Of a stretch of DNA of 64,000 nt, positions 1-64,000 are shown piece after piece. Position 1 is the first letter of the stretch; the number at the start of each line of letters is the position of its first letter. Both the position numbers and the translations under genes were made by a program. Under the pieces are notes generated by a model. That model was not told the origin of the DNA, searched no databases, and saw nothing but the letters and a program-made list of their open reading frames with translations. Origin of the DNA: Bacteroidota bacterium (GTDB lineage Bacteria > Bacteroidota > Bacteroidia > 2-12-FULL-35-15); NCBI GenBank assembly GCA_005772895.1, contig SXIH01000024.1, positions 26,428 to 90,427 on the forward strand. Direction: 5' to 3'.

Positions 1-198
1 TCGATGCATGGTGTGGATAAAGACATTACAATTGATGGAGTTGTAACTAAAAAGGGTGACGAAATCACTATTTCCACAAAATTCAAAATAAAAATTGCTG
101 AGTACGGTGTTAAAGTTCCGAGCTTGTATATTCAAAATATTGCAGAAATAGTAGATGTAAAATTAGATGCAGTATTAGCACCTTTTAAAAAGAATTAA
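1..198 (+). CDS. YceI-like family protein, C-terminal part (5' truncated by window edge)
   Basis: Open frame from window start; VDKDITIDGVVTKKGDEITISTKFKIKIAEYG resembles YceI lipocalin-like domain. Confidence 0.6.
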   Translation, partial: SMHGVDKDITIDGVVTKKGDEITISTKFKIKIAEYGVKVPSLYIQNIAEIVDVKLDAVLAPFKKN

Positions 199-201
199 TT
201 T

Positions 202-1170
202 ATGATACTTACAAAAAAAATAATTTTCATTTTTGGTTTTATTTGCTCTGGCTCTTTTATAGTTGCACAAGATGATATGTTGGCAATGCTGGACTCAGCA
301 AGTGGACCTAAAACACATGAGAAAGTTACTGCCAGTTTCAAAGGATCGAAGATTATAAATATGCAAACCACCGAAACGGTAAAAAAGAGAACAATGGATT
401 TCAGTGTTACTCACCGTTTTGGAAACATAGGAAAAGAAAGTGGTGGAGGCGGACATCAACTTTATGGTTTTGATAATTCTGCAGACATACGAATTGGTTT
501 TGATTTTGGAATTACAGATAATTTAACACTCGGAGTAGGAAGAAGTAAGCAAGCAGAGTTAATTGATGGCTTTGTAAAATATAGAATTCTTACACAAACT
601 AAAGACAATCATATTCCACTTTCTTTAGCGCTATATGCAGATGTGAGTTATACTCCTCAGGAAGCAAGTCAGTTTTACAGCGGAATGGTGGTTGATCCAG
701 AATTTAAACAAAACGACATTCATCGTTTTGCTTATACAACTCAATTATTAATTGCACGTAAATTCGGATGGCGTTTTTCAATGCAATTGACACCAACGTA
801 TCAGCACAGAAATTATGTGTTGGGAAGCATTAATGCAGATAATGATGCTGTAGAAACAAATGATTTGATATCAATGGGAGCTGGTTTCCGTTTTATGTTA
901 ACCAAACGTTTCGGAATTATTGGTGACTACTATTATACTTTTTCTGATTACCGAACTAACAATACTGCAAATCCTTTTTATAATCCATTGGCTTTGGGTA
1001 TTGAAATTGAAACAGGTGGACACGTATTTCATGTAAATTTCACCAATGCTTCCGGAATAATTGAAAACAATTATATCCCAAATACAACCGACAGTTGGTT
1101 GAAAGGAGGATTTAAATTTGGTTTCAATATTTCTAGGGTTTTCAATTTGGGTGGAAAGAAAAAACACTAA
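202..1170 (+). CDS. Outer-membrane beta-barrel protein, DUF5777-like
   Basis: Signal peptide followed by barrel-like alternating strands; directly after the YceI-like gene. Confidence 0.7.
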   Translation: MILTKKIIFIFGFICSGSFIVAQDDMLAMLDSASGPKTHEKVTASFKGSKIINMQTTETVKKRTMDFSVTHRFGNIGKESGGGGHQLYGFDNSADIRIGFDFGITDNLTLGVGRSKQAELIDGFVKYRILTQTKDNHIPLSLALYADVSYTPQEASQFYSGMVVDPEFKQNDIHRFAYTTQLLIARKFGWRFSMQLTPTYQHRNYVLGSINADNDAVETNDLISMGAGFRFMLTKRFGIIGDYYYTFSDYRTNNTANPFYNPLALGIEIETGGHVFHVNFTNASGIIENNYIPNTTDSWLKGGFKFGFNISRVFNLGGKKKH

Positions 1171-1190
1171 TACTTTTTAAAACATATTTA

Positions 1191-1228
1191 AAAGAGGTTG
1201 TTCAAATGAGCAGTCTCTTTTTTTTATT
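1191..1228 (+). terminator. Rho-independent terminator
   Basis: AAAGAG...CTCTTT stem followed by a T-run. Confidence 0.6.
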
Positions 1229-1242
1229 GCCGATAAAGCTTT

Positions 1243-2061
1243 GTGTGTCGAAATCCTTACCTTTGTTGCGATTTGCCAACTCAAGTAAAACATATTATTA
1301 CACCTTCCGATTCTTTAATTGGTTCTACTGTTTCCGATAGTAGCTTAACAACTTCTCTTTTTGAAGGGCATCTTTTAAATAAAAAATCAGATAGTCCGCA
1401 ACTACACATTACAAATTTTGATTTTGGAGTTGCCGCTGTTTTATTGTTTGCTTTTATTTTATTTGTTTGGCTTTATACTAATAACAGTAAAAGATTAAAC
1501 CAAATTGTAAAAGCTTTTTACATTAATAGATTTTCAAACCAATTGGGAAGAGATGAAATTACTTTTGGAAATAGAGTGTCTATTTTTTTATCTGCTTTAT
1601 TTATTATTTCATTTTCCCTTTTTATTTATCAACTTGCAAATTATTATGGAATTCAAACCAATAATAATGGAGTGATATTTTTCACACAATTATTGCTCAT
1701 TATTTCTGCCATTTATGGAATTAAGATTTTGTTGGTGCGTTTTTTTGGTTTTATATTTCAAAGTCAAAAAGAATCAGGTGAATATTCGATGATGATTTTC
1801 CTTTTTTGTAATGTTTTAGGGCTCTTTTTTCTACCAATAGTGGTTTGTATGACATTTGTGAAAGATGTTTCACCACTTATTTTCATTTATTCTGGATATT
1901 GTGTATTTGCTTTATTGTTGTTTATCAGGGTGTTACGTGGTTTTCTGATTGGTCTCAACAGCATAAGAGTTTCCAAATTCTATTTATTTTTATATCTTTG
2001 CACCCTTGAAATATTGCCTTTTGTAATTATGGTCAAGTTATTTATGATTAACATTAAATAG
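1243..2061 (+). CDS. DUF4271 domain-containing integral membrane protein (start uncertain)
   Basis: Multi-TM protein directly upstream of hemD, as commonly seen in Bacteroidota; a TACCTTTG -7-like motif inside the ORF suggests a later start. Confidence 0.7.
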   Translation: MCRNPYLCCDLPTQVKHIITPSDSLIGSTVSDSSLTTSLFEGHLLNKKSDSPQLHITNFDFGVAAVLLFAFILFVWLYTNNSKRLNQIVKAFYINRFSNQLGRDEITFGNRVSIFLSALFIISFSLFIYQLANYYGIQTNNNGVIFFTQLLLIISAIYGIKILLVRFFGFIFQSQKESGEYSMMIFLFCNVLGLFFLPIVVCMTFVKDVSPLIFIYSGYCVFALLLFIRVLRGFLIGLNSIRVSKFYLFLYLCTLEILPFVIMVKLFMINIK

Positions 2062-2113
2062 CCCCATTCAAAAGCAGTATTTATTTTGTTTGTTTCACTA
2101 AAAACGCACAAAA

Positions 2114-2863
2114 TTGAAAGTTAAAACTTTACTCGTTTCTCAGCCTAAACCCGAGGGGGATAAGTCACCATATTTGGACCTTGCAAAAAAATGCAATGTA
2201 AAAATTGATTTCCGTCCATTCATTCAAATAGAGGGTGTTTCAGCACAAGATTTTAGAAAAGATAAGGTAAACATTGCTGACCATACTGCTGTCATCATGA
2301 CAAGTAGAAATGCGGTTGACCATTACTTTAGAATGTGTCAGGAAATGCGAGTTACAGTTCCTGAAACCATGAAATACTTCTGTGTTTCTGAATCAACAGC
2401 ATTTTATTTACAGAAATATGTTTTATATCGTAAGCGTAAAATTTTCCACGGAAAACAAACCGTTACCGATTTAATGGACGTAATCAAAAAGCATAAAACA
2501 GAAAACTTTTTATTGCCTTGTTCTGATATTGCCAGAGAAGAGATTGCGGATAAGTTGGATGAAGCAAAAATTAAGTATTCAAAAGCTGTTATGTTTCGTA
2601 CAGTTGCAAGTGATTTAAGCGATTTGGCAGACGTAAATTATGATGTTTTAGTGTTTTTTACTCCTGCTGGAATAAAGTCTTTGTTCAAGAATTTCCCAAA
2701 ATTCAAACAAAATAAAACCCGCATCGCTTGTTTTGGTCCAACCACTGCAAAAGCTGTAAAAGAAGCTGGTTTAAATTTGGATATTCATGCTCCAAATCCT
2801 AAAGCTCCATCTATGACAATGGCTTTAGAGCAGTATATTACTGCTGCAAACAAAGCAAAGTAA
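2114..2863 (+). CDS. hemD: Uroporphyrinogen-III synthase
   Basis: MKVKTLLVSQPKPEGDKSPYLDLAKKCNVKIDFRPFI N-terminus and HemD fold; TTG start. Confidence 0.85.
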   Translation: MKVKTLLVSQPKPEGDKSPYLDLAKKCNVKIDFRPFIQIEGVSAQDFRKDKVNIADHTAVIMTSRNAVDHYFRMCQEMRVTVPETMKYFCVSESTAFYLQKYVLYRKRKIFHGKQTVTDLMDVIKKHKTENFLLPCSDIAREEIADKLDEAKIKYSKAVMFRTVASDLSDLADVNYDVLVFFTPAGIKSLFKNFPKFKQNKTRIACFGPTTAKAVKEAGLNLDIHAPNPKAPSMTMALEQYITAANKAK

Positions 2864-2964
2864 TATTCTTGCCAAAGCACCAGAAACCATTTAACATTCT
2901 TTATATTGCTTCCATCACAATCTTATTGTGCGAACTAATTTTTTAAATTACTTTTATACTAGCA

Positions 2965-3333
2965 ATGCAAACTTTTTCAAAAAACGAACGTTTATGCAGT
3001 AAGATATTAATTGATCGATTGATTGAAACAGGAAAATCATTCAATCATTCGCCCTATAGAATTACATGGTTGCCAATAGCAGAAAGTTCAGCACCAATAA
3101 AAGTAGTGATTAGCGTTCCTAAACGTTCTTTTAAAAAAGCAGTTGATAGAAACAGATTAAAACGACAAACAAGAGAAATCTATAGAAAGCAAAAGCAAAA
3201 AGTATACGATGTGTTGGCTGAGAAAAAGATTTTGGTGATGATTGTTTATACTGCAAAAACAAAAATTGAATTTAAAGAGCTAGAGATAAAATTAAAAGAG
3301 GCATTGGAGCGTTTAAGTAAAACAGTTGCATAA
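2965..3333 (+). CDS. rnpA: Ribonuclease P protein component
   Basis: [22 protein letters not shown] motif; adjacent yidD. Confidence 0.93.
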
Positions 3334-3335
3334 AA

Positions 3336-3566
3336 ATGAAATGGATAGGCGCACCATTTAGTTATTTGTTCATTGGAATAATAAAGTTGTATCAATATAC
3401 CATTTCTCCGTTATTAGGTCCAGCATGCAGATTTCAACCTTCTTGTTCCCAATACGGAATAGAAGCTTTTAAGAAGCATGGGTTTTTTAAAGGATTTGGT
3501 TTAACAATAAAAAGAATTTCAAAATGTCATCCTTGGGGCGGACATGGACATGATCCTGTTCCATAG
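3336..3566 (+). CDS. yidD: Membrane protein insertion efficiency factor YidD
   Basis: [31 protein letters not shown]...[13 protein letters not shown]. Confidence 0.95.
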
Positions 3567-3624
3567 ATGGGAGTGGGGAGAGAGGAGCTGGGAGACAATT
3601 TACGAAGAGCGATCTCAATCCTAA

Positions 3625-3712
3625 GTGTCATTCCGTGCCGCGACACGGAATCTCCCAGTTGAGAGCAGTTCACACAATAATGAGATCCCGTGTCGTAGCA
3701 CGGGATGGCAGT
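3625..3712. repeat. REP-like inverted pair (two 8-bp-stem hairpins in opposite orientation)
   Basis: ATTCCGTG-CCGCGA-CACGGAAT and ATCCCGTG-TCGTAG-CACGGGAT; the second is the reverse complement form of the first. Confidence 0.8.
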
Positions 3713-3745
3713 AAAAAATAGATATCAATAGAAAAACATACTATT

Positions 3746-5461
3746 ATGAAAAAACTAATTTCAAAATTCAAATTATTAATCATCGCAGTTGTGATTTCAG
3801 GATATGCTTTGATTTCTTACAGCTTCGTAGATAACTTTTTCGAAGTGTCTAAAAATCTCGACATTTTTGCAACATTGTTTCGCGAACTGAATATTTATTA
3901 TGTTGATGAAACAAATCCGGGTGATTTGATGAAAAAAGGAATTGATGATATGTTGGGTTCATTGGATCCATACACCAATTTTATTCCTGAATCAGAAATT
4001 GAAGATTACCGTTATATGACAACCGGACAATACGGAGGAATTGGAGCCTTGGTCCGACAAGTTGGTGATTATGTTGTTATCTCTGAACCTTACGAAGGAT
4101 TTCCAGCACAAAAAGCAGATTTACGTGCTGGCGACAGACTTTTAAAAGTGAACGACATTGATGTAAAAGTGAAGAAAACAGATGATATCAGTAAATATTT
4201 AAAAGGACAGGCAAACACAGCCATTAAATTATTGATTGAAAGAGAAGGAGAATCAAAACCAATTGAAAAAACAATCGGTCGTGAAGACATAAAAATTAAA
4301 AGTGTTCCTTATTCAAGTATGATCAGTAAAAATGTTGGTTATATAAAACTTACAGGCTTTACAGAAAACGCTGCAGGTGAAGTGAAGGCAGCTTTACTTG
4401 AATTGAAAAAAAATCCTGAATTCAAATCTTTGATTTTTGATTTACGTGGAAATCCGGGTGGACTTTTAAAAGAAGCGATAGATATTGTAAACATGTTCGA
4501 AGAAAAAGGAACGGAGATAGTAAGCACAAAGGGAAAAGTAAAAGATTGGGATAAAGTTTATAAAGGAACAAATTCTCCAATTGATGTGAGTATTCCAATA
4601 GTTGTTTTGGTTGACAGAGGTTCGGCATCGGCTTCGGAAATTGTTTCAGGCTCTTTGCAGGATTTAGATAGAGGAGTGGTAATTGGTCAGCGTTCATATG
4701 GAAAAGGATTGGTTCAACAAACTCGTCCGTTAAGTTACAATGCTCAGTTAAAAGTGACAGTTGCAAAATATTATACACCAAGCGGAAGATGTATTCAGGC
4801 TTTGGATTATTCTCACCGTAACGATGATGGAAGTGTAGACAAAGTGCCTGATTCATTAATTACTGCATTCAAAACAAAAAACGGAAGAATAGTTTATGAT
4901 GGTGGTGGAATTGCTCCGGATATTGCTGTTGAGCCTCAAAAATTCTCCAGTATTTTAGGCAGTTTGGTTACAAAAAATTTAATTTTCAATTACGCTACTA
5001 AATATAGAATAGCACACGCTACAATTGCTCCGGCTAAAGATTTTAAATTAACCGATGCCGAATACGATGAGTTTGTTGCTTATTTGAATGATAAAGAATA
5101 CGATTATACCACTAAAACAGAAAAAGCTTTAGAGGACTTTACCAATGATGCAAAAAACGATAAATCTATAGATTTGATTGGCGCTGATATTGCTGCTTTA
5201 AAAACTAAAATAACTCATAATAAAAAAGACGACCTTGTAAAATATAAACCTGAAATAAAGCAATTTTTAGAAGAGGAAATTACTTCCCGCTATTATTTTC
5301 AAAATGGTCGTTTAGAAGCTTCTTTAAAAGATGACCAGGAACTTACGGAGGCATTTGCTTTGTTGAACGATACTGAGAAATACAATAAGATTTTGACCAC
5401 TGTTGGTACAACAGATAAGCCCTTGTACAACCCTGAAAAAGAGAAGAGTCCTAAGAAATAG
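3746..5461 (+). CDS. S41 family C-terminal processing peptidase with PDZ domain
   Basis: PDZ plus DRGSASASEIVSGSLQDLDRGVVIGQRSYGKGLVQ catalytic region. Confidence 0.92.
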   Translation: MKKLISKFKLLIIAVVISGYALISYSFVDNFFEVSKNLDIFATLFRELNIYYVDETNPGDLMKKGIDDMLGSLDPYTNFIPESEIEDYRYMTTGQYGGIGALVRQVGDYVVISEPYEGFPAQKADLRAGDRLLKVNDIDVKVKKTDDISKYLKGQANTAIKLLIEREGESKPIEKTIGREDIKIKSVPYSSMISKNVGYIKLTGFTENAAGEVKAALLELKKNPEFKSLIFDLRGNPGGLLKEAIDIVNMFEEKGTEIVSTKGKVKDWDKVYKGTNSPIDVSIPIVVLVDRGSASASEIVSGSLQDLDRGVVIGQRSYGKGLVQQTRPLSYNAQLKVTVAKYYTPSGRCIQALDYSHRNDDGSVDKVPDSLITAFKTKNGRIVYDGGGIAPDIAVEPQKFSSILGSLVTKNLIFNYATKYRIAHATIAPAKDFKLTDAEYDEFVAYLNDKEYDYTTKTEKALEDFTNDAKNDKSIDLIGADIAALKTKITHNKKDDLVKYKPEIKQFLEEEITSRYYFQNGRLEASLKDDQELTEAFALLNDTEKYNKILTTVGTTDKPLYNPEKEKSPKK

Positions 5462-5525
5462 AAATTGTTCATCTTTTTTCTGTTTTTAACGCAATTTTAT
5501 TGCAACATTTGCGTTGCAATTGGAT

Positions 5526-7094
5526 ATGAGGAAATCGCTACTCCCTGATAAGTACCATACTTACGTTTATATTTTCGCCTTAATTTTATTGGTGATAGGA
5601 ATGCCGCTATCAAAATTTTTGATGAGTCTCTCTCAAATTATTTTGGCCTGCAATTTTTTATTGGAAGGTGGAGTGATTGGAAAATTCAAAGCCTTCTTTA
5701 AAAATAAACCCGCACTCATTCTCAGTTCACTTTTTTTACTTCACGTAATAGGGTTACTATATACTTCTGATTTTGACTATGCATCAAAAGACATTCGGAT
5801 TAAAATGCCTTTGATTGTTCTTCCGTTGATTTTAGCTACTTCAAAACCGCTTTCTAAAAAAATAATTGATGTGATATTGCAATTTTTTGTTGCAGCCATT
5901 ATTGTTGGAACAATTATCAGCACACTTATTTTAACAGGAATCATTCACCGCGAACTGGTTGATATCAGAAGCGTTTCTATCTTCATTTCTCATATTCGTT
6001 TTGCATTATTGATTTGTATTGCATTGTTTGTATCGGGTTACTTCTTTTATCATTCAGTTAAACCGCTTCAAAAGGCACTCTGGATTTTAATAGGAGTTTG
6101 GTTGATATACTTTTTGATTTTAACCGAATCGATTACAGGATTATCTGCATTTTGTTTCGCAACACTAATAATTTGTATTTATTCCATCTTTAAATCAAAA
6201 CAAAAATTGATTCGGTTTTCCGGATTGTTACTGGTTGTATTAATTGGAATTTTTGTTTTTTATTTATTTAATCAACTTAATAAATCAAATCCTCCAACCG
6301 AAAAAATTGATTTATCAAAATTGGAAACAGCCACTTCTCGTGGAAATGCTTATGAACACGATTTAACAGGGAAGTTAACGGAGAATGGACACTTTATCTG
6401 GATTTATTTCTGTAACAAAGAATTAGAAGACTCATGGAATAAAAGAAGCGAACTAAAATTTTTTGAAAAAGATTTAAAAGGCAATCCACTCAATTTTACA
6501 CTTGTCAGATTTTTAGCATCCAAAGGTTTAAGAAAAGATGCAGATGCAGTTGAATCGCTTTCCGATGAAGAAATAAAAGCTATAGAAAGAGGAGTGGTGA
6601 ATGTCAACTATCAAAACATTTCGAGTTTAAAAAGAAGATTGCATGAAATAGCTTGGGAATTGGACACCTATAAAACAACAGGTGATCCAAGCGGACATTC
6701 ATTAACACAACGTTTTGAGTTTTGGAAAGCAGCTGTTGGAATTATTAAAGACAATCTTGTTTTCGGAGTGGGAACAGGTGATATTAAAAATGCATTTGAA
6801 CAACAATATGATAAAATGAATTCTCCGCTTACGAAAGAAACAAGATTACGTTCCCACAATCAGTACTTATCCATTGGAGTAGCATTCGGAATTGTTGGTT
6901 TGATTTGGTTTTTAATTACTCTTTTTTATCCAATGATATTGCAAGGGAAAACATTCGATTATTTATATATCAGTTTTTTATTGATTGCTATTGTTTCTTT
7001 CTTAACAGAAGATACACTTGAATCTCAGGCAGGAGTTACTTTCTATGCTTTCTTTAATTCTTTCTTTTTGTTTGTTATTAATAGGAAGGATTAA
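5526..7094 (+). CDS. O-antigen ligase family protein (Wzy/WaaL-like)
   Basis: Multi-TM, large soluble loop, GVGTGDIKNAF...RSHNQYLSIGVAFG; ATG at 5526 preferred over TTG at 5514. Confidence 0.85.
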   Translation: MRKSLLPDKYHTYVYIFALILLVIGMPLSKFLMSLSQIILACNFLLEGGVIGKFKAFFKNKPALILSSLFLLHVIGLLYTSDFDYASKDIRIKMPLIVLPLILATSKPLSKKIIDVILQFFVAAIIVGTIISTLILTGIIHRELVDIRSVSIFISHIRFALLICIALFVSGYFFYHSVKPLQKALWILIGVWLIYFLILTESITGLSAFCFATLIICIYSIFKSKQKLIRFSGLLLVVLIGIFVFYLFNQLNKSNPPTEKIDLSKLETATSRGNAYEHDLTGKLTENGHFIWIYFCNKELEDSWNKRSELKFFEKDLKGNPLNFTLVRFLASKGLRKDADAVESLSDEEIKAIERGVVNVNYQNISSLKRRLHEIAWELDTYKTTGDPSGHSLTQRFEFWKAAVGIIKDNLVFGVGTGDIKNAFEQQYDKMNSPLTKETRLRSHNQYLSIGVAFGIVGLIWFLITLFYPMILQGKTFDYLYISFLLIAIVSFLTEDTLESQAGVTFYAFFNSFFLFVINRKD

Positions 7095-7096
7095 TT

Positions 7097-7843
7097 TTAC
7101 GAATACAACTCCCTCAACTTCTTATATTTTAAATACGAATGTTTTGCAGAAATTTTACAAATTGTAAATCCTGCGGTTCCATCTAAAATTCCGAGTTTAA
7201 AAAAGTAGTCGCTGATGAATTTTACAATCGGACTGAACCATAATTGTATTACAGATGCTTTCTTTCCTTTCTCAAATAAATTTTGTGCAGCAAGGGTAGA
7301 AAATTTTTCTACTTGTAAATGGTGCTGTTCTATTGTGTAGTAGCTGTAATGCAGACAATCACCATTTAACAAAATCGCTTCTTGTTTTGAATCTATAGCC
7401 AACTTCTCGTGAATAATGCCTTCCCATTTGGTAATTCTTCTGTCAAAGATTCTGATTTTTGTATCAGGATACCAACCGCAATGTTTTATCCAGGAACCAC
7501 AGTAATTGGTCAAACGGTGAAATTTATAGCTTTTTAATTCTTTTCCTTCTTTCGCTTTTAGAATTGATTTTTTTAATTCTTCCGATAATGCTTCATCTGC
7601 ATCCAAGGATAAAACCCAATCGTATTTTGCTTGTGCGTTTGCAAAATTCTTTGATGTAGAATAACCTTCCCATTTACGGGAAATAAAGTTTACGTTGTGT
7701 TTTTTAGAAATACTTTCTGTAGCATCTGTAGAAAAGGAATCCAATATCACCACATCATCCGCAATTACCTGAATGGATTCAAGGCAGCGGCCAATGTTTT
7801 TTTCTTCATTAAACGTAATAATGACAACGGATAGTTGGAGCAT
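7097..7843 (-). CDS. Glycosyltransferase family 2 (WaaE/KdtX-like)
   Basis: LSVVIITFNEEKNIGRCLESI...LSLDADEALSEEL. Confidence 0.9.
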   Translation of the reverse strand: MLQLSVVIITFNEEKNIGRCLESIQVIADDVVILDSFSTDATESISKKHNVNFISRKWEGYSTSKNFANAQAKYDWVLSLDADEALSEELKKSILKAKEGKELKSYKFHRLTNYCGSWIKHCGWYPDTKIRIFDRRITKWEGIIHEKLAIDSKQEAILLNGDCLHYSYYTIEQHHLQVEKFSTLAAQNLFEKGKKASVIQLWFSPIVKFISDYFFKLGILDGTAGFTICKISAKHSYLKYKKLRELYS

Positions 7844-7880
7844 TTATAGATTGCTTTGTATTTCACAAAAGTAACACAAT

Positions 7881-8013
7881 TTTAACCACATAGGAACATA
7901 GAAAAGGAGGATAGTATAGAAAAATAAATTTTTACACAGAGAACTATGCGTGTACTTTATAATGGCTATGTTAAGCACCGCGCCTTTTTTATCTATGTTT
8001 CTATGTGGTTAAA
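7881..8013. repeat. MITE-like ~133 bp element with near-perfect terminal inverted repeats
   Basis: TTTAACCACATAGGAACATAGAAAA ... TTTTTATCTATGTTTCTATGTGGTTAAA. Confidence 0.8.
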
Positions 8014-8043
8014 TTTTCACATTTATATGCTATATTTGTAATC

Positions 8044-8946
8044 ATGTCAACAACCCAAACACTCATAAAACAATTACAGCAAGGCGATGAAAAAACATTG
8101 GCTCGTTGTATTACTATTGTTGAAAATGAGCTGGAGGGTTATGAAGAAATTCTGACATCCTTAAAATTCAATTCCAATATTCCTGTGGTTGGTGTAACGG
8201 GTCCTCCTGGTGCTGGGAAAAGTACATTAATAAATGCCGTTATTAAAAATCTAACCGCTCAGAAAAAGTCGGTTGGAATTATTGCGATTGATCCCACCTC
8301 TCCTTTTAACTATGGTTCTTTGTTGGGTGATAGATTAAGAATGGCAGAACATTTTAATAATGATAAAGTCTTTATCCGTTCTTTGGCAACACGTGGTTCT
8401 TTGGGTGGCTTGTCGGCAAAAACAATTGAGATTGTGGATGTGATGCGTGCTTTTTCATTTGATTATATTTTTGTGGAAACGGTGGGTGTCGGACAAAGTG
8501 AAGTGGAAGTGGTTGGTTTAGCAGATACAACAGTTTTAGTGCTTGTTCCTGAATCCGGAGACGATGTACAGGCGATTAAATCGGGAATCATGGAAATTGC
8601 AGATGTATTTGTGGTGAACAAATCGGATAGAGACGGAGCAAATACATTTATCAAAAATATTATTCAGTTAGTACATTCCAAAATGGCAAGTGATTGGAAC
8701 ATTCCCGTAATAAAAGGAATAGCAACCAAAGGCGAAGGTGTAGAGGAGTTGATTGAAGCGATTGACAAACACAATAAAGTAGGAGTAAACACAAAACGCT
8801 CTTATTTACTTGCAGAAAAAGCTTATCGTTTAATTCAGAATAAAAAAATGAAAGGTGTTTCGAAAATGGATTTGCAAAAACAGATTGATGCAGAATTGAA
8901 GAAGAAAGATTTTAATCTTTATAATTTTGTTAGGAGTTTGAAATAA
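8044..8946 (+). CDS. meaB: Methylmalonyl-CoA mutase-associated GTPase MeaB
   Basis: GVTGPPGAGKSTLINAVI, DPTSPFNYGSLLGDRLRM, VNKSDRDGA; upstream in-frame start at 8005 lies in the inverted repeat. Confidence 0.93.
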   Translation: MSTTQTLIKQLQQGDEKTLARCITIVENELEGYEEILTSLKFNSNIPVVGVTGPPGAGKSTLINAVIKNLTAQKKSVGIIAIDPTSPFNYGSLLGDRLRMAEHFNNDKVFIRSLATRGSLGGLSAKTIEIVDVMRAFSFDYIFVETVGVGQSEVEVVGLADTTVLVLVPESGDDVQAIKSGIMEIADVFVVNKSDRDGANTFIKNIIQLVHSKMASDWNIPVIKGIATKGEGVEELIEAIDKHNKVGVNTKRSYLLAEKAYRLIQNKKMKGVSKMDLQKQIDAELKKKDFNLYNFVRSLK

Positions 8947-11430
8947 TTACTCCTGATAGTATACCCTCTTCACTCTTCTCGAAACATTCGTTAACACTTC
9001 ATAAGGTATTGTTCCAATATCTTTTGCTACATCAGCAATCGGATTTTGATCTCCAAAAATAATTACTTCATCATTTTCGTTGGCCTGAATATCGGTAATA
9101 TCGATCATACACATATCCATACAAACATTTCCAATAATGGGTGCCTCTTTTCCTTTTACAATCATTTTCCCCGCTCCGTTACTGAGTTTACGGCTTAGTC
9201 CATCAGCATAACCTATCGGAACGGTTGCTATTTGTATGTCGCGGTTGGCAACACCTTTTCTGCTGTATCCGATGGTTTCTTTTGCTGGAATATTTTTGAT
9301 TTGTGAGATGCTAGTTTTTAATGTGCTCACATTTTGTAATTGTGTTTGTTCAGTTTTGTTTGCACCAATTCCGTATAATCCAATCCCTAATCTCACCATT
9401 TCAAATTGTGCATCCGGGAAACGGGAAATTCCGGCTGAATTTAAAATGTGTTTTAAAATCGGATAAGAAAAATGTGTTTTTATTTTTTCACTCATCTTAT
9501 TCAACTTCTTAATTTGTTGCCAAGTAAAATCATCGTGTTCATGTTCATCACTTGCCGCTAAATGTGAGAAAATGGATTTTATTGTAAGATGTTTGTTGTT
9601 GCTGATGCGGACAATCAATTCGTTTACTTCCTCTTCATCAAAACCCAAACGGTGCATTCCTGTGTCTAGCTTAATATGAATTGGAATGGGTTGAACATTA
9701 TTTCTTTCGCTGCGTTTTAATGTTTCTTCAAACAGGCTCAAGACTCTGAAACTGTAAATTTCAGGTTCTAAGTTGTATTGAATCATAGCATCATAACTTT
9801 GCTCTTCGGGATTCATTACCATAATCGGCATAGTGATTCCTGCTTTGCGTAATTCAATTCCTTCATCTGCATAAGCAACTGCCAAATAATCCACACGGTG
9901 AAACTGAAGAATGTTGGCTATTTCAAAACTTCCGCTTCCATAAGAAAACGCTTTTACCATTGCCATTACTTTGGTATCGGCTCTTAATTTTGAACGGTAA
10001 TAATTTAAATTGTGAACAATTGCATTCAAGTTAATTTCTAAAACTGTTTCGTGAGCTTTCTGTTGAATGATTTTACTAATAGCTTCAAAACTGAATGCAC
10101 GAGCTCCTTTCAAGAGAATGGTTTCATCTCTGAAAAAAGAATTATTGAAAGTCTGTAAAAATTCGGTAGTTGATTTATAAAAGCTTTTTTCGCAATTGAA
10201 CTGATTGGCTTGTGATGAAATTCCTTCACCAATTCCGATTAAACGGGAAATTCCTTTTTTGTGAATCAGCTCCGCAACTTCTTTGTAAAGTGTCGCATCA
10301 TTCTGTCCGCTCTGCAAAATATCCGAAAGAATAAGTGTTTTCTTTGGATGTTGTTTTTGCTGATTTAAAAAATCCAAAGCAATAGCCAAAGAACCTAAAT
10401 CAGAATTGTAACTATCGTTGATAATTGAACAGTTGTTGATCCCTTCTTTGAGTTCGAGTCGCATCGCAACCGGACTCAGGAACTTCATTCTTTCAGCAAT
10501 AACAACGCTTTCGTAACCTAAATAAAGCAAAGTAGCCCAGCAATGAATGGCATTTTCAATACTTGCTTCATCCGTAAACGGAATAGTAATACGAATAAAA
10601 TCATTTTTATAAACGCCTTGTATTTCGGTGTCAACTTCCGTTTTAGTAATTCGTCCAACCAATAAATCAGCACGCAGTTTTTTCGACCAGGTGAAAAATT
10701 TCGCTTCTGCAAAGGATTTATTGTTTGTTATTTCATCGTGAATTGTCAGATAATCTTTGCAATAAATCAATACTTCGGAATTCAAAAACAGTTTTAATTT
10801 TTCACAAACTTTTTGTTTTTGGTTTTCGAAATTTTCATCGTGTGCTTGTCCTATATTAGTAATAACGCCAATGGTAGGCTGAATAATATTTTCAAGCAAG
10901 CGCATTTCTTTTGGCTTGGAAATACCGGCTTCAAAAATTGCCAAATCATGTTCTTCGGAAATTTGCCAAACAGAAAGCGGAACACCAACTTGTGAATTGA
11001 AACTTTTCGGACTGCGAACAATATTTTTGTCTTCACGCATCAGCTGATACAACCATTCTTTCACAATGGTTTTTCCGTTACTTCCTGTAATTCCAACAAC
11101 AGGAATTTTAAATTGTTGTCGGTGATAAGCACAAAGTTGTTGAAGTGCAAGCAGTGTATCATTAACTAAAATAAAACTTGCATCGTTGAAAGCAGAAAGA
11201 TTATTCGGCAGAGAAGAAACAACAAAATGACGAACACCTTTTTCGAAAAGTTCGATTAAGTAAGCATGTCCATCATGACGTTCACCTTTTATAGCAAAAA
11301 ACAAAGACGTTTCTGCGTTGGAAAGTTTACGGCTATCAATCAATAAATTTTTAATAGAAGCAGTAGAAGCATTATTCCCACTGATGTTTCCATTAACGAT
11401 TGAAGATATTGCGGAGATGGAGTAATTCAT
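8947..11430 (-). CDS. Bifunctional UDP-N-acetylmuramoyl-tripeptide--D-Ala-D-Ala ligase / alanine racemase
   Basis: MurF ATP site GITGSNGKTIVKEW and Alr PLP motif AMVKAFSYGSG; start set at MNYSISAIS because the upstream extension is repeat-derived. Confidence 0.93.
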   Translation of the reverse strand: MNYSISAISSIVNGNISGNNASTASIKNLLIDSRKLSNAETSLFFAIKGERHDGHAYLIELFEKGVRHFVVSSLPNNLSAFNDASFILVNDTLLALQQLCAYHRQQFKIPVVGITGSNGKTIVKEWLYQLMREDKNIVRSPKSFNSQVGVPLSVWQISEEHDLAIFEAGISKPKEMRLLENIIQPTIGVITNIGQAHDENFENQKQKVCEKLKLFLNSEVLIYCKDYLTIHDEITNNKSFAEAKFFTWSKKLRADLLVGRITKTEVDTEIQGVYKNDFIRITIPFTDEASIENAIHCWATLLYLGYESVVIAERMKFLSPVAMRLELKEGINNCSIINDSYNSDLGSLAIALDFLNQQKQHPKKTLILSDILQSGQNDATLYKEVAELIHKKGISRLIGIGEGISSQANQFNCEKSFYKSTTEFLQTFNNSFFRDETILLKGARAFSFEAISKIIQQKAHETVLEINLNAIVHNLNYYRSKLRADTKVMAMVKAFSYGSGSFEIANILQFHRVDYLAVAYADEGIELRKAGITMPIMVMNPEEQSYDAMIQYNLEPEIYSFRVLSLFEETLKRSERNNVQPIPIHIKLDTGMHRLGFDEEEVNELIVRISNNKHLTIKSIFSHLAASDEHEHDDFTWQQIKKLNKMSEKIKTHFSYPILKHILNSAGISRFPDAQFEMVRLGIGLYGIGANKTEQTQLQNVSTLKTSISQIKNIPAKETIGYSRKGVANRDIQIATVPIGYADGLSRKLSNGAGKMIVKGKEAPIIGNVCMDMCMIDITDIQANENDEVIIFGDQNPIADVAKDIGTIPYEVLTNVSRRVKRVYYQE

Positions 11431-11464
11431 ATTTTTTATCTGTTCAAATACAGATTCTTTATTT

Positions 11465-11509
11465 GTCACCCTGAGCATTCTGCGTAATAAGCAGACACTA
11501 TCGAAGGGT
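11465..11509. repeat. REP-like element variant
   Basis: gtcaccctgagc...ctgcgtaataagcag...ctatcgaaggg. Confidence 0.6.
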
Positions 11510-11513
11510 ATAT

Positions 11514-12089
11514 TTATTTTTTAGCTACTACAAAACAATCTCTGCAGAGAGGTTCATAATTATTGGTTTCACCTAATAACACAAGCGCTTCTTCGTCTGT
11601 TATACGGTGTGAATGATTTGCAATATTTCCACAGCGCATACAAATGGCATGAACTTTTGTAACGTGTTCAGCAATGGCAAGCAAAGCAGGAATTGGCCCG
11701 AATGGTTTTCCAAGGTAATCCATATCCAATCCGGCAACAATTACCCTTATTCCATTATCAGCAAGTTGGGTACACACATCCGGCAGTCCGGCATCAAAGA
11801 ATTGTGCTTCATCAATTCCAACAACTTCCACATCACTGGCCAATAGCAAAATATGAGAAGAGGCAGGAACAGGGGTAGAATGAATGGAATTTCCTTCGTG
11901 GGAAACCACTTTTACTGCATCGTAACGGGTATCAATTTCGGGTTTAAAAATCTCCACTTTTTGTTTTGCGTATTGTGCACGCTTCATTCTGCGGATAAGT
12001 TCCTCTGTCTTCCCCGAAAACATAGAGCCACAAATGACTTCAATGGAGCCTTTGCGTTTATTCGGATGGATAGTGTTTTCGAGGAACAT
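11514..12089 (-). CDS. tdk: Thymidine kinase
   Basis: [21 protein letters not shown], zinc cysteines CMRCG...CRDC. Confidence 0.95.
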
Positions 12090-12153
12090 CGGTTTTTTGT
12101 TAAAAAATCTTGTATGAAGATACGTAATATTAATGTATATTTATTCGGAAAAT

Positions 12154-12181
12154 GAGACCCCGGATTTAGGTCCGGGGCATC
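12154..12181. repeat. Short palindrome, terminator-like/dispersed
   Basis: CCCCGGA-TTTAGG-TCCGGGG. Confidence 0.6.
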
Positions 12182-12278
12182 TAAAACTACAGATTTTTTT
12201 ACAAAAAAATCCTTGTTTTAGTATGCAACAAATTTAGTCAAAAAAGCGTTTTGTTTTTTAACCAAGTAAAATAATGTC

Positions 12279-12908
12279 ATGGATAAGTCCAACATCAGAA
12301 AAGAGATAGCCGCTTTGATTAACAGTATTAAGGAGCATTCCGACAATATTGGCGACAACAAGCATATTCCACAGTTGGAGCTGGAATTGATTTTGCATAA
12401 AATTGAAAAATTATACCAAAAATCCATCGTTTTTAACCATTTGAATTCTATGAATGGGGAAAGCGAAAATCAGGCTGTAGATTATAAACAGGTTGAGATT
12501 CCCAAAGTTGAGGTAAAGCAAGAGACAGTAAAACCTGTTATTTCCGAAAAAACAATTGATTTATTTGGAACCGAAATTCCGCCAGCAACAGAAAAACCAA
12601 AACAAGAAAAGAAAGTTGAGAAGCCTACCGACAAAACAGAAAAAGTTGTTGTAACAAACAAAATTCAAAAACCGGCTATTCAGGATATTTCAAAAGCGAT
12701 TGGCTTGAATGATAAATTTCAATTCGCCAATGAATTATTTGAAGGCAGTATGCAGGAATACAGTATAGCAATCCAGCAATTAAACGGAGCTGAGAGTTTA
12801 GAATCGGCAATGGATTATTTTAGCAACTTGCAACAATTGTATGAATGGGATATGGAGAAAGAAAGTGTGAAAAGATTGTTGGATTTGGTTGACAGAAGAT
12901 ACGGTTAA
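12279..12908 (+). CDS. Hypothetical protein, K/E/P-rich linker
   Basis: Good coding ORF, ATG start, ends LYEWDMEKESVKRLLDLVDRRYG. Confidence 0.75.
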   Translation: MDKSNIRKEIAALINSIKEHSDNIGDNKHIPQLELELILHKIEKLYQKSIVFNHLNSMNGESENQAVDYKQVEIPKVEVKQETVKPVISEKTIDLFGTEIPPATEKPKQEKKVEKPTDKTEKVVVTNKIQKPAIQDISKAIGLNDKFQFANELFEGSMQEYSIAIQQLNGAESLESAMDYFSNLQQLYEWDMEKESVKRLLDLVDRRYG

Positions 12909-12968
12909 AGAAATTATAAATTGTGAATTATAAATTATGAATTTTTGAGATTTCTATAATTGTTTAAT

Positions 12969-14297
12969 ATGTCGCTTTTTCGAAAATCATTACTTCCTTT
13001 ATTACTCTATTACTTTATCACCTTATCACTTTTTTCTCAGGAAATAAAAACAGGAGAAGTTTATGCTTACGCCCGTAAGATTGTTGATACAATGGCTTCT
13101 CAAAGCATGCACGGGAGAGGTTATGTGAATGGTGGAGACAGCATCGCAGCAAATTATCTCAAAAATGAATTTTCAAGAATAGGATTGAAATCTTTTGGTA
13201 ATGATTATTATCAGAGGATGAGTTTTCCGATTAATACATTTCCTGATAAGATAGAATTTGAAATTCGAAGTAGAGTAGCTCAATTTGAACACAATTGCAT
13301 TCCGGGAAAAATTTTTCTGATTGATGCATCTTGCAAAGGTGTATCCTCTGAATTCCGCATTAGATTTTTCGACTCTACAATGTGTTCTTCCAAAGCCCAG
13401 AAAAAATTTCTCAAAAAATTAAAGCCGGAGGATTTCATCTTGGTGGATGATCTTGATGTAAAAGACAAAACAAAAAAAGACGTCTTGAATAAAATCAAGA
13501 ATAACTCGATGAAGGCAAGCGGAATCATTGAACCAGTCACAAAATTGACTTGGCACCAGTCTCAGGTAGTTTCTGACTATTGCAAAATACAAATATTGGC
13601 AGATAGTACTTTCTTATACGATGAACGTTGGTTTGACAATGGAAGAATTCTTGTAGAAAACAAATTTATCACCAATCATAAATCCCAAAACGTCATTGGT
13701 TACATTCCTGGTTCCGTTTATCCTGATTCATTTATTGTTTACTCAGCACATTACGATCATTTAGGACATATGGGAAAAGATGTTTATTTCCCTGGGGCAA
13801 ACGACAATGCCAGTGGTTGCGCGATGTTGCTGAATCTTGCAAATTATTATTCAAAGCCCGAGAACATACCAAAATATTCTATTGCCTTCATGGCTTTTTG
13901 CGGAGAGGAAGTTGGTTTGTTGGGTTCAAAATATTATACCGAAAATCCATACTTCCCATTGAAGAATATAAAATTTGTTTTCAATATGGACATTATGGGA
14001 ACAGGAGAAGAAGGCATAACAGTAGTGAATGGAACAATTTTCCAAAAAGAATTTGATAAATTAAAAGAAATCAATACTCAAAATAACTTTATCAAAGACG
14101 TTAAAATAAGAGGCAAAGCAGCCAACAGCGACCATTACTTTTTTTCTGAAAAAGGAGTAAAAGCTTTTTTCATATATTCGATGGGTGGAATAAAAGCCTA
14201 TCATGATATTTATGATAGACCAGAAACATTACCTTTGAATGAATTTGAGAACATGTTTAAATTGATTACGAAGTTTGGCGAGAGTTTACAAAATTAA
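12969..14297 (+). CDS. M28 family metallopeptidase, exported
   Basis: YSAHYDHLGHMGKDVYFPGANDNASGCAMLL, FCGEEVGLLGSKYY; signal peptide from ATG 12969. Confidence 0.9.
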   Translation: MSLFRKSLLPLLLYYFITLSLFSQEIKTGEVYAYARKIVDTMASQSMHGRGYVNGGDSIAANYLKNEFSRIGLKSFGNDYYQRMSFPINTFPDKIEFEIRSRVAQFEHNCIPGKIFLIDASCKGVSSEFRIRFFDSTMCSSKAQKKFLKKLKPEDFILVDDLDVKDKTKKDVLNKIKNNSMKASGIIEPVTKLTWHQSQVVSDYCKIQILADSTFLYDERWFDNGRILVENKFITNHKSQNVIGYIPGSVYPDSFIVYSAHYDHLGHMGKDVYFPGANDNASGCAMLLNLANYYSKPENIPKYSIAFMAFCGEEVGLLGSKYYTENPYFPLKNIKFVFNMDIMGTGEEGITVVNGTIFQKEFDKLKEINTQNNFIKDVKIRGKAANSDHYFFSEKGVKAFFIYSMGGIKAYHDIYDRPETLPLNEFENMFKLITKFGESLQN

Positions 14298-14307
14298 GAT
14301 GGAATAG

Positions 14308-14461
14308 GAACACGGATTTTTTATGATTTTTATGTTTTAAGATTATGATATATTATTGGGATTTATTTATGATGTAATTTATGTCAAATCATATTATATC
14401 ATAATCGCCTAAGGCGATAAAAATCTTTTTTATCATAAAAATCATAAAATATCTGCGTTCC
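14308..14461. repeat. MITE-like palindromic intergenic element (~154 bp)
   Basis: Termini GGAACACGGATTTTTTATGATTTTTATG and CATAAAAATCATAAAATATCTGCGTTCC are imperfect inverted repeats; internal hairpin ATCGCC-TAA-GGCGAT. Confidence 0.75.
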
Positions 14462-14484
14462 AATAAAACATAGTAAAGCACGAA

Positions 14485-15189
14485 ATGAAACTATACATCG
14501 TCCCAACCCCAATCGGAAACCTCGAAGACATTACTCTTCGGGCTATACGTATTTTGAAGGAAGTGGATTTGATTTTGGCTGAGGATACTCGCAAGTCGGG
14601 AATATTATTGAAGCATTTGAACATTGACAAGAAGATGTTTGCTCATCACATGCACAATGAACATAAAACAGTGGAGATGATTTCGGAGCGGATTGCTAAT
14701 GGGGAAAAAATTGCGCTTATTACAGATGCCGGAACTCCCGGAATTTCCGACCCGGGATTTTTGTTGATCCGTGAATGTATTGAAAAAGGAATTGAAGTGG
14801 AATGTTTGCCAGGCGCAACTGCATTTGTACCTGCATTGGTGAATTCTGGTTTACCCACCGATACTTTTTGTTTCGAAGGGTTTTTGCCACAGAAAAAAGG
14901 ACGCCAGACAAAAATAAAAGCATTGGTAGATGAATCTCGCACAATGGTTTTTTATGAATCACCACACCGTTTAGTAAAAGCATTGGAACAATTTATTGAA
15001 TTTTTTGGTGCTGATAGAAATGCTTCTGTGTCGCGTGAATTATCGAAAATGTTTGAAGAAAATAAGCGGGGAACGTTAAAAGAGATTGCAGATTATTTCA
15101 AATCAAAAACTGTAAAGGGTGAAATTGTGATTGTAGTAGAAGGTAGGAAAGGGAAAGATAAAAAAAGCAAACACGATGAAGAAGAATAA
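14485..15189 (+). CDS. rsmI: 16S rRNA (cytidine(1402)-2'-O)-methyltransferase
   Basis: LYIVPTPIGNLEDITLRAIRIL, AEDTRKSG, TDAGTPGISDPGF. Confidence 0.96.
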   Translation: MKLYIVPTPIGNLEDITLRAIRILKEVDLILAEDTRKSGILLKHLNIDKKMFAHHMHNEHKTVEMISERIANGEKIALITDAGTPGISDPGFLLIRECIEKGIEVECLPGATAFVPALVNSGLPTDTFCFEGFLPQKKGRQTKIKALVDESRTMVFYESPHRLVKALEQFIEFFGADRNASVSRELSKMFEENKRGTLKEIADYFKSKTVKGEIVIVVEGRKGKDKKSKHDEEE

Positions 15190-15203
15190 AACACATTGTT
15201 AGC

Positions 15204-16262
15204 ATGGTAGACAAAACAAATAAAACAGGCGCACCTCCAGGAACTTTGGTATACTTCGGTGATAAACAAACCGACAGAGTAAAAATTTCTTTGATTGAAT
15301 TCAATGAAACAGAATTTATTGAAAAGGAATTTTATGATTTATCAGAATGTCTTGATCATGTTGATCCAAAAATGGTACGGTGGATAAATGTAGATGGAAT
15401 ACACAATGTAGAATTTATTGAAGCTGTTGGAAAACGATTTAATATTCACCCGCTTACTTTAGAAGATATTGTAAACACGAATCAGCGAGCAAAGTTTGAA
15501 GATTACGACAACTATGTTGTTGCTATTATGAAAATGCTTTATTATGATAGTGAATTACAATCGGAGCAATTAACCGTGGTGTTGTTTGATGGAATGGTTA
15601 TTTCTTTTCAGGAAACACATGGAGGTGATGCATTTGATTTGATCAGAAACAGAATCCGTTTAGGAAAAGGCAGAATCAGAAGAATGGGCGCTGATTATTT
15701 AGCCTATGCTTTAATTGATGCTGTGGTAGATTGTTATTTTGGAATCTTGGAAAAAATAGGAGACAGGATAGAAATTTTAGAAGAAGATTTAGTGGATGAG
15801 CCGACTAAAGAAACGATGCGGCAATTGCACAATATGAAACGTGAAATGATTTTTTTACGAAAATCGGTTTGGCCAATGCGGGAGTTGATTAACAACATGG
15901 AGAGAAGTGAAACCGATTTAATAAAACCTACTACAGATATTTATTTGCGCGATGTTCACGATCATACAATAAGAGTAATTGATACTGTTGAAACATATCG
16001 CGATTTACTTTCGGGGATGATGGATATTTATTTGTCGAGCGTAAGCAACAAAATGAACGAAGTAATGAAAGTGTTAACCATCATTACTACTATTTTTGTT
16101 CCTGTTACATTTGTAGCAGGAGTGTATGGAATGAATTTTGAAGTAATGCCGGAGATTCATAGTAAATGGGGTCATGAGTGGGGATATACACTTGCATGGG
16201 TTATTATGTTAGTGATGATGATCTCAATGATTGTTTATTTCAGAAAAAAGAAATGGTTATAG
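15204..16262 (+). CDS. corA: Magnesium/cobalt transporter CorA
   Basis: C-terminal YGMNFEVMPE motif and two TM helices. Confidence 0.95.
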   Translation: MVDKTNKTGAPPGTLVYFGDKQTDRVKISLIEFNETEFIEKEFYDLSECLDHVDPKMVRWINVDGIHNVEFIEAVGKRFNIHPLTLEDIVNTNQRAKFEDYDNYVVAIMKMLYYDSELQSEQLTVVLFDGMVISFQETHGGDAFDLIRNRIRLGKGRIRRMGADYLAYALIDAVVDCYFGILEKIGDRIEILEEDLVDEPTKETMRQLHNMKREMIFLRKSVWPMRELINNMERSETDLIKPTTDIYLRDVHDHTIRVIDTVETYRDLLSGMMDIYLSSVSNKMNEVMKVLTIITTIFVPVTFVAGVYGMNFEVMPEIHSKWGHEWGYTLAWVIMLVMMISMIVYFRKKKWL

Positions 16263-16285
16263 CCCTAAAACATGCGCGCTTCTCG

Positions 16286-16356
16286 CCCTTCGACTCCGCT
16301 CAGGGTGACAAGCTAAAATGGCTGCGCGTAATGCCATTTCGAGCGGAGTCGAGAAG
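16286..16356. repeat. REP-like inverted pair
   Basis: cccttcgactccgctcagggtgac ... catttcgagcggagtcgagaag. Confidence 0.8.
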
Positions 16357-16393
16357 ATTTTAAATCAAAAGCTAATTAGGAAATATTAATCAC

Positions 16394-17152
16394 ATGAAAA
16401 AAATTCTATTATTTATTTCAATTTTCTGTTTTACTTATTCTGTAAATGCAAATCCATTTGTTGTAAGCGATACCAACAAAACAAACAATGCAGGAAAAAA
16501 AGTTGGCTTGTGGAAAGAGAAAGCGGGTCAGAACGAATGTTATGGAAATTATGAGGATGGGAAAAAAGAAGGACAATGGGTTTGTTACCACGCAAATGGA
16601 ATGGTCAGCAATTTAGGAAATTATAAAAACGGAATGCTGAATGGAGTTTATATTCAAATTGATAAGTCGGGTTCCTGTTATTCAAAAGAGTCTTACAAAA
16701 ACGACACACTCGATGGGAAGAGCACAACTTTTTTTCTTAATGCTAAACCAATGGCTGAAATTGATTATAAAATGGGAATAATAGACGGAGTAAAAAAAGC
16801 ATATTATTCCGATGGAAAAATTCAGGAAGAAGGATTTTATAAAAAAAATGTAAGAGATGGGGTTGCTAAATGGTTTTATCCAGAAGGGCAAGTGAGTATT
16901 CAATATAATTATGTGAATGGTTCATTGGAAGGAGCTCAAAAAGCATTTTACAAAAACGGTAACGTAAACTCTGAAGTAAAATTTATTAATAACTTGGAAG
17001 AAGGAGAATACAAAGAATATTTTGAAAACGGGAAATTAAAAATTACAGGAAAATATATCCATGGAAAAAAAGAAGGTGATTGGAAAGAGATGGATGAAAA
17101 CGGGAAAGTAATTAAGACAGAAAAGTATAAGAACGGGGACTTGAAGAAGTAA
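16394..17152 (+). CDS. MORN-like/YwqK-type repeat protein, exported
   Basis: Signal peptide; repeated YxNGxxxGxxxxYYxxGxxxxE units. Confidence 0.85.
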   Translation: MKKILLFISIFCFTYSVNANPFVVSDTNKTNNAGKKVGLWKEKAGQNECYGNYEDGKKEGQWVCYHANGMVSNLGNYKNGMLNGVYIQIDKSGSCYSKESYKNDTLDGKSTTFFLNAKPMAEIDYKMGIIDGVKKAYYSDGKIQEEGFYKKNVRDGVAKWFYPEGQVSIQYNYVNGSLEGAQKAFYKNGNVNSEVKFINNLEEGEYKEYFENGKLKITGKYIHGKKEGDWKEMDENGKVIKTEKYKNGDLKK

Positions 17153-17156
17153 GGAG

Positions 17157-17196
17157 GTGACTAAGTAACTAGGTGATTAAGTGATTAGGTGGGTGA
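17157..17196. repeat. Degenerate 8-bp tandem repeat, 5 units
   Basis: GTGACTAA GTAACTAG GTGATTAA GTGATTAG GTGGGTGA. Confidence 0.75.
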
Positions 17197-17229
17197 TGAC
17201 TAGTAATGTTAATTAATCTTAATTAGAAC

Positions 17230-17291
17230 GTCATTGCGAGCCTGCCTGCGGTAGGTAGGTCCCGCTTTTAGCGGGATGTGGCAATCTCTCA
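17230..17291. repeat. Dispersed palindromic repeat
   Basis: gtcattgcgagcctgcctgcggtaggtaggtcccgcttttagcgggatgtggcaatctc; internal CCTGCC/GGTAGG-type and CCCGC-TTTTA-GCGGG stems. Confidence 0.7.
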
Positions 17292-17341
17292 AGATGGGGA
17301 GAATAAGTTTTATAAGAAGGGAACATAGAAATAGAGCATTA

Positions 17342-17512
17342 TTATGAATGCATCGGGCAACGTTTACAACGCTTTTCCTTTTTATAATTTTTACAACATT
17401 TTTTCTTCAACTTTTTACACTCCATCGTTTCCGGATAGAAAGACCATAGATTGCAAGCCATTTCTTCCGTTATGGCTTTTTGAATAAAATAGGTATTTGG
17501 TTCAGTATTCAT
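17342..17512 (-). CDS. Small Cys- and Lys-rich protein, 56 aa (below the ORF-track cutoff)
   Basis: My translation: MNTEPNTYFIQKAITEEMACNLWSFYPETMECKKLKKKCCKNYKKEKRCKRCPMHS*. Confidence 0.6.
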   Translation of the reverse strand: MNTEPNTYFIQKAITEEMACNLWSFYPETMECKKLKKKCCKNYKKEKRCKRCPMHS

Positions 17513-17569
17513 TTACCCTACAAAATTGGGCAAATTCAAGGGTCAATTCAATACCTATAATGTGGTATT

Positions 17570-19651
17570 TTAGTCCATTTTCGTGACCTTTTTCACCAAA
17601 AACCCATTATCTGTAGCAATATTCAACAGATACATCCCATTTTTTAAGCTGATCGAATTCAGGTCAATTTCTATGGTGTTTTCTCCTTCTGAATAGTCTT
17701 TCTTCTCAATTTGTTTCACAACTTTTCCTAATACGTCCGTTAATTCCATTTTTATTGTTTGTGAGCTTGGTAAATAAAAACTCATTTTAAATGAATTGGA
17801 AAATGGGTTTGGATAAATTGTGAAATTATTTTCAGTAAATATATTTTCGTTTATTCCAACATTGCATGTTCCGGGTAAATTTGCGTCCATCCACAAAATT
17901 CTATCGTTGATCCAATTTTTAATTGCCAATATTTCTCCTGGATAATCTGCCGGAATAGGACTTGGATTTGGCCAGGTATAGGCGCCTAAAATTGGCCAAG
18001 CTGTAAAATGACGGGCTTGTGCTTCATCTAAATACAATGCTAAAGAATCTACATAATTATTTAAAACAGGAATACTCAAAGTTGTTAAACGCAATTCATC
18101 CCATCTGCAATGCAACTCAGCAACATATTGTGGATCTTGTAACAACCGTGCCCACCAAAAATTTGGCTGCCAGCCATCACCGCTACAAACAGATGGGAAA
18201 TTATAAGCCCAACCTGAAGTTACATCGCCTTGACAATAATCTGCATTCCACCAGGCAAGATTGAAATCCCATGCCGGACCAGCTTTTAACTTGCCGCCTT
18301 TACTTTGTTTGTCTTTGTAAAAAAATGTGCTCAAACGATAACCATCCACATTTTTACTCACTTCATTTAAAATAAAATAATCTATGAACGTATTCACGCC
18401 AATGTATTTTCTATAACCGTTAATAGGGTCAGCAAAAGTAGAACTCGCCAAAACGTCTTCCACCGTATCAACATAAGCCATAATGTAATTTCTTTGTTGA
18501 GTAACAATCACTCCATTTTCAGGATACACGTGCACAAAATTGATGGGCGATCCTGTCGGAGAAGGGTAGGGCGATGTCCAGTAACTTCCCGGACCATCAT
18601 CTCTGTCAACTTTAATAATATAGCCACCGGTTAAATCATCTCCGCTTATTTCTGTCGGATCAAGCTTAGGAACATTTATTCTGTTCGAATCGCGTTTTAC
18701 TTTTTCCATCAAAACATAAATTCCCTGATACTGATTATTAATTACCAATTCACAAAATTGCGTGCGTGATGCATAACGACCGGTTTTATTTGCAATGTCA
18801 TACGTAAGAACATTTCGCATACAGGTTTTATCATCGTAAGGAGCATACAAAATCCAATCGTGTTCTTCAGGCATTCCTAGTAAGATTGTATCTTTTTTTA
18901 TTCCAAGATTATCTCTAGTTTCGAAACCATAACTTTTTTGCGGGAACCAGGATGAACTGGAACCACGTGTTTCAATTCCTATTTTATTATTGTAATTATT
19001 ATGTGGGTCGGTCATGTAATTTCGTACACCAAAACCATTGTAAATAATTCCCATTTGTGCGGCCAACTTAGGTTCGTTTGGAATTGTCATACCGCCTGTA
19101 TTAACAACTACAATAGGTAAGTTGGAAGAAGTAAAGTTAAACGGAAGAGCAGGAGTGTTTCCAAATGTAATACTCCAGTCAATTAAATTTCCGGCATCCG
19201 CTCCGTAAGTATCTTCAATCAATAATTTCCAAACACCATTTGCATTTTGTCCGTTATTGAAAGCACCAATAAATCCTTGCGGACGAAAGGTTCCTGTAAA
19301 CGGAGCATTTTCAGTTACAATAGAATTTGCTGCAAAAGCATTTAAACAAGTATTGGTATAATTGTCTCCGTCACTACCATTCGCAATTGATAAATCCACA
19401 ATAGTTCCATCAGGCGATTGCAATGAAATATTTAAATCGGCATCCCAAGTATGTGTAATGTTAAAACAAATTGTTTCTATTCCGAAAATAGTATCAATGG
19501 TTGCCGGACTCAATCCTGAAACTGTCATCGGAAAATTTACCATCGGTCCGCCATCAGGAATCGGTCCGCCAGCAGTACTTGTATACGTTTGTCCAAAAGT
19601 TGGAACTGAAATAATTGTAAAAAAGAATAATATTATTTTTTGCATAATCAT
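17570..19651 (-). CDS. Exported P/Homo B domain + CotH kinase-like domain + T9SS type A C-terminal domain
   Basis: P-domain (FNITHTWDADLNISLQSPDGTIVDLS...GVWKLLIEDTYGADAGNLIDWSITFG), CotH motifs (KSYGFETRD, INNQYQGIYVLMEKVKRD, GYIIKVD, AGPAWDFNLAWWN), CTD (YPNPFSNSF...GMYLLNIATDNGFLVKKVTKMD). Confidence 0.88.
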   Translation of the reverse strand: MIMQKIILFFFTIISVPTFGQTYTSTAGGPIPDGGPMVNFPMTVSGLSPATIDTIFGIETICFNITHTWDADLNISLQSPDGTIVDLSIANGSDGDNYTNTCLNAFAANSIVTENAPFTGTFRPQGFIGAFNNGQNANGVWKLLIEDTYGADAGNLIDWSITFGNTPALPFNFTSSNLPIVVVNTGGMTIPNEPKLAAQMGIIYNGFGVRNYMTDPHNNYNNKIGIETRGSSSSWFPQKSYGFETRDNLGIKKDTILLGMPEEHDWILYAPYDDKTCMRNVLTYDIANKTGRYASRTQFCELVINNQYQGIYVLMEKVKRDSNRINVPKLDPTEISGDDLTGGYIIKVDRDDGPGSYWTSPYPSPTGSPINFVHVYPENGVIVTQQRNYIMAYVDTVEDVLASSTFADPINGYRKYIGVNTFIDYFILNEVSKNVDGYRLSTFFYKDKQSKGGKLKAGPAWDFNLAWWNADYCQGDVTSGWAYNFPSVCSGDGWQPNFWWARLLQDPQYVAELHCRWDELRLTTLSIPVLNNYVDSLALYLDEAQARHFTAWPILGAYTWPNPSPIPADYPGEILAIKNWINDRILWMDANLPGTCNVGINENIFTENNFTIYPNPFSNSFKMSFYLPSSQTIKMELTDVLGKVVKQIEKKDYSEGENTIEIDLNSISLKNGMYLLNIATDNGFLVKKVTKMD

Positions 19652-21702
19652 TGTGAAATTAATTTTCCTGTGGCAATAATTTTCTCTGAAGTTTTTAATT
19701 GATAAAAATACATTCCGGGATTCATTGCATCATTGTTAATAGTAATTGAGTTTTTCCCATTCGGAATAAATAATGTTTTTATTTTTTTACCAAGCATGTC
19801 GTAAATTTCTAATTCTTTTTCTGAAGCATGCTCATAAGTAAAAGTGAAAGTTGTACTTGATGAAAACGGATTAGGAAAAATTTTCACATTCGCTTTTTCT
19901 GAATTGTATTCCGGTGCCGAAAGGTTCCAGCACAGACTAGGCAAATTTACATCCATCCATTGAGAGCGTGCCTGAAACCACCATTTTAAATAATCAACTT
20001 CTTCCTGATAGTTGGCGCCAATAAAATAATTCCAGTTTACATAAGTTCCCATAATCGGCCACAAAGTAAAATTTCTCTGTTGCGATTCGTTGAGATATAA
20101 AGCTATGGAATCAATCCAAATATTAATTGAATCGGTATCTAAAATTCCCATTCTCAATTCTGTCCAGCGACATTTCACTTGGTTTGCATAAGCTGTATCT
20201 TGTAGCAAACGAGGCCACCAGTTGGGTGGTTCTGAAGTAAAGGTCGGACAAACAGTTGCAAAATTATATTGCCATCCTGTTGTATCAAAAGCATCACAAT
20301 AATCTGCGTTGCCATACGAAAGATTAAAATCCCACATCGGTCCGCAACTTAATTTTCCTCCTTTGCTGTCTTTATCTTTATACATAAAACTGCTGGAGCG
20401 ATAACCATCCACTGTTCTGCCTAATTCCTGCATAAGAAAAAAATCAACGAATGAACCTGTATTAATGTATGCTCTAAAACCCGTTGTTAAATCCGAAAAG
20501 GTTGGACCGTAAACTACATTTTCAAAAGTGGTCACATAATTTTTTATATAATTTAATTGTGGTACTGTCAGCTCAATGTCTTCCGGATCGTGATAAAGAA
20601 ATTTTACTTTTGGTTGGTAAGGCGAAGTCCATGTAGTAGAACTGCTTCCTGTTACTTTATCTACTTTAATAATGTATCCGCCCGTTAAAGAATCTCCTGC
20701 ATTATCATCCAAATCTAATTTTGCAATATCCACTCTGTTTTTATCACGCTTCACTCTTTCAAGCAATGTATAAACTCCCATGTACTGATTGTTTATCACC
20801 AATTCGCAATAAACATAACGTGGCGAATAAGGTTGCATTTTCGAAAACAAGTTGTAAGTGATTTCATTTCTCATCAATGTTTTATCCGGATAAGCGCCAT
20901 ACAAAATCCAATCGTTTTCACTTGGCATTCCTAATAATGAAACATTTACTTTTGCACCAAGTGCATCTCTTGTTTCTACTCCGTACGATTTTTTTGGATA
21001 TTGTTGTGATGTAGAACCTCTTATTTCAATGGCAATTTTTCCATTGTAATTATTAAAAGTATCTGTCATATAATTTCTAACGCCAACACCATTGTAAATA
21101 ATTCCCATGTCGCATGTAATTTTCGGATCATCAGCAATCGTTTGTCCCAAAGTATTTAAAACAACAATTGGAAGATTAGAAGAATAAAACGGAAATGGTT
21201 TTGAAGGTGTATTTCCGAAAGTGATATTCCAACTGATAAGGTTGCCGATATCGCCAAATGAATTATCGTTGATTAATAAATTCCAAACTCCGTTACCTGC
21301 TTGTCCGTTATTTAATGAACCAATATAACCTTGCGGACGAAAGGTTCCGGTAAACGGAGGAAATCCCAAGACAATGGAAGTAGCAGCGAATCCATTAAAA
21401 CAAGTATTGGTATAATCCGAACCGCCCCATCCATTGGAAACAGAAAGGTCAACAATGTTTCCATCAGGCGCCTGAATGGCAATTTGCAAGTCGGAAGCCC
21501 AGCTGTGACTGATATTAATACAAATACTTTCTAAACCGAAAATGGTATCAATAGTTGTAGGAGAAAGTCCGGAAACGGTTATAGGAAAAGCAACCTGCGG
21601 ACCGCCATCAGGAATAGAACCACCCGCAGCACTTGAATAAGTTTGTGCTTTTGAAAGGAATATCGAGAATACTAAAATAGTTAGCAGGTAAATCTTTCTC
21701 AT
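19648..21702 (-). CDS. Exported P/Homo B domain + CotH kinase-like domain + T9SS type A C-terminal domain (paralog)
   Basis: Same architecture: KKSYGVETRD, INNQYMGVYTLLERVKRD, CGPMWDFNLSYGN; CTD FPNPFSSSTTF...GMYFYQLKTSEKIIATGKLISQ; 4-bp ATGA overlap with downstream gene. Confidence 0.88.
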   Translation of the reverse strand: MRKIYLLTILVFSIFLSKAQTYSSAAGGSIPDGGPQVAFPITVSGLSPTTIDTIFGLESICINISHSWASDLQIAIQAPDGNIVDLSVSNGWGGSDYTNTCFNGFAATSIVLGFPPFTGTFRPQGYIGSLNNGQAGNGVWNLLINDNSFGDIGNLISWNITFGNTPSKPFPFYSSNLPIVVLNTLGQTIADDPKITCDMGIIYNGVGVRNYMTDTFNNYNGKIAIEIRGSTSQQYPKKSYGVETRDALGAKVNVSLLGMPSENDWILYGAYPDKTLMRNEITYNLFSKMQPYSPRYVYCELVINNQYMGVYTLLERVKRDKNRVDIAKLDLDDNAGDSLTGGYIIKVDKVTGSSSTTWTSPYQPKVKFLYHDPEDIELTVPQLNYIKNYVTTFENVVYGPTFSDLTTGFRAYINTGSFVDFFLMQELGRTVDGYRSSSFMYKDKDSKGGKLSCGPMWDFNLSYGNADYCDAFDTTGWQYNFATVCPTFTSEPPNWWPRLLQDTAYANQVKCRWTELRMGILDTDSINIWIDSIALYLNESQQRNFTLWPIMGTYVNWNYFIGANYQEEVDYLKWWFQARSQWMDVNLPSLCWNLSAPEYNSEKANVKIFPNPFSSSTTFTFTYEHASEKELEIYDMLGKKIKTLFIPNGKNSITINNDAMNPGMYFYQLKTSEKIIATGKLISQ

Positions 21703-21781
21703 TTACTTAATTTTACACTAATGTAAGATTAAATTAACAGATATTCAAGAGTTTTTGGATAGCTGAATTCAGTTAAAAGAG

Positions 21782-21812
21782 TTTGAAATTTAAAACTAAT
21801 TGCTTACCTTTG
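21782..21812 (+). promoter_or_regulatory. Bacteroidota-type promoter (-33 TTTG, 19 nt, -7 TACCTTTG)
   Basis: TTTG 21782-21785, TACCTTTG 21805-21812, exact 19-nt spacing, upstream of the higB-like gene. Confidence 0.7.
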
Positions 21813-21836
21813 GCGTAAGTAACGTAAAACGGCAGT

Positions 21837-22118
21837 ATGATTCTATCATTTGGCGACAAAGACACAAAGAAGATTTGGGAAGGCGAGCGAATAAAAGGTT
21901 TGTCGACTGAAATACAGGAAATGGCCAGAAGAAAGCTGAGAATGTTGAATAACTCACAGAATTTGGCTGACTTGCAAATTCCGCCTTCAAACCGATTGGA
22001 AAAATTGAAAGGAAATTTCAAAGAATTTTATTCAATCAGAATTAACAATCAGTGGCGAATAATTTTTAAGTGGAATAACGGAAATGCAGATCAAGTTGAA
22101 ATAATAGACTATCACTAA
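21837..22118 (+). CDS. RelE/HigB-type toxin of type II TA module
   Basis: MARRKLRMLNNSQNLADLQIPPSNRLEKLKGNFKEFYSIRINNQWRIIFKW. Confidence 0.92.
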   Translation: MILSFGDKDTKKIWEGERIKGLSTEIQEMARRKLRMLNNSQNLADLQIPPSNRLEKLKGNFKEFYSIRINNQWRIIFKWNNGNADQVEIIDYH

Positions 22119-22128
22119 ACGAACGAAA

Positions 22129-22428
22129 ATGAAGAAACTAAAAAACATACATCCCGGAGAAATTCTTAATGAAGAATTTTTATTGCCATTGGAAATCTCT
22201 GCGTACAAACTTTCCAAAGATATTGGTATTCCTCAAACACGTGTTTCTGCAATCATAAAAGGGAACAGACGAATAACTGCGGATACTGCACTTCGACTAT
22301 CGAAATATTTCGGGAACTCCGCTAAATTTTGGCTCGGACTTCAGGATGACTTTGATATTGAAGAAGAAGTAAATCAAAAAAAAGCAGAATTGAATGCAAT
22401 TAAACAATGTACGCAAAACGCAGCGTAA
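22129..22428 (+). CDS. HigA-family antitoxin (XRE HTH)
   Basis: KNIHPGEILNEEFLLPLEISAYKLSKDIGIPQTRVSAIIKGNRRITADTALRLSKYFG. Confidence 0.94.
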   Translation: MKKLKNIHPGEILNEEFLLPLEISAYKLSKDIGIPQTRVSAIIKGNRRITADTALRLSKYFGNSAKFWLGLQDDFDIEEEVNQKKAELNAIKQCTQNAA

Positions 22429-22443
22429 AGAAGATAAAAGAAT

Positions 22444-24165
22444 ATGGAGAAAAGATGGAGCATAAATTCAAGTGCTGATGAGAAAGTTGTAAATCAACTA
22501 GCAGAAGAATTGAAAATTGAAAAAGTGTTGGCGAATTTATTGGTGCAACGTGATATTAAAACCTATGACGAGGCAAAAAAATTTTTCCGGCCTTCTTTAG
22601 ATAATCTGCATGATCCTTTTTTAATGAAGGACATGGATGTAGCTATTGCCCGTTTGGAAAAAGCAATTTCCAACAAAGAAAAAATTCTGGTGTTTGGTGA
22701 TTATGATGTGGACGGAACAACAGCTGTTGCACTTGTGTATTCGTTTTTGAAAACTTTACCTGAGTCAGAAGGCCTTGCGGATTATTACATTCCCGACAGA
22801 TATACCGAAGGTTACGGAATTTCTTTCATGGGAATTGATTTCGCGAAAGAAAATAATTTCTCATTAATCATTGCACTCGATTGCGGAATAAAAGCAATTG
22901 ATAAAGTGGATTATGCCAATGAACGCAACATCGATTTTATAATTTGCGATCACCATCGTCCGGGCGACACACTTCCAAAAGCTGTTGCAATTTTAGATCC
23001 TAAGCGTAACGACTGCAGTTATCCTTTTGACGAATTATGTGGCTGCGGAGTTGGATTTAAATTGGTGCAAGCCTACGCACAAAAAAATAATATTTCTTTC
23101 GAAGAACTTATTCAATACCTTGATTTAACTGCCATTTCCATCGCTTCGGATTTGGTTCCGATTGTTGATGAAAACCGTGCTTTGTGTTATTTTGGATTGG
23201 AGCAGATAAATAGAAATCCACGCAAAGGAATAAAAGCAATTTTAGAATTGGCGAACATCAAAAAAGAAGTAACGATGAACGAATTGGTGTTCACCGTTGG
23301 TCCGCGTATAAATGCAGCAGGAAGAATTGAGACAGGAAGAAATGCGGTTGCACTTTTGGTTTCCGATAATCATGCCGATGCAAAAACATCCGGAATAAAT
23401 ATCAATACTTCGAATACCGAACGCAGAGCATTGGATGTAAGCATCACACAACACGCTTTCAGTATGATTGATGAAAGTGAAGAATTAATCAAACGTAAAT
23501 CAACCGTATTGTTTCATCCCGATTGGCACAAAGGTGTGATTGGCATTGTGGCTTCTCGTTTAACGGAAAGATATTACCGCCCGACCATTGTTCTTACGGA
23601 GTCGAATGGAATGGCAACTGGTTCTGCACGTTCTGTAAAAGATTTTGATGTATACGATGCCATTGAAGCCTGTTCCGATTTGTTGGAACAATTTGGCGGG
23701 CATAAATATGCAGCCGGACTTTCTATGAAATTAGAAAACCTTGCAGCCTTCCAACAAAAATTTGAAGAAGTAGTTTCTGCAACCATAAAAGATTACATGC
23801 TGGTTCCTGAAATTGCCATTGATGCAGAATTAAAATTATCCGACATCACACCAAAATTTTTCCGAATCTTAAAACAGTTCGAACCATTTGGTCCAGGAAA
23901 TATGTCGCCAGTTTTCATGAGTAAGAACCTTGTCGACAAAGGTTATGTGCGTATTGTAGGAAACAACCATTTGAAAATGGATATTCAATCTGCCGAAAAT
24001 CCAAAAGAGACATTTTCAGCAATTGCTTTTTCTCAGGGACAGCATTTTGATGATGTGCTTCGCAAAAAAACATTCAGTGCTTGTTATGCGGTTGAAGAAA
24101 ATGAGTTTAATGGAAATGTGTCGCTTCAATTGAATGTGAAGGATATGAAGGTGGATAATCAATAA
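22444..24165 (+). CDS. recJ: Single-stranded-DNA-specific exonuclease RecJ
   Basis: FGDYDVDGTTAVAL, DHHRPG, VGPRINAAGRI, FGGHKYAAG. Confidence 0.95.
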   Translation: MEKRWSINSSADEKVVNQLAEELKIEKVLANLLVQRDIKTYDEAKKFFRPSLDNLHDPFLMKDMDVAIARLEKAISNKEKILVFGDYDVDGTTAVALVYSFLKTLPESEGLADYYIPDRYTEGYGISFMGIDFAKENNFSLIIALDCGIKAIDKVDYANERNIDFIICDHHRPGDTLPKAVAILDPKRNDCSYPFDELCGCGVGFKLVQAYAQKNNISFEELIQYLDLTAISIASDLVPIVDENRALCYFGLEQINRNPRKGIKAILELANIKKEVTMNELVFTVGPRINAAGRIETGRNAVALLVSDNHADAKTSGININTSNTERRALDVSITQHAFSMIDESEELIKRKSTVLFHPDWHKGVIGIVASRLTERYYRPTIVLTESNGMATGSARSVKDFDVYDAIEACSDLLEQFGGHKYAAGLSMKLENLAAFQQKFEEVVSATIKDYMLVPEIAIDAELKLSDITPKFFRILKQFEPFGPGNMSPVFMSKNLVDKGYVRIVGNNHLKMDIQSAENPKETFSAIAFSQGQHFDDVLRKKTFSACYAVEENEFNGNVSLQLNVKDMKVDNQ

Positions 24166-24193
24166 TATTTTGTAGATTAAAAGTTTAAAAAAG

Positions 24194-25213
24194 ATGGATA
24201 AAGACATCATGCCGCAATCAAATGATATAATATTTTATTCATCACCCGATGGTGATGTAAGAGTAGAAGTGTTTTTTCAAGAAGAAACATTTTGGTTAAG
24301 CCAAAAGAAAATTGGAGAGCTATTTGGCAAATCGAAAGCCACTATTAGCGAACATTTAAAAAACATTTTCGAAACAGAAGAATTAAACGAAAAATCAGTT
24401 GTTCGGAAAATCCGAACAACTGCCGAAGATGGCAAATTATATCACACTAATTTTTACAACCTTGACGCAATTATTGCAGTTGGATACCGTGTAAACAGTT
24501 TTCAGGCAACACAATTTCGTATTTGGGCAACTAAAACGTTGAGGGAATTTATTATTAAAGGTTTTGTATTGGATGATGAACGTCTGAAACAAGGCAAACG
24601 CTTTGGTAAAGATTATTTTGACGAATTACTTGAACGTATCCGCGAAATTCGTGCAAGTGAAAGACGTTTTTATTTGAAAATAACCGACATTTATGAGCAA
24701 TGTAGTATAGATTATAAAAAAGACGCTGAGATAACACAAACATTTTTTAAAACAGTTCAAAATAAATTGCATTGGGCAACGACTGGTAAGACTGCTGCAC
24801 AAATAATTTCAGAACGAGCAAGTTCTATAAAGCCTAATATGGGTTTGCAGACTTGGAAGAATGCACCCAAAGGAAAAGTTTTAAAAACCGATGTTTCTAT
24901 TGCTAAGAATTATTTAATTGAAAAGGAAATTAAAGAACTGGAACGCGTTGTAACTATGTATTTAGATTATGCGGAAAATCAAGCGGCAAGGCAAATACCA
25001 ATGAAAATGACAGAGTGGATTACAAAACTTGATGCTTTTTTACAGTTCAATGAATATCAAATATTAAAAGACGCAGGTAATGTGAAACATGAAGTAGCAA
25101 AGCAATTAGCTGAAAATGAGTATGAAAAATTTAGAATAACTCAAGATAAGAATTTTGAAAGTGATTTTGAAAGTGAAACAAGAAAAATCTCGGACAAGAA
25201 AAAGAAAAAATAA
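24194..25213 (+). CDS. RhuM family virulence-type protein
   Basis: YSSPDGDVRVEVFFQEETFWLSQKKIGELFGKSKATISEHLKNIFETEELNEKSVVRKIRTTAEDGK...NLDAIIAVGYRVNS. Confidence 0.93.
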   Translation: MDKDIMPQSNDIIFYSSPDGDVRVEVFFQEETFWLSQKKIGELFGKSKATISEHLKNIFETEELNEKSVVRKIRTTAEDGKLYHTNFYNLDAIIAVGYRVNSFQATQFRIWATKTLREFIIKGFVLDDERLKQGKRFGKDYFDELLERIREIRASERRFYLKITDIYEQCSIDYKKDAEITQTFFKTVQNKLHWATTGKTAAQIISERASSIKPNMGLQTWKNAPKGKVLKTDVSIAKNYLIEKEIKELERVVTMYLDYAENQAARQIPMKMTEWITKLDAFLQFNEYQILKDAGNVKHEVAKQLAENEYEKFRITQDKNFESDFESETRKISDKKKKK

Positions 25214-25231
25214 TCGCAGAGTTGAAGCAAT

Positions 25232-25438
25232 ATGAAAAAGAAAAGCACAAATAAAAATTTAACATCCTTCTCCGACCATTTGGACAAAGAATATGGAAGA
25301 CACGGAACCAAAAAGAGAGAAAAATTCGAAGAAGGGTTTGAAGCATTTAAACTTGGTGTTATGGCAAACAAAGAAAACGAAAACAATGGGAATGTTTCTT
25401 TGCAGATGAATGTGAAGGATATGAAGATGGAGAAATAG
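25232..25438 (+). pseudogene. Chimeric ORF: N-terminus of XRE-type antitoxin fused to a diverged recJ C-terminus
   Basis: NLTSFSDHLDKEYGRHGTKKREKFEEGFEAFKLGVM (antitoxin N-term) then ENENNGNVSLQMNVKDMKMEK, cf. recJ EENEFNGNVSLQLNVKDMKVDNQ. Confidence 0.7.
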
Positions 25439-25439
25439 A

Positions 25440-25724
25440 ATGGAAAATGGTTTAAATATTACAGCAATACTTTCTGGAATAACTTTTCCAGTATTTGTTT
25501 TTGCATTTATAATGCATTATAGATTATTAATAAGGTTAAATATTATCAATAATAGTGTTATGAAAGAAGAAAAATATTCATTTAGAGAGCTAAAAAAAAT
25601 AAAAAAACAATCGGTGAATTCCGAAGAGATAAAAATTATTGATAAAATAATTTTTTATGGAAGATTGAAAAATATATTTTTTGTTCCAATAATATATTTT
25701 TTAGTCTCTTTGTTTGTAAGGTAA
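25440..25724 (+). CDS. Hypothetical protein with two putative TM segments
   Basis: ATG 1 nt after preceding stop; hydrophobic N- and C-termini. Confidence 0.6.
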   Translation: MENGLNITAILSGITFPVFVFAFIMHYRLLIRLNIINNSVMKEEKYSFRELKKIKKQSVNSEEIKIIDKIIFYGRLKNIFFVPIIYFLVSLFVR

Positions 25725-25781
25725 ATTGAGTATAGAAAATATTTTTTTACAGATGAAGGTAAAGATCTATATTGACATTGG

Positions 25782-26189
25782 ATGACAAAAAATGAACTAA
25801 TAGAATTGCTTTTCGAAGCATATAAGAATGGATCTCTCGTGACCCCAAAACATAATCCCAAAGAGCTTTCGAAGGTTATGCCTAAATTCAGAACGGTTAT
25901 TTCTGATGAGGTATATGACAATCTTTATCATTGTTTAGAAACAGGAATCGAGAAAATATATGAATATCAAAATAGCAAAGGAGCCTACTATGAAATTTGT
26001 CTTAACTCAAAATATGAATTCGCATCTTCTGGTGTTCATGAGTATTGTCCTTTCCCTTTTGAGGGTTATAATAGAATAATTGCTGTATATGGAGAAAAGC
26101 GAAAGTGGCATATTTTCGGAGAAACAAGTACTAAAATTGAAGAGAAAATTAAAATAGGAGAACTAATCAATAAGGTTGAATTAGTGTGA
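25782..26189 (+). CDS. Hypothetical soluble protein
   Basis: Complete ORF with coding-like composition; no family recognised. Confidence 0.6.
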   Translation: MTKNELIELLFEAYKNGSLVTPKHNPKELSKVMPKFRTVISDEVYDNLYHCLETGIEKIYEYQNSKGAYYEICLNSKYEFASSGVHEYCPFPFEGYNRIIAVYGEKRKWHIFGETSTKIEEKIKIGELINKVELV

Positions 26190-26206
26190 AATAAAATTTA
26201 TTTCCA

Positions 26207-28204
26207 TTACTTCACCACAATCCTTCCCAACATATTGTTAAAAACTTTTTTCGCTTCTAATAAGGATTGTTGAGTTGCCATCAAGGCCATCATTTCTTCT
26301 TCGGGTGGGTTTTCTTTTAAACGTTTTTGATTGTCGTGAATCATCATTTCAATTTTACGGCTCTTCAATGCATAAATGGCATTGTAAAGAGAACGTTTTA
26401 AAATGTCTTCTTCTTTGGTTGGGTAAATTCCATGGTCTTCCCATTTGGAAAGAGAGTAGGGGCTACTTATCAAATCAATTGTAAGTGAACAGATAGCCGC
26501 ATTTTCGTGACTGATGAAATAATTGGTATCAGGCACAGAATCTTTTTCCAGGTGTTCAAGGAATTCGGAAAAGATGCTGTTGTATAATAAATTTTCAATC
26601 ACAATATTATCACTTTGTAATTCATGCGTTAATAAATACGCAACAGAAACTTCTATTTCAATATCTTCGCCTTCATCATTCTGGCTGTCTACTTTTACTG
26701 TGTTTGCTCCGTAATTAATTAACAAACGAATAATATCGCGCTCTTGATGTTCGGCATCCGCAATGGTATGCTCTTTTTTTTCAGGAAGAACAAATTCTTC
26801 TTCAGGAGCAACTTGATTTTGTTGTTGTGGATTGTTTCTCTTGTCGTTAAAATTTTTACTTCTGATTTTATTTAACTCACTCAATAAAATTTGTTCATCC
26901 ACTTCCATGATGCGGCTACATTCTTTCACGTATACAGAACGGTAAATGGCATCAGGAATAAGTGCAATACTTTCTACAATTTTTTTGATGGCCTCTGCTT
27001 TTTTCAAAGGATCGTTGTTTGTTCCTTTGGTTAAGATGTTGGCTTTATAGGAAATAAAATTCTGTGCGTTGTTAACGATAAAATCTTTTAAGTCCTGTGT
27101 GCTTACTTTTTTAGAATAGGAATCAGGGTCATCACCATCAGGAAAAAGAAGAACTTTTACATTCATTCCTTCTTCCAACAAAAGATCAATTCCTTTTAAT
27201 GCAGCATTTATTCCGGCCTGGTCACCATCGTATGAAATAATAATATCGTTTGTGAAACGTTGGATCAATTTTATTTGTCCTGCCGTTAAAGCTGTTCCGC
27301 TGCTGGCCACCACGTTCTCAACTCCGGCTTGATGCATTGCAATTACATCCATATAACCTTCCACAAGGAAACAGAATTTTTCTTTTACAATTGCATTTTT
27401 CGAATGATACAATCCGTACAAAACATCACTCTTGTGATAAATTTCCGTCTCGGGAGAGTTAACGTATTTCGAAGTTTTTATATCGGTGCGTAAAGTTCTT
27501 CCACCAAATGCAATTACTCTACCGCTTTGATTGTGAATCGGAAACATTACTCGTCCCCAAAAACGGTCGAGGTGTTTTGTTTCTTCCGGTTTAACAACTT
27601 CACCCGTCTCCGCATTTACTTCTGCTTCATTTTTGTATTCAATAGTCAATCCCGATTTAACAAGATATTCCATTTTATAACCTGTAGCAACAGCAATTTC
27701 AGTAAACGCATTTCTTTGATTGATGCTATAACCCAATTGGAATTTTTGGATGATGTCTTCACGCAAACCGCGTTCTTTAAAATATCCTAAGCCGATGGAT
27801 TTTCCTTCATCGGTATTGTATAAATTTTCGGAAAAATGTTTTTGTGCAAAAGAAGAAACAACCAATAAACTTTCTCTGTCGTTGTTATGTTGAATTTGTT
27901 CTGGAGTTTGTTCTGCTTCAACAATATCAATGTTGTATTTTTTTGCGAGGTAACGCAAAGCATCTGGATAAGTAAGCTTATCATGCTCCATAATAAAGTT
28001 AATCGCATGTCCGCCTTTTCCGCAACCAAAGCATTTGTAAATACCTTTTGCAGGAGAAACATAAAAAGAAGGAGTTTTCTCATTGTGAAAAGGACAGCAG
28101 CCAATTAAATTTGCTCCGCGTTTTTTCAGCGAAACATAATCAGCAACTACTTCCTCTACACGGGCAGCTTCAAAAATTTTGTCTATGTCTTCTTTGTTTA
28201 TCAT
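26207..28204 (-). CDS. dnaG: DNA primase
   Basis: Zinc finger CCPFHNEKTPSFYVSPAKGIYKCFGCGKGG, toprim VEGYMDVIAMHQAG. Confidence 0.96.
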   Translation of the reverse strand: MINKEDIDKIFEAARVEEVVADYVSLKKRGANLIGCCPFHNEKTPSFYVSPAKGIYKCFGCGKGGHAINFIMEHDKLTYPDALRYLAKKYNIDIVEAEQTPEQIQHNNDRESLLVVSSFAQKHFSENLYNTDEGKSIGLGYFKERGLREDIIQKFQLGYSINQRNAFTEIAVATGYKMEYLVKSGLTIEYKNEAEVNAETGEVVKPEETKHLDRFWGRVMFPIHNQSGRVIAFGGRTLRTDIKTSKYVNSPETEIYHKSDVLYGLYHSKNAIVKEKFCFLVEGYMDVIAMHQAGVENVVASSGTALTAGQIKLIQRFTNDIIISYDGDQAGINAALKGIDLLLEEGMNVKVLLFPDGDDPDSYSKKVSTQDLKDFIVNNAQNFISYKANILTKGTNNDPLKKAEAIKKIVESIALIPDAIYRSVYVKECSRIMEVDEQILLSELNKIRSKNFNDKRNNPQQQNQVAPEEEFVLPEKKEHTIADAEHQERDIIRLLINYGANTVKVDSQNDEGEDIEIEVSVAYLLTHELQSDNIVIENLLYNSIFSEFLEHLEKDSVPDTNYFISHENAAICSLTIDLISSPYSLSKWEDHGIYPTKEEDILKRSLYNAIYALKSRKIEMMIHDNQKRLKENPPEEEMMALMATQQSLLEAKKVFNNMLGRIVVK

Positions 28205-28228
28205 TTCTCGACTCCGCTCGAAATGACA
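28204..28228. repeat. REP-like single unit
   Basis: tttctcgactccgctcgaaatgac. Confidence 0.6.
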
Positions 28229-28284
28229 AAAAAGGCATTCGAAAGGAACGCTAATTTACGAAAAAAATGCTTAAGAAAGAGGGC

Positions 28285-29718
28285 TTATTTTTTGGCTGGT
28301 TTAGCCATAAGTTTAGCCATTGCACGTTGGCCATCCTCGTTGTTGGGGTTGATTTTTAGAGACTTTTTATAGTTGCTGAGTGCTAATTCTTTTTGCCCCA
28401 TTTGTCGGTACGTTTCGCCTAATCCATGGTAAACTGCCCAGGAGTCTGGGTACTGTGTTTCAGTATGTTTAAAAAGTTTATGTGCTTCTTCGGTTTTGCG
28501 TGCTTTTAATAATTTGAATCCGATATCGTTAATATGGTCATCGTTATATGGATATTTAAATGGAGTTAATCCACTTAATTCTGTTTCAACAGATTTTACT
28601 TTCGACATAAAATAATCGAAAGGAATAACGCCATCAATAAAATCGTTTTCATATTTGGTGATACAATTTCCTAAGTAAGAACATTCATCATACGGTGCGC
28701 ATTTGCATGACATGTATGAGTTGTACATTCTGTCGCCATCAATTAAAAAAATGGAATCTTTATTCGCCATTATTATTTCATCGAAATTGCAAAATGCTGC
28801 CAATGCCAATTGAGAATAATTTTGTGATGCGTTTTTAAATCCACCATAAGAAGTTTGCCAAACGGTTTGTATCAATTGCATTCCACCTTCTGTAGGATTT
28901 ATTTTTCTGATAACTCCAGCAACATTTCCTGCACCTGCATGATACGAATGCAATACTAAAAGACGGAACCATAAATCTGTTTCATTATAAGTTACGTGTG
29001 CGCTGTCCAACATTGCTTTTGTATAAGGGATACAAATTCTGCTCAACAAACGTGAAGCACCCAATGCAGATTTTTCTATATCTGTTCTTTCATCAATTGT
29101 TTTATTTACAATCAAACCTTGTTTGCGTGCAACTGCTTTCATCAATTGGAACGGACCGTTTGCACCAACAGTTGATTTGGTATTCATTTTTCCCGGACTC
29201 TCAATCAACAAAATCGCTTGCGCATACCAAGGGTCCACACCATTCTGTTTAAACACATCAATAGAACGGTTGATAGTTGGCATTACTTTTTTGAATTCGT
29301 AGAAATCTTTTTTCCCGACTGTTACCAATATACTGATACTGTCAGCAACATTATTTGCTTTACGGATACTGTCTCTGTAAATATTTTTTTGAATGTCGGA
29401 TTGTTTGTTCCATTCTTTGGTAGAAACTTTTGTAAGCATTTGTCTGGTTCCGGCTACACTTATCATTGCGGAGTCGGGAGGAAGATTCATAATTTGTTGC
29501 CAAAATTTCGGTTGTGCTAAATTTTGCCATCCTTCACTGTAAAGAGTAGCATCATCTATAAATTTCATTTTGGTTACATCGTTATAACCAACTACATATT
29601 TTTCTACAACGGGAACACTACTGGCACCTTTTTGCGCTTTCGCAGAAATGCAGGAGAATAAAACACTTATAAATAGTGCTATTGAAAGAGAGGGAAATAT
29701 GTTTTTTATCCGGTTCAC
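28285..29718 (-). CDS. Lytic transglycosylase (SLT) with C-terminal TPR
   Basis: ILLIESPGKMNTKSTVGANGPFQLMKAVA; TPR-like C-terminus WAVYHGLGETYRQMGQKELALSNYKKSLKINPNN. Confidence 0.88.
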   Translation of the reverse strand: MNRIKNIFPSLSIALFISVLFSCISAKAQKGASSVPVVEKYVVGYNDVTKMKFIDDATLYSEGWQNLAQPKFWQQIMNLPPDSAMISVAGTRQMLTKVSTKEWNKQSDIQKNIYRDSIRKANNVADSISILVTVGKKDFYEFKKVMPTINRSIDVFKQNGVDPWYAQAILLIESPGKMNTKSTVGANGPFQLMKAVARKQGLIVNKTIDERTDIEKSALGASRLLSRICIPYTKAMLDSAHVTYNETDLWFRLLVLHSYHAGAGNVAGVIRKINPTEGGMQLIQTVWQTSYGGFKNASQNYSQLALAAFCNFDEIIMANKDSIFLIDGDRMYNSYMSCKCAPYDECSYLGNCITKYENDFIDGVIPFDYFMSKVKSVETELSGLTPFKYPYNDDHINDIGFKLLKARKTEEAHKLFKHTETQYPDSWAVYHGLGETYRQMGQKELALSNYKKSLKINPNNEDGQRAMAKLMAKPAKK

Positions 29719-29920
29719 AATCGAGAGATTTTATTTTTCCTAAAAATACTTTTCTAAAGTACCTATGAAACATGGTATTTGCAAACTTTTTAACAAACGT
29801 TTTCAACAATATAATATGTTATAACGAGATTCCCTCTGAGATGTTGCATTTTATGAGGATTCCCGACCAAGATACATTTGTGAGAGATGAACTCCGTTTT
29901 TATTCGTGATCTTGCAATAA

Positions 29921-29991
29921 TCCCCCTAGCCCCCTTTTTAAGGGGGAATTGACTCTTCTTACAATTTGTCACCCTGAGCGGAGTCGAAGGG
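29921..29991. repeat. Composite of two dispersed repeats
   Basis: tccccctagcccccttttt aaggggga and gtcaccctgagcggagtcgaaggg. Confidence 0.65.
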
Positions 29992-30074
29992 CGTAATATT
30001 CGTTTTTATTCGCTATCCGTACTATAATTTATTTACTTACTTTTGTTCCGCAAAAAATTTTAAAATTAATTACA

Positions 30075-31253
30075 ATGGCAACAGATAGATTTGAAGCTCA
30101 CGATTATTATTTGATGGATGAGTTATTGACTGATGAACATAAGTTAATCCGTGAAACAGCGCGTGCATGGGTGAAGAAAGAGGTTTCACCAATTGTGGAA
30201 GAAGCATGTCAGACAACAAAATTTCCTAAACAATGGATTAAAGGTTTAGCGGAAGTAGGAGCATTTGGTCCGTACATCCCTACAAAATATGGTGGTGCAG
30301 GCTTGGATCAAATTTCTTACGGATTGATTATGCAAGAATTAGAGCGTGGCGACAGTGGTTTGCGTTCAACAGCATCGGTACAAAGCTCATTGGTAATGTA
30401 TCCTATATATACTTATGGAACAGAAGAGCAACGAATGAAATATTTGCCAAAGTTGGCAACAGGTGAAATGATGGGCTGTTTCGGACTTACAGAGCCGGAC
30501 CACGGTTCAAATCCTTCCGGAATGATTACCAATATTAAAGATAAAGGCGACCACTATTTACTTAACGGAGCTAAGATGTGGATTTCAAATTCACCTTTTG
30601 CTGATATAGCAGTAGTTTGGGCAAAAGACGAAGCGGGTGATATCCGTGGAATGATTGTAGAAAGAGGGATGGCAGGCTTTACAACTCCGGAAACACACGG
30701 AAAATGGAGTTTACGTGCAAGTGCAACAGGCGAATTAGTATTCGATAATGTGAAAGTTCCTAAAGAGAACATTTTCCCTACGATAAAAGGCTTAAAAGGA
30801 CCATTAGGTTGCTTAAACTCAGCGCGTTACGGAATTGCCTGGGGTGCTATCGGAGCAGCAATGGATTGTTATGATTCTGCTTTGCGTTACTCTAAAGAAC
30901 GTATCCAATTTGGTCGTCCGATTGCTGGATTCCAATTGACTCAAAAGAAATTGGCTGAAATGATTACTGAGATTACCAAAGCTCAATTATTGACTTGGAG
31001 ATTGGGTGTTTTGAAAAATGAAAACCGCGCTACTCCAGCTCAAATCTCAATGAGCAAACGTAACAATGTGAACATGGCTTTACAAATTGCACGTGAAGCA
31101 CGCCAAATACATGGTGGAATGGGCATTACTGGCGAATATCCAATTATGCGCCACATGATGAATTTAGAATCGGTTATTACTTACGAAGGAACTCACGATA
31201 TCCATTTATTAATTACAGGTATGGATGTAACAGGCATTAACGCCTTCCAATAA
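30075..31253 (+). CDS. Acyl-CoA dehydrogenase (glutaryl-CoA dehydrogenase-like)
   Basis: GCFGLTEPDHGSNPSGM, KMWISNSPFADIAVVWA, YEGTHDIHLLITG. Confidence 0.92.
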   Translation: MATDRFEAHDYYLMDELLTDEHKLIRETARAWVKKEVSPIVEEACQTTKFPKQWIKGLAEVGAFGPYIPTKYGGAGLDQISYGLIMQELERGDSGLRSTASVQSSLVMYPIYTYGTEEQRMKYLPKLATGEMMGCFGLTEPDHGSNPSGMITNIKDKGDHYLLNGAKMWISNSPFADIAVVWAKDEAGDIRGMIVERGMAGFTTPETHGKWSLRASATGELVFDNVKVPKENIFPTIKGLKGPLGCLNSARYGIAWGAIGAAMDCYDSALRYSKERIQFGRPIAGFQLTQKKLAEMITEITKAQLLTWRLGVLKNENRATPAQISMSKRNNVNMALQIAREARQIHGGMGITGEYPIMRHMMNLESVITYEGTHDIHLLITGMDVTGINAFQ

Positions 31254-31275
31254 TAGATTTTTCGATTTTAATCAG

Positions 31276-31312
31276 CACCCGGATACTAAAAGTGTTCGGG
31301 TGTTTTTGTTTG
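31276..31312 (+). terminator. Rho-independent terminator
   Basis: CACCCGgaTAC-TAAAA-GTGttCGGGTG then TTTTTGTTTG. Confidence 0.75.
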
Positions 31313-31458
31313 TTTTTTTGTTGAAAATCAACAGGTTGTGTGCAGAAACAAATAAAATCAGTTTTAAACAGGCTTTCAATTACTAATAGTGGAAAAGAGT
31401 TAATAAGTAAGAAGGAAAAATAGCAGGTATTTTTAGTAAAAATTCACATTTTAGTGGA

Positions 31459-32259
31459 ATGGAGTATTTAGGATATTTTGCGGCTATTTTAATTGGTGTT
31501 TTATTGGGGCTGATTGGTGCAGGTGGTTCCATTCTTACAATTCCAGTTTTAGTTTACTTAATAGGCATTGAACCTGTTCATGCTACTTCATATTCCTTGT
31601 TTATTGTAGGCGTATCTGCGCTTATTGGCGGATTGCGTTATATGAAGAACAACCTGATTTGTATGCGTACCATGTTGGTATTTGGAATACCATCAGTGAT
31701 AAGCATTTTTTTTACCAGAAAATATTTACTGCATAAAATCCCCGATCATTTATTTTCCTGTTGTTCAATTAATATCACCAAAGGTGCAGCATTGATGATA
31801 CTTTTAGCAGTATTGATGATTATTGCAGCTTACACAATGATTCGCAAACCATCATCAGTCCGTGCCGATTTACACAAACATAACAATGAACAGTACCGGT
31901 ATTTTTTAATTTTTCAGCAAGGAGTAATTGTAGGAACTTTGGTTGGATTGGTAGGAGCAGGAGGAGGTTTTTTAATTATTCCGGCATTGGTTGTTTTGGC
32001 TAAATTGCCGATGAAAAAGGCTGTTGGAACTTCTTTAGCCATCATTGCTTTAAATTCATCTATAGGATTTTTGAGTGATTTTGGAACACATCAATTTGAT
32101 TGGAAATTCATCTTCATTTTTTCAGCTTTTGCAATAACAGGAATTATTTTAGGAAGTTATCTTTCAAAATATGTAAGCGGTTCAAAGCTTAAGCCGGGAT
32201 TCGGATGGTTTATATTAGTGATGGGCGTTTATATAATTAGTAAAGAGCTCTTTTTTTAA
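31459..32259 (+). CDS. Sulfite exporter TauE/SafE family protein
   Basis: GVLLGLIGAGGSILTIPVLVYL...GTLVGLVGAGGGFLIIPALV. Confidence 0.93.
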   Translation: MEYLGYFAAILIGVLLGLIGAGGSILTIPVLVYLIGIEPVHATSYSLFIVGVSALIGGLRYMKNNLICMRTMLVFGIPSVISIFFTRKYLLHKIPDHLFSCCSINITKGAALMILLAVLMIIAAYTMIRKPSSVRADLHKHNNEQYRYFLIFQQGVIVGTLVGLVGAGGGFLIIPALVVLAKLPMKKAVGTSLAIIALNSSIGFLSDFGTHQFDWKFIFIFSAFAITGIILGSYLSKYVSGSKLKPGFGWFILVMGVYIISKELFF

Positions 32260-32313
32260 CATATGTAAAAAAACAAACGAACAATATTTAATACCTTTGT
32301 AAAAAGAAACAGA

Positions 32314-33699
32314 ATGTACATCGAACAACTTTATACCGGATGCTTAGCTGAAGCAGCATATTACATCGAATCGGATGGGGAAGTAGCAATTATCGACCCT
32401 TTACGTGAAACGGAACCTTATATCGAATTAGCAAAAAAACGTAACGCAAAAATTAAATACGTTTTTGAAACGCATTTTCATGCTGATTTTGTTTCGGGTC
32501 ATGTGGACTTAGCACGTAAAACAAATTCTTCTATTGTTTTCGGACCAACTGCAAAAACAGGTTATGATACAATTGTTGCAAAAGACGAAGAAGTATTTAC
32601 TATCGGAAAAATAAAATTAAAAGTATTACATACACCAGGACACACATTGGAATCATCTTGTTTTTTATTGATAGATGAAAACGGAAAAAATCATGCTGTG
32701 TTTACAGGTGATACATTGTTTGTAGGAGATGTTGGTCGCCCCGACTTAGCAATCAAAAGCGATTTAACAATTGATGATTTAGCAGGAATGATGTATGATT
32801 CTTTGAATTCAAAAATCAAACCTTTAGCTGACGATGTAATTGTTTATCCCGCTCACGGTGCTGGTTCATCTTGCGGAAAAAATATCGGTAAAGAAACTTT
32901 TTCTACTATCGGAACTCAAAAGCAAATGAATTATGCAATGCAAACAATGAGCAAAGCAGAATTTGTAAAAGCAGTTACCGAGGGATTATCAGCTGCTCCA
33001 AATTATTTTGCTTGGGATGCTAAATTAAATAAAGAAGGTTATGCAAACATTGATGAGGTGCTGAAGAAAAATACAAAAGCATTATCGGTTGAAGAAATGG
33101 AAACAGAAATTTCGAAAGGAGCGCTGGTATTAGATGTTCGTTCACCCGATGATTTTGAAAAAGGATTTATTCCTAATGCAATTAATATTGGATTAAACGG
33201 GCAGTATGCGCCATGGGTAGGAGCTTTGATAGATCCTAAAGTTTCATTGGTTTTAGTTACAGATGAAGGCAAAGAAACAGAAGCGGTTTTACGTTTAGCA
33301 AGAGTGGGTTACGAAAATGTAAATGGTTATTTGAATGGAGGAATTACTTCCTGGAAAAATGCAGGAAAGAAAACCGATACTATTGAAAGTATTTCTGCAG
33401 AAAAATTTGTTGCTGAATTAAATAGCGACACTAATGTTTTGGATGTCAGAAAGCCGGGTGAAGTAGAAGGTGGGATGATTGAAAATGCAAACCATATTTG
33501 TTTGTCGCAATTACAAAGTAAATTAGATACCTTAGATAAAAATACGCATTACACTATTCACTGTGCAGGTGGTTATCGTTCGATGATGGCTGCTTCCATT
33601 ATGAAACAAAAAGGATTTAATAAAGTTACCAATGTATTGGGTGGAATGGGAAAAATTAAAGCTACTGGCATAAAACTTGTTTTGCCGGAAGTGGTTTAA
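32314..33699 (+). CDS. MBL-fold hydrolase (ETHE1/persulfide dioxygenase-like) with two rhodanese domains
   Basis: ETHFHADFVSGH, GDTLFVGDVGRPDLA; second rhodanese has HCAGGYRS, first lacks the Cys. Confidence 0.92.
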   Translation: MYIEQLYTGCLAEAAYYIESDGEVAIIDPLRETEPYIELAKKRNAKIKYVFETHFHADFVSGHVDLARKTNSSIVFGPTAKTGYDTIVAKDEEVFTIGKIKLKVLHTPGHTLESSCFLLIDENGKNHAVFTGDTLFVGDVGRPDLAIKSDLTIDDLAGMMYDSLNSKIKPLADDVIVYPAHGAGSSCGKNIGKETFSTIGTQKQMNYAMQTMSKAEFVKAVTEGLSAAPNYFAWDAKLNKEGYANIDEVLKKNTKALSVEEMETEISKGALVLDVRSPDDFEKGFIPNAINIGLNGQYAPWVGALIDPKVSLVLVTDEGKETEAVLRLARVGYENVNGYLNGGITSWKNAGKKTDTIESISAEKFVAELNSDTNVLDVRKPGEVEGGMIENANHICLSQLQSKLDTLDKNTHYTIHCAGGYRSMMAASIMKQKGFNKVTNVLGGMGKIKATGIKLVLPEVV

Positions 33700-33708
33700 A
33701 TCTGAATT

Positions 33709-34011
33709 ATGAGTTTTTTAAAAAAATTATTTGGAATTTCATCTAACAAAGCTGATGTAAAAGCTTTGGTAAATAATGGTGCAAAAATTATTGATGTTAG
33801 AACAGCTGCAGAATTTTCAGGTGGCCATATAAACGGAGCTATAAATATTCCTTTAGATAAAATTTCATCAAACATTAATAAAATAAAAAATTACAACAAA
33901 CCAATTGTACTTTGTTGTGCTTCTGGAATGAGAAGTGCTCAGGCAACAAATCAACTGAAGCAAAATGGAGTTGAAGCCTATAATGCTGGTGGCTGGAAAA
34001 ATTTAAATTAA
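33709..34011 (+). CDS. Rhodanese-like domain protein, cytoplasmic
   Basis: IDVRTAAEFSGGHINGAINIPL...LCCASGMRSAQA. Confidence 0.92.
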   Translation: MSFLKKLFGISSNKADVKALVNNGAKIIDVRTAAEFSGGHINGAINIPLDKISSNINKIKNYNKPIVLCCASGMRSAQATNQLKQNGVEAYNAGGWKNLN

Positions 34012-34030
34012 TCTTTAAAACAAATATAAA

Positions 34031-34429
34031 ATGAAAAAATTACTTTTAGTATTGATTGCTCTTGTTTCAATAAATGTGAGCAATGCACAATCGAAGGATG
34101 CTGTTATTACTAATCTTTCTTCAGAAAGATTTAAAGCAATAATTGCAAACGATAAAGGTGGAACAATAATCGATTTGAGAACAACTGAAGAGTTGGAGAA
34201 AAAAGGTTATATCAAAGGAGCAGTTCAACTGGATTATTTAGCGAAAGATTCAGAAAAACAAATTGATAAGCTGGATAAAAATAAAACGTATTACATCTAT
34301 TGTGCAGGCGGAGGAAGAAGTTCAGAATGCGCTACATATATGGAGAAACATGGTTTCAAAAGAGTATACACTCTTGAAAAAGGATTATCCGAATGGTTGC
34401 AAAAAGGATTTCCTGTAGAAAAAAAATAG
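34031..34429 (+). CDS. Rhodanese-like domain protein with signal peptide
   Basis: N-terminal signal; IIDLRTTEELEKKGYIKGAVQLDY...YCAGGGRSSECA. Confidence 0.9.
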   Translation: MKKLLLVLIALVSINVSNAQSKDAVITNLSSERFKAIIANDKGGTIIDLRTTEELEKKGYIKGAVQLDYLAKDSEKQIDKLDKNKTYYIYCAGGGRSSECATYMEKHGFKRVYTLEKGLSEWLQKGFPVEKK

Positions 34430-34441
34430 CCTCTTGCTTGT

Positions 34442-34493
34442 CTTCGACTCCGCTCAGACTGACGCATGTCGTCACACTGAGCGGAGTCGAAGT
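34442..34493. repeat. REP-like inverted pair
   Basis: cttcgactccgctcagactgac ... gtcacactgagcggagtcgaagtg. Confidence 0.85.
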
Positions 34494-34506
34494 GTAAGGG
34501 CGGATG

Positions 34507-35514
34507 TTAATTTATAATTTCTGCTTTGCTGATATTTATATCAAACCATTTAATATTCCCAAAAGAAATTCTTTTTCTGGGTTGCCGTCTTAAATAATCC
34601 ATCGGACCAACCCAATAGCCCATTCCGTCATCTCTCGAAAGTCCATCGTGATCATACACTTCAATTCCAATACTGTCTTTTAAATAATAATGGTATAAAT
34701 CAAAAGTGTCAGAACCTTCATATCTGTCAGTAGATTTTTCATAATCTGTTTGAGCATAAAATCTATCGGATGGATACAGAATTGTCCAATATATATCAGG
34801 ATAACTGCTGTTCCAAATGGTGTTGTCCATTCCTACGGGGCTGAAAGTAGAATCGTTTTTCAATTGCAGTCCGTAACCAATAACTGTGCTTTTATAAATA
34901 GGTGGAACTTGTATGTCGAATTTTATTTTTGCATCAAATAAAGATTTTGTAGCATAGTTGCATTGTCTTATTTTCTGTTTTTCAATAATAGTATCATGAG
35001 CAGAACCATGAAATGTGTCTTGCCATATATGCAATTCTATTGTTTGTTTCCCTTGCTTCAGATTGTGAAAGGCATAGAATGGAATTTGATATATTACTTC
35101 ATTATCTGTTCTCAGATAAAGTGTGTCGCTAACAAATTGTAGTGAATCTTTTATAATACGGAGATAATTGTCTTGATACTCCGTGTTTTTATTTTTATTG
35201 AAATTGGATGCAATAATTTTATTGTTGCAATAAAGGTCAAAATTAAATGCAGTAAAAAATAAAGTATCATTTTCTTTTGCTACAACTGGAAAAGGAACAT
35301 CTTTCATTGCTTTTAAATTCATTCTTATGTTTAAAAAATGATTGGAAGAATCAATCGTAATTTTGAAATATTTTTTATTGCAATGAGGAGTTCTTGAAAC
35401 AACTGTGTATTCAATCTCTCTGGGCTTTTCTTTCTTTTCTTTAGAGGAAGGGAAATAACAGCCTGCTGAAGTTGTGATAAGGAGTAGAATAAATATTTTA
35501 GAAAACATTTTCAT
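34507..35514 (-). CDS. Hypothetical lipoprotein
   Basis: Lipobox-like LLLITTSAGC; no family recognised. Confidence 0.65.
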   Translation of the reverse strand: MKMFSKIFILLLITTSAGCYFPSSKEKKEKPREIEYTVVSRTPHCNKKYFKITIDSSNHFLNIRMNLKAMKDVPFPVVAKENDTLFFTAFNFDLYCNNKIIASNFNKNKNTEYQDNYLRIIKDSLQFVSDTLYLRTDNEVIYQIPFYAFHNLKQGKQTIELHIWQDTFHGSAHDTIIEKQKIRQCNYATKSLFDAKIKFDIQVPPIYKSTVIGYGLQLKNDSTFSPVGMDNTIWNSSYPDIYWTILYPSDRFYAQTDYEKSTDRYEGSDTFDLYHYYLKDSIGIEVYDHDGLSRDDGMGYWVGPMDYLRRQPRKRISFGNIKWFDINISKAEIIN

Positions 35515-35537
35515 TACATCAAATGTATAAAATAAAA

Positions 35538-35561
35538 AACCAACCTCGCATGAGATTGGTT
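35538..35561 (-). terminator. Terminator downstream of sdhCAB
   Basis: AACCAACCTC-GCAT-GAGATTGGTT with A-run on + strand (T-run on - strand). Confidence 0.75.
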
Positions 35562-35582
35562 TTCTATAAAATGTAAATCTAA

Positions 35583-36338
35583 TTACGATTTAATATTTGC
35601 AACAAAATATTCGCGGTTCATGCGTGCTATGTTCTCTAATGAAATCCCTTTCGGACATTCAATTTCGCAAGCGCCTGTATTTGTACAGTTTCCAAATCCT
35701 TCTTCATCCATTTGTGCAACCATATTTTTTACACGTGTTGTTGCTTCAACTCTTCCCTGAGGCAATAAAGCCAACTGAGAAATTTTTGCAGAAACAAATA
35801 ACATTGCCGATGAATTTTTGCAAGTTGCAACACAAGCACCGCAACCAATGCAAGCAGCCGCTTCAAACGAAGCATCTGCATCCGGTTTTGGAATAGGAAT
35901 ATTATTTGCATCCTGAGCATTTCCTGTATTCACAGAAATAAATCCACCCTTAGCAATAATTCTATCAAATGCTGAGCGGTCAACTGTTAAATCTTTTATC
36001 ACCGGAAATGCTGCAGCTCTCCATGGTTCTACAACAATTGTATCTCCGTTTTTGAAAGAACGCATGTGTAACTGACAAGTAGTAACTCCGCGTTTTGGTC
36101 CGTGTGGGCGACCGTTAATAAACATACTGCACATTCCACAAATTCCTTCTCTGCAATCGTGATCAAATGCAATTGGTTCTTCGCCTTTATTGATTAACTC
36201 TTCGTTTAAAACGTCAAACATTTCAAGGAATGACATATCCGGAGAAATATCTTTCACAGGATAAGTAACTAATTTCCCCGTTTCTTTGTCGTTTTTCTGA
36301 CGCCAAATTTTTAACGTCAAGTTCATGTTTCCGTGACT
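35583..36338 (-). CDS. sdhB: Succinate dehydrogenase/fumarate reductase iron-sulfur subunit
   Basis: [47 protein letters not shown]; start at [11 protein letters not shown] preferred over 36389. Confidence 0.95.
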
Positions 36339-36351
36339 CATAATTTTCAAA

Positions 36352-38331
36352 TTATTTATAACTTCTCGCTGCAATTTTAATTGCTTCAAATTTCAATTCT
36401 TCTTTATGCATTTCATAGGTGTGATTGCCTTTGTTTTCCCAAGCAGCAACGTATGCAAACTCTTCATCTTTACGCATTGCTTCACCTTCTTCAGTTTGTG
36501 ATTCTTCACGGAAGTGACCACCACAAGATTCTGAACGATTCAATGCATCCATACACATCAATTCTCCAAGTTCAATAAAATCAGCAACTCTTCCTGCTTT
36601 TTCTAATTCCGGATTAAAATCATTTGCTGTTCCCGGCACACGCACATCTTTCCAGAATTCTTCTCTCAATGCACGAATTTCAGTAATCGCTTCTTTCAAT
36701 CCTTTATCGTTACGAGCCATTCCGCATTTATCCCACATAATTTTTCCCAAACGTTTGTGGAAATGGTCAACCGATTTTGTTCCTTTTATTGCAAATAATT
36801 TATCGATGATTGCTTGTGCATCTTTTTCTGCATTTACGAATGCTTCGTGATCTGTTGAAATTGCTTTTACAGAAATTTCTTTTGATAAATAAGCGCCAAT
36901 AGTATATGGAATTACAAAATAACCATCCGCTAAACCTTGCATCAATGCTGATGCTCCAAGTCGGTTAGCACCGTGGTCAGAAAAATTTGCTTCACCCAAT
37001 GCATACAATCCGGGAACAGTAGTCATCAAATTATAATCCACCCAAAGTCCGCCCATTGTATAATGTACAGCTGGATAAATTCTCATTGGAACTTCGTATG
37101 GATTTTCTCCTGTAATTTGTTCGTACATCTCAAACAAGTTTCCGTATTTTTCTTCTACTACTTGTTTTCCGAAAACACGAAGTTGTTCGGCAGTTGGATT
37201 GGAAATATTTAATTTTTTTGCTTGAGTTTTTCCGTAACGTTCAATCGCTGCTTTGTAATCTAAGTAAACAGCCATTTTAGAATTACCTACTCCGTAACCA
37301 GCATCACAACGCTCTTTGGCAGCACGTGAAGCAACATCACGTGGAACTAAATTTCCGAATGCAGGATATCTTCTTTCTAAATAATAATCTCTTTCGTCTT
37401 CCGGAATTTCATTTGCTTTACGGGTATCGCCTTGTTTTTTCGGAACCCAAATTCTTCCATCGTTACGAAGTGATTCACTCATCAACGTTAATTTTGATTG
37501 GTGATCTCCTGAGACAGGAATACAAGTCGGGTGAATTTGAGTGAAGCAAGGATTTCCAAAGAATGCACCTTTTTTATGTGCTTTCCAAGCTGCAGTCACA
37601 TTGCTTCCCATTGCATTTGTAGAAAGATAAAACACGTTTCCGTATCCACCTGTACACAATAAAACTGCGTGACCAAAATGACGTTCCAGTTTTCCGGAAA
37701 TTAAATCGCGTGCAATAATTCCTCTGCATTTTCCTTCAATGTTTACCACTTCCAACATTTCGTGGCGTGCAAACATTTCTACTGTTCCTAATCCTACTTG
37801 TCGTTGCAATCCACTGTATGCGCCTAATAATAATTGTTGTCCTGTTTGTCCGGCAGCATAAAAAGTTCGTTGAACTTGTGTTCCACCGAATGAGCGGTTA
37901 CTCAACATTCCACCATATTCACGTGCCAATGGAACGCCCATTGCCACACATTGATCAATGATGTTTGCACTTACTGATGCTAAACGGTAAACGTTTGCTT
38001 CACGTGCCCGGTAATCGCCACCTTTAATAGTATCATAAAATAAACGATAGGTGCTATCACCATCATTCTGATAATTTTTTGCAGCATTGATTCCACCTTG
38101 TGCAGCAATAGAGTGCGCTCTACGTGCAGAATCCTGAAAACAAAAAACTTTTACTTTGTATCCCATTTCAGCCAAAGACGAAGCAGCAGAAGCTCCTGCT
38201 AATCCGGAACCAACAACTATTACTTCTAAACTTCTTTTGTTTGCAGGGTTTACAAGAGCAACGGAAGATTTATATTTTTCCCATTTCTGCTCTAATGGTC
38301 CTTCAGGAATTTTTGAATCTAATTTTGACAT
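36352..38331 (-). CDS. sdhA: Succinate dehydrogenase/fumarate reductase flavoprotein subunit
   Basis: [51 protein letters not shown]. Confidence 0.96.
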
Positions 38332-38349
38332 ATCTTGAAAATTCTAATT

Positions 38350-39027
38350 TTATTTAACTATACCGAAGTAAACACTTATTGGCATTGCTGCAAAAACTAT
38401 GGTGATAAGAATAGAAAACCATAATCCTGCTAATTTAACTAATGGAGTATATTTTGGATGATTTAGCCCTAATGTCTGAAAAGAAGATTGGAATCCATGT
38501 GCTAAGTGATATCCCAAAGAAATGACACCTAGCAAGTAAACCAGCACAATTAATGGATTGTGAAATACTTCGATAATTTCAATATATGTATTATGTTCGT
38601 CAATTGTTCCACCAAATTGAGCCGCTTTTGTACCAACCCAAAAATGAGATAAATGGATAACTAAAAACATCAATAGTAAAGAACCTAAAATTCCCATTGA
38701 GCGGGAATACCATTTACTGTTTGCTTTGCCGTCATTTACAGCATATTTAACCGGACGCGCTTTTTGGTTTTTCAATGTTAAAACTAGTGCCTGCACAATA
38801 TGTAAAATGATTCCAATAAATAAAACAATTTCCATTATTCGTATAATTGGATTTGTAGCCATAAAATGTGCCCCTTGATTAAACAGGTCGCCACCATCCA
38901 TAGCAAAAATAAATGAGTTAAGCGTTGCGTGAACTACAAGAAATGAAATTAAAAATAAACCTGTCAGGCCCATTAATAACTTTTTTCCGAGTGATGATTG
39001 AATAAAATTTGCGGAGGAATTACTCAT
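38350..39027 (-). CDS. sdhC: Succinate dehydrogenase cytochrome b subunit
   Basis: Five-TM b558-type protein upstream of sdhA. Confidence 0.93.
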   Translation of the reverse strand: MSNSSANFIQSSLGKKLLMGLTGLFLISFLVVHATLNSFIFAMDGGDLFNQGAHFMATNPIIRIMEIVLFIGIILHIVQALVLTLKNQKARPVKYAVNDGKANSKWYSRSMGILGSLLLMFLVIHLSHFWVGTKAAQFGGTIDEHNTYIEIIEVFHNPLIVLVYLLGVISLGYHLAHGFQSSFQTLGLNHPKYTPLVKLAGLWFSILITIVFAAMPISVYFGIVK

Positions 39028-39342
39028 AAGAATAAAAATTATTTTTCAGTTTTTCGTGAACAAACGTACACAAAAAAATCAGTAATAAAAATTGTAATTA
39101 TCCAATTTTGGGATTTTAGAAAAATGATTTTAGAAAAAGATTTTGTTGGAAATTTTAATTTATTTTATGTCAAAAAAGAGTAAAAAAACCAAAATTTTTG
39201 AAGCTGTTTTTAATAACACAATTTCTCAGCGTTTTTTCAGCTTTAAGAACGGATTATTTAACCTAAAAAATGCATTTTAACTATTTGATAATCAAATATT
39301 TGAAAAAAAATATGTTTATTTGAAAATAATATTTTAAATTCG

Positions 39343-39363
39343 TGCAACTATATATGGTTTTTT
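39343..39363 (+). promoter_or_regulatory. Upstream motif shared with the paralogous gene at 43554
   Basis: TGCAACTATATATGGTTTTTT, cf. 43471-43490 TGCAACTATATCTGGTTTTT. Confidence 0.5.
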
Positions 39364-39438
39364 GACATCTACTAGTACGTATACTCTCGTTCATCAGTAA
39401 AAAATATGTAATTGTCGAAATTAAATTATAAAAACAAA

Positions 39439-42216
39439 ATGGTAAAAAGTAAATTACTCCTAAGTTGCACGCTACTCCTGGCGTTCTCTTTATTAAAAAC
39501 CAATTCAAATGCTCAGGTATGGCCAGTTGGCCCTGATGTTTATATTCAGGGAACAAGTGTAGAATTTGGAATCCGCGGTATTGGCGGGTTTGAAGGAATT
39601 GATGTTGCAACATCTCCTGTTCCACTTGGAATGCACTTGCGTTCTGCAAACAACTTGTTTGGATTCGTTGCTAATCCTCAATTAAATGCTTGGGCAGGTT
39701 CTGCATTTGATGGCGATTTCTTTACTCCTGGAAGTCCTGAAAATGGATGGGGGTATGAAATCGGAACTACAGGAACTGTAGCAGCGGGAACTCTAGGCGG
39801 TAATAACTGTGCTTATTTACAGCAAATAGATGGCGCAATGACAGGTACAAATACAATTTTTAGTTGTTACGAAGCTGATTGGGAAGGCGATGCTACAACA
39901 GGAACTGATCTTCATTTTAAAATAAATTACTTTTTGCAAGCTGGTGATTTATTTTATACAACCACTGTATCTATTACCAATAACACATCTGCAACAATTC
40001 CAGAGATGTACTACTATAGAAATTTGGATCCGGATAATAACCAGGAAATTGGTGCTGGTTTTACTACTAATCAAGAGATTGTAGATAACCCTCCATCATC
40101 TTTATGTAATCTTGCTCACGTAGCAGCAACACAAACTACCCCATGGAATAATTATCTTGGATTAGCGGCTATTGGCCCTAACTGGAGGGCATGTTACGGA
40201 GGTTTCTCTAATCGTGATGGTTCTGATTTATGGAATGCAGTTGGTTTTACTCAAACAGTAGGTGCTACAAATACTGCTGATGAAGGGATTTCACTAGCGT
40301 ATAAAATTACAAACTTAGCTCCAGGGGCAACAGAAACATTTAAATTCTTAATCATTTTGGATGCAGCATCTGCAAACAACGCGATTAACAACTCATTATA
40401 TTTTACTTATCCCGGATCTTCAGGAGCACCTCCTTCTGTATGTACACCTTACGTAGATACTGTTATGACTTGTGGAGGACCTGTGCCAATTTCAATTACC
40501 GGTCCAATTGTAAATGATTTTTCTTGGTCTTGGACACCAACAGCAGGATTAACGCCAGCAACAGGGCCAACTGTTGTTGCCAACCCGTCTGTTACTACTA
40601 CTTATACCGCTACCGGAACACCACTGAATTCATGTGTTAACCCGGTTACACTGACATTTGTCGTGATGGTTACTCCGGGTGGAGGTAATAACCCTGTTAT
40701 TACTGCCGTCCCTCCGATGTGCGTCTCCGATCCGGCCGTCACATTTGTGGCCGATACCGCTGGCGGAATGTGGTCTGTTACTCCAAGTTGTGGTGGATGT
40801 TTGAATGCCACAACAGGTGTGTTTGACCCTTCATTAGCAGGGGCAGGAACATATTTGATTACTTATACAACTACTAATACATGTAATTCAACAGATACAA
40901 TGAATGTGGTTGTAAATGGTACAGATCCTACAATTGCTGCTACAACGCCTGTTTGTGCGGGTTCAGCACCATTTACTATGACAGCTGCTTCAGGCGGTGG
41001 AACATGGTCAGCTACATGCGGTAGTTGTATTAATTCATCAACAGGATCGTTTGACCCAACAACTGCCGGAACATTTACGGTGACATATTCAATTGCCGGA
41101 ACATGTACTGCTGTGGATACACAATTAGTTGTAGTAAATCCAACGGTCCCTCCTACAACTGGTTTCTCTTATAATAGTCCGGTTTGTATAGGTGGTCCGA
41201 ATCCAACATTAACTACTGTTGCAGGATTTACAACAGGAGGTGTGTTCTCTGCAACACCTGCAGGTTTATCTATTAACTCTGGAACAGGTGCTGTGGATTT
41301 ATCTACTAGTTCAGCTGGAACATATACGATTACTTATTCGTATGCTGCTACAGGTTGCGGACCTGCTGGTTCAAGTACTTCCACATTGGTGGTTGATCCA
41401 CTGATTGTACCGGTACTTGGATTCTCATATCCTCAAACTTGTGCTACTGATACAGCTGATGCATCACCAACACCAGTGGCTGGTTTCACAACTGGTGGAA
41501 CATATACTTCAACTCCAGCCGGACTAGTGATTGATGCTATTACCGGTGTGATTGATGTAAATAACAGTACACCTGGAACATATACAATTACTTATTCTGT
41601 TGTTGGTTCTACTGTATTATGTACTGCATCAGGAAGCGGAACAGCTTCATTTACAATTAATCCTTTACCAGTTATAATGATGGGTGGTGAACAAACTGTT
41701 TGGATAGGAGATGGAACATGGATTTATGCAGCTGGTGGTGCTACTTATTCTTGGAGCCCTACACAATATTTAGGTTGTCCTACATGCGATAGTACTACAG
41801 CAACTCCACCACAAACAACAGAATATTGTGTTACAGTAACTACTGCAGCAGGTTGTATCGACAGTGCTTGTGTGAAAGTAAATGTTGAAATACCTTGTCC
41901 AAGCAATAGAAACTTAGGTCTACCAAACGCATTTAGTCCTAATAATGATGGCTTTAACGATGGCTTCTGCTTGAATGGTTGGGGTGATTGTATCGCTAAA
42001 TTTGAAATAGTAATCTTCGATCGTTGGGGAGAAAAAGTTTACGAATCACATGACCCTGATTTCTGTTGGGATGGTGTATACAAAGGAAAAGCTTTAGATC
42101 CTGCTGTGTTTGTTTATTTCGTTAAGGCGACTTATGAAACTGCTGGAACAACACCTATTAGTCCTAAAGGGACAGTGGATGTAAATAAAACAGGAAATAT
42201 TTCTCTTGTCAGATAA
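39439..42216 (+). CDS. Gliding-motility-associated C-terminal domain (T9SS type B) surface protein with Ig-like repeats
   Basis: Signal peptide; type B CTD NLGLPNAFSPNNDGFNDGF...FDRWGEKVYES...WDGVYKGKALDPAVFVYFV; ATG 39439 preferred over TTG 39412. Confidence 0.88.
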   Translation: MVKSKLLLSCTLLLAFSLLKTNSNAQVWPVGPDVYIQGTSVEFGIRGIGGFEGIDVATSPVPLGMHLRSANNLFGFVANPQLNAWAGSAFDGDFFTPGSPENGWGYEIGTTGTVAAGTLGGNNCAYLQQIDGAMTGTNTIFSCYEADWEGDATTGTDLHFKINYFLQAGDLFYTTTVSITNNTSATIPEMYYYRNLDPDNNQEIGAGFTTNQEIVDNPPSSLCNLAHVAATQTTPWNNYLGLAAIGPNWRACYGGFSNRDGSDLWNAVGFTQTVGATNTADEGISLAYKITNLAPGATETFKFLIILDAASANNAINNSLYFTYPGSSGAPPSVCTPYVDTVMTCGGPVPISITGPIVNDFSWSWTPTAGLTPATGPTVVANPSVTTTYTATGTPLNSCVNPVTLTFVVMVTPGGGNNPVITAVPPMCVSDPAVTFVADTAGGMWSVTPSCGGCLNATTGVFDPSLAGAGTYLITYTTTNTCNSTDTMNVVVNGTDPTIAATTPVCAGSAPFTMTAASGGGTWSATCGSCINSSTGSFDPTTAGTFTVTYSIAGTCTAVDTQLVVVNPTVPPTTGFSYNSPVCIGGPNPTLTTVAGFTTGGVFSATPAGLSINSGTGAVDLSTSSAGTYTITYSYAATGCGPAGSSTSTLVVDPLIVPVLGFSYPQTCATDTADASPTPVAGFTTGGTYTSTPAGLVIDAITGVIDVNNSTPGTYTITYSVVGSTVLCTASGSGTASFTINPLPVIMMGGEQTVWIGDGTWIYAAGGATYSWSPTQYLGCPTCDSTTATPPQTTEYCVTVTTAAGCIDSACVKVNVEIPCPSNRNLGLPNAFSPNNDGFNDGFCLNGWGDCIAKFEIVIFDRWGEKVYESHDPDFCWDGVYKGKALDPAVFVYFVKATYETAGTTPISPKGTVDVNKTGNISLVR

Positions 42217-42251
42217 CGTTTAAGAGAGATAAGAGGGAAGAAAATTTAAAT

Positions 42252-43322
42252 ATGAAAAAAGTAATTTTAATTATTGGAGGGGTTTTCGTAGTAGGGGGAA
42301 GTGCATTTTCGCAAGATTTGCACTTTTCTCAGTACAACGAAAATCCTTCTCTGCTTAATCCGGCTCTTACAGGTTCTTCCTATGTAATGAGAGCATCTGT
42401 TATTTATAAAGATCAGTGGCGTAGTGTTACTGTTCCTTATAAAACATTTGGTGCTTCTTTTGACATGAAGTTCAAAGCAAGTAGTTGGGATAAAGTGGAT
42501 CCGTTTAAAACAAGAACATTTAAAAAATCTTTTAATAGAGTATCTGGCGGATTAGCGTTTTATAGTGATAAAGCGGGTGATGGAAACATGGGAACTAACC
42601 TTGTGAATCTTTCATTGGCTACATTTATCAAAGCAGGAGACCACTCTTCATTTTCATTAGGGTTGCAAGGAGGAGTGGTTCAAAAAACAATCGACTATTC
42701 TAAATTGATTTTTTCTAATCAATATAATGGTTCAACCGGATATGATCAAACAATTCCCAATGGAGAACAATACGGCTCTAAAAGCTTTGTGTATGCTGAT
42801 TTTGCAGGTGGTTTGCTTTGGAATTATTCACGAGAAGAATCTTCTATTGGAGAAAATAATCAGATAAAAGCAGACGCTGGTGTTGGTGTTTTTCACATCA
42901 ACAGACCAAAACAAAAATTTTTAGTTGGAACAAATGAAAAATTATTTTCTAAATATGTTGTTCACGGAAAATTATTGATGGGAATTCCTCATTCAAATGT
43001 TGGGTTAGCTCCAAGTATTATTTATCAAGTTCAAGGACCTACTAAAGAAATTATAGGTGGATTGATGATTAAGTATTACCTAAAAGATGATTCGAAATAT
43101 ACTGGTTATATAAAGAGATCTTCTATAGGATTAGGTGTTTATTATCGTGCTAAAGATGCTGTTATTGCTAATATTCTTATTGAAATGGGGCAATATGCAA
43201 TAGGTTTCAGTTATGATATAAATACCTCTAACCTTAGTAAAGTAAGTACTTTAAGAGGTGGTCCGGAAATTATGTTGAGATTTAATTCGGCAAATCCATA
43301 CCTATTCCAAAAACGATATTAA
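42252..43322 (+). CDS. PorP/SprF family type IX secretion membrane protein
   Basis: DLHFSQYNENPSLLNPALTGSSYVMRASVIYKDQWRSV. Confidence 0.95.
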   Translation: MKKVILIIGGVFVVGGSAFSQDLHFSQYNENPSLLNPALTGSSYVMRASVIYKDQWRSVTVPYKTFGASFDMKFKASSWDKVDPFKTRTFKKSFNRVSGGLAFYSDKAGDGNMGTNLVNLSLATFIKAGDHSSFSLGLQGGVVQKTIDYSKLIFSNQYNGSTGYDQTIPNGEQYGSKSFVYADFAGGLLWNYSREESSIGENNQIKADAGVGVFHINRPKQKFLVGTNEKLFSKYVVHGKLLMGIPHSNVGLAPSIIYQVQGPTKEIIGGLMIKYYLKDDSKYTGYIKRSSIGLGVYYRAKDAVIANILIEMGQYAIGFSYDINTSNLSKVSTLRGGPEIMLRFNSANPYLFQKRY

Positions 43323-43345
43323 TACCACTGTTTTAAAATTTTTTT

Positions 43346-43380
43346 AGCCCTGAGGTTCAACCTTAGGGCTTTTGTTTTTT
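43346..43380 (+). terminator. Rho-independent terminator
   Basis: AGCCCTGAGG-TTCAA-CCTTAGGGCT then TTTGTTTTTT. Confidence 0.88.
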
Positions 43381-43470
43381 GTAGTTTTTAAGCTACCCTT
43401 TCGAAACCTAAGAATGAACCATAATAGACTTCCAAAACTGCTCATTTAATTGAAATTTATCTTACTTTTA

Positions 43471-43490
43471 TGCAACTATATCTGGTTTTT
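43471..43490 (+). promoter_or_regulatory. Upstream motif shared with 39343-39363
   Basis: TGCAACTATATCTGGTTTTT, 64 nt before the ATG. Confidence 0.5.
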
Positions 43491-43553
43491 AATCGTCTAT
43501 GATATACTAAAACTGAGCAAGAAATTACCAATTAATATATAGAAGAATTTAAG

Positions 43554-46493
43554 ATGAATAATTCACTATCAAAAAACAGAATGATTTTAAATGCAATTTT
43601 TATTGTTGCATTTTCTTTCTTTCAATATACTGTTGCTAAAGCGCAGATTTATCCTGTTGGTCCGGACATGTACGTTAAAGGTACAAGCATAGAATATGGA
43701 ATTGATGGTTTAGGTGGTTACGAAGGGGTAGATATTATGGCTTCTCCTGTTCCGGGTGGTATGCACTGGCGTTCAGGTAACCAACTTTTTGGATTTATGG
43801 CTAACCCACAATTAAATTCATGGGCTGGTTCTGCATTTGATGGAGATTTTTTTACACCCGGTAGTCCGGAAAACGGCTGGGGTTTTGAAATTGGAACAAC
43901 CGGTGGAATTTCTCAAGGAAACAATTGTGCATATCTTCAACAAATTGATGGTGCAATCACAGGAAGCAGTACAGTTTTTAACTGCTACAATGTAGATTGG
44001 GAAGGAGACGCAACTTCAGGAACTGATTTGCATTTCAAAATTAATTATTTCTTACAGCAATCAGATTTATATTATACTACAACAGTTTCCATTACTAACA
44101 ATACTACTGCAACTATTCCGGAATTATACTATTACAGAAATGTTGACCCGGATAACAATCAACCAATCAGTGGAACATTTACAACCAATCAGGAAATTGT
44201 AGATAATCCTCCAACATCATTGTGTAACCTTGCACACGTGAGTGCAATTATGACAACTCCTTGGTCGTCATACCTTGGCTTTGCAGCTATTGGTGCTAAT
44301 TGGAGAGCTTGTTACGGAGGTTTTTCTAATCGTGATGCTTCTGATTTATGGAATGGATCAGCTCCATTTACACAAGCTGTAGGTGCTACAAATACTGCTG
44401 ATGAAGGAATTTCATTGGCATACAAAATTACGAATCTTGCTCCGGGAGCTACAGAAACATTTAAGTTTTTAATTATCCTGGATGCAGCATCTGCTAATAA
44501 CGCAATCAACAATTCATTATATTTCTCATATCCAGGTTCTGCAACAGCACCTCCATCAGTATGTACTCCATATGCTGATACTGTCAGAACTTGTGGTGGT
44601 CCGGTTCCTATTACAATCACTGGCCCTATTGTGGGAGATTATTCTTGGTCTTGGACGCCAACAACCGGACTATCTCCTACTACAGGACCATCGGTTGTTG
44701 CTAATCCTGCTACTACAACCACTTATACAGCTACCGGAACACCTCTGAATACTTGTGTGAATCCTGTTGCGCTTACTTTTGTTTGCTTGGTAACTCCAAG
44801 TACTGGCGCTAATCCTGTGATTGTTCCTGTCGGACCTTCCTGTCAGGGAGATCCTGCATTTAATCTTGCAGTCGATTCTACAGGTGGATTATGGTTAGGT
44901 ACCGGAATCACAAGTACAACTTTAGGAACGTTTGATCCAACAGTTGCCGGACCGGGAACTCATTTGATTACCTATTACACTAGCAATCCATGCAACAATA
45001 TTGATACAATCAACATTACAGTATTGAGTTCTGCAAGTGCAACTATTACTCAACCTGCTCCAGTTTGTGAAGGAACTGCTCCGTTTAATTTAGGTGCTGC
45101 AGCTCCAGGAGGAGTTTGGTCTGGAACAGGAATTACAAATACTTCTTTAGGAACATTTGATCCTACAGCTGCTGGTACCTATACTGTTCAATATGATATT
45201 TCAGGGACTTGTCCTTCAACAGATACAGCAATTGTTACCGTGAATCCTATTTTTGATGCAACAATTACTCAACCACCTGTTCAATGTATCGCTTCTCCTG
45301 CGTTTAACTTAACTGCAGTAGATGGTGGAGGTGCTTGGACTGGTACTGGTATTACAAGTGTTCCTGCTGGAACATTTAATCCGGCTATTGCAGGTGTAGG
45401 AACACATATTATTACTTATACTATTTCAGGACCTTGTCCGGCTATAGACACAGTTGTTATTACTGTTTTAGCTGTATTCAATGCAACTATTACCAACGTG
45501 AATCCGATGTGTGTGAATGCTCCTGCATTTCTTATGACAGCAGCTTCTCCGGGTGGTGCTTGGACAGGAACAGGAATTACCAACTCAGCAACAGGAACAT
45601 TTGACCCGGCTACAGCTGGTGCAGGTATTCATACTGTTACTTATACTATTGCCGGAACATGTGGTACGAGTGATACAACAGTTGTAACAGTTGTAGCATT
45701 GCCTGTTATAACACTTACTCCTGATACTACAGAAGGTTGTGATCCTAAAGTAATTTCTTTTGTTGGAACAGATGATCAACCGGGCGGAGTGTATGATTGG
45801 GATTTTGGAGTATTAACTACTTTAGGAGATACTTCACATTTATCTAATCCTACGTATCAATATTCTACTGGTGTTTATACAGTAACAATGACTTATACAA
45901 ATTCTATTGGATGTGCGAGCACAATAGTTGCTACAAATTTAATTACTATACATGCCCGTCCTACTGCGATGTTTACTTCAACGCAGCCTGCCGATATTAT
46001 TGAACCAACTATTTATTTTACCGATCAAAGTGTAAGCATTGGAGCAATTACAAACTGGGCATGGATATTTGAACCGGGAGCAACATCTATATTGCAGCAT
46101 CCGAATTACTCATATTCTCAAGAAGGAATTTATCCTGTAGAGTTGACCATTACCAATGTTTATGGCTGTAAGGATACTGTTGAAAATAATGTGGTAGTAA
46201 ATCCAGTTTACTTACTGTATGCACCAAATGCATTTACTCCAAATGCTGATGGACTAAACGATGTATTTATTGTTCAAGGTGAAGGAATAGATCCTGATAA
46301 TTTCGAGATGTTAATTTTTGATCGTTGGGGTGAGCGCATCTTTAAAACTACCGATTTACATACCGGTTGGAATGGCGCTAAAAATAATTCCGGCACATTG
46401 GTTCAGGAAGATGTATATGTTTATAAAATTGTGCTGAAAGACTGGCAAGGAAGACGACACCAATACATTGGTCACGTAACGATAGTGAAGTAA
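43554..46493 (+). CDS. T9SS type B CTD surface protein with four Ig-like repeats and two PKD domains; paralog of 39439..42216
   Basis: N-terminal ~300 aa closely similar to paralog; PKD (YDWDFG, YSYSQEGIYPVELTITN); type B CTD YAPNAFTPNADGLNDVFIV. Confidence 0.9.
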   Translation: MNNSLSKNRMILNAIFIVAFSFFQYTVAKAQIYPVGPDMYVKGTSIEYGIDGLGGYEGVDIMASPVPGGMHWRSGNQLFGFMANPQLNSWAGSAFDGDFFTPGSPENGWGFEIGTTGGISQGNNCAYLQQIDGAITGSSTVFNCYNVDWEGDATSGTDLHFKINYFLQQSDLYYTTTVSITNNTTATIPELYYYRNVDPDNNQPISGTFTTNQEIVDNPPTSLCNLAHVSAIMTTPWSSYLGFAAIGANWRACYGGFSNRDASDLWNGSAPFTQAVGATNTADEGISLAYKITNLAPGATETFKFLIILDAASANNAINNSLYFSYPGSATAPPSVCTPYADTVRTCGGPVPITITGPIVGDYSWSWTPTTGLSPTTGPSVVANPATTTTYTATGTPLNTCVNPVALTFVCLVTPSTGANPVIVPVGPSCQGDPAFNLAVDSTGGLWLGTGITSTTLGTFDPTVAGPGTHLITYYTSNPCNNIDTINITVLSSASATITQPAPVCEGTAPFNLGAAAPGGVWSGTGITNTSLGTFDPTAAGTYTVQYDISGTCPSTDTAIVTVNPIFDATITQPPVQCIASPAFNLTAVDGGGAWTGTGITSVPAGTFNPAIAGVGTHIITYTISGPCPAIDTVVITVLAVFNATITNVNPMCVNAPAFLMTAASPGGAWTGTGITNSATGTFDPATAGAGIHTVTYTIAGTCGTSDTTVVTVVALPVITLTPDTTEGCDPKVISFVGTDDQPGGVYDWDFGVLTTLGDTSHLSNPTYQYSTGVYTVTMTYTNSIGCASTIVATNLITIHARPTAMFTSTQPADIIEPTIYFTDQSVSIGAITNWAWIFEPGATSILQHPNYSYSQEGIYPVELTITNVYGCKDTVENNVVVNPVYLLYAPNAFTPNADGLNDVFIVQGEGIDPDNFEMLIFDRWGERIFKTTDLHTGWNGAKNNSGTLVQEDVYVYKIVLKDWQGRRHQYIGHVTIVK

Positions 46494-46514
46494 TTTAAAA
46501 AACTAAGAAAAACT

Positions 46515-46538
46515 GTCACACTGAGCGTAGTCGAAGTG
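46515..46538. repeat. REP-like single unit
   Basis: gtcacactgagcgtagtcgaagtg. Confidence 0.65.
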
Positions 46539-46541
46539 TAA

Positions 46542-46577
46542 AAACCTTCCCGATACATCGGGAAGGTTTTTCTTTTT
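46542..46577 (+). terminator. Rho-independent terminator
   Basis: AAACCTTCCCGAT-ACATCGGGAAGGTTT then TTCTTTTT. Confidence 0.85.
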
Positions 46578-46621
46578 GTACGGAATGAGTATATTTACAA
46601 AAATAATTAATCATTAATTCT

Positions 46622-47908
46622 ATGAAGTATTCAGCCATTAACAACAATTTATTTATAGAAAACCGTAAACGTTTTGCAGCGAGTTTAAAACCTAATTCAA
46701 TTGCTTTATTTACTAGCAATGATATTATGCCAACCAATGCTGATGGCTCGATGGGATTTGTGCAAAATTCGGATTTGTTTTATTTAAGTGGTGTTGATCA
46801 GGAAGAAACTCTATTATTGATTTATCCAGATGCTGTTAACGGAGCATTCAAAGAAGTTTTATTTGTGAAAGAAACCAGCGAGTTGATTGCAATTTGGGAA
46901 GGTGCAAAATTGAATAAACAACAAGCAACTGAAACATCGGGAATAAAAAATGTAATGTGGAACAAAGATTTCGATATGTTTTTGCAGTCCGTTATTTTTC
47001 AAGCTGAACATATTTATTTAAACAGTAACGAACATACCCGCAGACACATTGATACAGAAACATTGGAAATGCGTTTTAATAAAAAAATTACTTCTAAGTT
47101 TCCTTTACATAAAGTTGAGCGCTCTGCACCAATCATGCACAAATTACGTGCGATCAAATCGAAATATGAAGTTGAACTTATTCAGCAAGCTTGTAACATT
47201 ACTGAAAAAGGATTACGCAGATTGTTAGGTTTTGTAAAGCCAGGAGTAATGGAATACCAAATAGAAGCAGAATTGGTACACGAATTTATTTCAAACCGTT
47301 CACGCGGATTTGCATACGGACCAATCATAGCATCGGGTGGAAATGCGTGTGTGTTACATTATGTTGAGAACAACAAAGAATGTAAAGCAGGAGATGTGAT
47401 TTTATTAGACGTAGCTGCTGAATATGCTAATTATGCAAGTGATTTAACACGTTGTTTGCCGGTAAGCGGAAAATTTACTACTCGACAAAAACAAGTTTAT
47501 AATGCTGTGCTAAGAGTTATGAAAGGTGCAACGGCAATGTTGACTGTTGGAAATCTGATTCCTGAATATCACAAAGCAGTTGGTACAATGATGGAAAAAG
47601 AATTGGTGGATTTAGGTTTGATAACAATGGACGATATCAAAAAACAAAATCCAGAATGGCCAGCCTACAAAAAATATTTTATGCATGGAACTTCTCACTT
47701 TTTAGGACTGGATGTGCACGATGTTGGAGATTTCAACCGTAAACTAGAAGCTGGAATGGTGTTTACATGTGAGCCTGGAATATATATTCCTGAAGAAAAT
47801 TTAGGAATCCGTTTAGAAAACGACATTTTAGTTACTGCAAACGGTCCTGATGATTTGATGAAAAATATTCCCTTGGAAGCTGAAGAGATAGAATCGTTGA
47901 TGAATTAA
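46622..47908 (+). CDS. Aminopeptidase P family metallopeptidase
   Basis: LLDVAAEYANYASDLTRCLPVSGKF, HGTSHFLGLDVHDVG, FTCEPGIYIPEENLGIRLENDIL. Confidence 0.94.
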   Translation: MKYSAINNNLFIENRKRFAASLKPNSIALFTSNDIMPTNADGSMGFVQNSDLFYLSGVDQEETLLLIYPDAVNGAFKEVLFVKETSELIAIWEGAKLNKQQATETSGIKNVMWNKDFDMFLQSVIFQAEHIYLNSNEHTRRHIDTETLEMRFNKKITSKFPLHKVERSAPIMHKLRAIKSKYEVELIQQACNITEKGLRRLLGFVKPGVMEYQIEAELVHEFISNRSRGFAYGPIIASGGNACVLHYVENNKECKAGDVILLDVAAEYANYASDLTRCLPVSGKFTTRQKQVYNAVLRVMKGATAMLTVGNLIPEYHKAVGTMMEKELVDLGLITMDDIKKQNPEWPAYKKYFMHGTSHFLGLDVHDVGDFNRKLEAGMVFTCEPGIYIPEENLGIRLENDILVTANGPDDLMKNIPLEAEEIESLMN

Positions 47909-47926
47909 TCTTCTAAATATATTTCT

Positions 47927-47981
47927 CACACTTCGACTCCGCTCAGTGTGACGCCTCGTCAGTCTGAGCGGAGTCGAAGAC
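47927..47981. repeat. REP-like inverted pair
   Basis: cacacttcgactccgctcagtgtgac ... gtcagtctgagcggagtcgaagac. Confidence 0.85.
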
Positions 47982-47997
47982 TAGACGTATTCGAAAA

Positions 47998-48804
47998 ATG
48001 AGTTTTGCAGAATTTAAAAAATCAAAAGTACATTATACCGACTCAGGCAAAGGCCGGGTATTGGTTTTGATACATGGATTTTTGGGTTCACATGAAGTGT
48101 GGAGCGAATTCGTAAAAAAACTTTCCAAAAAATTTCGAGTTATTACTGTTGACTTGCCAGGACATGGTCAAACACCTTCTATTGGCTATTATCACAGTAT
48201 GGAACTATTGGCGCAAAGTGTAAAAGCAGTTTTGGACAAAGTAGGAGTGAGGCGTTATATTATTACCGGTCATTCCATGGGTGGATACGTTGCTTTAACT
48301 TTTGCAGAATTGTATCCCGAAAATGTAAGTGGAATATGTTTGTTTAATTCTACATCTTATGCCGATTCCGAAGAAAAGAAAAAGGAACGCGATAAAGTTA
48401 TTCGTTTGGTAAAAAAGGAACACAAGCATTATGTTGCTGAGGTGGTAACTTCTTTGTTTGCCGAAGAAAATCTTTCTAAAATTCCGAATGAAGTAGAGAA
48501 AGTAAAAAAGATAGCTGTAAAAATTTCCCAGCAGTCTATTATTAATAGTCTGGAAGGAATGAAAGAAAGAAAGAGCCGTGATTTGATTTTAAAATTTGCA
48601 GAATTTCCTATTTTATTTATTATCGGGAAAAAAGATGGAGTAATTAATTTCGAAACAATGTATCCTCAAATGGCATTGTGTAAATATCCATCGGTATTGA
48701 TGTTGGAAAATTCAGGGCACATGAGTTTTTATGAAGCACCCAAAGAAACACTAAAAGAGTTGGAATTATTTGCGACACGAACGTATCGAAATCAATTCAA
48801 TTAA
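47998..48804 (+). CDS. Alpha/beta hydrolase
   Basis: LIHGFLGSHEVW, GHSMGGYVALTFAE, SGHMSFYEAP. Confidence 0.93.
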   Translation: MSFAEFKKSKVHYTDSGKGRVLVLIHGFLGSHEVWSEFVKKLSKKFRVITVDLPGHGQTPSIGYYHSMELLAQSVKAVLDKVGVRRYIITGHSMGGYVALTFAELYPENVSGICLFNSTSYADSEEKKKERDKVIRLVKKEHKHYVAEVVTSLFAEENLSKIPNEVEKVKKIAVKISQQSIINSLEGMKERKSRDLILKFAEFPILFIIGKKDGVINFETMYPQMALCKYPSVLMLENSGHMSFYEAPKETLKELELFATRTYRNQFN

Positions 48805-49085
48805 TTTTTTTGAAAACGCGATTTACAAAGCTGATCACCATCAATTATACAAAGCGTATAAGTTCCCTTCGGTAATTCTTCTATAAGAAGTTTATTGTTT
48901 TTAAGACAACTGTATTCACCTCGTTTCATCACATTTCCTCCAAAATCAGCTATTGAATAGGTTACTTGTGTTGTTTTACACAAGTAATTAAGTTCCAGAG
49001 TAGTATTATTTACGGATGAAATCATATCCAATGTAGCTGTTGTCATAGGCTTAGTTATACAACAGATACAGGGAATATGTTCCAA
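48801..49085 (-). CDS. Small protein resembling an orphan T9SS type A CTD
   Basis: YSIADFGGNVMKRGEYSCLKNNKLLIEELPKGTYTLCIIDGDQLCKSRFQKN; no obvious signal peptide. Confidence 0.5.
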   Translation of the reverse strand: MEHIPCICCITKPMTTATLDMISSVNNTTLELNYLCKTTQVTYSIADFGGNVMKRGEYSCLKNNKLLIEELPKGTYTLCIIDGDQLCKSRFQKN

Positions 49086-49141
49086 AGATTAGACGAATTT
49101 GGTGTTTTTAGCTACCAAACCGACTATCTATTTCATAAAGA

Positions 49142-49207
49142 TTATTGTTTAATAAATCGCTTGGTTACGGAATTGTTACCATCTTGTAAATTCAATAGGT
49201 AGCCGTT
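49142..49207 (-). pseudogene. Relic 3' end of a T9SS type A CTD gene
   Basis: Frame reads NGYLLNLQDGNNSVTKRFIKQ*, starting within the stop codon of the 49206..54446 gene. Confidence 0.65.
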
Positions 49208-52200
49208 ATTTCACTAATGTTACTGTCCCAACATATTTATTTTCTTCACCATTTGTCATTGTTACTTTTATTTTATAAACATAAACTAGCGGTTCAACCA
49301 GTCTGCTTTTGTAGATTCCATTCCAGCCTACATTTTTGTCGTTAGATTGAAATATTTCATCTCCCCAACGATTAAAAATTAACATTTGAACCGATTCAAT
49401 GTCATCGCCTTTTACTATAAACGCATCATTCAATCCATCGTTGTTTGGTGTAAATGCATTTGGGATAAACACTGAACTTTCGTCACTTATAGAAACTAGC
49501 ACACTATCAGAATTCACACAACCATATCTATCAGTTATAGTCAAATAAAAATATTGCGATTGAGTAATAGTAAATGTTGGATCATTACAATTATTGCAAC
49601 TTAAAACAGTAGATGGTGTCCATAAAAAAGTACCAGCTCCGCTACCATTTAATTGTCCTGATTCTCCTAGTAATAATGTGAAATCCGTACCAGCATCTAC
49701 ATAAGGTAATGGATTTACGTAAACCGTAATACTATCAGAAGCTGTTCCGCACATATTTGATGTTTGAACAAAATACAATGTGCTGGATATTGGAGTTACA
49801 AATATTGTTGAGGAAGTGTATCCATTATTCCAAACTAAAGAACCAATACTACTTGTTGCACTTAGAGTTGCCGTATCACCTGCACAGATAGTTACATCAG
49901 CACTGCTAGTTAATGTTGGAGGACTTACGACTTCAATATCAAAACTTCCGGTATCGCTCACGCAATATCCATTTACTATAACTAATGAATATGTTCCGCT
50001 GTTGCTTGTTGTTATTGGAGAAATACTTGGTGAAACTAAACTGGAAGTAAATCCTCCTGGTCCTGTCCAGTAATAAGTGTAACCTACTAAATTTGTTGCT
50101 AAAAGATTTAAAGTATTTCCAACACATAAGCTATCACTCACACTTGTTAATGGTGAAGCAATAGGTGGAATAATAGAAATTGTAATTGTGTCTGCAAGAC
50201 TTGTACATCCGTTTGTATCCGTTACTTCAACTATTAATGTTGTTGCAGTTAATGCAGAACTTATTGAATAAGAATATCCAGAAGTCAAAAAATTATGTTC
50301 GTCATCATACCAGTTAACAATTAAACTTGAATCAGTTGTAGCAACAAAATTTAATGGAGTTGTTGCACAAACAGCAGTATCAGAAATTGGATTTAGAATT
50401 GGAGCAGATAACACAATTAAATTTGTTGTATCCGAATAAGCAACACATCCAATTGAATCGGTGTAAGTGTAATAATATGTTCCTGCTTGTGAAACATAAT
50501 TACTTGTTTCTATACTTCCATCATTCCATAAATACGAGCCTATAAGCGTATCCGTTAAAAGTGCTATTGAATCGTATTGACAAATTGTAAAACTACTGCT
50601 AGAAAAATTTTGCAAAGATGGATCGTTAACTAAAACAGTAATGCTATCTGAAAGACTTGTGCACATTCCGTTGTAAGCTATTACCCAATATGTGCCAGCT
50701 AAAGATGGAGTAATTGGATACACAGATAAATTTGTAGAATCAAAAGGTGTAAGTCCTGGTCCGTTCCAAGTATAAATTATTCCTACTTGAGGATTGTCAA
50801 CTTCTAATTGTAAGGTATCACCAGCACATAAATGATTTGTACCTAAAATAGTTGGTCTTTGAGAACCATTAAAAATAAATACATCAACAGGAACAAGAAC
50901 ACTTGGACAAGTTCCAGTAAAATTGGAAATATAAAACGTGCTATCATTTTGTCCCATGGTTATTCCCAAAGAATTTCCAGTAGAAATTAAAGTACCAGAA
51001 AACAAATCATCGTACCAAGATATTGTTCCAGTTCCTGAAGCATTGAGTGTTAAAGAAGTTCCAGGACAAACAGTTGTGTCACTTGCAGTTGGTGGATCAG
51101 TTGGAGGATAAGAATAAATTGTGATGCTATCACTGCTTAAACATCCTTCCATGTTCGTTGCTTGTAAAAAATAAGTTCCAGGTCCGGTTGTTGTATACAC
51201 TTGACCTAATTCCATTGAAGGGAACCAAGTGTAATCGGTGTAACCATTTGTTCCTAATAATACAACTGTGTCTTGCGGACAAATTGTATCATTTCCCCAA
51301 TAGATAATATCAACAGGAGTTCCTGATCCGCTTGTGATAGTAATGTTTGCAACAGTTGTGATGCCACATGAATTAACACTTACAGAATACGTTCCAGGAG
51401 AAGTAACTGTTTGGGTCAATGCACTTCCACTAAATGGAGTTGCCCAATTTATTAATGAGCTTTCATTTGTTTGCAAACTAATGATTACTGAACCCATAGC
51501 ACAAATACTAGTTCCGGGTGCAGCATCTAAGTAAGGAGTGCTGTATTCTTTTACTTCAACCATTTCTGAAACAAGTGCGCAACCCGTTGAAGAAATAAAT
51601 GTGTAATAATAAATTCCAGGAGTGCTTACCCAAATATCTTGAGTTGTTGAAATTGCTATCCCAGTGGGTCCATACCAAACATAACTGCTCCCTCCAACTT
51701 CAGCACTAAGTAAAACAGAATCGAAAGGACAAATAGTTCCGTTTAATGGTGTCATTGTTACCAGTGGCGCAGGCATTGATGCCAAATTAAATTGAGTAGA
51801 TGCATAACTTGTACAACCCAAAACAGTATCAATTGTCATTGAATTTAAAAAATATGTTCCTAAAAGATTAACAAGAGCCGTATCGTTTGTTGGAGAATTA
51901 ACTTGTAAAACTCCTGGTCCAGTCCAAGAATAATTATCGCCACCACTAGCGGTTAATATTACTGTATCGCCAGGACAGAAATAATTAGCACCACTAATTA
52001 GAGGGTTGTTTGGAGGAGCTTCATGAACATCTAAATAAAAATTTCGAGAAACAGAACCGAACACAGCTCCAGATATAGGATCTAAAATAGTTGCTGTAGC
52101 TGTACAATTTCCACTATATAGAGCTTGAAAGTTTTGTACATGAGATCCAAAAGTTGTTGGGAAAGATAAGTATGGAAAAAAATTATATCCACCCACAATA

Positions 52201-54446
52201 CTCCAGCTTACAAAAGTGTTAAGTGGAGTTGGTAATCCAGCTGCAAATAATGCTGGGTCAACTAATTGCATTTCAAATAAATCAAGTTTGCAAACAGTAA
52301 CTGTATCGGTTGCATTAAAAACACTATTAGTAAAAACGATTGCTGGAGTATATGTTGGAAGGGTGCATCCACCTGAGCCCGTTGTCCAAATTGAAAGTTC
52401 AACACAATTATAATTGTTACATAATCCACCAGGACTAGTTGATATAAGTGAATATACGCCAGCAGTAGATGCGTATATTGTATCGCTGGTGCTTGTTCCA
52501 CCGCCAGGAAGTGTCCACAGAAATGAATACCCTGCAGGAATGTTAGAAGCAACAAATGTTGCAGTATCGCCCAATAGAATTGTTGCTTTATTTAAACATG
52601 ATCCATATGGAATTGCAGGCATCATCAATGCATTGTATGCCGTTATTAATGGTACTGGAGGAGTTGCATAAATTTGAACATAAAACGAGTCAACAAATTT
52701 TCTGCATTCATCAACATAACCATAACTAATGTATTGCCACCCAGATGTTAAAAAAACTGCTGTATCAAGCGTTGATCCATTAGACCAATTGTATTCCCAG
52801 TCCGGTGCTTGTAAACTATCTTTTGTTGTGGGAGTTGCTATCATCATGTTAACTTTGTCGCATCCCGAAATGGTGTCGCCCATTGGATATCTGGAAGGCA
52901 TGAGTGTATCTAAAGAACATGTTCCACTAATTCTTTGAAAATAATCGTATAAGGGAGAATTTGTATTTACTGGTCTAGAAATTAAAATGTCTTTATTTCC
53001 CCAACCTTTTTGTGTGATGAAACTTCCGTATAATCCGTTGCCGCATATTACTGAGCCGAAATTAGAGTTGCTCGTGCTTAAATTATTTACGTGACTAACA
53101 AAATTAAAACCGTTAGGAGTATTAAAATTTTTAGTGTAGCTACCAGAAAAAACGGGTTGATTTGTAAAAAAGATACTTAGTGATGTTGGATAATCATCTC
53201 CAATTCCGCCATATTGTTTCTCCCAAACTCTATTTAATAAACTGTCATATTTTATTAAATAAACATCTCTGAATCCAACACTATTAAAAATTCCGTTTCC
53301 ATGAATGTTTGAAAAAGAAGTAAGTGAACATTTGAAATACCCAGTAGTGAAAATGTTGTTTTGTTCATCTATAGTTATTCCTCTTGATGACAATGCATTT
53401 TCACTTCCTTCACTGGTTCCTGCTAAAAAATTTCCGTAAGAAGTTTGAGCTTTTATTGCGAATGATTTATAAGGAAATGAGTTTGTAACATAATTATTAG
53501 GAGTTCCAACATAAACTAATGTTCCTTGAAAATCTCCAGTTAACCAAATGTTAGTTCCTTCAACTTTCATATCATACATCATAAATTGAGAAGAGATTAA
53601 TCTTCTGAACCAAATTTCATTTCCAGTACTATCAATTTTCATAACAAGTCCTGCATTGAAAGCATTATTATTATAGGTTCCTGTAAAAGTAAGGGTGTCA
53701 GAAAATTGTCCACAAACAAATATATTTGCCAATGCATCCAATTCAACTTTTAAAATTCTGTCATCATAATTTGCAGCACCTTGTTTTGCCCAAATAACAG
53801 TTCCAATAGAATTTGTTTTAAAAATAAGTGCATCATAAGAAGGAAGTCCTCCGCTTGATGGCATAGATAAAGGATAGTTTACAGAAGTAAATGTATATCC
53901 TCCAAAACTGGAAGTTCCTTTAAATTCTCCTACTGCAGTTATATTTCCACTTGCATCAACGGCTATGTCTGTGGTTAAGTCGGTGTCAGCTCCTCCGTAT
54001 CCTTTTGCCCAAATAAAATTTCCGCTGTTGTCGAGTTTTGCGATAAATATATCTTGCGATCCGCTCACAGATGTTAATGTAGTTGCTCCAAAAGGTGATA
54101 TTCCTCTGAAAACGCCAGTAATAAATATTTCACCGGCAGCATTAACAGTAATTCCAGTAGCCTTTTCATCTTGAATTCCACCGGCATTTACCACCCATAA
54201 ATAAGTTCCTAGAGAATCTTGCTTGGCAACAAATATATCGCTCATTCCTGATGATGGAATAATAATATTATCGAAACGTGCTGCCTGACTAAAATATCCT
54301 GTTGAATAAACATTCCCATATTGGTCGTGTGTTATTGCTAGTGCTTCATCATTTGCATTTCCTCCAGCACCTTGAAGCCAATTTTGTTGAGAAAATGAAT
54401 TTAATACAACTGAGTAAAGCGTGAAAAGTAGGATGTATTTTTTCAT
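49206..54446 (-). CDS. Giant (1746 aa) T9SS type B CTD surface protein: N-terminal SBBP beta-propeller repeats then many Ig-like domains
   Basis: WLQGAGGNANDEALAITHDQYGNVYSTGYF-type SBBP repeats; Ig-like VCPGTSLTLNASGTGTISWYDD; CTD FIPNAFTPNNDGLNDAFIVKGDD...FNRWGDEIF. Confidence 0.92.
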   Translation of the reverse strand: MKKYILLFTLYSVVLNSFSQQNWLQGAGGNANDEALAITHDQYGNVYSTGYFSQAARFDNIIIPSSGMSDIFVAKQDSLGTYLWVVNAGGIQDEKATGITVNAAGEIFITGVFRGISPFGATTLTSVSGSQDIFIAKLDNSGNFIWAKGYGGADTDLTTDIAVDASGNITAVGEFKGTSSFGGYTFTSVNYPLSMPSSGGLPSYDALIFKTNSIGTVIWAKQGAANYDDRILKVELDALANIFVCGQFSDTLTFTGTYNNNAFNAGLVMKIDSTGNEIWFRRLISSQFMMYDMKVEGTNIWLTGDFQGTLVYVGTPNNYVTNSFPYKSFAIKAQTSYGNFLAGTSEGSENALSSRGITIDEQNNIFTTGYFKCSLTSFSNIHGNGIFNSVGFRDVYLIKYDSLLNRVWEKQYGGIGDDYPTSLSIFFTNQPVFSGSYTKNFNTPNGFNFVSHVNNLSTSNSNFGSVICGNGLYGSFITQKGWGNKDILISRPVNTNSPLYDYFQRISGTCSLDTLMPSRYPMGDTISGCDKVNMMIATPTTKDSLQAPDWEYNWSNGSTLDTAVFLTSGWQYISYGYVDECRKFVDSFYVQIYATPPVPLITAYNALMMPAIPYGSCLNKATILLGDTATFVASNIPAGYSFLWTLPGGGTSTSDTIYASTAGVYSLISTSPGGLCNNYNCVELSIWTTGSGGCTLPTYTPAIVFTNSVFNATDTVTVCKLDLFEMQLVDPALFAAGLPTPLNTFVSWSIVGGYNFFPYLSFPTTFGSHVQNFQALYSGNCTATATILDPISGAVFGSVSRNFYLDVHEAPPNNPLISGANYFCPGDTVILTASGGDNYSWTGPGVLQVNSPTNDTALVNLLGTYFLNSMTIDTVLGCTSYASTQFNLASMPAPLVTMTPLNGTICPFDSVLLSAEVGGSSYVWYGPTGIAISTTQDIWVSTPGIYYYTFISSTGCALVSEMVEVKEYSTPYLDAAPGTSICAMGSVIISLQTNESSLINWATPFSGSALTQTVTSPGTYSVSVNSCGITTVANITITSGSGTPVDIIYWGNDTICPQDTVVLLGTNGYTDYTWFPSMELGQVYTTTGPGTYFLQATNMEGCLSSDSITIYSYPPTDPPTASDTTVCPGTSLTLNASGTGTISWYDDLFSGTLISTGNSLGITMGQNDSTFYISNFTGTCPSVLVPVDVFIFNGSQRPTILGTNHLCAGDTLQLEVDNPQVGIIYTWNGPGLTPFDSTNLSVYPITPSLAGTYWVIAYNGMCTSLSDSITVLVNDPSLQNFSSSSFTICQYDSIALLTDTLIGSYLWNDGSIETSNYVSQAGTYYYTYTDSIGCVAYSDTTNLIVLSAPILNPISDTAVCATTPLNFVATTDSSLIVNWYDDEHNFLTSGYSYSISSALTATTLIVEVTDTNGCTSLADTITISIIPPIASPLTSVSDSLCVGNTLNLLATNLVGYTYYWTGPGGFTSSLVSPSISPITTSNSGTYSLVIVNGYCVSDTGSFDIEVVSPPTLTSSADVTICAGDTATLSATSSIGSLVWNNGYTSSTIFVTPISSTLYFVQTSNMCGTASDSITVYVNPLPYVDAGTDFTLLLGESGQLNGSGAGTFLWTPSTVLSCNNCNDPTFTITQSQYFYLTITDRYGCVNSDSVLVSISDESSVFIPNAFTPNNDGLNDAFIVKGDDIESVQMLIFNRWGDEIFQSNDKNVGWNGIYKSRLVEPLVYVYKIKVTMTNGEENKYVGTVTLVK

Positions 54447-55241
54447 AAGAGTAGTTTTTAAAAAACCAGGGATGATTATTTATGCTGGTAAGCTTTTACA
54501 AATGTCATTTGATTTATTTTTAATTGAAAAATTAAATAATATAGATTGTACTAGTTCAAACAATATCTTCGTATAGTATGCTAATAAATTAGGGCTAATA
54601 CCTATTTTATTCTTACTCGTTCAGTTTTGTTATTTTAATTTTATGGGGAATGTTTTTTTGTTTGATACGTGAATTTAATTTTTATTGTCCGATTTTTATT
54701 GCTTAACTATTTAGTGGTTGAATTTGATTTGTAAACGGCAACATTTCAAACGTAATTGTGAGCTTATTATTATTTGTCTTTTTAAATTTGCCCTAGCTTA
54801 GCTTGTTGCCGAACAACATCCCCATGTTTCATGCAACAAGCCGAGCCAAAGCATTTAACTGATACAAACCTACATCATAAAAACGCCCTTCATTTAGCAT
54901 ATTGAGCCAATTATATACATGTCAAAAATTAGCATATTTGCTTGTAATAATTGATATAATTGAATTTATTGGTTTATAATTATACATATGAAGCATTTTT
55001 TCAACTTTTATTATATTTATACATGTCTAAATCACTCATTTTTTAGTAAATAATTGCAAATACACTATGATATCTAATAAATAATAAGTAATTTAGTTAC
55101 ATGTTTGCTGTGTAAATTCTATATAAGTGCTATAAATAAAGATAATAATGGATTGTCGTGTGGAACGATTTCAAAATTGCTGCTTAATTAAGTGCCAAAT
55201 AACAGGCTAAAGGAATAAAACAAAATATCTCAAAAATATAC

Positions 55242-56792
55242 ATGTCAAACACTCCATCAGACCATTTGTTTAAATTGATAAAATCACTCAATAAATCCGA
55301 GAAAAGGTATTTTAGTTTATATGCTTCTCGTCATACACTGGGAGAAAAAAACAATTATGCAATATTGTTTGAGGCAATTGATAAACAAAAGGAGTATGAT
55401 GAAGATGCACTTATAAAACAATTTAAAAAAGAAGCATTCGTCAATAAATTTTCGATTACAAAAGCTCGTTTGTATGATACCGTATTAAATAGTTTAACCG
55501 CTTTCCATTCTGCCAGCTCCATTGATGCTCAATTAAAACGTGATTTACATTGTGCTGAAATTTTGTATAAAAAAACTTTGTATGAGCAATGTGCAAAAAT
55601 GCTTTCTAGTACAAAAAAAGTGGCAACTCGTTATGAGAGACACTCTTCCTTATTAGAGATTAGTTTGTGGGAGAAAAAATTAATGGAAACCGAAAATTAT
55701 GCGGGTAAAAAAGATGCCGATATTTTGTTGATGTTAGAAGCGGATGATTTAATTGGTGAAAAAATTAAAAACTTTAACGATTATTGGAATATTAAAAGTC
55801 GCTTTTTCTCCATATTAAATAAGCAAGGAAAAGTTCGGAACGATGAGGAATTATTGAAGTTTAAAAAAATTATTGATAATACTTTGTTAAAAGGTGAAGA
55901 CAAAGCTTTGTCTACAGAAACGCGTTATCTTTTTTATCATATTTATAGTGCTTATTATTTTGGAATTGGTGATTATAAAAAGAGTCACGAAAATTTAGTA
56001 AAAAACGTTCAGTTAATTGAAGACCATCCGGATATTTTTAAAGAAGAACCGAATATTTATTTTTCTGTTCTGACAAATGAAATTTATGTTGGAAGTCAGT
56101 TAAAGAAATACAAAGAAGTATATGCAAGTTTAAAAAAGCTACGCTCTTCACTGGTACAATTTGAAAATGGCAAGAATGAAGATTTGGAAGTGAAACTTTT
56201 TTCGAGCGCAACAAGTATTGAGTTGTCGATTTACATGCAAACCGGGGAATTTGAAAAAGGATTGGAGTTGGCTCCGAAAATAGAGGAGAAGTTGGCAAAA
56301 TATCCGGGAAAGTTTACCAAGTTGCGTGAAGCGTATTTCTATTTTAACATGTCGGCCATGTTTTTTGGTGCAGAAAAATATACCCAGGCACTAAAGTGGA
56401 TTAATAAATTGTTGAACAGCCCGAACTTTGAAGAGAGCGAAAATATTTATTGTTTTGCTCAAATTATGAGTTTGATTATTCATATAGAGTTAAAACATGA
56501 TGATTTTGTTCCACATGCGTTTAAGAGTGTTCATCGTTATTTGAGTTCACGTAACAGGGTTTATAAATTTGAAACGGTGATAATGGAGTTTATCGGTAAA
56601 ATTTTAAAGACTACTAAAAGAGAAGAGCAAAATAAATATTATAAAGAATTAAAAAATGCATTGGTTGATTTAAAAGCAGATTCGTTTGAACGGGCAGCAT
56701 TTGAATATTTTGATTTTATCTCTTGGACGGAAAGTAAAGTGCAAAGAGTGCCATTCAGAGTGATTGTAGAAGAAACTGCGGGAATGAAGTAG
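55242..56792 (+). CDS. Conserved hypothetical helical (TPR-like) protein
   Basis: 516-aa ORF rich in helical repeats. Confidence 0.75.
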   Translation: MSNTPSDHLFKLIKSLNKSEKRYFSLYASRHTLGEKNNYAILFEAIDKQKEYDEDALIKQFKKEAFVNKFSITKARLYDTVLNSLTAFHSASSIDAQLKRDLHCAEILYKKTLYEQCAKMLSSTKKVATRYERHSSLLEISLWEKKLMETENYAGKKDADILLMLEADDLIGEKIKNFNDYWNIKSRFFSILNKQGKVRNDEELLKFKKIIDNTLLKGEDKALSTETRYLFYHIYSAYYFGIGDYKKSHENLVKNVQLIEDHPDIFKEEPNIYFSVLTNEIYVGSQLKKYKEVYASLKKLRSSLVQFENGKNEDLEVKLFSSATSIELSIYMQTGEFEKGLELAPKIEEKLAKYPGKFTKLREAYFYFNMSAMFFGAEKYTQALKWINKLLNSPNFEESENIYCFAQIMSLIIHIELKHDDFVPHAFKSVHRYLSSRNRVYKFETVIMEFIGKILKTTKREEQNKYYKELKNALVDLKADSFERAAFEYFDFISWTESKVQRVPFRVIVEETAGMK

Positions 56793-56808
56793 AATTCTTA
56801 TAAAAAGT

Positions 56809-56842
56809 GAGAGCGGCACCTGCTCTCAAAGGTACCGCTCTC
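56809..56842 (-). terminator. Terminator for minus-strand small gene
   Basis: GAGAGCGGCACC-TGCTCTCAAA-GGTACCGCTCTC, one mismatch; T-run on the minus strand (ACTTTTTATAAG). Confidence 0.7.
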
Positions 56843-56880
56843 GGGGGTCTAAACTAAACTAAACAAACAAAAATGAAATA

Positions 56881-57051
56881 CTAGAATGCGTTATAGATGC
56901 TAAAGAATATAATTGCTACTGTAGCGATCGCTAACAAAATGGTTACGGTTCCGATACCCTCTTGGTGGTAATTATGACCGTGTCGGGTTGATGTTTTTCT
57001 GTTCATGGCTTTTGAAATTAAGTTGTTAAATTCGAGTAGTTCTGTTGCCAT
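56881..57051 (-). CDS. Small single-TM protein, 56 aa (below the ORF-track cutoff)
   Basis: My translation: MATELLEFNNLISKAMNRKTSTRHGHNYHQEGIGTVTILLAIATVAIIFFSIYNAF*. Confidence 0.6.
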   Translation of the reverse strand: MATELLEFNNLISKAMNRKTSTRHGHNYHQEGIGTVTILLAIATVAIIFFSIYNAF

Positions 57052-57131
57052 CTTATTAAAATTTTAAATTTCTTATTTATATGTTTTTCCGCTTTTCGGA
57101 TTATTTTCTTTTAAGTAAGGTGTGGTCGGTT

Positions 57132-57170
57132 TGCCAATTAATAAAACAACATCCCCATGTGCCAATTAAT
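57132..57170. promoter_or_regulatory. Direct repeat TGCCAATTAAT x2 flanking AACAACATCCCCATGT
   Basis: TGCCAATTAAT at 57132 and 57160; core also at 54812-54827. Confidence 0.4.
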
Positions 57171-57422
57171 TTTGTTACAAACCTCCCTACACCTGCTCTT
57201 GTTTATTTGATCAATAATTGAATGAACTTCTGACCAATATTACGACACAAAAAGGCATAAGTATACCCATAATGAGTAAATGGCAGGTTCACTTATTTAA
57301 TGGTAGGAATTAGAATTTAAGTGGTGGAACCGGATTTAGGTGTTTTTGTGATAAATGGGTGTAATTCAATGAAATTAGGTGTTTTAGGGATTGTGAGCGA
57401 TTTGGTACGAGGGGATAAACGG

Positions 57423-58172
57423 CTATAAATGGGAGAGTTTTTCCAGAAAATCGGTCTTATTCCTTCTTGAAACTTCCACCTGTGAATTGTCGCTCATTAC
57501 AACGTATCCGCCTTCTCCTTTTATGTACTTTTTTACGTGCTCCAGGTTGATTAAATGGGAGCGGTGGACGCGGAAAAAGTTGTCATCGGCAAACATTTGC
57601 TCATATTCCCCTAAAGTACGGGAGGCAATTATTTTTTTGCCATTGGTAAGGATAAAAAAGGTGTAATTTCCATCTGAATCGCAGCGTACGATATCAGAAA
57701 GGTTAATAAATATCAAACCATCACCATCAGGAATGCCTACTTTTTTAAGTTTGTTTTCGGGTCTGGCGTTAGATAAGAGTGTTTTAAATTGTTTGTCTAG
57801 TGTGTTTTTTTGTCCTGATTGATTTTCAAAACGTTTTACTGCAGTAATTAGCTCCTCCGGGTCAATAGGTTTTAAAATATAATCTACAGCGCTGAATTTT
57901 ATGGCTTTAATTGCATAATGATCATAGGCTGTTGTGAAAATAATATTGAAATTGATTTTTTTGAATTTCTCTAATAAATCAAAGGCATTTCCATTGGGCA
58001 TTTCAATGTCTAAAAAAACCAAATCAGGTTCTTTGTTGGTAATTGCTTCAAATGCACTTAACATTGAATCTACTTTTGCAATTACTTCAATTTGTTTGCA
58101 ATTTTTTTCAATCATTTTAGATAATGATTCGCGTGCGCCTAATTCATCATCTACTATTATAGCCTTTATCAT
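57423..58172 (-). CDS. LytTR family response regulator
   Basis: IKAIIVDDELGARESLSKMI, LVFLDIEMPNGNAF, C-terminal LytTR (FFRVHRSHLINLEHVKKYIKGEGGYVVMSDNSQVEVSRRNK). Confidence 0.95.
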   Translation of the reverse strand: MIKAIIVDDELGARESLSKMIEKNCKQIEVIAKVDSMLSAFEAITNKEPDLVFLDIEMPNGNAFDLLEKFKKINFNIIFTTAYDHYAIKAIKFSAVDYILKPIDPEELITAVKRFENQSGQKNTLDKQFKTLLSNARPENKLKKVGIPDGDGLIFINLSDIVRCDSDGNYTFFILTNGKKIIASRTLGEYEQMFADDNFFRVHRSHLINLEHVKKYIKGEGGYVVMSDNSQVEVSRRNKTDFLEKLSHL

Positions 58173-58224
58173 ATACTACGAATATATTAATTATTATTCG
58201 ACATTTTACTTTCTTTCTCTGCTT

Positions 58225-61191
58225 TTAATTATCGGTTGCGTCCAAAGGAATAATTAATCTGACTTTTGTTCCTGAAGCTTTCCCGTTTTCAAATATATCA
58301 ATGATCTCTGCATTAATATTACTATTTAGACTGGAATTTAAAATGTCCAATCGCTCTTTAGTAATACTCATTCCCATCGACTTATGTTGTTGCACTCTGT
58401 TCTTTTTAAATTCTTTTGATTTTTCTCTTCCTATTCCATTGTCTTCAATGATACATAAAATGGTATCATTTTGTTTATCCATGGTGATGGATATTTTTCC
58501 GTTTGCTTCAAGGGGAAGTAATCCATGAATAATTGCATTTTCAACATATGGCTGAATCAACATAGAAGGAATACGGTCATATGTTTGATCTATTTCTTTA
58601 TCTATCGTAATCGTGTAAACGAATTTTTTATCAAAACGCATTGTTTCTAGTTCAAGATATAATTCCAATGCATTTAATTCTTCTGCAACAGAAATCATTT
58701 GCTGTTTAGAGTTATCCATTATTTTACGCATCAACTTTGCGAACTTTGATAAATATTTTAAAGCAGCATCCGTATCGTTATTGGAAATATAATGCTGTAT
58801 AGAACTTAATGTATTAAAAATAAAATGCGGATTCATTTGAGCGCGTAAAGCTTGGGACTCAATGTTTGCAATTTTTTTATTGAGTTCTGTCTTGCGTTTT
58901 TCACGATTTTTAATTCTTCTGATACGGAAGCGAATAGAGAAAATTAAGGCTAAAATAAAAAAGGAAGAGCTCAAAATTATAAAAGCCCAGGTTTTCCAAA
59001 ATGGACGGTCAATAGTAAAAGTAAAGGTTGCAGGAATTTTATTCCAAACACCTTCGTTGTTCGAACTAATTACTTTAAAAGTATAAGTGCCTGGAGGTAA
59101 GTTTGAATAAGTTGTAAACCGATCTTTTGATGGAGGAGACCAGTTGCTTTCAAATTCTTCAAGAATATGTGAATATTTTACTTTAGAAGGATTGGTTAAA
59201 CAAATTCCTGAAAAATTAAAAGTAATACTGTTGTCATCATAATTCAAATGCATGTTGTTTGTAAAAACAGTATCCTTATAAAACAAGCGATACTTCGAAA
59301 TACTTATCCGTGATTCATATGGATTTGGAATGTATTCATTTGGGTCGTATTTAATAACACCATATACGGTACCAAACCAAATAGCGCCATCTTTGTCGAC
59401 AAATGTTCCATTGCTATTACACTCAACACCAGAAAATCCTTCTTGTTTTCCAAATGGAATAATATTTTTTATCCCATTCTTTTTGTAATCAGCAATATCA
59501 AGTTTATTTATTCCCTGATTTGTACCAACCCAAATTTCATTTTGAGATGAGCCAAAAGTAAGTGAATACACAAGATCGGAGCTCATTCCATCTTTTTCAC
59601 TAAAATTTGTCGGTTGTTTATCTAAGCTGTTTGGATTTATCATCCACAATCCATCAAGTGCCCCAAAGTATAAATTTCCTTCAGTATCAATTAATGAAGT
59701 TAAGTAGGTGTCGTTTTTTAAACCTAATTGTTTACTGCATTCATGAAAAGTATTCCCATCCAATTTAAACAACCCTCCTAAATAACTTCCAGCCCAAATA
59801 GTTCCTTTTTTGTCTTCTACAAATGTCCAAACATCACACTTATCTGATAATCCAATCAGAGGATAGTAAGTGAATTTTACTCCATCATACTTAAAAATTT
59901 TACCCTTGCTTCCTAACCATATATTATTTTTTGAATCTTTATAAATAGCATTGATAACCTCTTTCCAAGCAGAGGAAGTATCATTTTGTTGCCTAGTAAA
60001 TTTTTTGCCATCGTAAATCGTTAAACCTTTATCCGTTCCTAACCATAATGTACCCGGACTGTATTCATAGATCATGTTTACAGCATTTGCATCCAGCCCA
60101 TTTTCATTATTATATTGTGAAAAATATCCATCTTCGTATAAATATAATCCACCGCCTTGAGAGCCCACCCAAAGATTATTTTTTGAATCGCGGGTTATTC
60201 CAAAAATAAAATTGCTCGTTAATCCATCATGTATTCCGTAGCTGGTGAATGGATTTCCCCGATATTTAAACAATCCCGAATAAGTTCCTATCCATAAGTT
60301 GTGCTCAAAATCTTCATATAGGAAACTTACTAAATTGCTATTCTGGTCTCTTTTTATCGAATACCGGGTAAACTTTCCATCAACAAATTTCATCAGTCCT
60401 TTTCCTGTTCCAACCCATACTATATTTTTATAATCGCATAAAACGGCAGTAACATTATTGTCAACTAATCCTTGCTCAGTAGTATAAGAAGTGAAAATAT
60501 TATTGCTACTAATTTTGCATATACCATTGGAAGTTCCAATCCAAAAATTATTTTCTTTATCTTGAGTAATTGATGTGATAGAATTTGAAAGGAGTCCATT
60601 TGCTGTAGTAACAGGAGTAAAGGTTTTACCATTAAAAATGCTTATTCCATCAGTTGTTCCAATCCATATTTTACCTTCTCTGTCCTGAAACAAACACTTA
60701 ATAAAGTTTCCAACCAATCCATCTTTTGTTGAAAAATTAATGAATGTTCCTTCTGTTAATTTGCTGATTCCTTTTTCTGTACCAAACCAAATATTTCCTT
60801 TTGAATCTTTTAATGATGTGGTTATCGCATTGTTGATGAGTCCGTTTTTTGTTGTATATCCAGTAAATGTTTTAGAATCGTATTTATTAACTCCACTGAT
60901 AGTTCCAATCCATAAATTTCCTTGGTTGTCTTCAGAAATAGAAGTTACAAAGTGATTTAAAAGACCTTCTTTAGTAGCGAAATTTGTAAATGAGATACCA
61001 TCAAACTTGCTGAGACCGCCATAACCACCACTCCATAAATTTCCTTTACTATCTTGAAAAATAGTAGAAACATTGATGAACGGTAAACCATCTTCAACCG
61101 AGTAATTTCTAAAAAAAGTAGATTGAGCCGCACTATTTATAGTGAGGAAAAGAAAAAAGTGAAGAAATAAATGTTTTACTTTCATCAACAA
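58225..61191 (-). CDS. Two-component regulator propeller sensor histidine kinase (LytS-type)
   Basis: Repeated LWIGTxxGLxKYDG blades, Y_Y_Y region (YSNLPPGTYTFKVISSNNEGVW), TM, ALRAQMNPHFIFNTLSSIQHYI. Confidence 0.95.
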   Translation of the reverse strand: MLMKVKHLFLHFFLFLTINSAAQSTFFRNYSVEDGLPFINVSTIFQDSKGNLWSGGYGGLSKFDGISFTNFATKEGLLNHFVTSISEDNQGNLWIGTISGVNKYDSKTFTGYTTKNGLINNAITTSLKDSKGNIWFGTEKGISKLTEGTFINFSTKDGLVGNFIKCLFQDREGKIWIGTTDGISIFNGKTFTPVTTANGLLSNSITSITQDKENNFWIGTSNGICKISSNNIFTSYTTEQGLVDNNVTAVLCDYKNIVWVGTGKGLMKFVDGKFTRYSIKRDQNSNLVSFLYEDFEHNLWIGTYSGLFKYRGNPFTSYGIHDGLTSNFIFGITRDSKNNLWVGSQGGGLYLYEDGYFSQYNNENGLDANAVNMIYEYSPGTLWLGTDKGLTIYDGKKFTRQQNDTSSAWKEVINAIYKDSKNNIWLGSKGKIFKYDGVKFTYYPLIGLSDKCDVWTFVEDKKGTIWAGSYLGGLFKLDGNTFHECSKQLGLKNDTYLTSLIDTEGNLYFGALDGLWMINPNSLDKQPTNFSEKDGMSSDLVYSLTFGSSQNEIWVGTNQGINKLDIADYKKNGIKNIIPFGKQEGFSGVECNSNGTFVDKDGAIWFGTVYGVIKYDPNEYIPNPYESRISISKYRLFYKDTVFTNNMHLNYDDNSITFNFSGICLTNPSKVKYSHILEEFESNWSPPSKDRFTTYSNLPPGTYTFKVISSNNEGVWNKIPATFTFTIDRPFWKTWAFIILSSSFFILALIFSIRFRIRRIKNREKRKTELNKKIANIESQALRAQMNPHFIFNTLSSIQHYISNNDTDAALKYLSKFAKLMRKIMDNSKQQMISVAEELNALELYLELETMRFDKKFVYTITIDKEIDQTYDRIPSMLIQPYVENAIIHGLLPLEANGKISITMDKQNDTILCIIEDNGIGREKSKEFKKNRVQQHKSMGMSITKERLDILNSSLNSNINAEIIDIFENGKASGTKVRLIIPLDATDN

Positions 61192-61198
61192 TAAAGTT

Positions 61199-62242
61199 CT
61201 ATTTTTTCAAAAACGAATCCCATCCTTGTGCCGTTAATGGAATAGACGTTCCGGCTTTTGAAATTAAATTAACTCCTTCTTTGCTATTCGTTAAATGACC
61301 AATTACGGTTATATCAGGATTTGCTTTTACTTTTGGAAAATCTGCCTGATCAATTGTAAAAAGTAATTCATAATCTTCACCACCGCTTAATGCACACACA
61401 GTTGGGTCTAGATTAAATTCCCGGGCCATATTATATGTAGAAGGGTCAATTGGAATTTTTTCTTCGTATAAATTACATCCTACTAGTGATTGTGTGGTGA
61501 TATGTAAAATTTCAGAAGCTAATCCATCCGAAATATCTATCATAGCTGTTGGCTTTACTTCTAATTTTTTTAACAGCAGAGGAATATCTTTTCTTGCTTC
61601 CGGTTTAAGTTGACGTTCTAAGATGTAATCATTTCCTTCTAAATCAGGTTGAACGCCCGGTGATTCCATGAAAATTTTCTTTTCTCTTTCCAGTAACTGT
61701 AAACCAACATAAGCAGCACCCAAATCTCCTGTTACACAAAGTAAATCTCCTTCTTTTGCAGTATTTCTGTATACAATATCATCGCTTTCCGCTTCGCCAA
61801 TAGCAGTAATACTAATAACTAATCCGGATTTAGAAGAAGTTGTATCACCACCAATAATATCAACATTGTGTTTTTTGCATGCCATCATAAATCCTGCATA
61901 CAATTCTTCTAATGCTTCAACTGAAAAACGATTTGATATAGCTAATGAAATGGTAATTTGCTTTGGTATAGCATTCATTGCATATATATCCGAAAGATTT
62001 ATGGAAACAGATTTGAAGCCTAAATGTTTAAGCGGCATATAAGCTAAATCAAAATGAACACCTTCCACAAGCATATCAGTAGAAACAACGGTTTGTTTGT
62101 TTTTATAGTCAATAACCGCAGCATCATCGCCAATGCCTTTGATAGTACTTTCGTTTTTAATTTCAATGAATTGAGTGAGGTGTTTAATCAATCCAAATTC
62201 ACCTAAACTGCTTAATTCGGTCCGGCCGGTATTTTCTAACAT
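61199..62242 (-). CDS. thiL: Thiamine-phosphate kinase
   Basis: GDDAAVIDY, STDMLVEGVHFDLAYMP, GGDTTSSKSGLVISITAIGE, SGGEDYELLFT. Confidence 0.95.
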   Translation of the reverse strand: MLENTGRTELSSLGEFGLIKHLTQFIEIKNESTIKGIGDDAAVIDYKNKQTVVSTDMLVEGVHFDLAYMPLKHLGFKSVSINLSDIYAMNAIPKQITISLAISNRFSVEALEELYAGFMMACKKHNVDIIGGDTTSSKSGLVISITAIGEAESDDIVYRNTAKEGDLLCVTGDLGAAYVGLQLLEREKKIFMESPGVQPDLEGNDYILERQLKPEARKDIPLLLKKLEVKPTAMIDISDGLASEILHITTQSLVGCNLYEEKIPIDPSTYNMAREFNLDPTVCALSGGEDYELLFTIDQADFPKVKANPDITVIGHLTNSKEGVNLISKAGTSIPLTAQGWDSFLKK

Positions 62243-62372
62243 AAATGTATAATTATAGAGTAAAAGTAAGGCTTATCTGTGAACGGGACAACACAAAACG
62301 CTGCAATCATTGTATTATTTTGATATATCTGTTTTTTAATTAATTTTAGCTTGTTAAAAAGGCAATAATACT

Positions 62373-63992
62373 ATGTCTAAAAAAGAAAAACAACAAGTCA
62401 AATCACAGGCAACAACTAAAAGCACCGCATCTGCAATTGGTCGTAAATCCGATCTTTTTGATAAGATAGAATCCTGGTTTGGGAAGCATCATTCAAAAGT
62501 TTTTTATTCTTTTCTTATAATTTCTACGTTGTTTTCTTATATTTTGTTTGATTCTAAAGTGTCGGATGGTGGGGATGATTCTTCTTATATAGAGAGAGCG
62601 TGGTCCTTGCTTCACGATGGGAAGTTCCCTTATTTCCAAGGACCTGGGTACCCAATTTTTTTATCCATTGTTGTAAAATTGTTTGGATTAAATGTAATTG
62701 CCCTAAAAATATTTTCGGTGGTTTGTCAGTTCGGATTTGTTTGGTTTACCTATAAAGCATTTGTAAAACGAATTCCTTATACTGTGTTATTCGGATTAAT
62801 TTCTTTTATTTCTGTTAACTCTTTCATTCAATATTATTCCAGCCAAACATTTACAGAAACATTTTTTCTTTTTATTCAAGCTATCAGTTTTTATATTGTT
62901 TTTAAGATTATTGATGCTATAAAACCGGAACAAAATTTTATTTCAAGCTTGAAAGAAAACTATTTAAAATGGATTTTATTTGGACTACTATTTGTTTTGT
63001 TGAGCATTTCTAAAAGTGTTGCCATTGTTGCTATTGTAGCGGTGGTAATTTATTTTGTTTTGAAAAAAAATTACAAACAAGTTGTGTTTGCATTGGTAGC
63101 ATTTGTAATTATCCGTTTGATATACCAATACATTACCACAGCAATGTATGGAGCTTCCAATTCTGATCAGTTTGAAATGATTTTAAGAAAGGAATTGTAT
63201 AAACCAGAATTAGGGTATGAAAATTTTGGCGGAATGCTCACTAGATTTTTTAATAATTGCAACACTTATTTTTCACTGCATATTTATCGTATTATGCATT
63301 TAAGGCCTGATAAATACGATATAACCAGTTTTGTTCCGTTTTTCGCTTTTCTAACATCGATGTATATTCTTGTTTGTACTTTTTTAGGATACAAAAAAAA
63401 TAAATTCATGTTTTTCTCTGCAATATATGTTGTGATATTATGCGGAGGAATATTTTTTGGTATTCAAGCACAAAATATGCAGGACAGATTAATTATAATT
63501 GTAATGCCATTTATTTTTTTACTGCTGTTTTATTGGATGTACATGTTGGCAAAAAAATATTCCGGAATGCAAACAATTTTTATTCTTTTTGTAAGTGGAA
63601 TGTTGGTGTGGAATGTATTTTGTTCTGTCAACAAAGTAAAAGAAAACGCCAAAACAGCTGCCTATACACCTGATTGGCAGAATTTTTTAGAAATGAGCAA
63701 ATATTGTGCTGATAGTTTACCTGATAGTGCGCAAGTTTTATCCCGTAAACCTTCTATGTCGTTTTTATATAGCGGAGGTAAAAAATTTGTAGGACAGTTT
63801 GTAACTACATCAATGAATGCAGATACTGTTTTAATGAATTGGAAAAAACAAAATGTTAAGTATGTGATATTGGGAAATTTAAGAATGAATCCTACAAAAA
63901 ATAATGGCAGAGTAATAAATACAATTCATAGAATGATTGGTCCAGTTTACAAAGCGTATCCTCAAAAAATACGTTTGGTAAAATCAATCTGA
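62373..63992 (+). CDS. Multi-TM glycosyltransferase family 39-like protein
   Basis: DGGDDSSYIERAWSLLHDGKFPYFQGPGYPIFLSIVVKLFG plus many TM segments. Confidence 0.7.
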   Translation: MSKKEKQQVKSQATTKSTASAIGRKSDLFDKIESWFGKHHSKVFYSFLIISTLFSYILFDSKVSDGGDDSSYIERAWSLLHDGKFPYFQGPGYPIFLSIVVKLFGLNVIALKIFSVVCQFGFVWFTYKAFVKRIPYTVLFGLISFISVNSFIQYYSSQTFTETFFLFIQAISFYIVFKIIDAIKPEQNFISSLKENYLKWILFGLLFVLLSISKSVAIVAIVAVVIYFVLKKNYKQVVFALVAFVIIRLIYQYITTAMYGASNSDQFEMILRKELYKPELGYENFGGMLTRFFNNCNTYFSLHIYRIMHLRPDKYDITSFVPFFAFLTSMYILVCTFLGYKKNKFMFFSAIYVVILCGGIFFGIQAQNMQDRLIIIVMPFIFLLLFYWMYMLAKKYSGMQTIFILFVSGMLVWNVFCSVNKVKENAKTAAYTPDWQNFLEMSKYCADSLPDSAQVLSRKPSMSFLYSGGKKFVGQFVTTSMNADTVLMNWKKQNVKYVILGNLRMNPTKNNGRVINTIHRMIGPVYKAYPQKIRLVKSI

Positions 63993-64000
63993 ACGAAAGA

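Follow-up and report, generated by a model that had tools for sequence, protein, structure and literature searches.

A tandem pair of predicted exported P-domain CotH proteins in a Bacteroidota genome, and the Ser-type clade to which they belong

Two overlapping genes in a 64,000-nucleotide stretch of the genome of an uncultured Bacteroidota bacterium (contig SXIH01000024.1; hereafter the window) encode proteins, W693 and W684, that join a P-domain to a CotH kinase-like domain and a type A T9SS sorting tail. As their sequences place them, they belong to a large, undescribed variant clade inside the CotH family (PF08757), in which serine takes the position of the catalytic-loop asparagine. In architecture the pair is ordinary; the clade is uncharacterised, the active-site change is specific, and the pattern of module exchange in tandem copies was unexpected. 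We regard as evenly balanced the whole explanation proposed here, that W693 and W684 are paralogous exported phosphotransferases of the CotH fold with P-domain docking and altered metal use.

Gene pair, fold and export route

The first-pass annotation had described two open reading frames of 693 and 684 codons overlapping by ATGA, with a signal peptide, P-domain, CotH domain and type A C-terminal domain (CTD) in both products, and this description is borne out (Table 1), with the signal peptide a putative one. The HMM search it had proposed finds CotH (PF08757) in W693 (E=2.8e-58, 198.4 bits) and W684 (E=2.9e-56, 191.8 bits) against a curated family cut-off of 23.8 bits; P_proprotein (PF01483; E=6e-11 and 2.9e-8, respectively) and Por_Secre_tail (PF18962; E=2.6e-12 and 4.3e-11) likewise lie far over their curated Pfam cut-offs, and the T9SS type A sorting domain TIGR04183 is also recognised in both by NCBIfam. 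The proteins are 52% identical over 680 aa. The overlap suggests that the two genes are translationally coupled; a promoter scan found sites no more numerous than in shuffled sequence.

Table 1. Features of the W684/W693 gene pair and of P-domain proteins with another partner domain. Active-site residues are listed in the order B. subtilis (Bs) D228 equivalent, PKA N171 position, adenine-stacking Trp, Bs D251 equivalent.
Feature	Position	Strand	Basis or remark
W693, P-domain/CotH/T9SS type A protein, 693 aa	17570..19651	-	ORF and Pfam
W684, P-domain/CotH/T9SS type A protein, 684 aa	19648..21702	-	ORF and Pfam
ATGA overlap	19648..19651	-	W684 stop TGA and W693 start ATG; W684 upstream, W693 downstream
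W693 P-domain coding part	19151..19591	-	~residues 21-167
W684 P-domain coding part	21205..21645	-	~residues 20-166
W693 layout	putative signal peptide ~1-20, P-domain ~21-166, CotH 226-587, CTD 612-689		residues
W684 CotH domain	225-583		residues
W693 active site	D436, S441, W461, D462		residues
W684 active site	D432, S437, W457, D458		residues
P-domain/lysyl oxidase-like/PKD/type A tail proteins	L184:1442-3280, L185:711-2534, L186:583-2400, L187:698-2530		loci in relatives

Structure prediction, also among the checks that had been proposed, points the same way. An AlphaFold model of W693 built from 70 homologues (mean pLDDT 91.8, pTM 0.80) finds as its best Foldseek match in the PDB 5jda, the B. 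cereus CotH with Mg2+/AMP (E=2.1e-14, TM 0.76 by target), followed by 5jd9 (the same protein without Mg2+/AMP), the P-domains of Kex2 and furin and, lower, a T9SS C-terminal domain, so that fold and sequence agree on all three domain assignments.

The N-termini are signal peptide-like as judged by eye, and the Gln that follows the putative cleavage site is invariant in the 70 homologues. Type A T9SS tails number at least 150 in the genome, which also encodes SprA, so the T9SS export route is present. With type A tails on both proteins, the predicted T9SS export stands, and W693 and W684 are almost certainly exported, to judge by their sequences: they would leave the cytoplasm by way of Sec, fold, and then be carried across the outer membrane by T9SS, finishing on the cell surface or beyond it. 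Action in the cytoplasm is unlikely for such a cargo. Outside cells, ATP is scarce.

Active site and spread of the Ser-type clade

CotH from Bacillus is inactivated by D228Q and by D251A (PMC7821199). A review states that CotH retains equivalents of PKA D166, N171 and D184 and that its adenine is sandwiched between Tyr142 and Trp245 (PMC12189002). A profile of the CotH proteins of this genome gives an alignment to 5jd9 that spans the entire domain (E=3.9e-34); the 5jd9 aspartate pair is 23 residues apart, which is the spacing of D228 and D251 in B. subtilis CotH, and the stretch around the N171 position aligns without gaps (Asp+5, as in PKA). From this spacing and the statement in PMC12189002 we infer that 5jd9 Asn229 is the probable equivalent of PKA N171.

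In 125/125 clade members (104, plus 21 from across the phylum) both catalytic/metal aspartates and the Trp that stacks on adenine are kept without exception, and all 125, like W693 and W684, carry Ser at the N171 position, where 27 of 29 other Bacteroidota CotH proteins have Asn. The clade set was gathered with queries from the clade, so that these counts speak for constancy of the residues and not for abundance of the clade. Asn in the catalytic loop belongs to those Bacillus enzymes that have been characterised; the PF08757 definition does not ask for it. The Tyr142 position is Lys in most clade members, and equally so in Asn-type Bacteroidota CotH. In nearly all members the third residue past the catalytic Asp is R or K, and 5jd9 position 234 is Lys; Lys at 5jd9 position 83 is found in 104/104 members of the first clade set. 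T430 of W684 stands where 103/104 members have Asn. Between W693 and its closest orthologue dN/dS is about 0.09 (NG86) with dS near 1, so that W693 is, by this sequence measure, under strong purifying selection.

Residue conservation and purifying selection together speak for a working enzyme, and the missing Asn speaks for an altered metal site. Pseudokinases, too, can lack the N171 equivalent, and CASK is active without the canonical metal ligands. The earlier statement that the key motifs are kept, implying activity, is right as to the two aspartates and too strong as a whole, the N171-equivalent Asn being Ser throughout the clade. Conserved motifs alone do not imply activity, and kinase activity of the pair is likely rather than established. 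That W693 and W684 are catalytically active on a nucleotide we consider probable; that they are protein kinases with an extracellular or surface substrate falls slightly short of an even chance.

Ser-type members form one clade, with SH-aLRT support of 100 even when the column of the Ser is removed, and the tree calls for the change to Ser only once (trees were quick and built without bootstrap). A scan of species-level genomes gave 107 relatives, from which 80 loci were kept; all loci together yield about 100 distinct P-domain CotH proteins, nearly all labelled Bacteroidota, and the one record labelled Rhizobium is a metagenome-assembled genome, probably mislabelled. CotH of any type occurs in 146 of the 247 genomes sampled from Bacteroidia, and Ser-clade-like proteins (E<=1e-100) in 44 of the 198 sampled from the phylum. 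Outside Bacteroidia the matches begin past the P-domain, which is thus usually missing there; the 21 proteins read from among these matches all carry Ser. Within Bacteroidia the P-domain is a common CotH partner, present at about 100 species loci, and not the unusual one that it had been called.

Relative to Bacillus CotH (B. subtilis; B. cereus 5JD9/5JDA; PF08757), the window pair shares the fold, D228, D251, the adenine-stacking Trp and a Glu at chain position 124, and differs in having Ser for the catalytic-loop Asn, Lys for Tyr142, and an extra P-domain and CTD; the Bacillus enzyme acts on the forming spore coat, whereas the window pair is predicted to be exported by Sec and T9SS. Canonical Bacteroidota T9SS CotH proteins (e.g. 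L013:7043-8542, in this genome) share the CotH fold, type A tail and catalytic aspartates, but keep NxDSY...HNYYxY with its Asn, lack a P-domain and form a separate clade. In proposed role the pair might be compared with Fam20C and VLK, the animal secretory-pathway kinases, as exported kinase-fold enzymes modifying extracellular proteins; Fam20C works with imported ATP in the Golgi, a compartment with no counterpart for the window pair. CotH has been reported to resemble Fam20C (PMC12189002). Our literature search, which covered few subscription journals, found no paper on T9SS-exported Bacteroidota CotH, nor any test of a Bacteroidota CotH.

P-domain matching in tandem copies

The first-pass annotation had called W693 and W684 tandem paralogs; an ordinary tandem duplication does not survive comparison by domain: the P-domains are 69% identical, the kinase domains 54%, and the kinase domains are not sisters on the tree. 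In several species of the genus, orthologues of the W693 kinase domain occupy the same position (recJ - P-domain CotH - corA - rsmI). The W684 kinase domain finds its nearest match (61%) in a P-less CotH of another family, while its P-domain is W693-like. The W684 P-domain is no closer to that of W693 than to those of the W693 orthologues, so the window pair suits one older exchange.

P-domain matching was examined in all pairs of 110 distinct P-domain CotH proteins, with non-tandem pairs of like kinase identity as controls. The analysis was exploratory, in that the pattern was noticed before it was tested on the same loci and on the newly fetched L211, L213 and L214. Eight tandem pairs (the window pair and those at loci L131, L213, L211, L029, L046, L028 and L032) have P-domain identities of 68-89%, a level reached by at most 0.6% of matched non-tandem pairs; L131 and L213 come from near-identical species and are therefore counted as one event, and several other matched pairs share related kinase types, so the independent events are fewer than eight, at least four by our reading. 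In L131, L213 and L211 the DNA is 84-87% identical in the P-domain versus ~60% in the kinase domain, in tracts that are flanked by diverged signal peptides and end shortly past the P-domain. The L029 P-domain is closest to that of its tandem mate (84%), its kinase domain to genes elsewhere. Pairs from one genome but from separate loci resemble the controls, and genome-wide matching was accordingly rejected.

The newly fetched arrays divide: L213 and one L211 pair agree with matching, and L214 disagrees. At L211:1784-12997 four P-domain CotH genes stand in array, and 4-base overlaps of the kind seen between W684 and W693 link three of the four; the remaining pairs of this array show matching weakly or not at all. 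In the short/long gene pairs of L132, L133 and L214, which look like one orthologous arrangement, the relation is reversed, with P-domains 39-46% and kinases 63-65% identical. We read the P-domain and kinase domain as separate evolutionary modules, with short-type tandem copies tending to carry the same P-domain.

The P-domain itself shares the fold of its proprotein convertase namesake (PF01483; furin, Kex2), with the difference that the window pair has no subtilisin domain, the partner being a kinase or, in relatives, a lysyl oxidase. Exported proteins of relatives carry the same type of P-domain (up to 158 bits) together with a lysyl oxidase-like domain, PKD and a type A T9SS tail (Table 1), in keeping with a module that docks enzymes acting on the matrix.

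Gene neighbourhood, other CotH genes and possible function

Among 529 clustered neighbour ORFs in 92 P-domain CotH loci no recurrent partner gene was found, nor any conserved neighbour that points to a substrate; clustering yielded mainly within-genus housekeeping synteny (recJ, dnaG, corA, rsmI). In related genomes recJ and dnaG are much closer together than in the window, where a gene at 24194-25213, whose product we take by eye to be RhuM-like, and a small ORF at 25782-26189 lie between them. Possible substrates had been placed among the T9SS surface proteins at 39-54 kb, which comprise type B T9SS cargo, a PorP/SprF protein and an SBBP-repeat protein. At 39412-46493 a PorP/SprF-family gene is flanked by genes for two paralogous type B cargo proteins, 62% identical over their first 720 aa, the second of which has many partial paralogues in the genome. 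For the product of 43554-46493, the one protein of this region that was searched, the closest orthologues (in genomes G010 and G005) are on contigs other than that of the W693-like gene; paralogues do lie ~15 kb from a W693-like gene in G006 and G010, a proximity that we take as background synteny. No conserved link to W693-like genes was established, and the case for the 39-54 kb proteins as linked substrates is unsupported.

The genome (3.54 Mb in 71 contigs, ~93% complete) has 12 CotH genes, three with a P-domain, the third being on contig C71 (L015:2433-4541). Seven of the nine P-less genes encode a T9SS tail, with either no extra domain or lamin-tail, chitobiase-like or Fn3-associated domains, and two, in one locus, have no tail. 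Contig C58 holds, one gene apart (L016:3318-5051, 6386-8968), a CotH gene whose aspartates are intact and a gene for a CotH-like 860-aa protein with His and Glu at the D228/D251 equivalents, an apparent kinase/pseudokinase pair by sequence; a VTC polyphosphate polymerase gene is in the same locus. Both VTC genes of the genome are within ~3 kb of a CotH gene (contigs C34 and C58; L013, L016, L180, L181), which fits the CotH/polyphosphate polymerase/DUF4956 clusters reported to adjoin pel operons (PMC7112168). A polyphosphate link to W693 and W684 was rejected, the VTC genes adjoining other CotH genes and none lying near a P-domain CotH.

In the explanation that we prefer, the P-domain would dock the enzyme on a target at the surface or outside, and the CotH domain would modify a nearby surface or matrix protein by transfer of a phosphoryl group, or of another group derived from a nucleotide. 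The invariant change of catalytic-loop Asn to Ser predicts altered metal use, with either a single metal or one that is not Mg2+. Matched P-domains with divergent kinases would bring tandem copies to a common place, there to act on different substrates or sites, the P-domain being, as we read it, one shared address to which different kinases are attached. Gene conversion alone could yield the same pattern, and there is a real possibility, though below even, that the matching is purely mutational, through conversion between neighbours or fusion on gene arrival, and has no functional meaning: the sharp DNA tracts of L131, L213 and L211 ending just past the P-domain are of the kind expected, and the window pair has the look of a single old exchange. 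Against this, the tracts leave out the kinase domain in 8/8 pairs from several lineages, the kinases staying divergent, and the reverse relation in L132, L133 and L214 means that matching is no automatic effect of tandem position.

A further reading, which we hold unlikely, is that of surface pseudokinases or adhesins, in which the CotH fold would be a binding scaffold and the protein would fasten the cell to other cells or to matrix, as has been proposed for Mucorales CotH3 in its role as an invasin. Loss of the N171 equivalent throughout the clade, export to an ATP-poor place, and the suitability for adhesion of a P-domain and of long PKD-bearing variants all speak for it, as does the precedent of some Mucorales CotH proteins that are surface ligands of GRP78 (PMC9973265). 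Invariance of both catalytic Asp and the Trp in all 125 proteins across the phylum would be unexpected were catalysis lost, however, and the truly degenerate CotH of the same genome has lost both Asp, unlike the clade. Kinase-fold SelO and SidJ perform AMPylation and glutamylation, and this precedent, with the altered catalytic loop, would allow an enzyme that is active by another transfer of that kind, or with another donor (polyphosphate, GTP), instead of an ATP-dependent protein kinase; the two VTC genes close to other CotH genes would suit such a donor. Since none is near a P-domain CotH and nothing specific indicates a different chemistry, we think this less likely still than a pseudokinase or adhesin. 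Returning to exported phosphotransferases, the most far-reaching form of that explanation, a Bacteroidota surface phosphorylation system with an exchangeable P-domain address, tandem divergent Ser-type CotH kinases delivered by T9SS to one and the same extracellular target, and a metal mechanism that differs from those of known CotH kinases, we put forward as doubtful.

Across Bacteroidia, CotH proteins form a widespread group of predicted exported enzymes. Their activity, if borne out, would establish that proteins are phosphorylated outside bacterial cells, and one would have to ask what donates the phosphate; the invariant Ser offers a one-residue handle on the mechanism, and exchange of the P-domain a route to the target.
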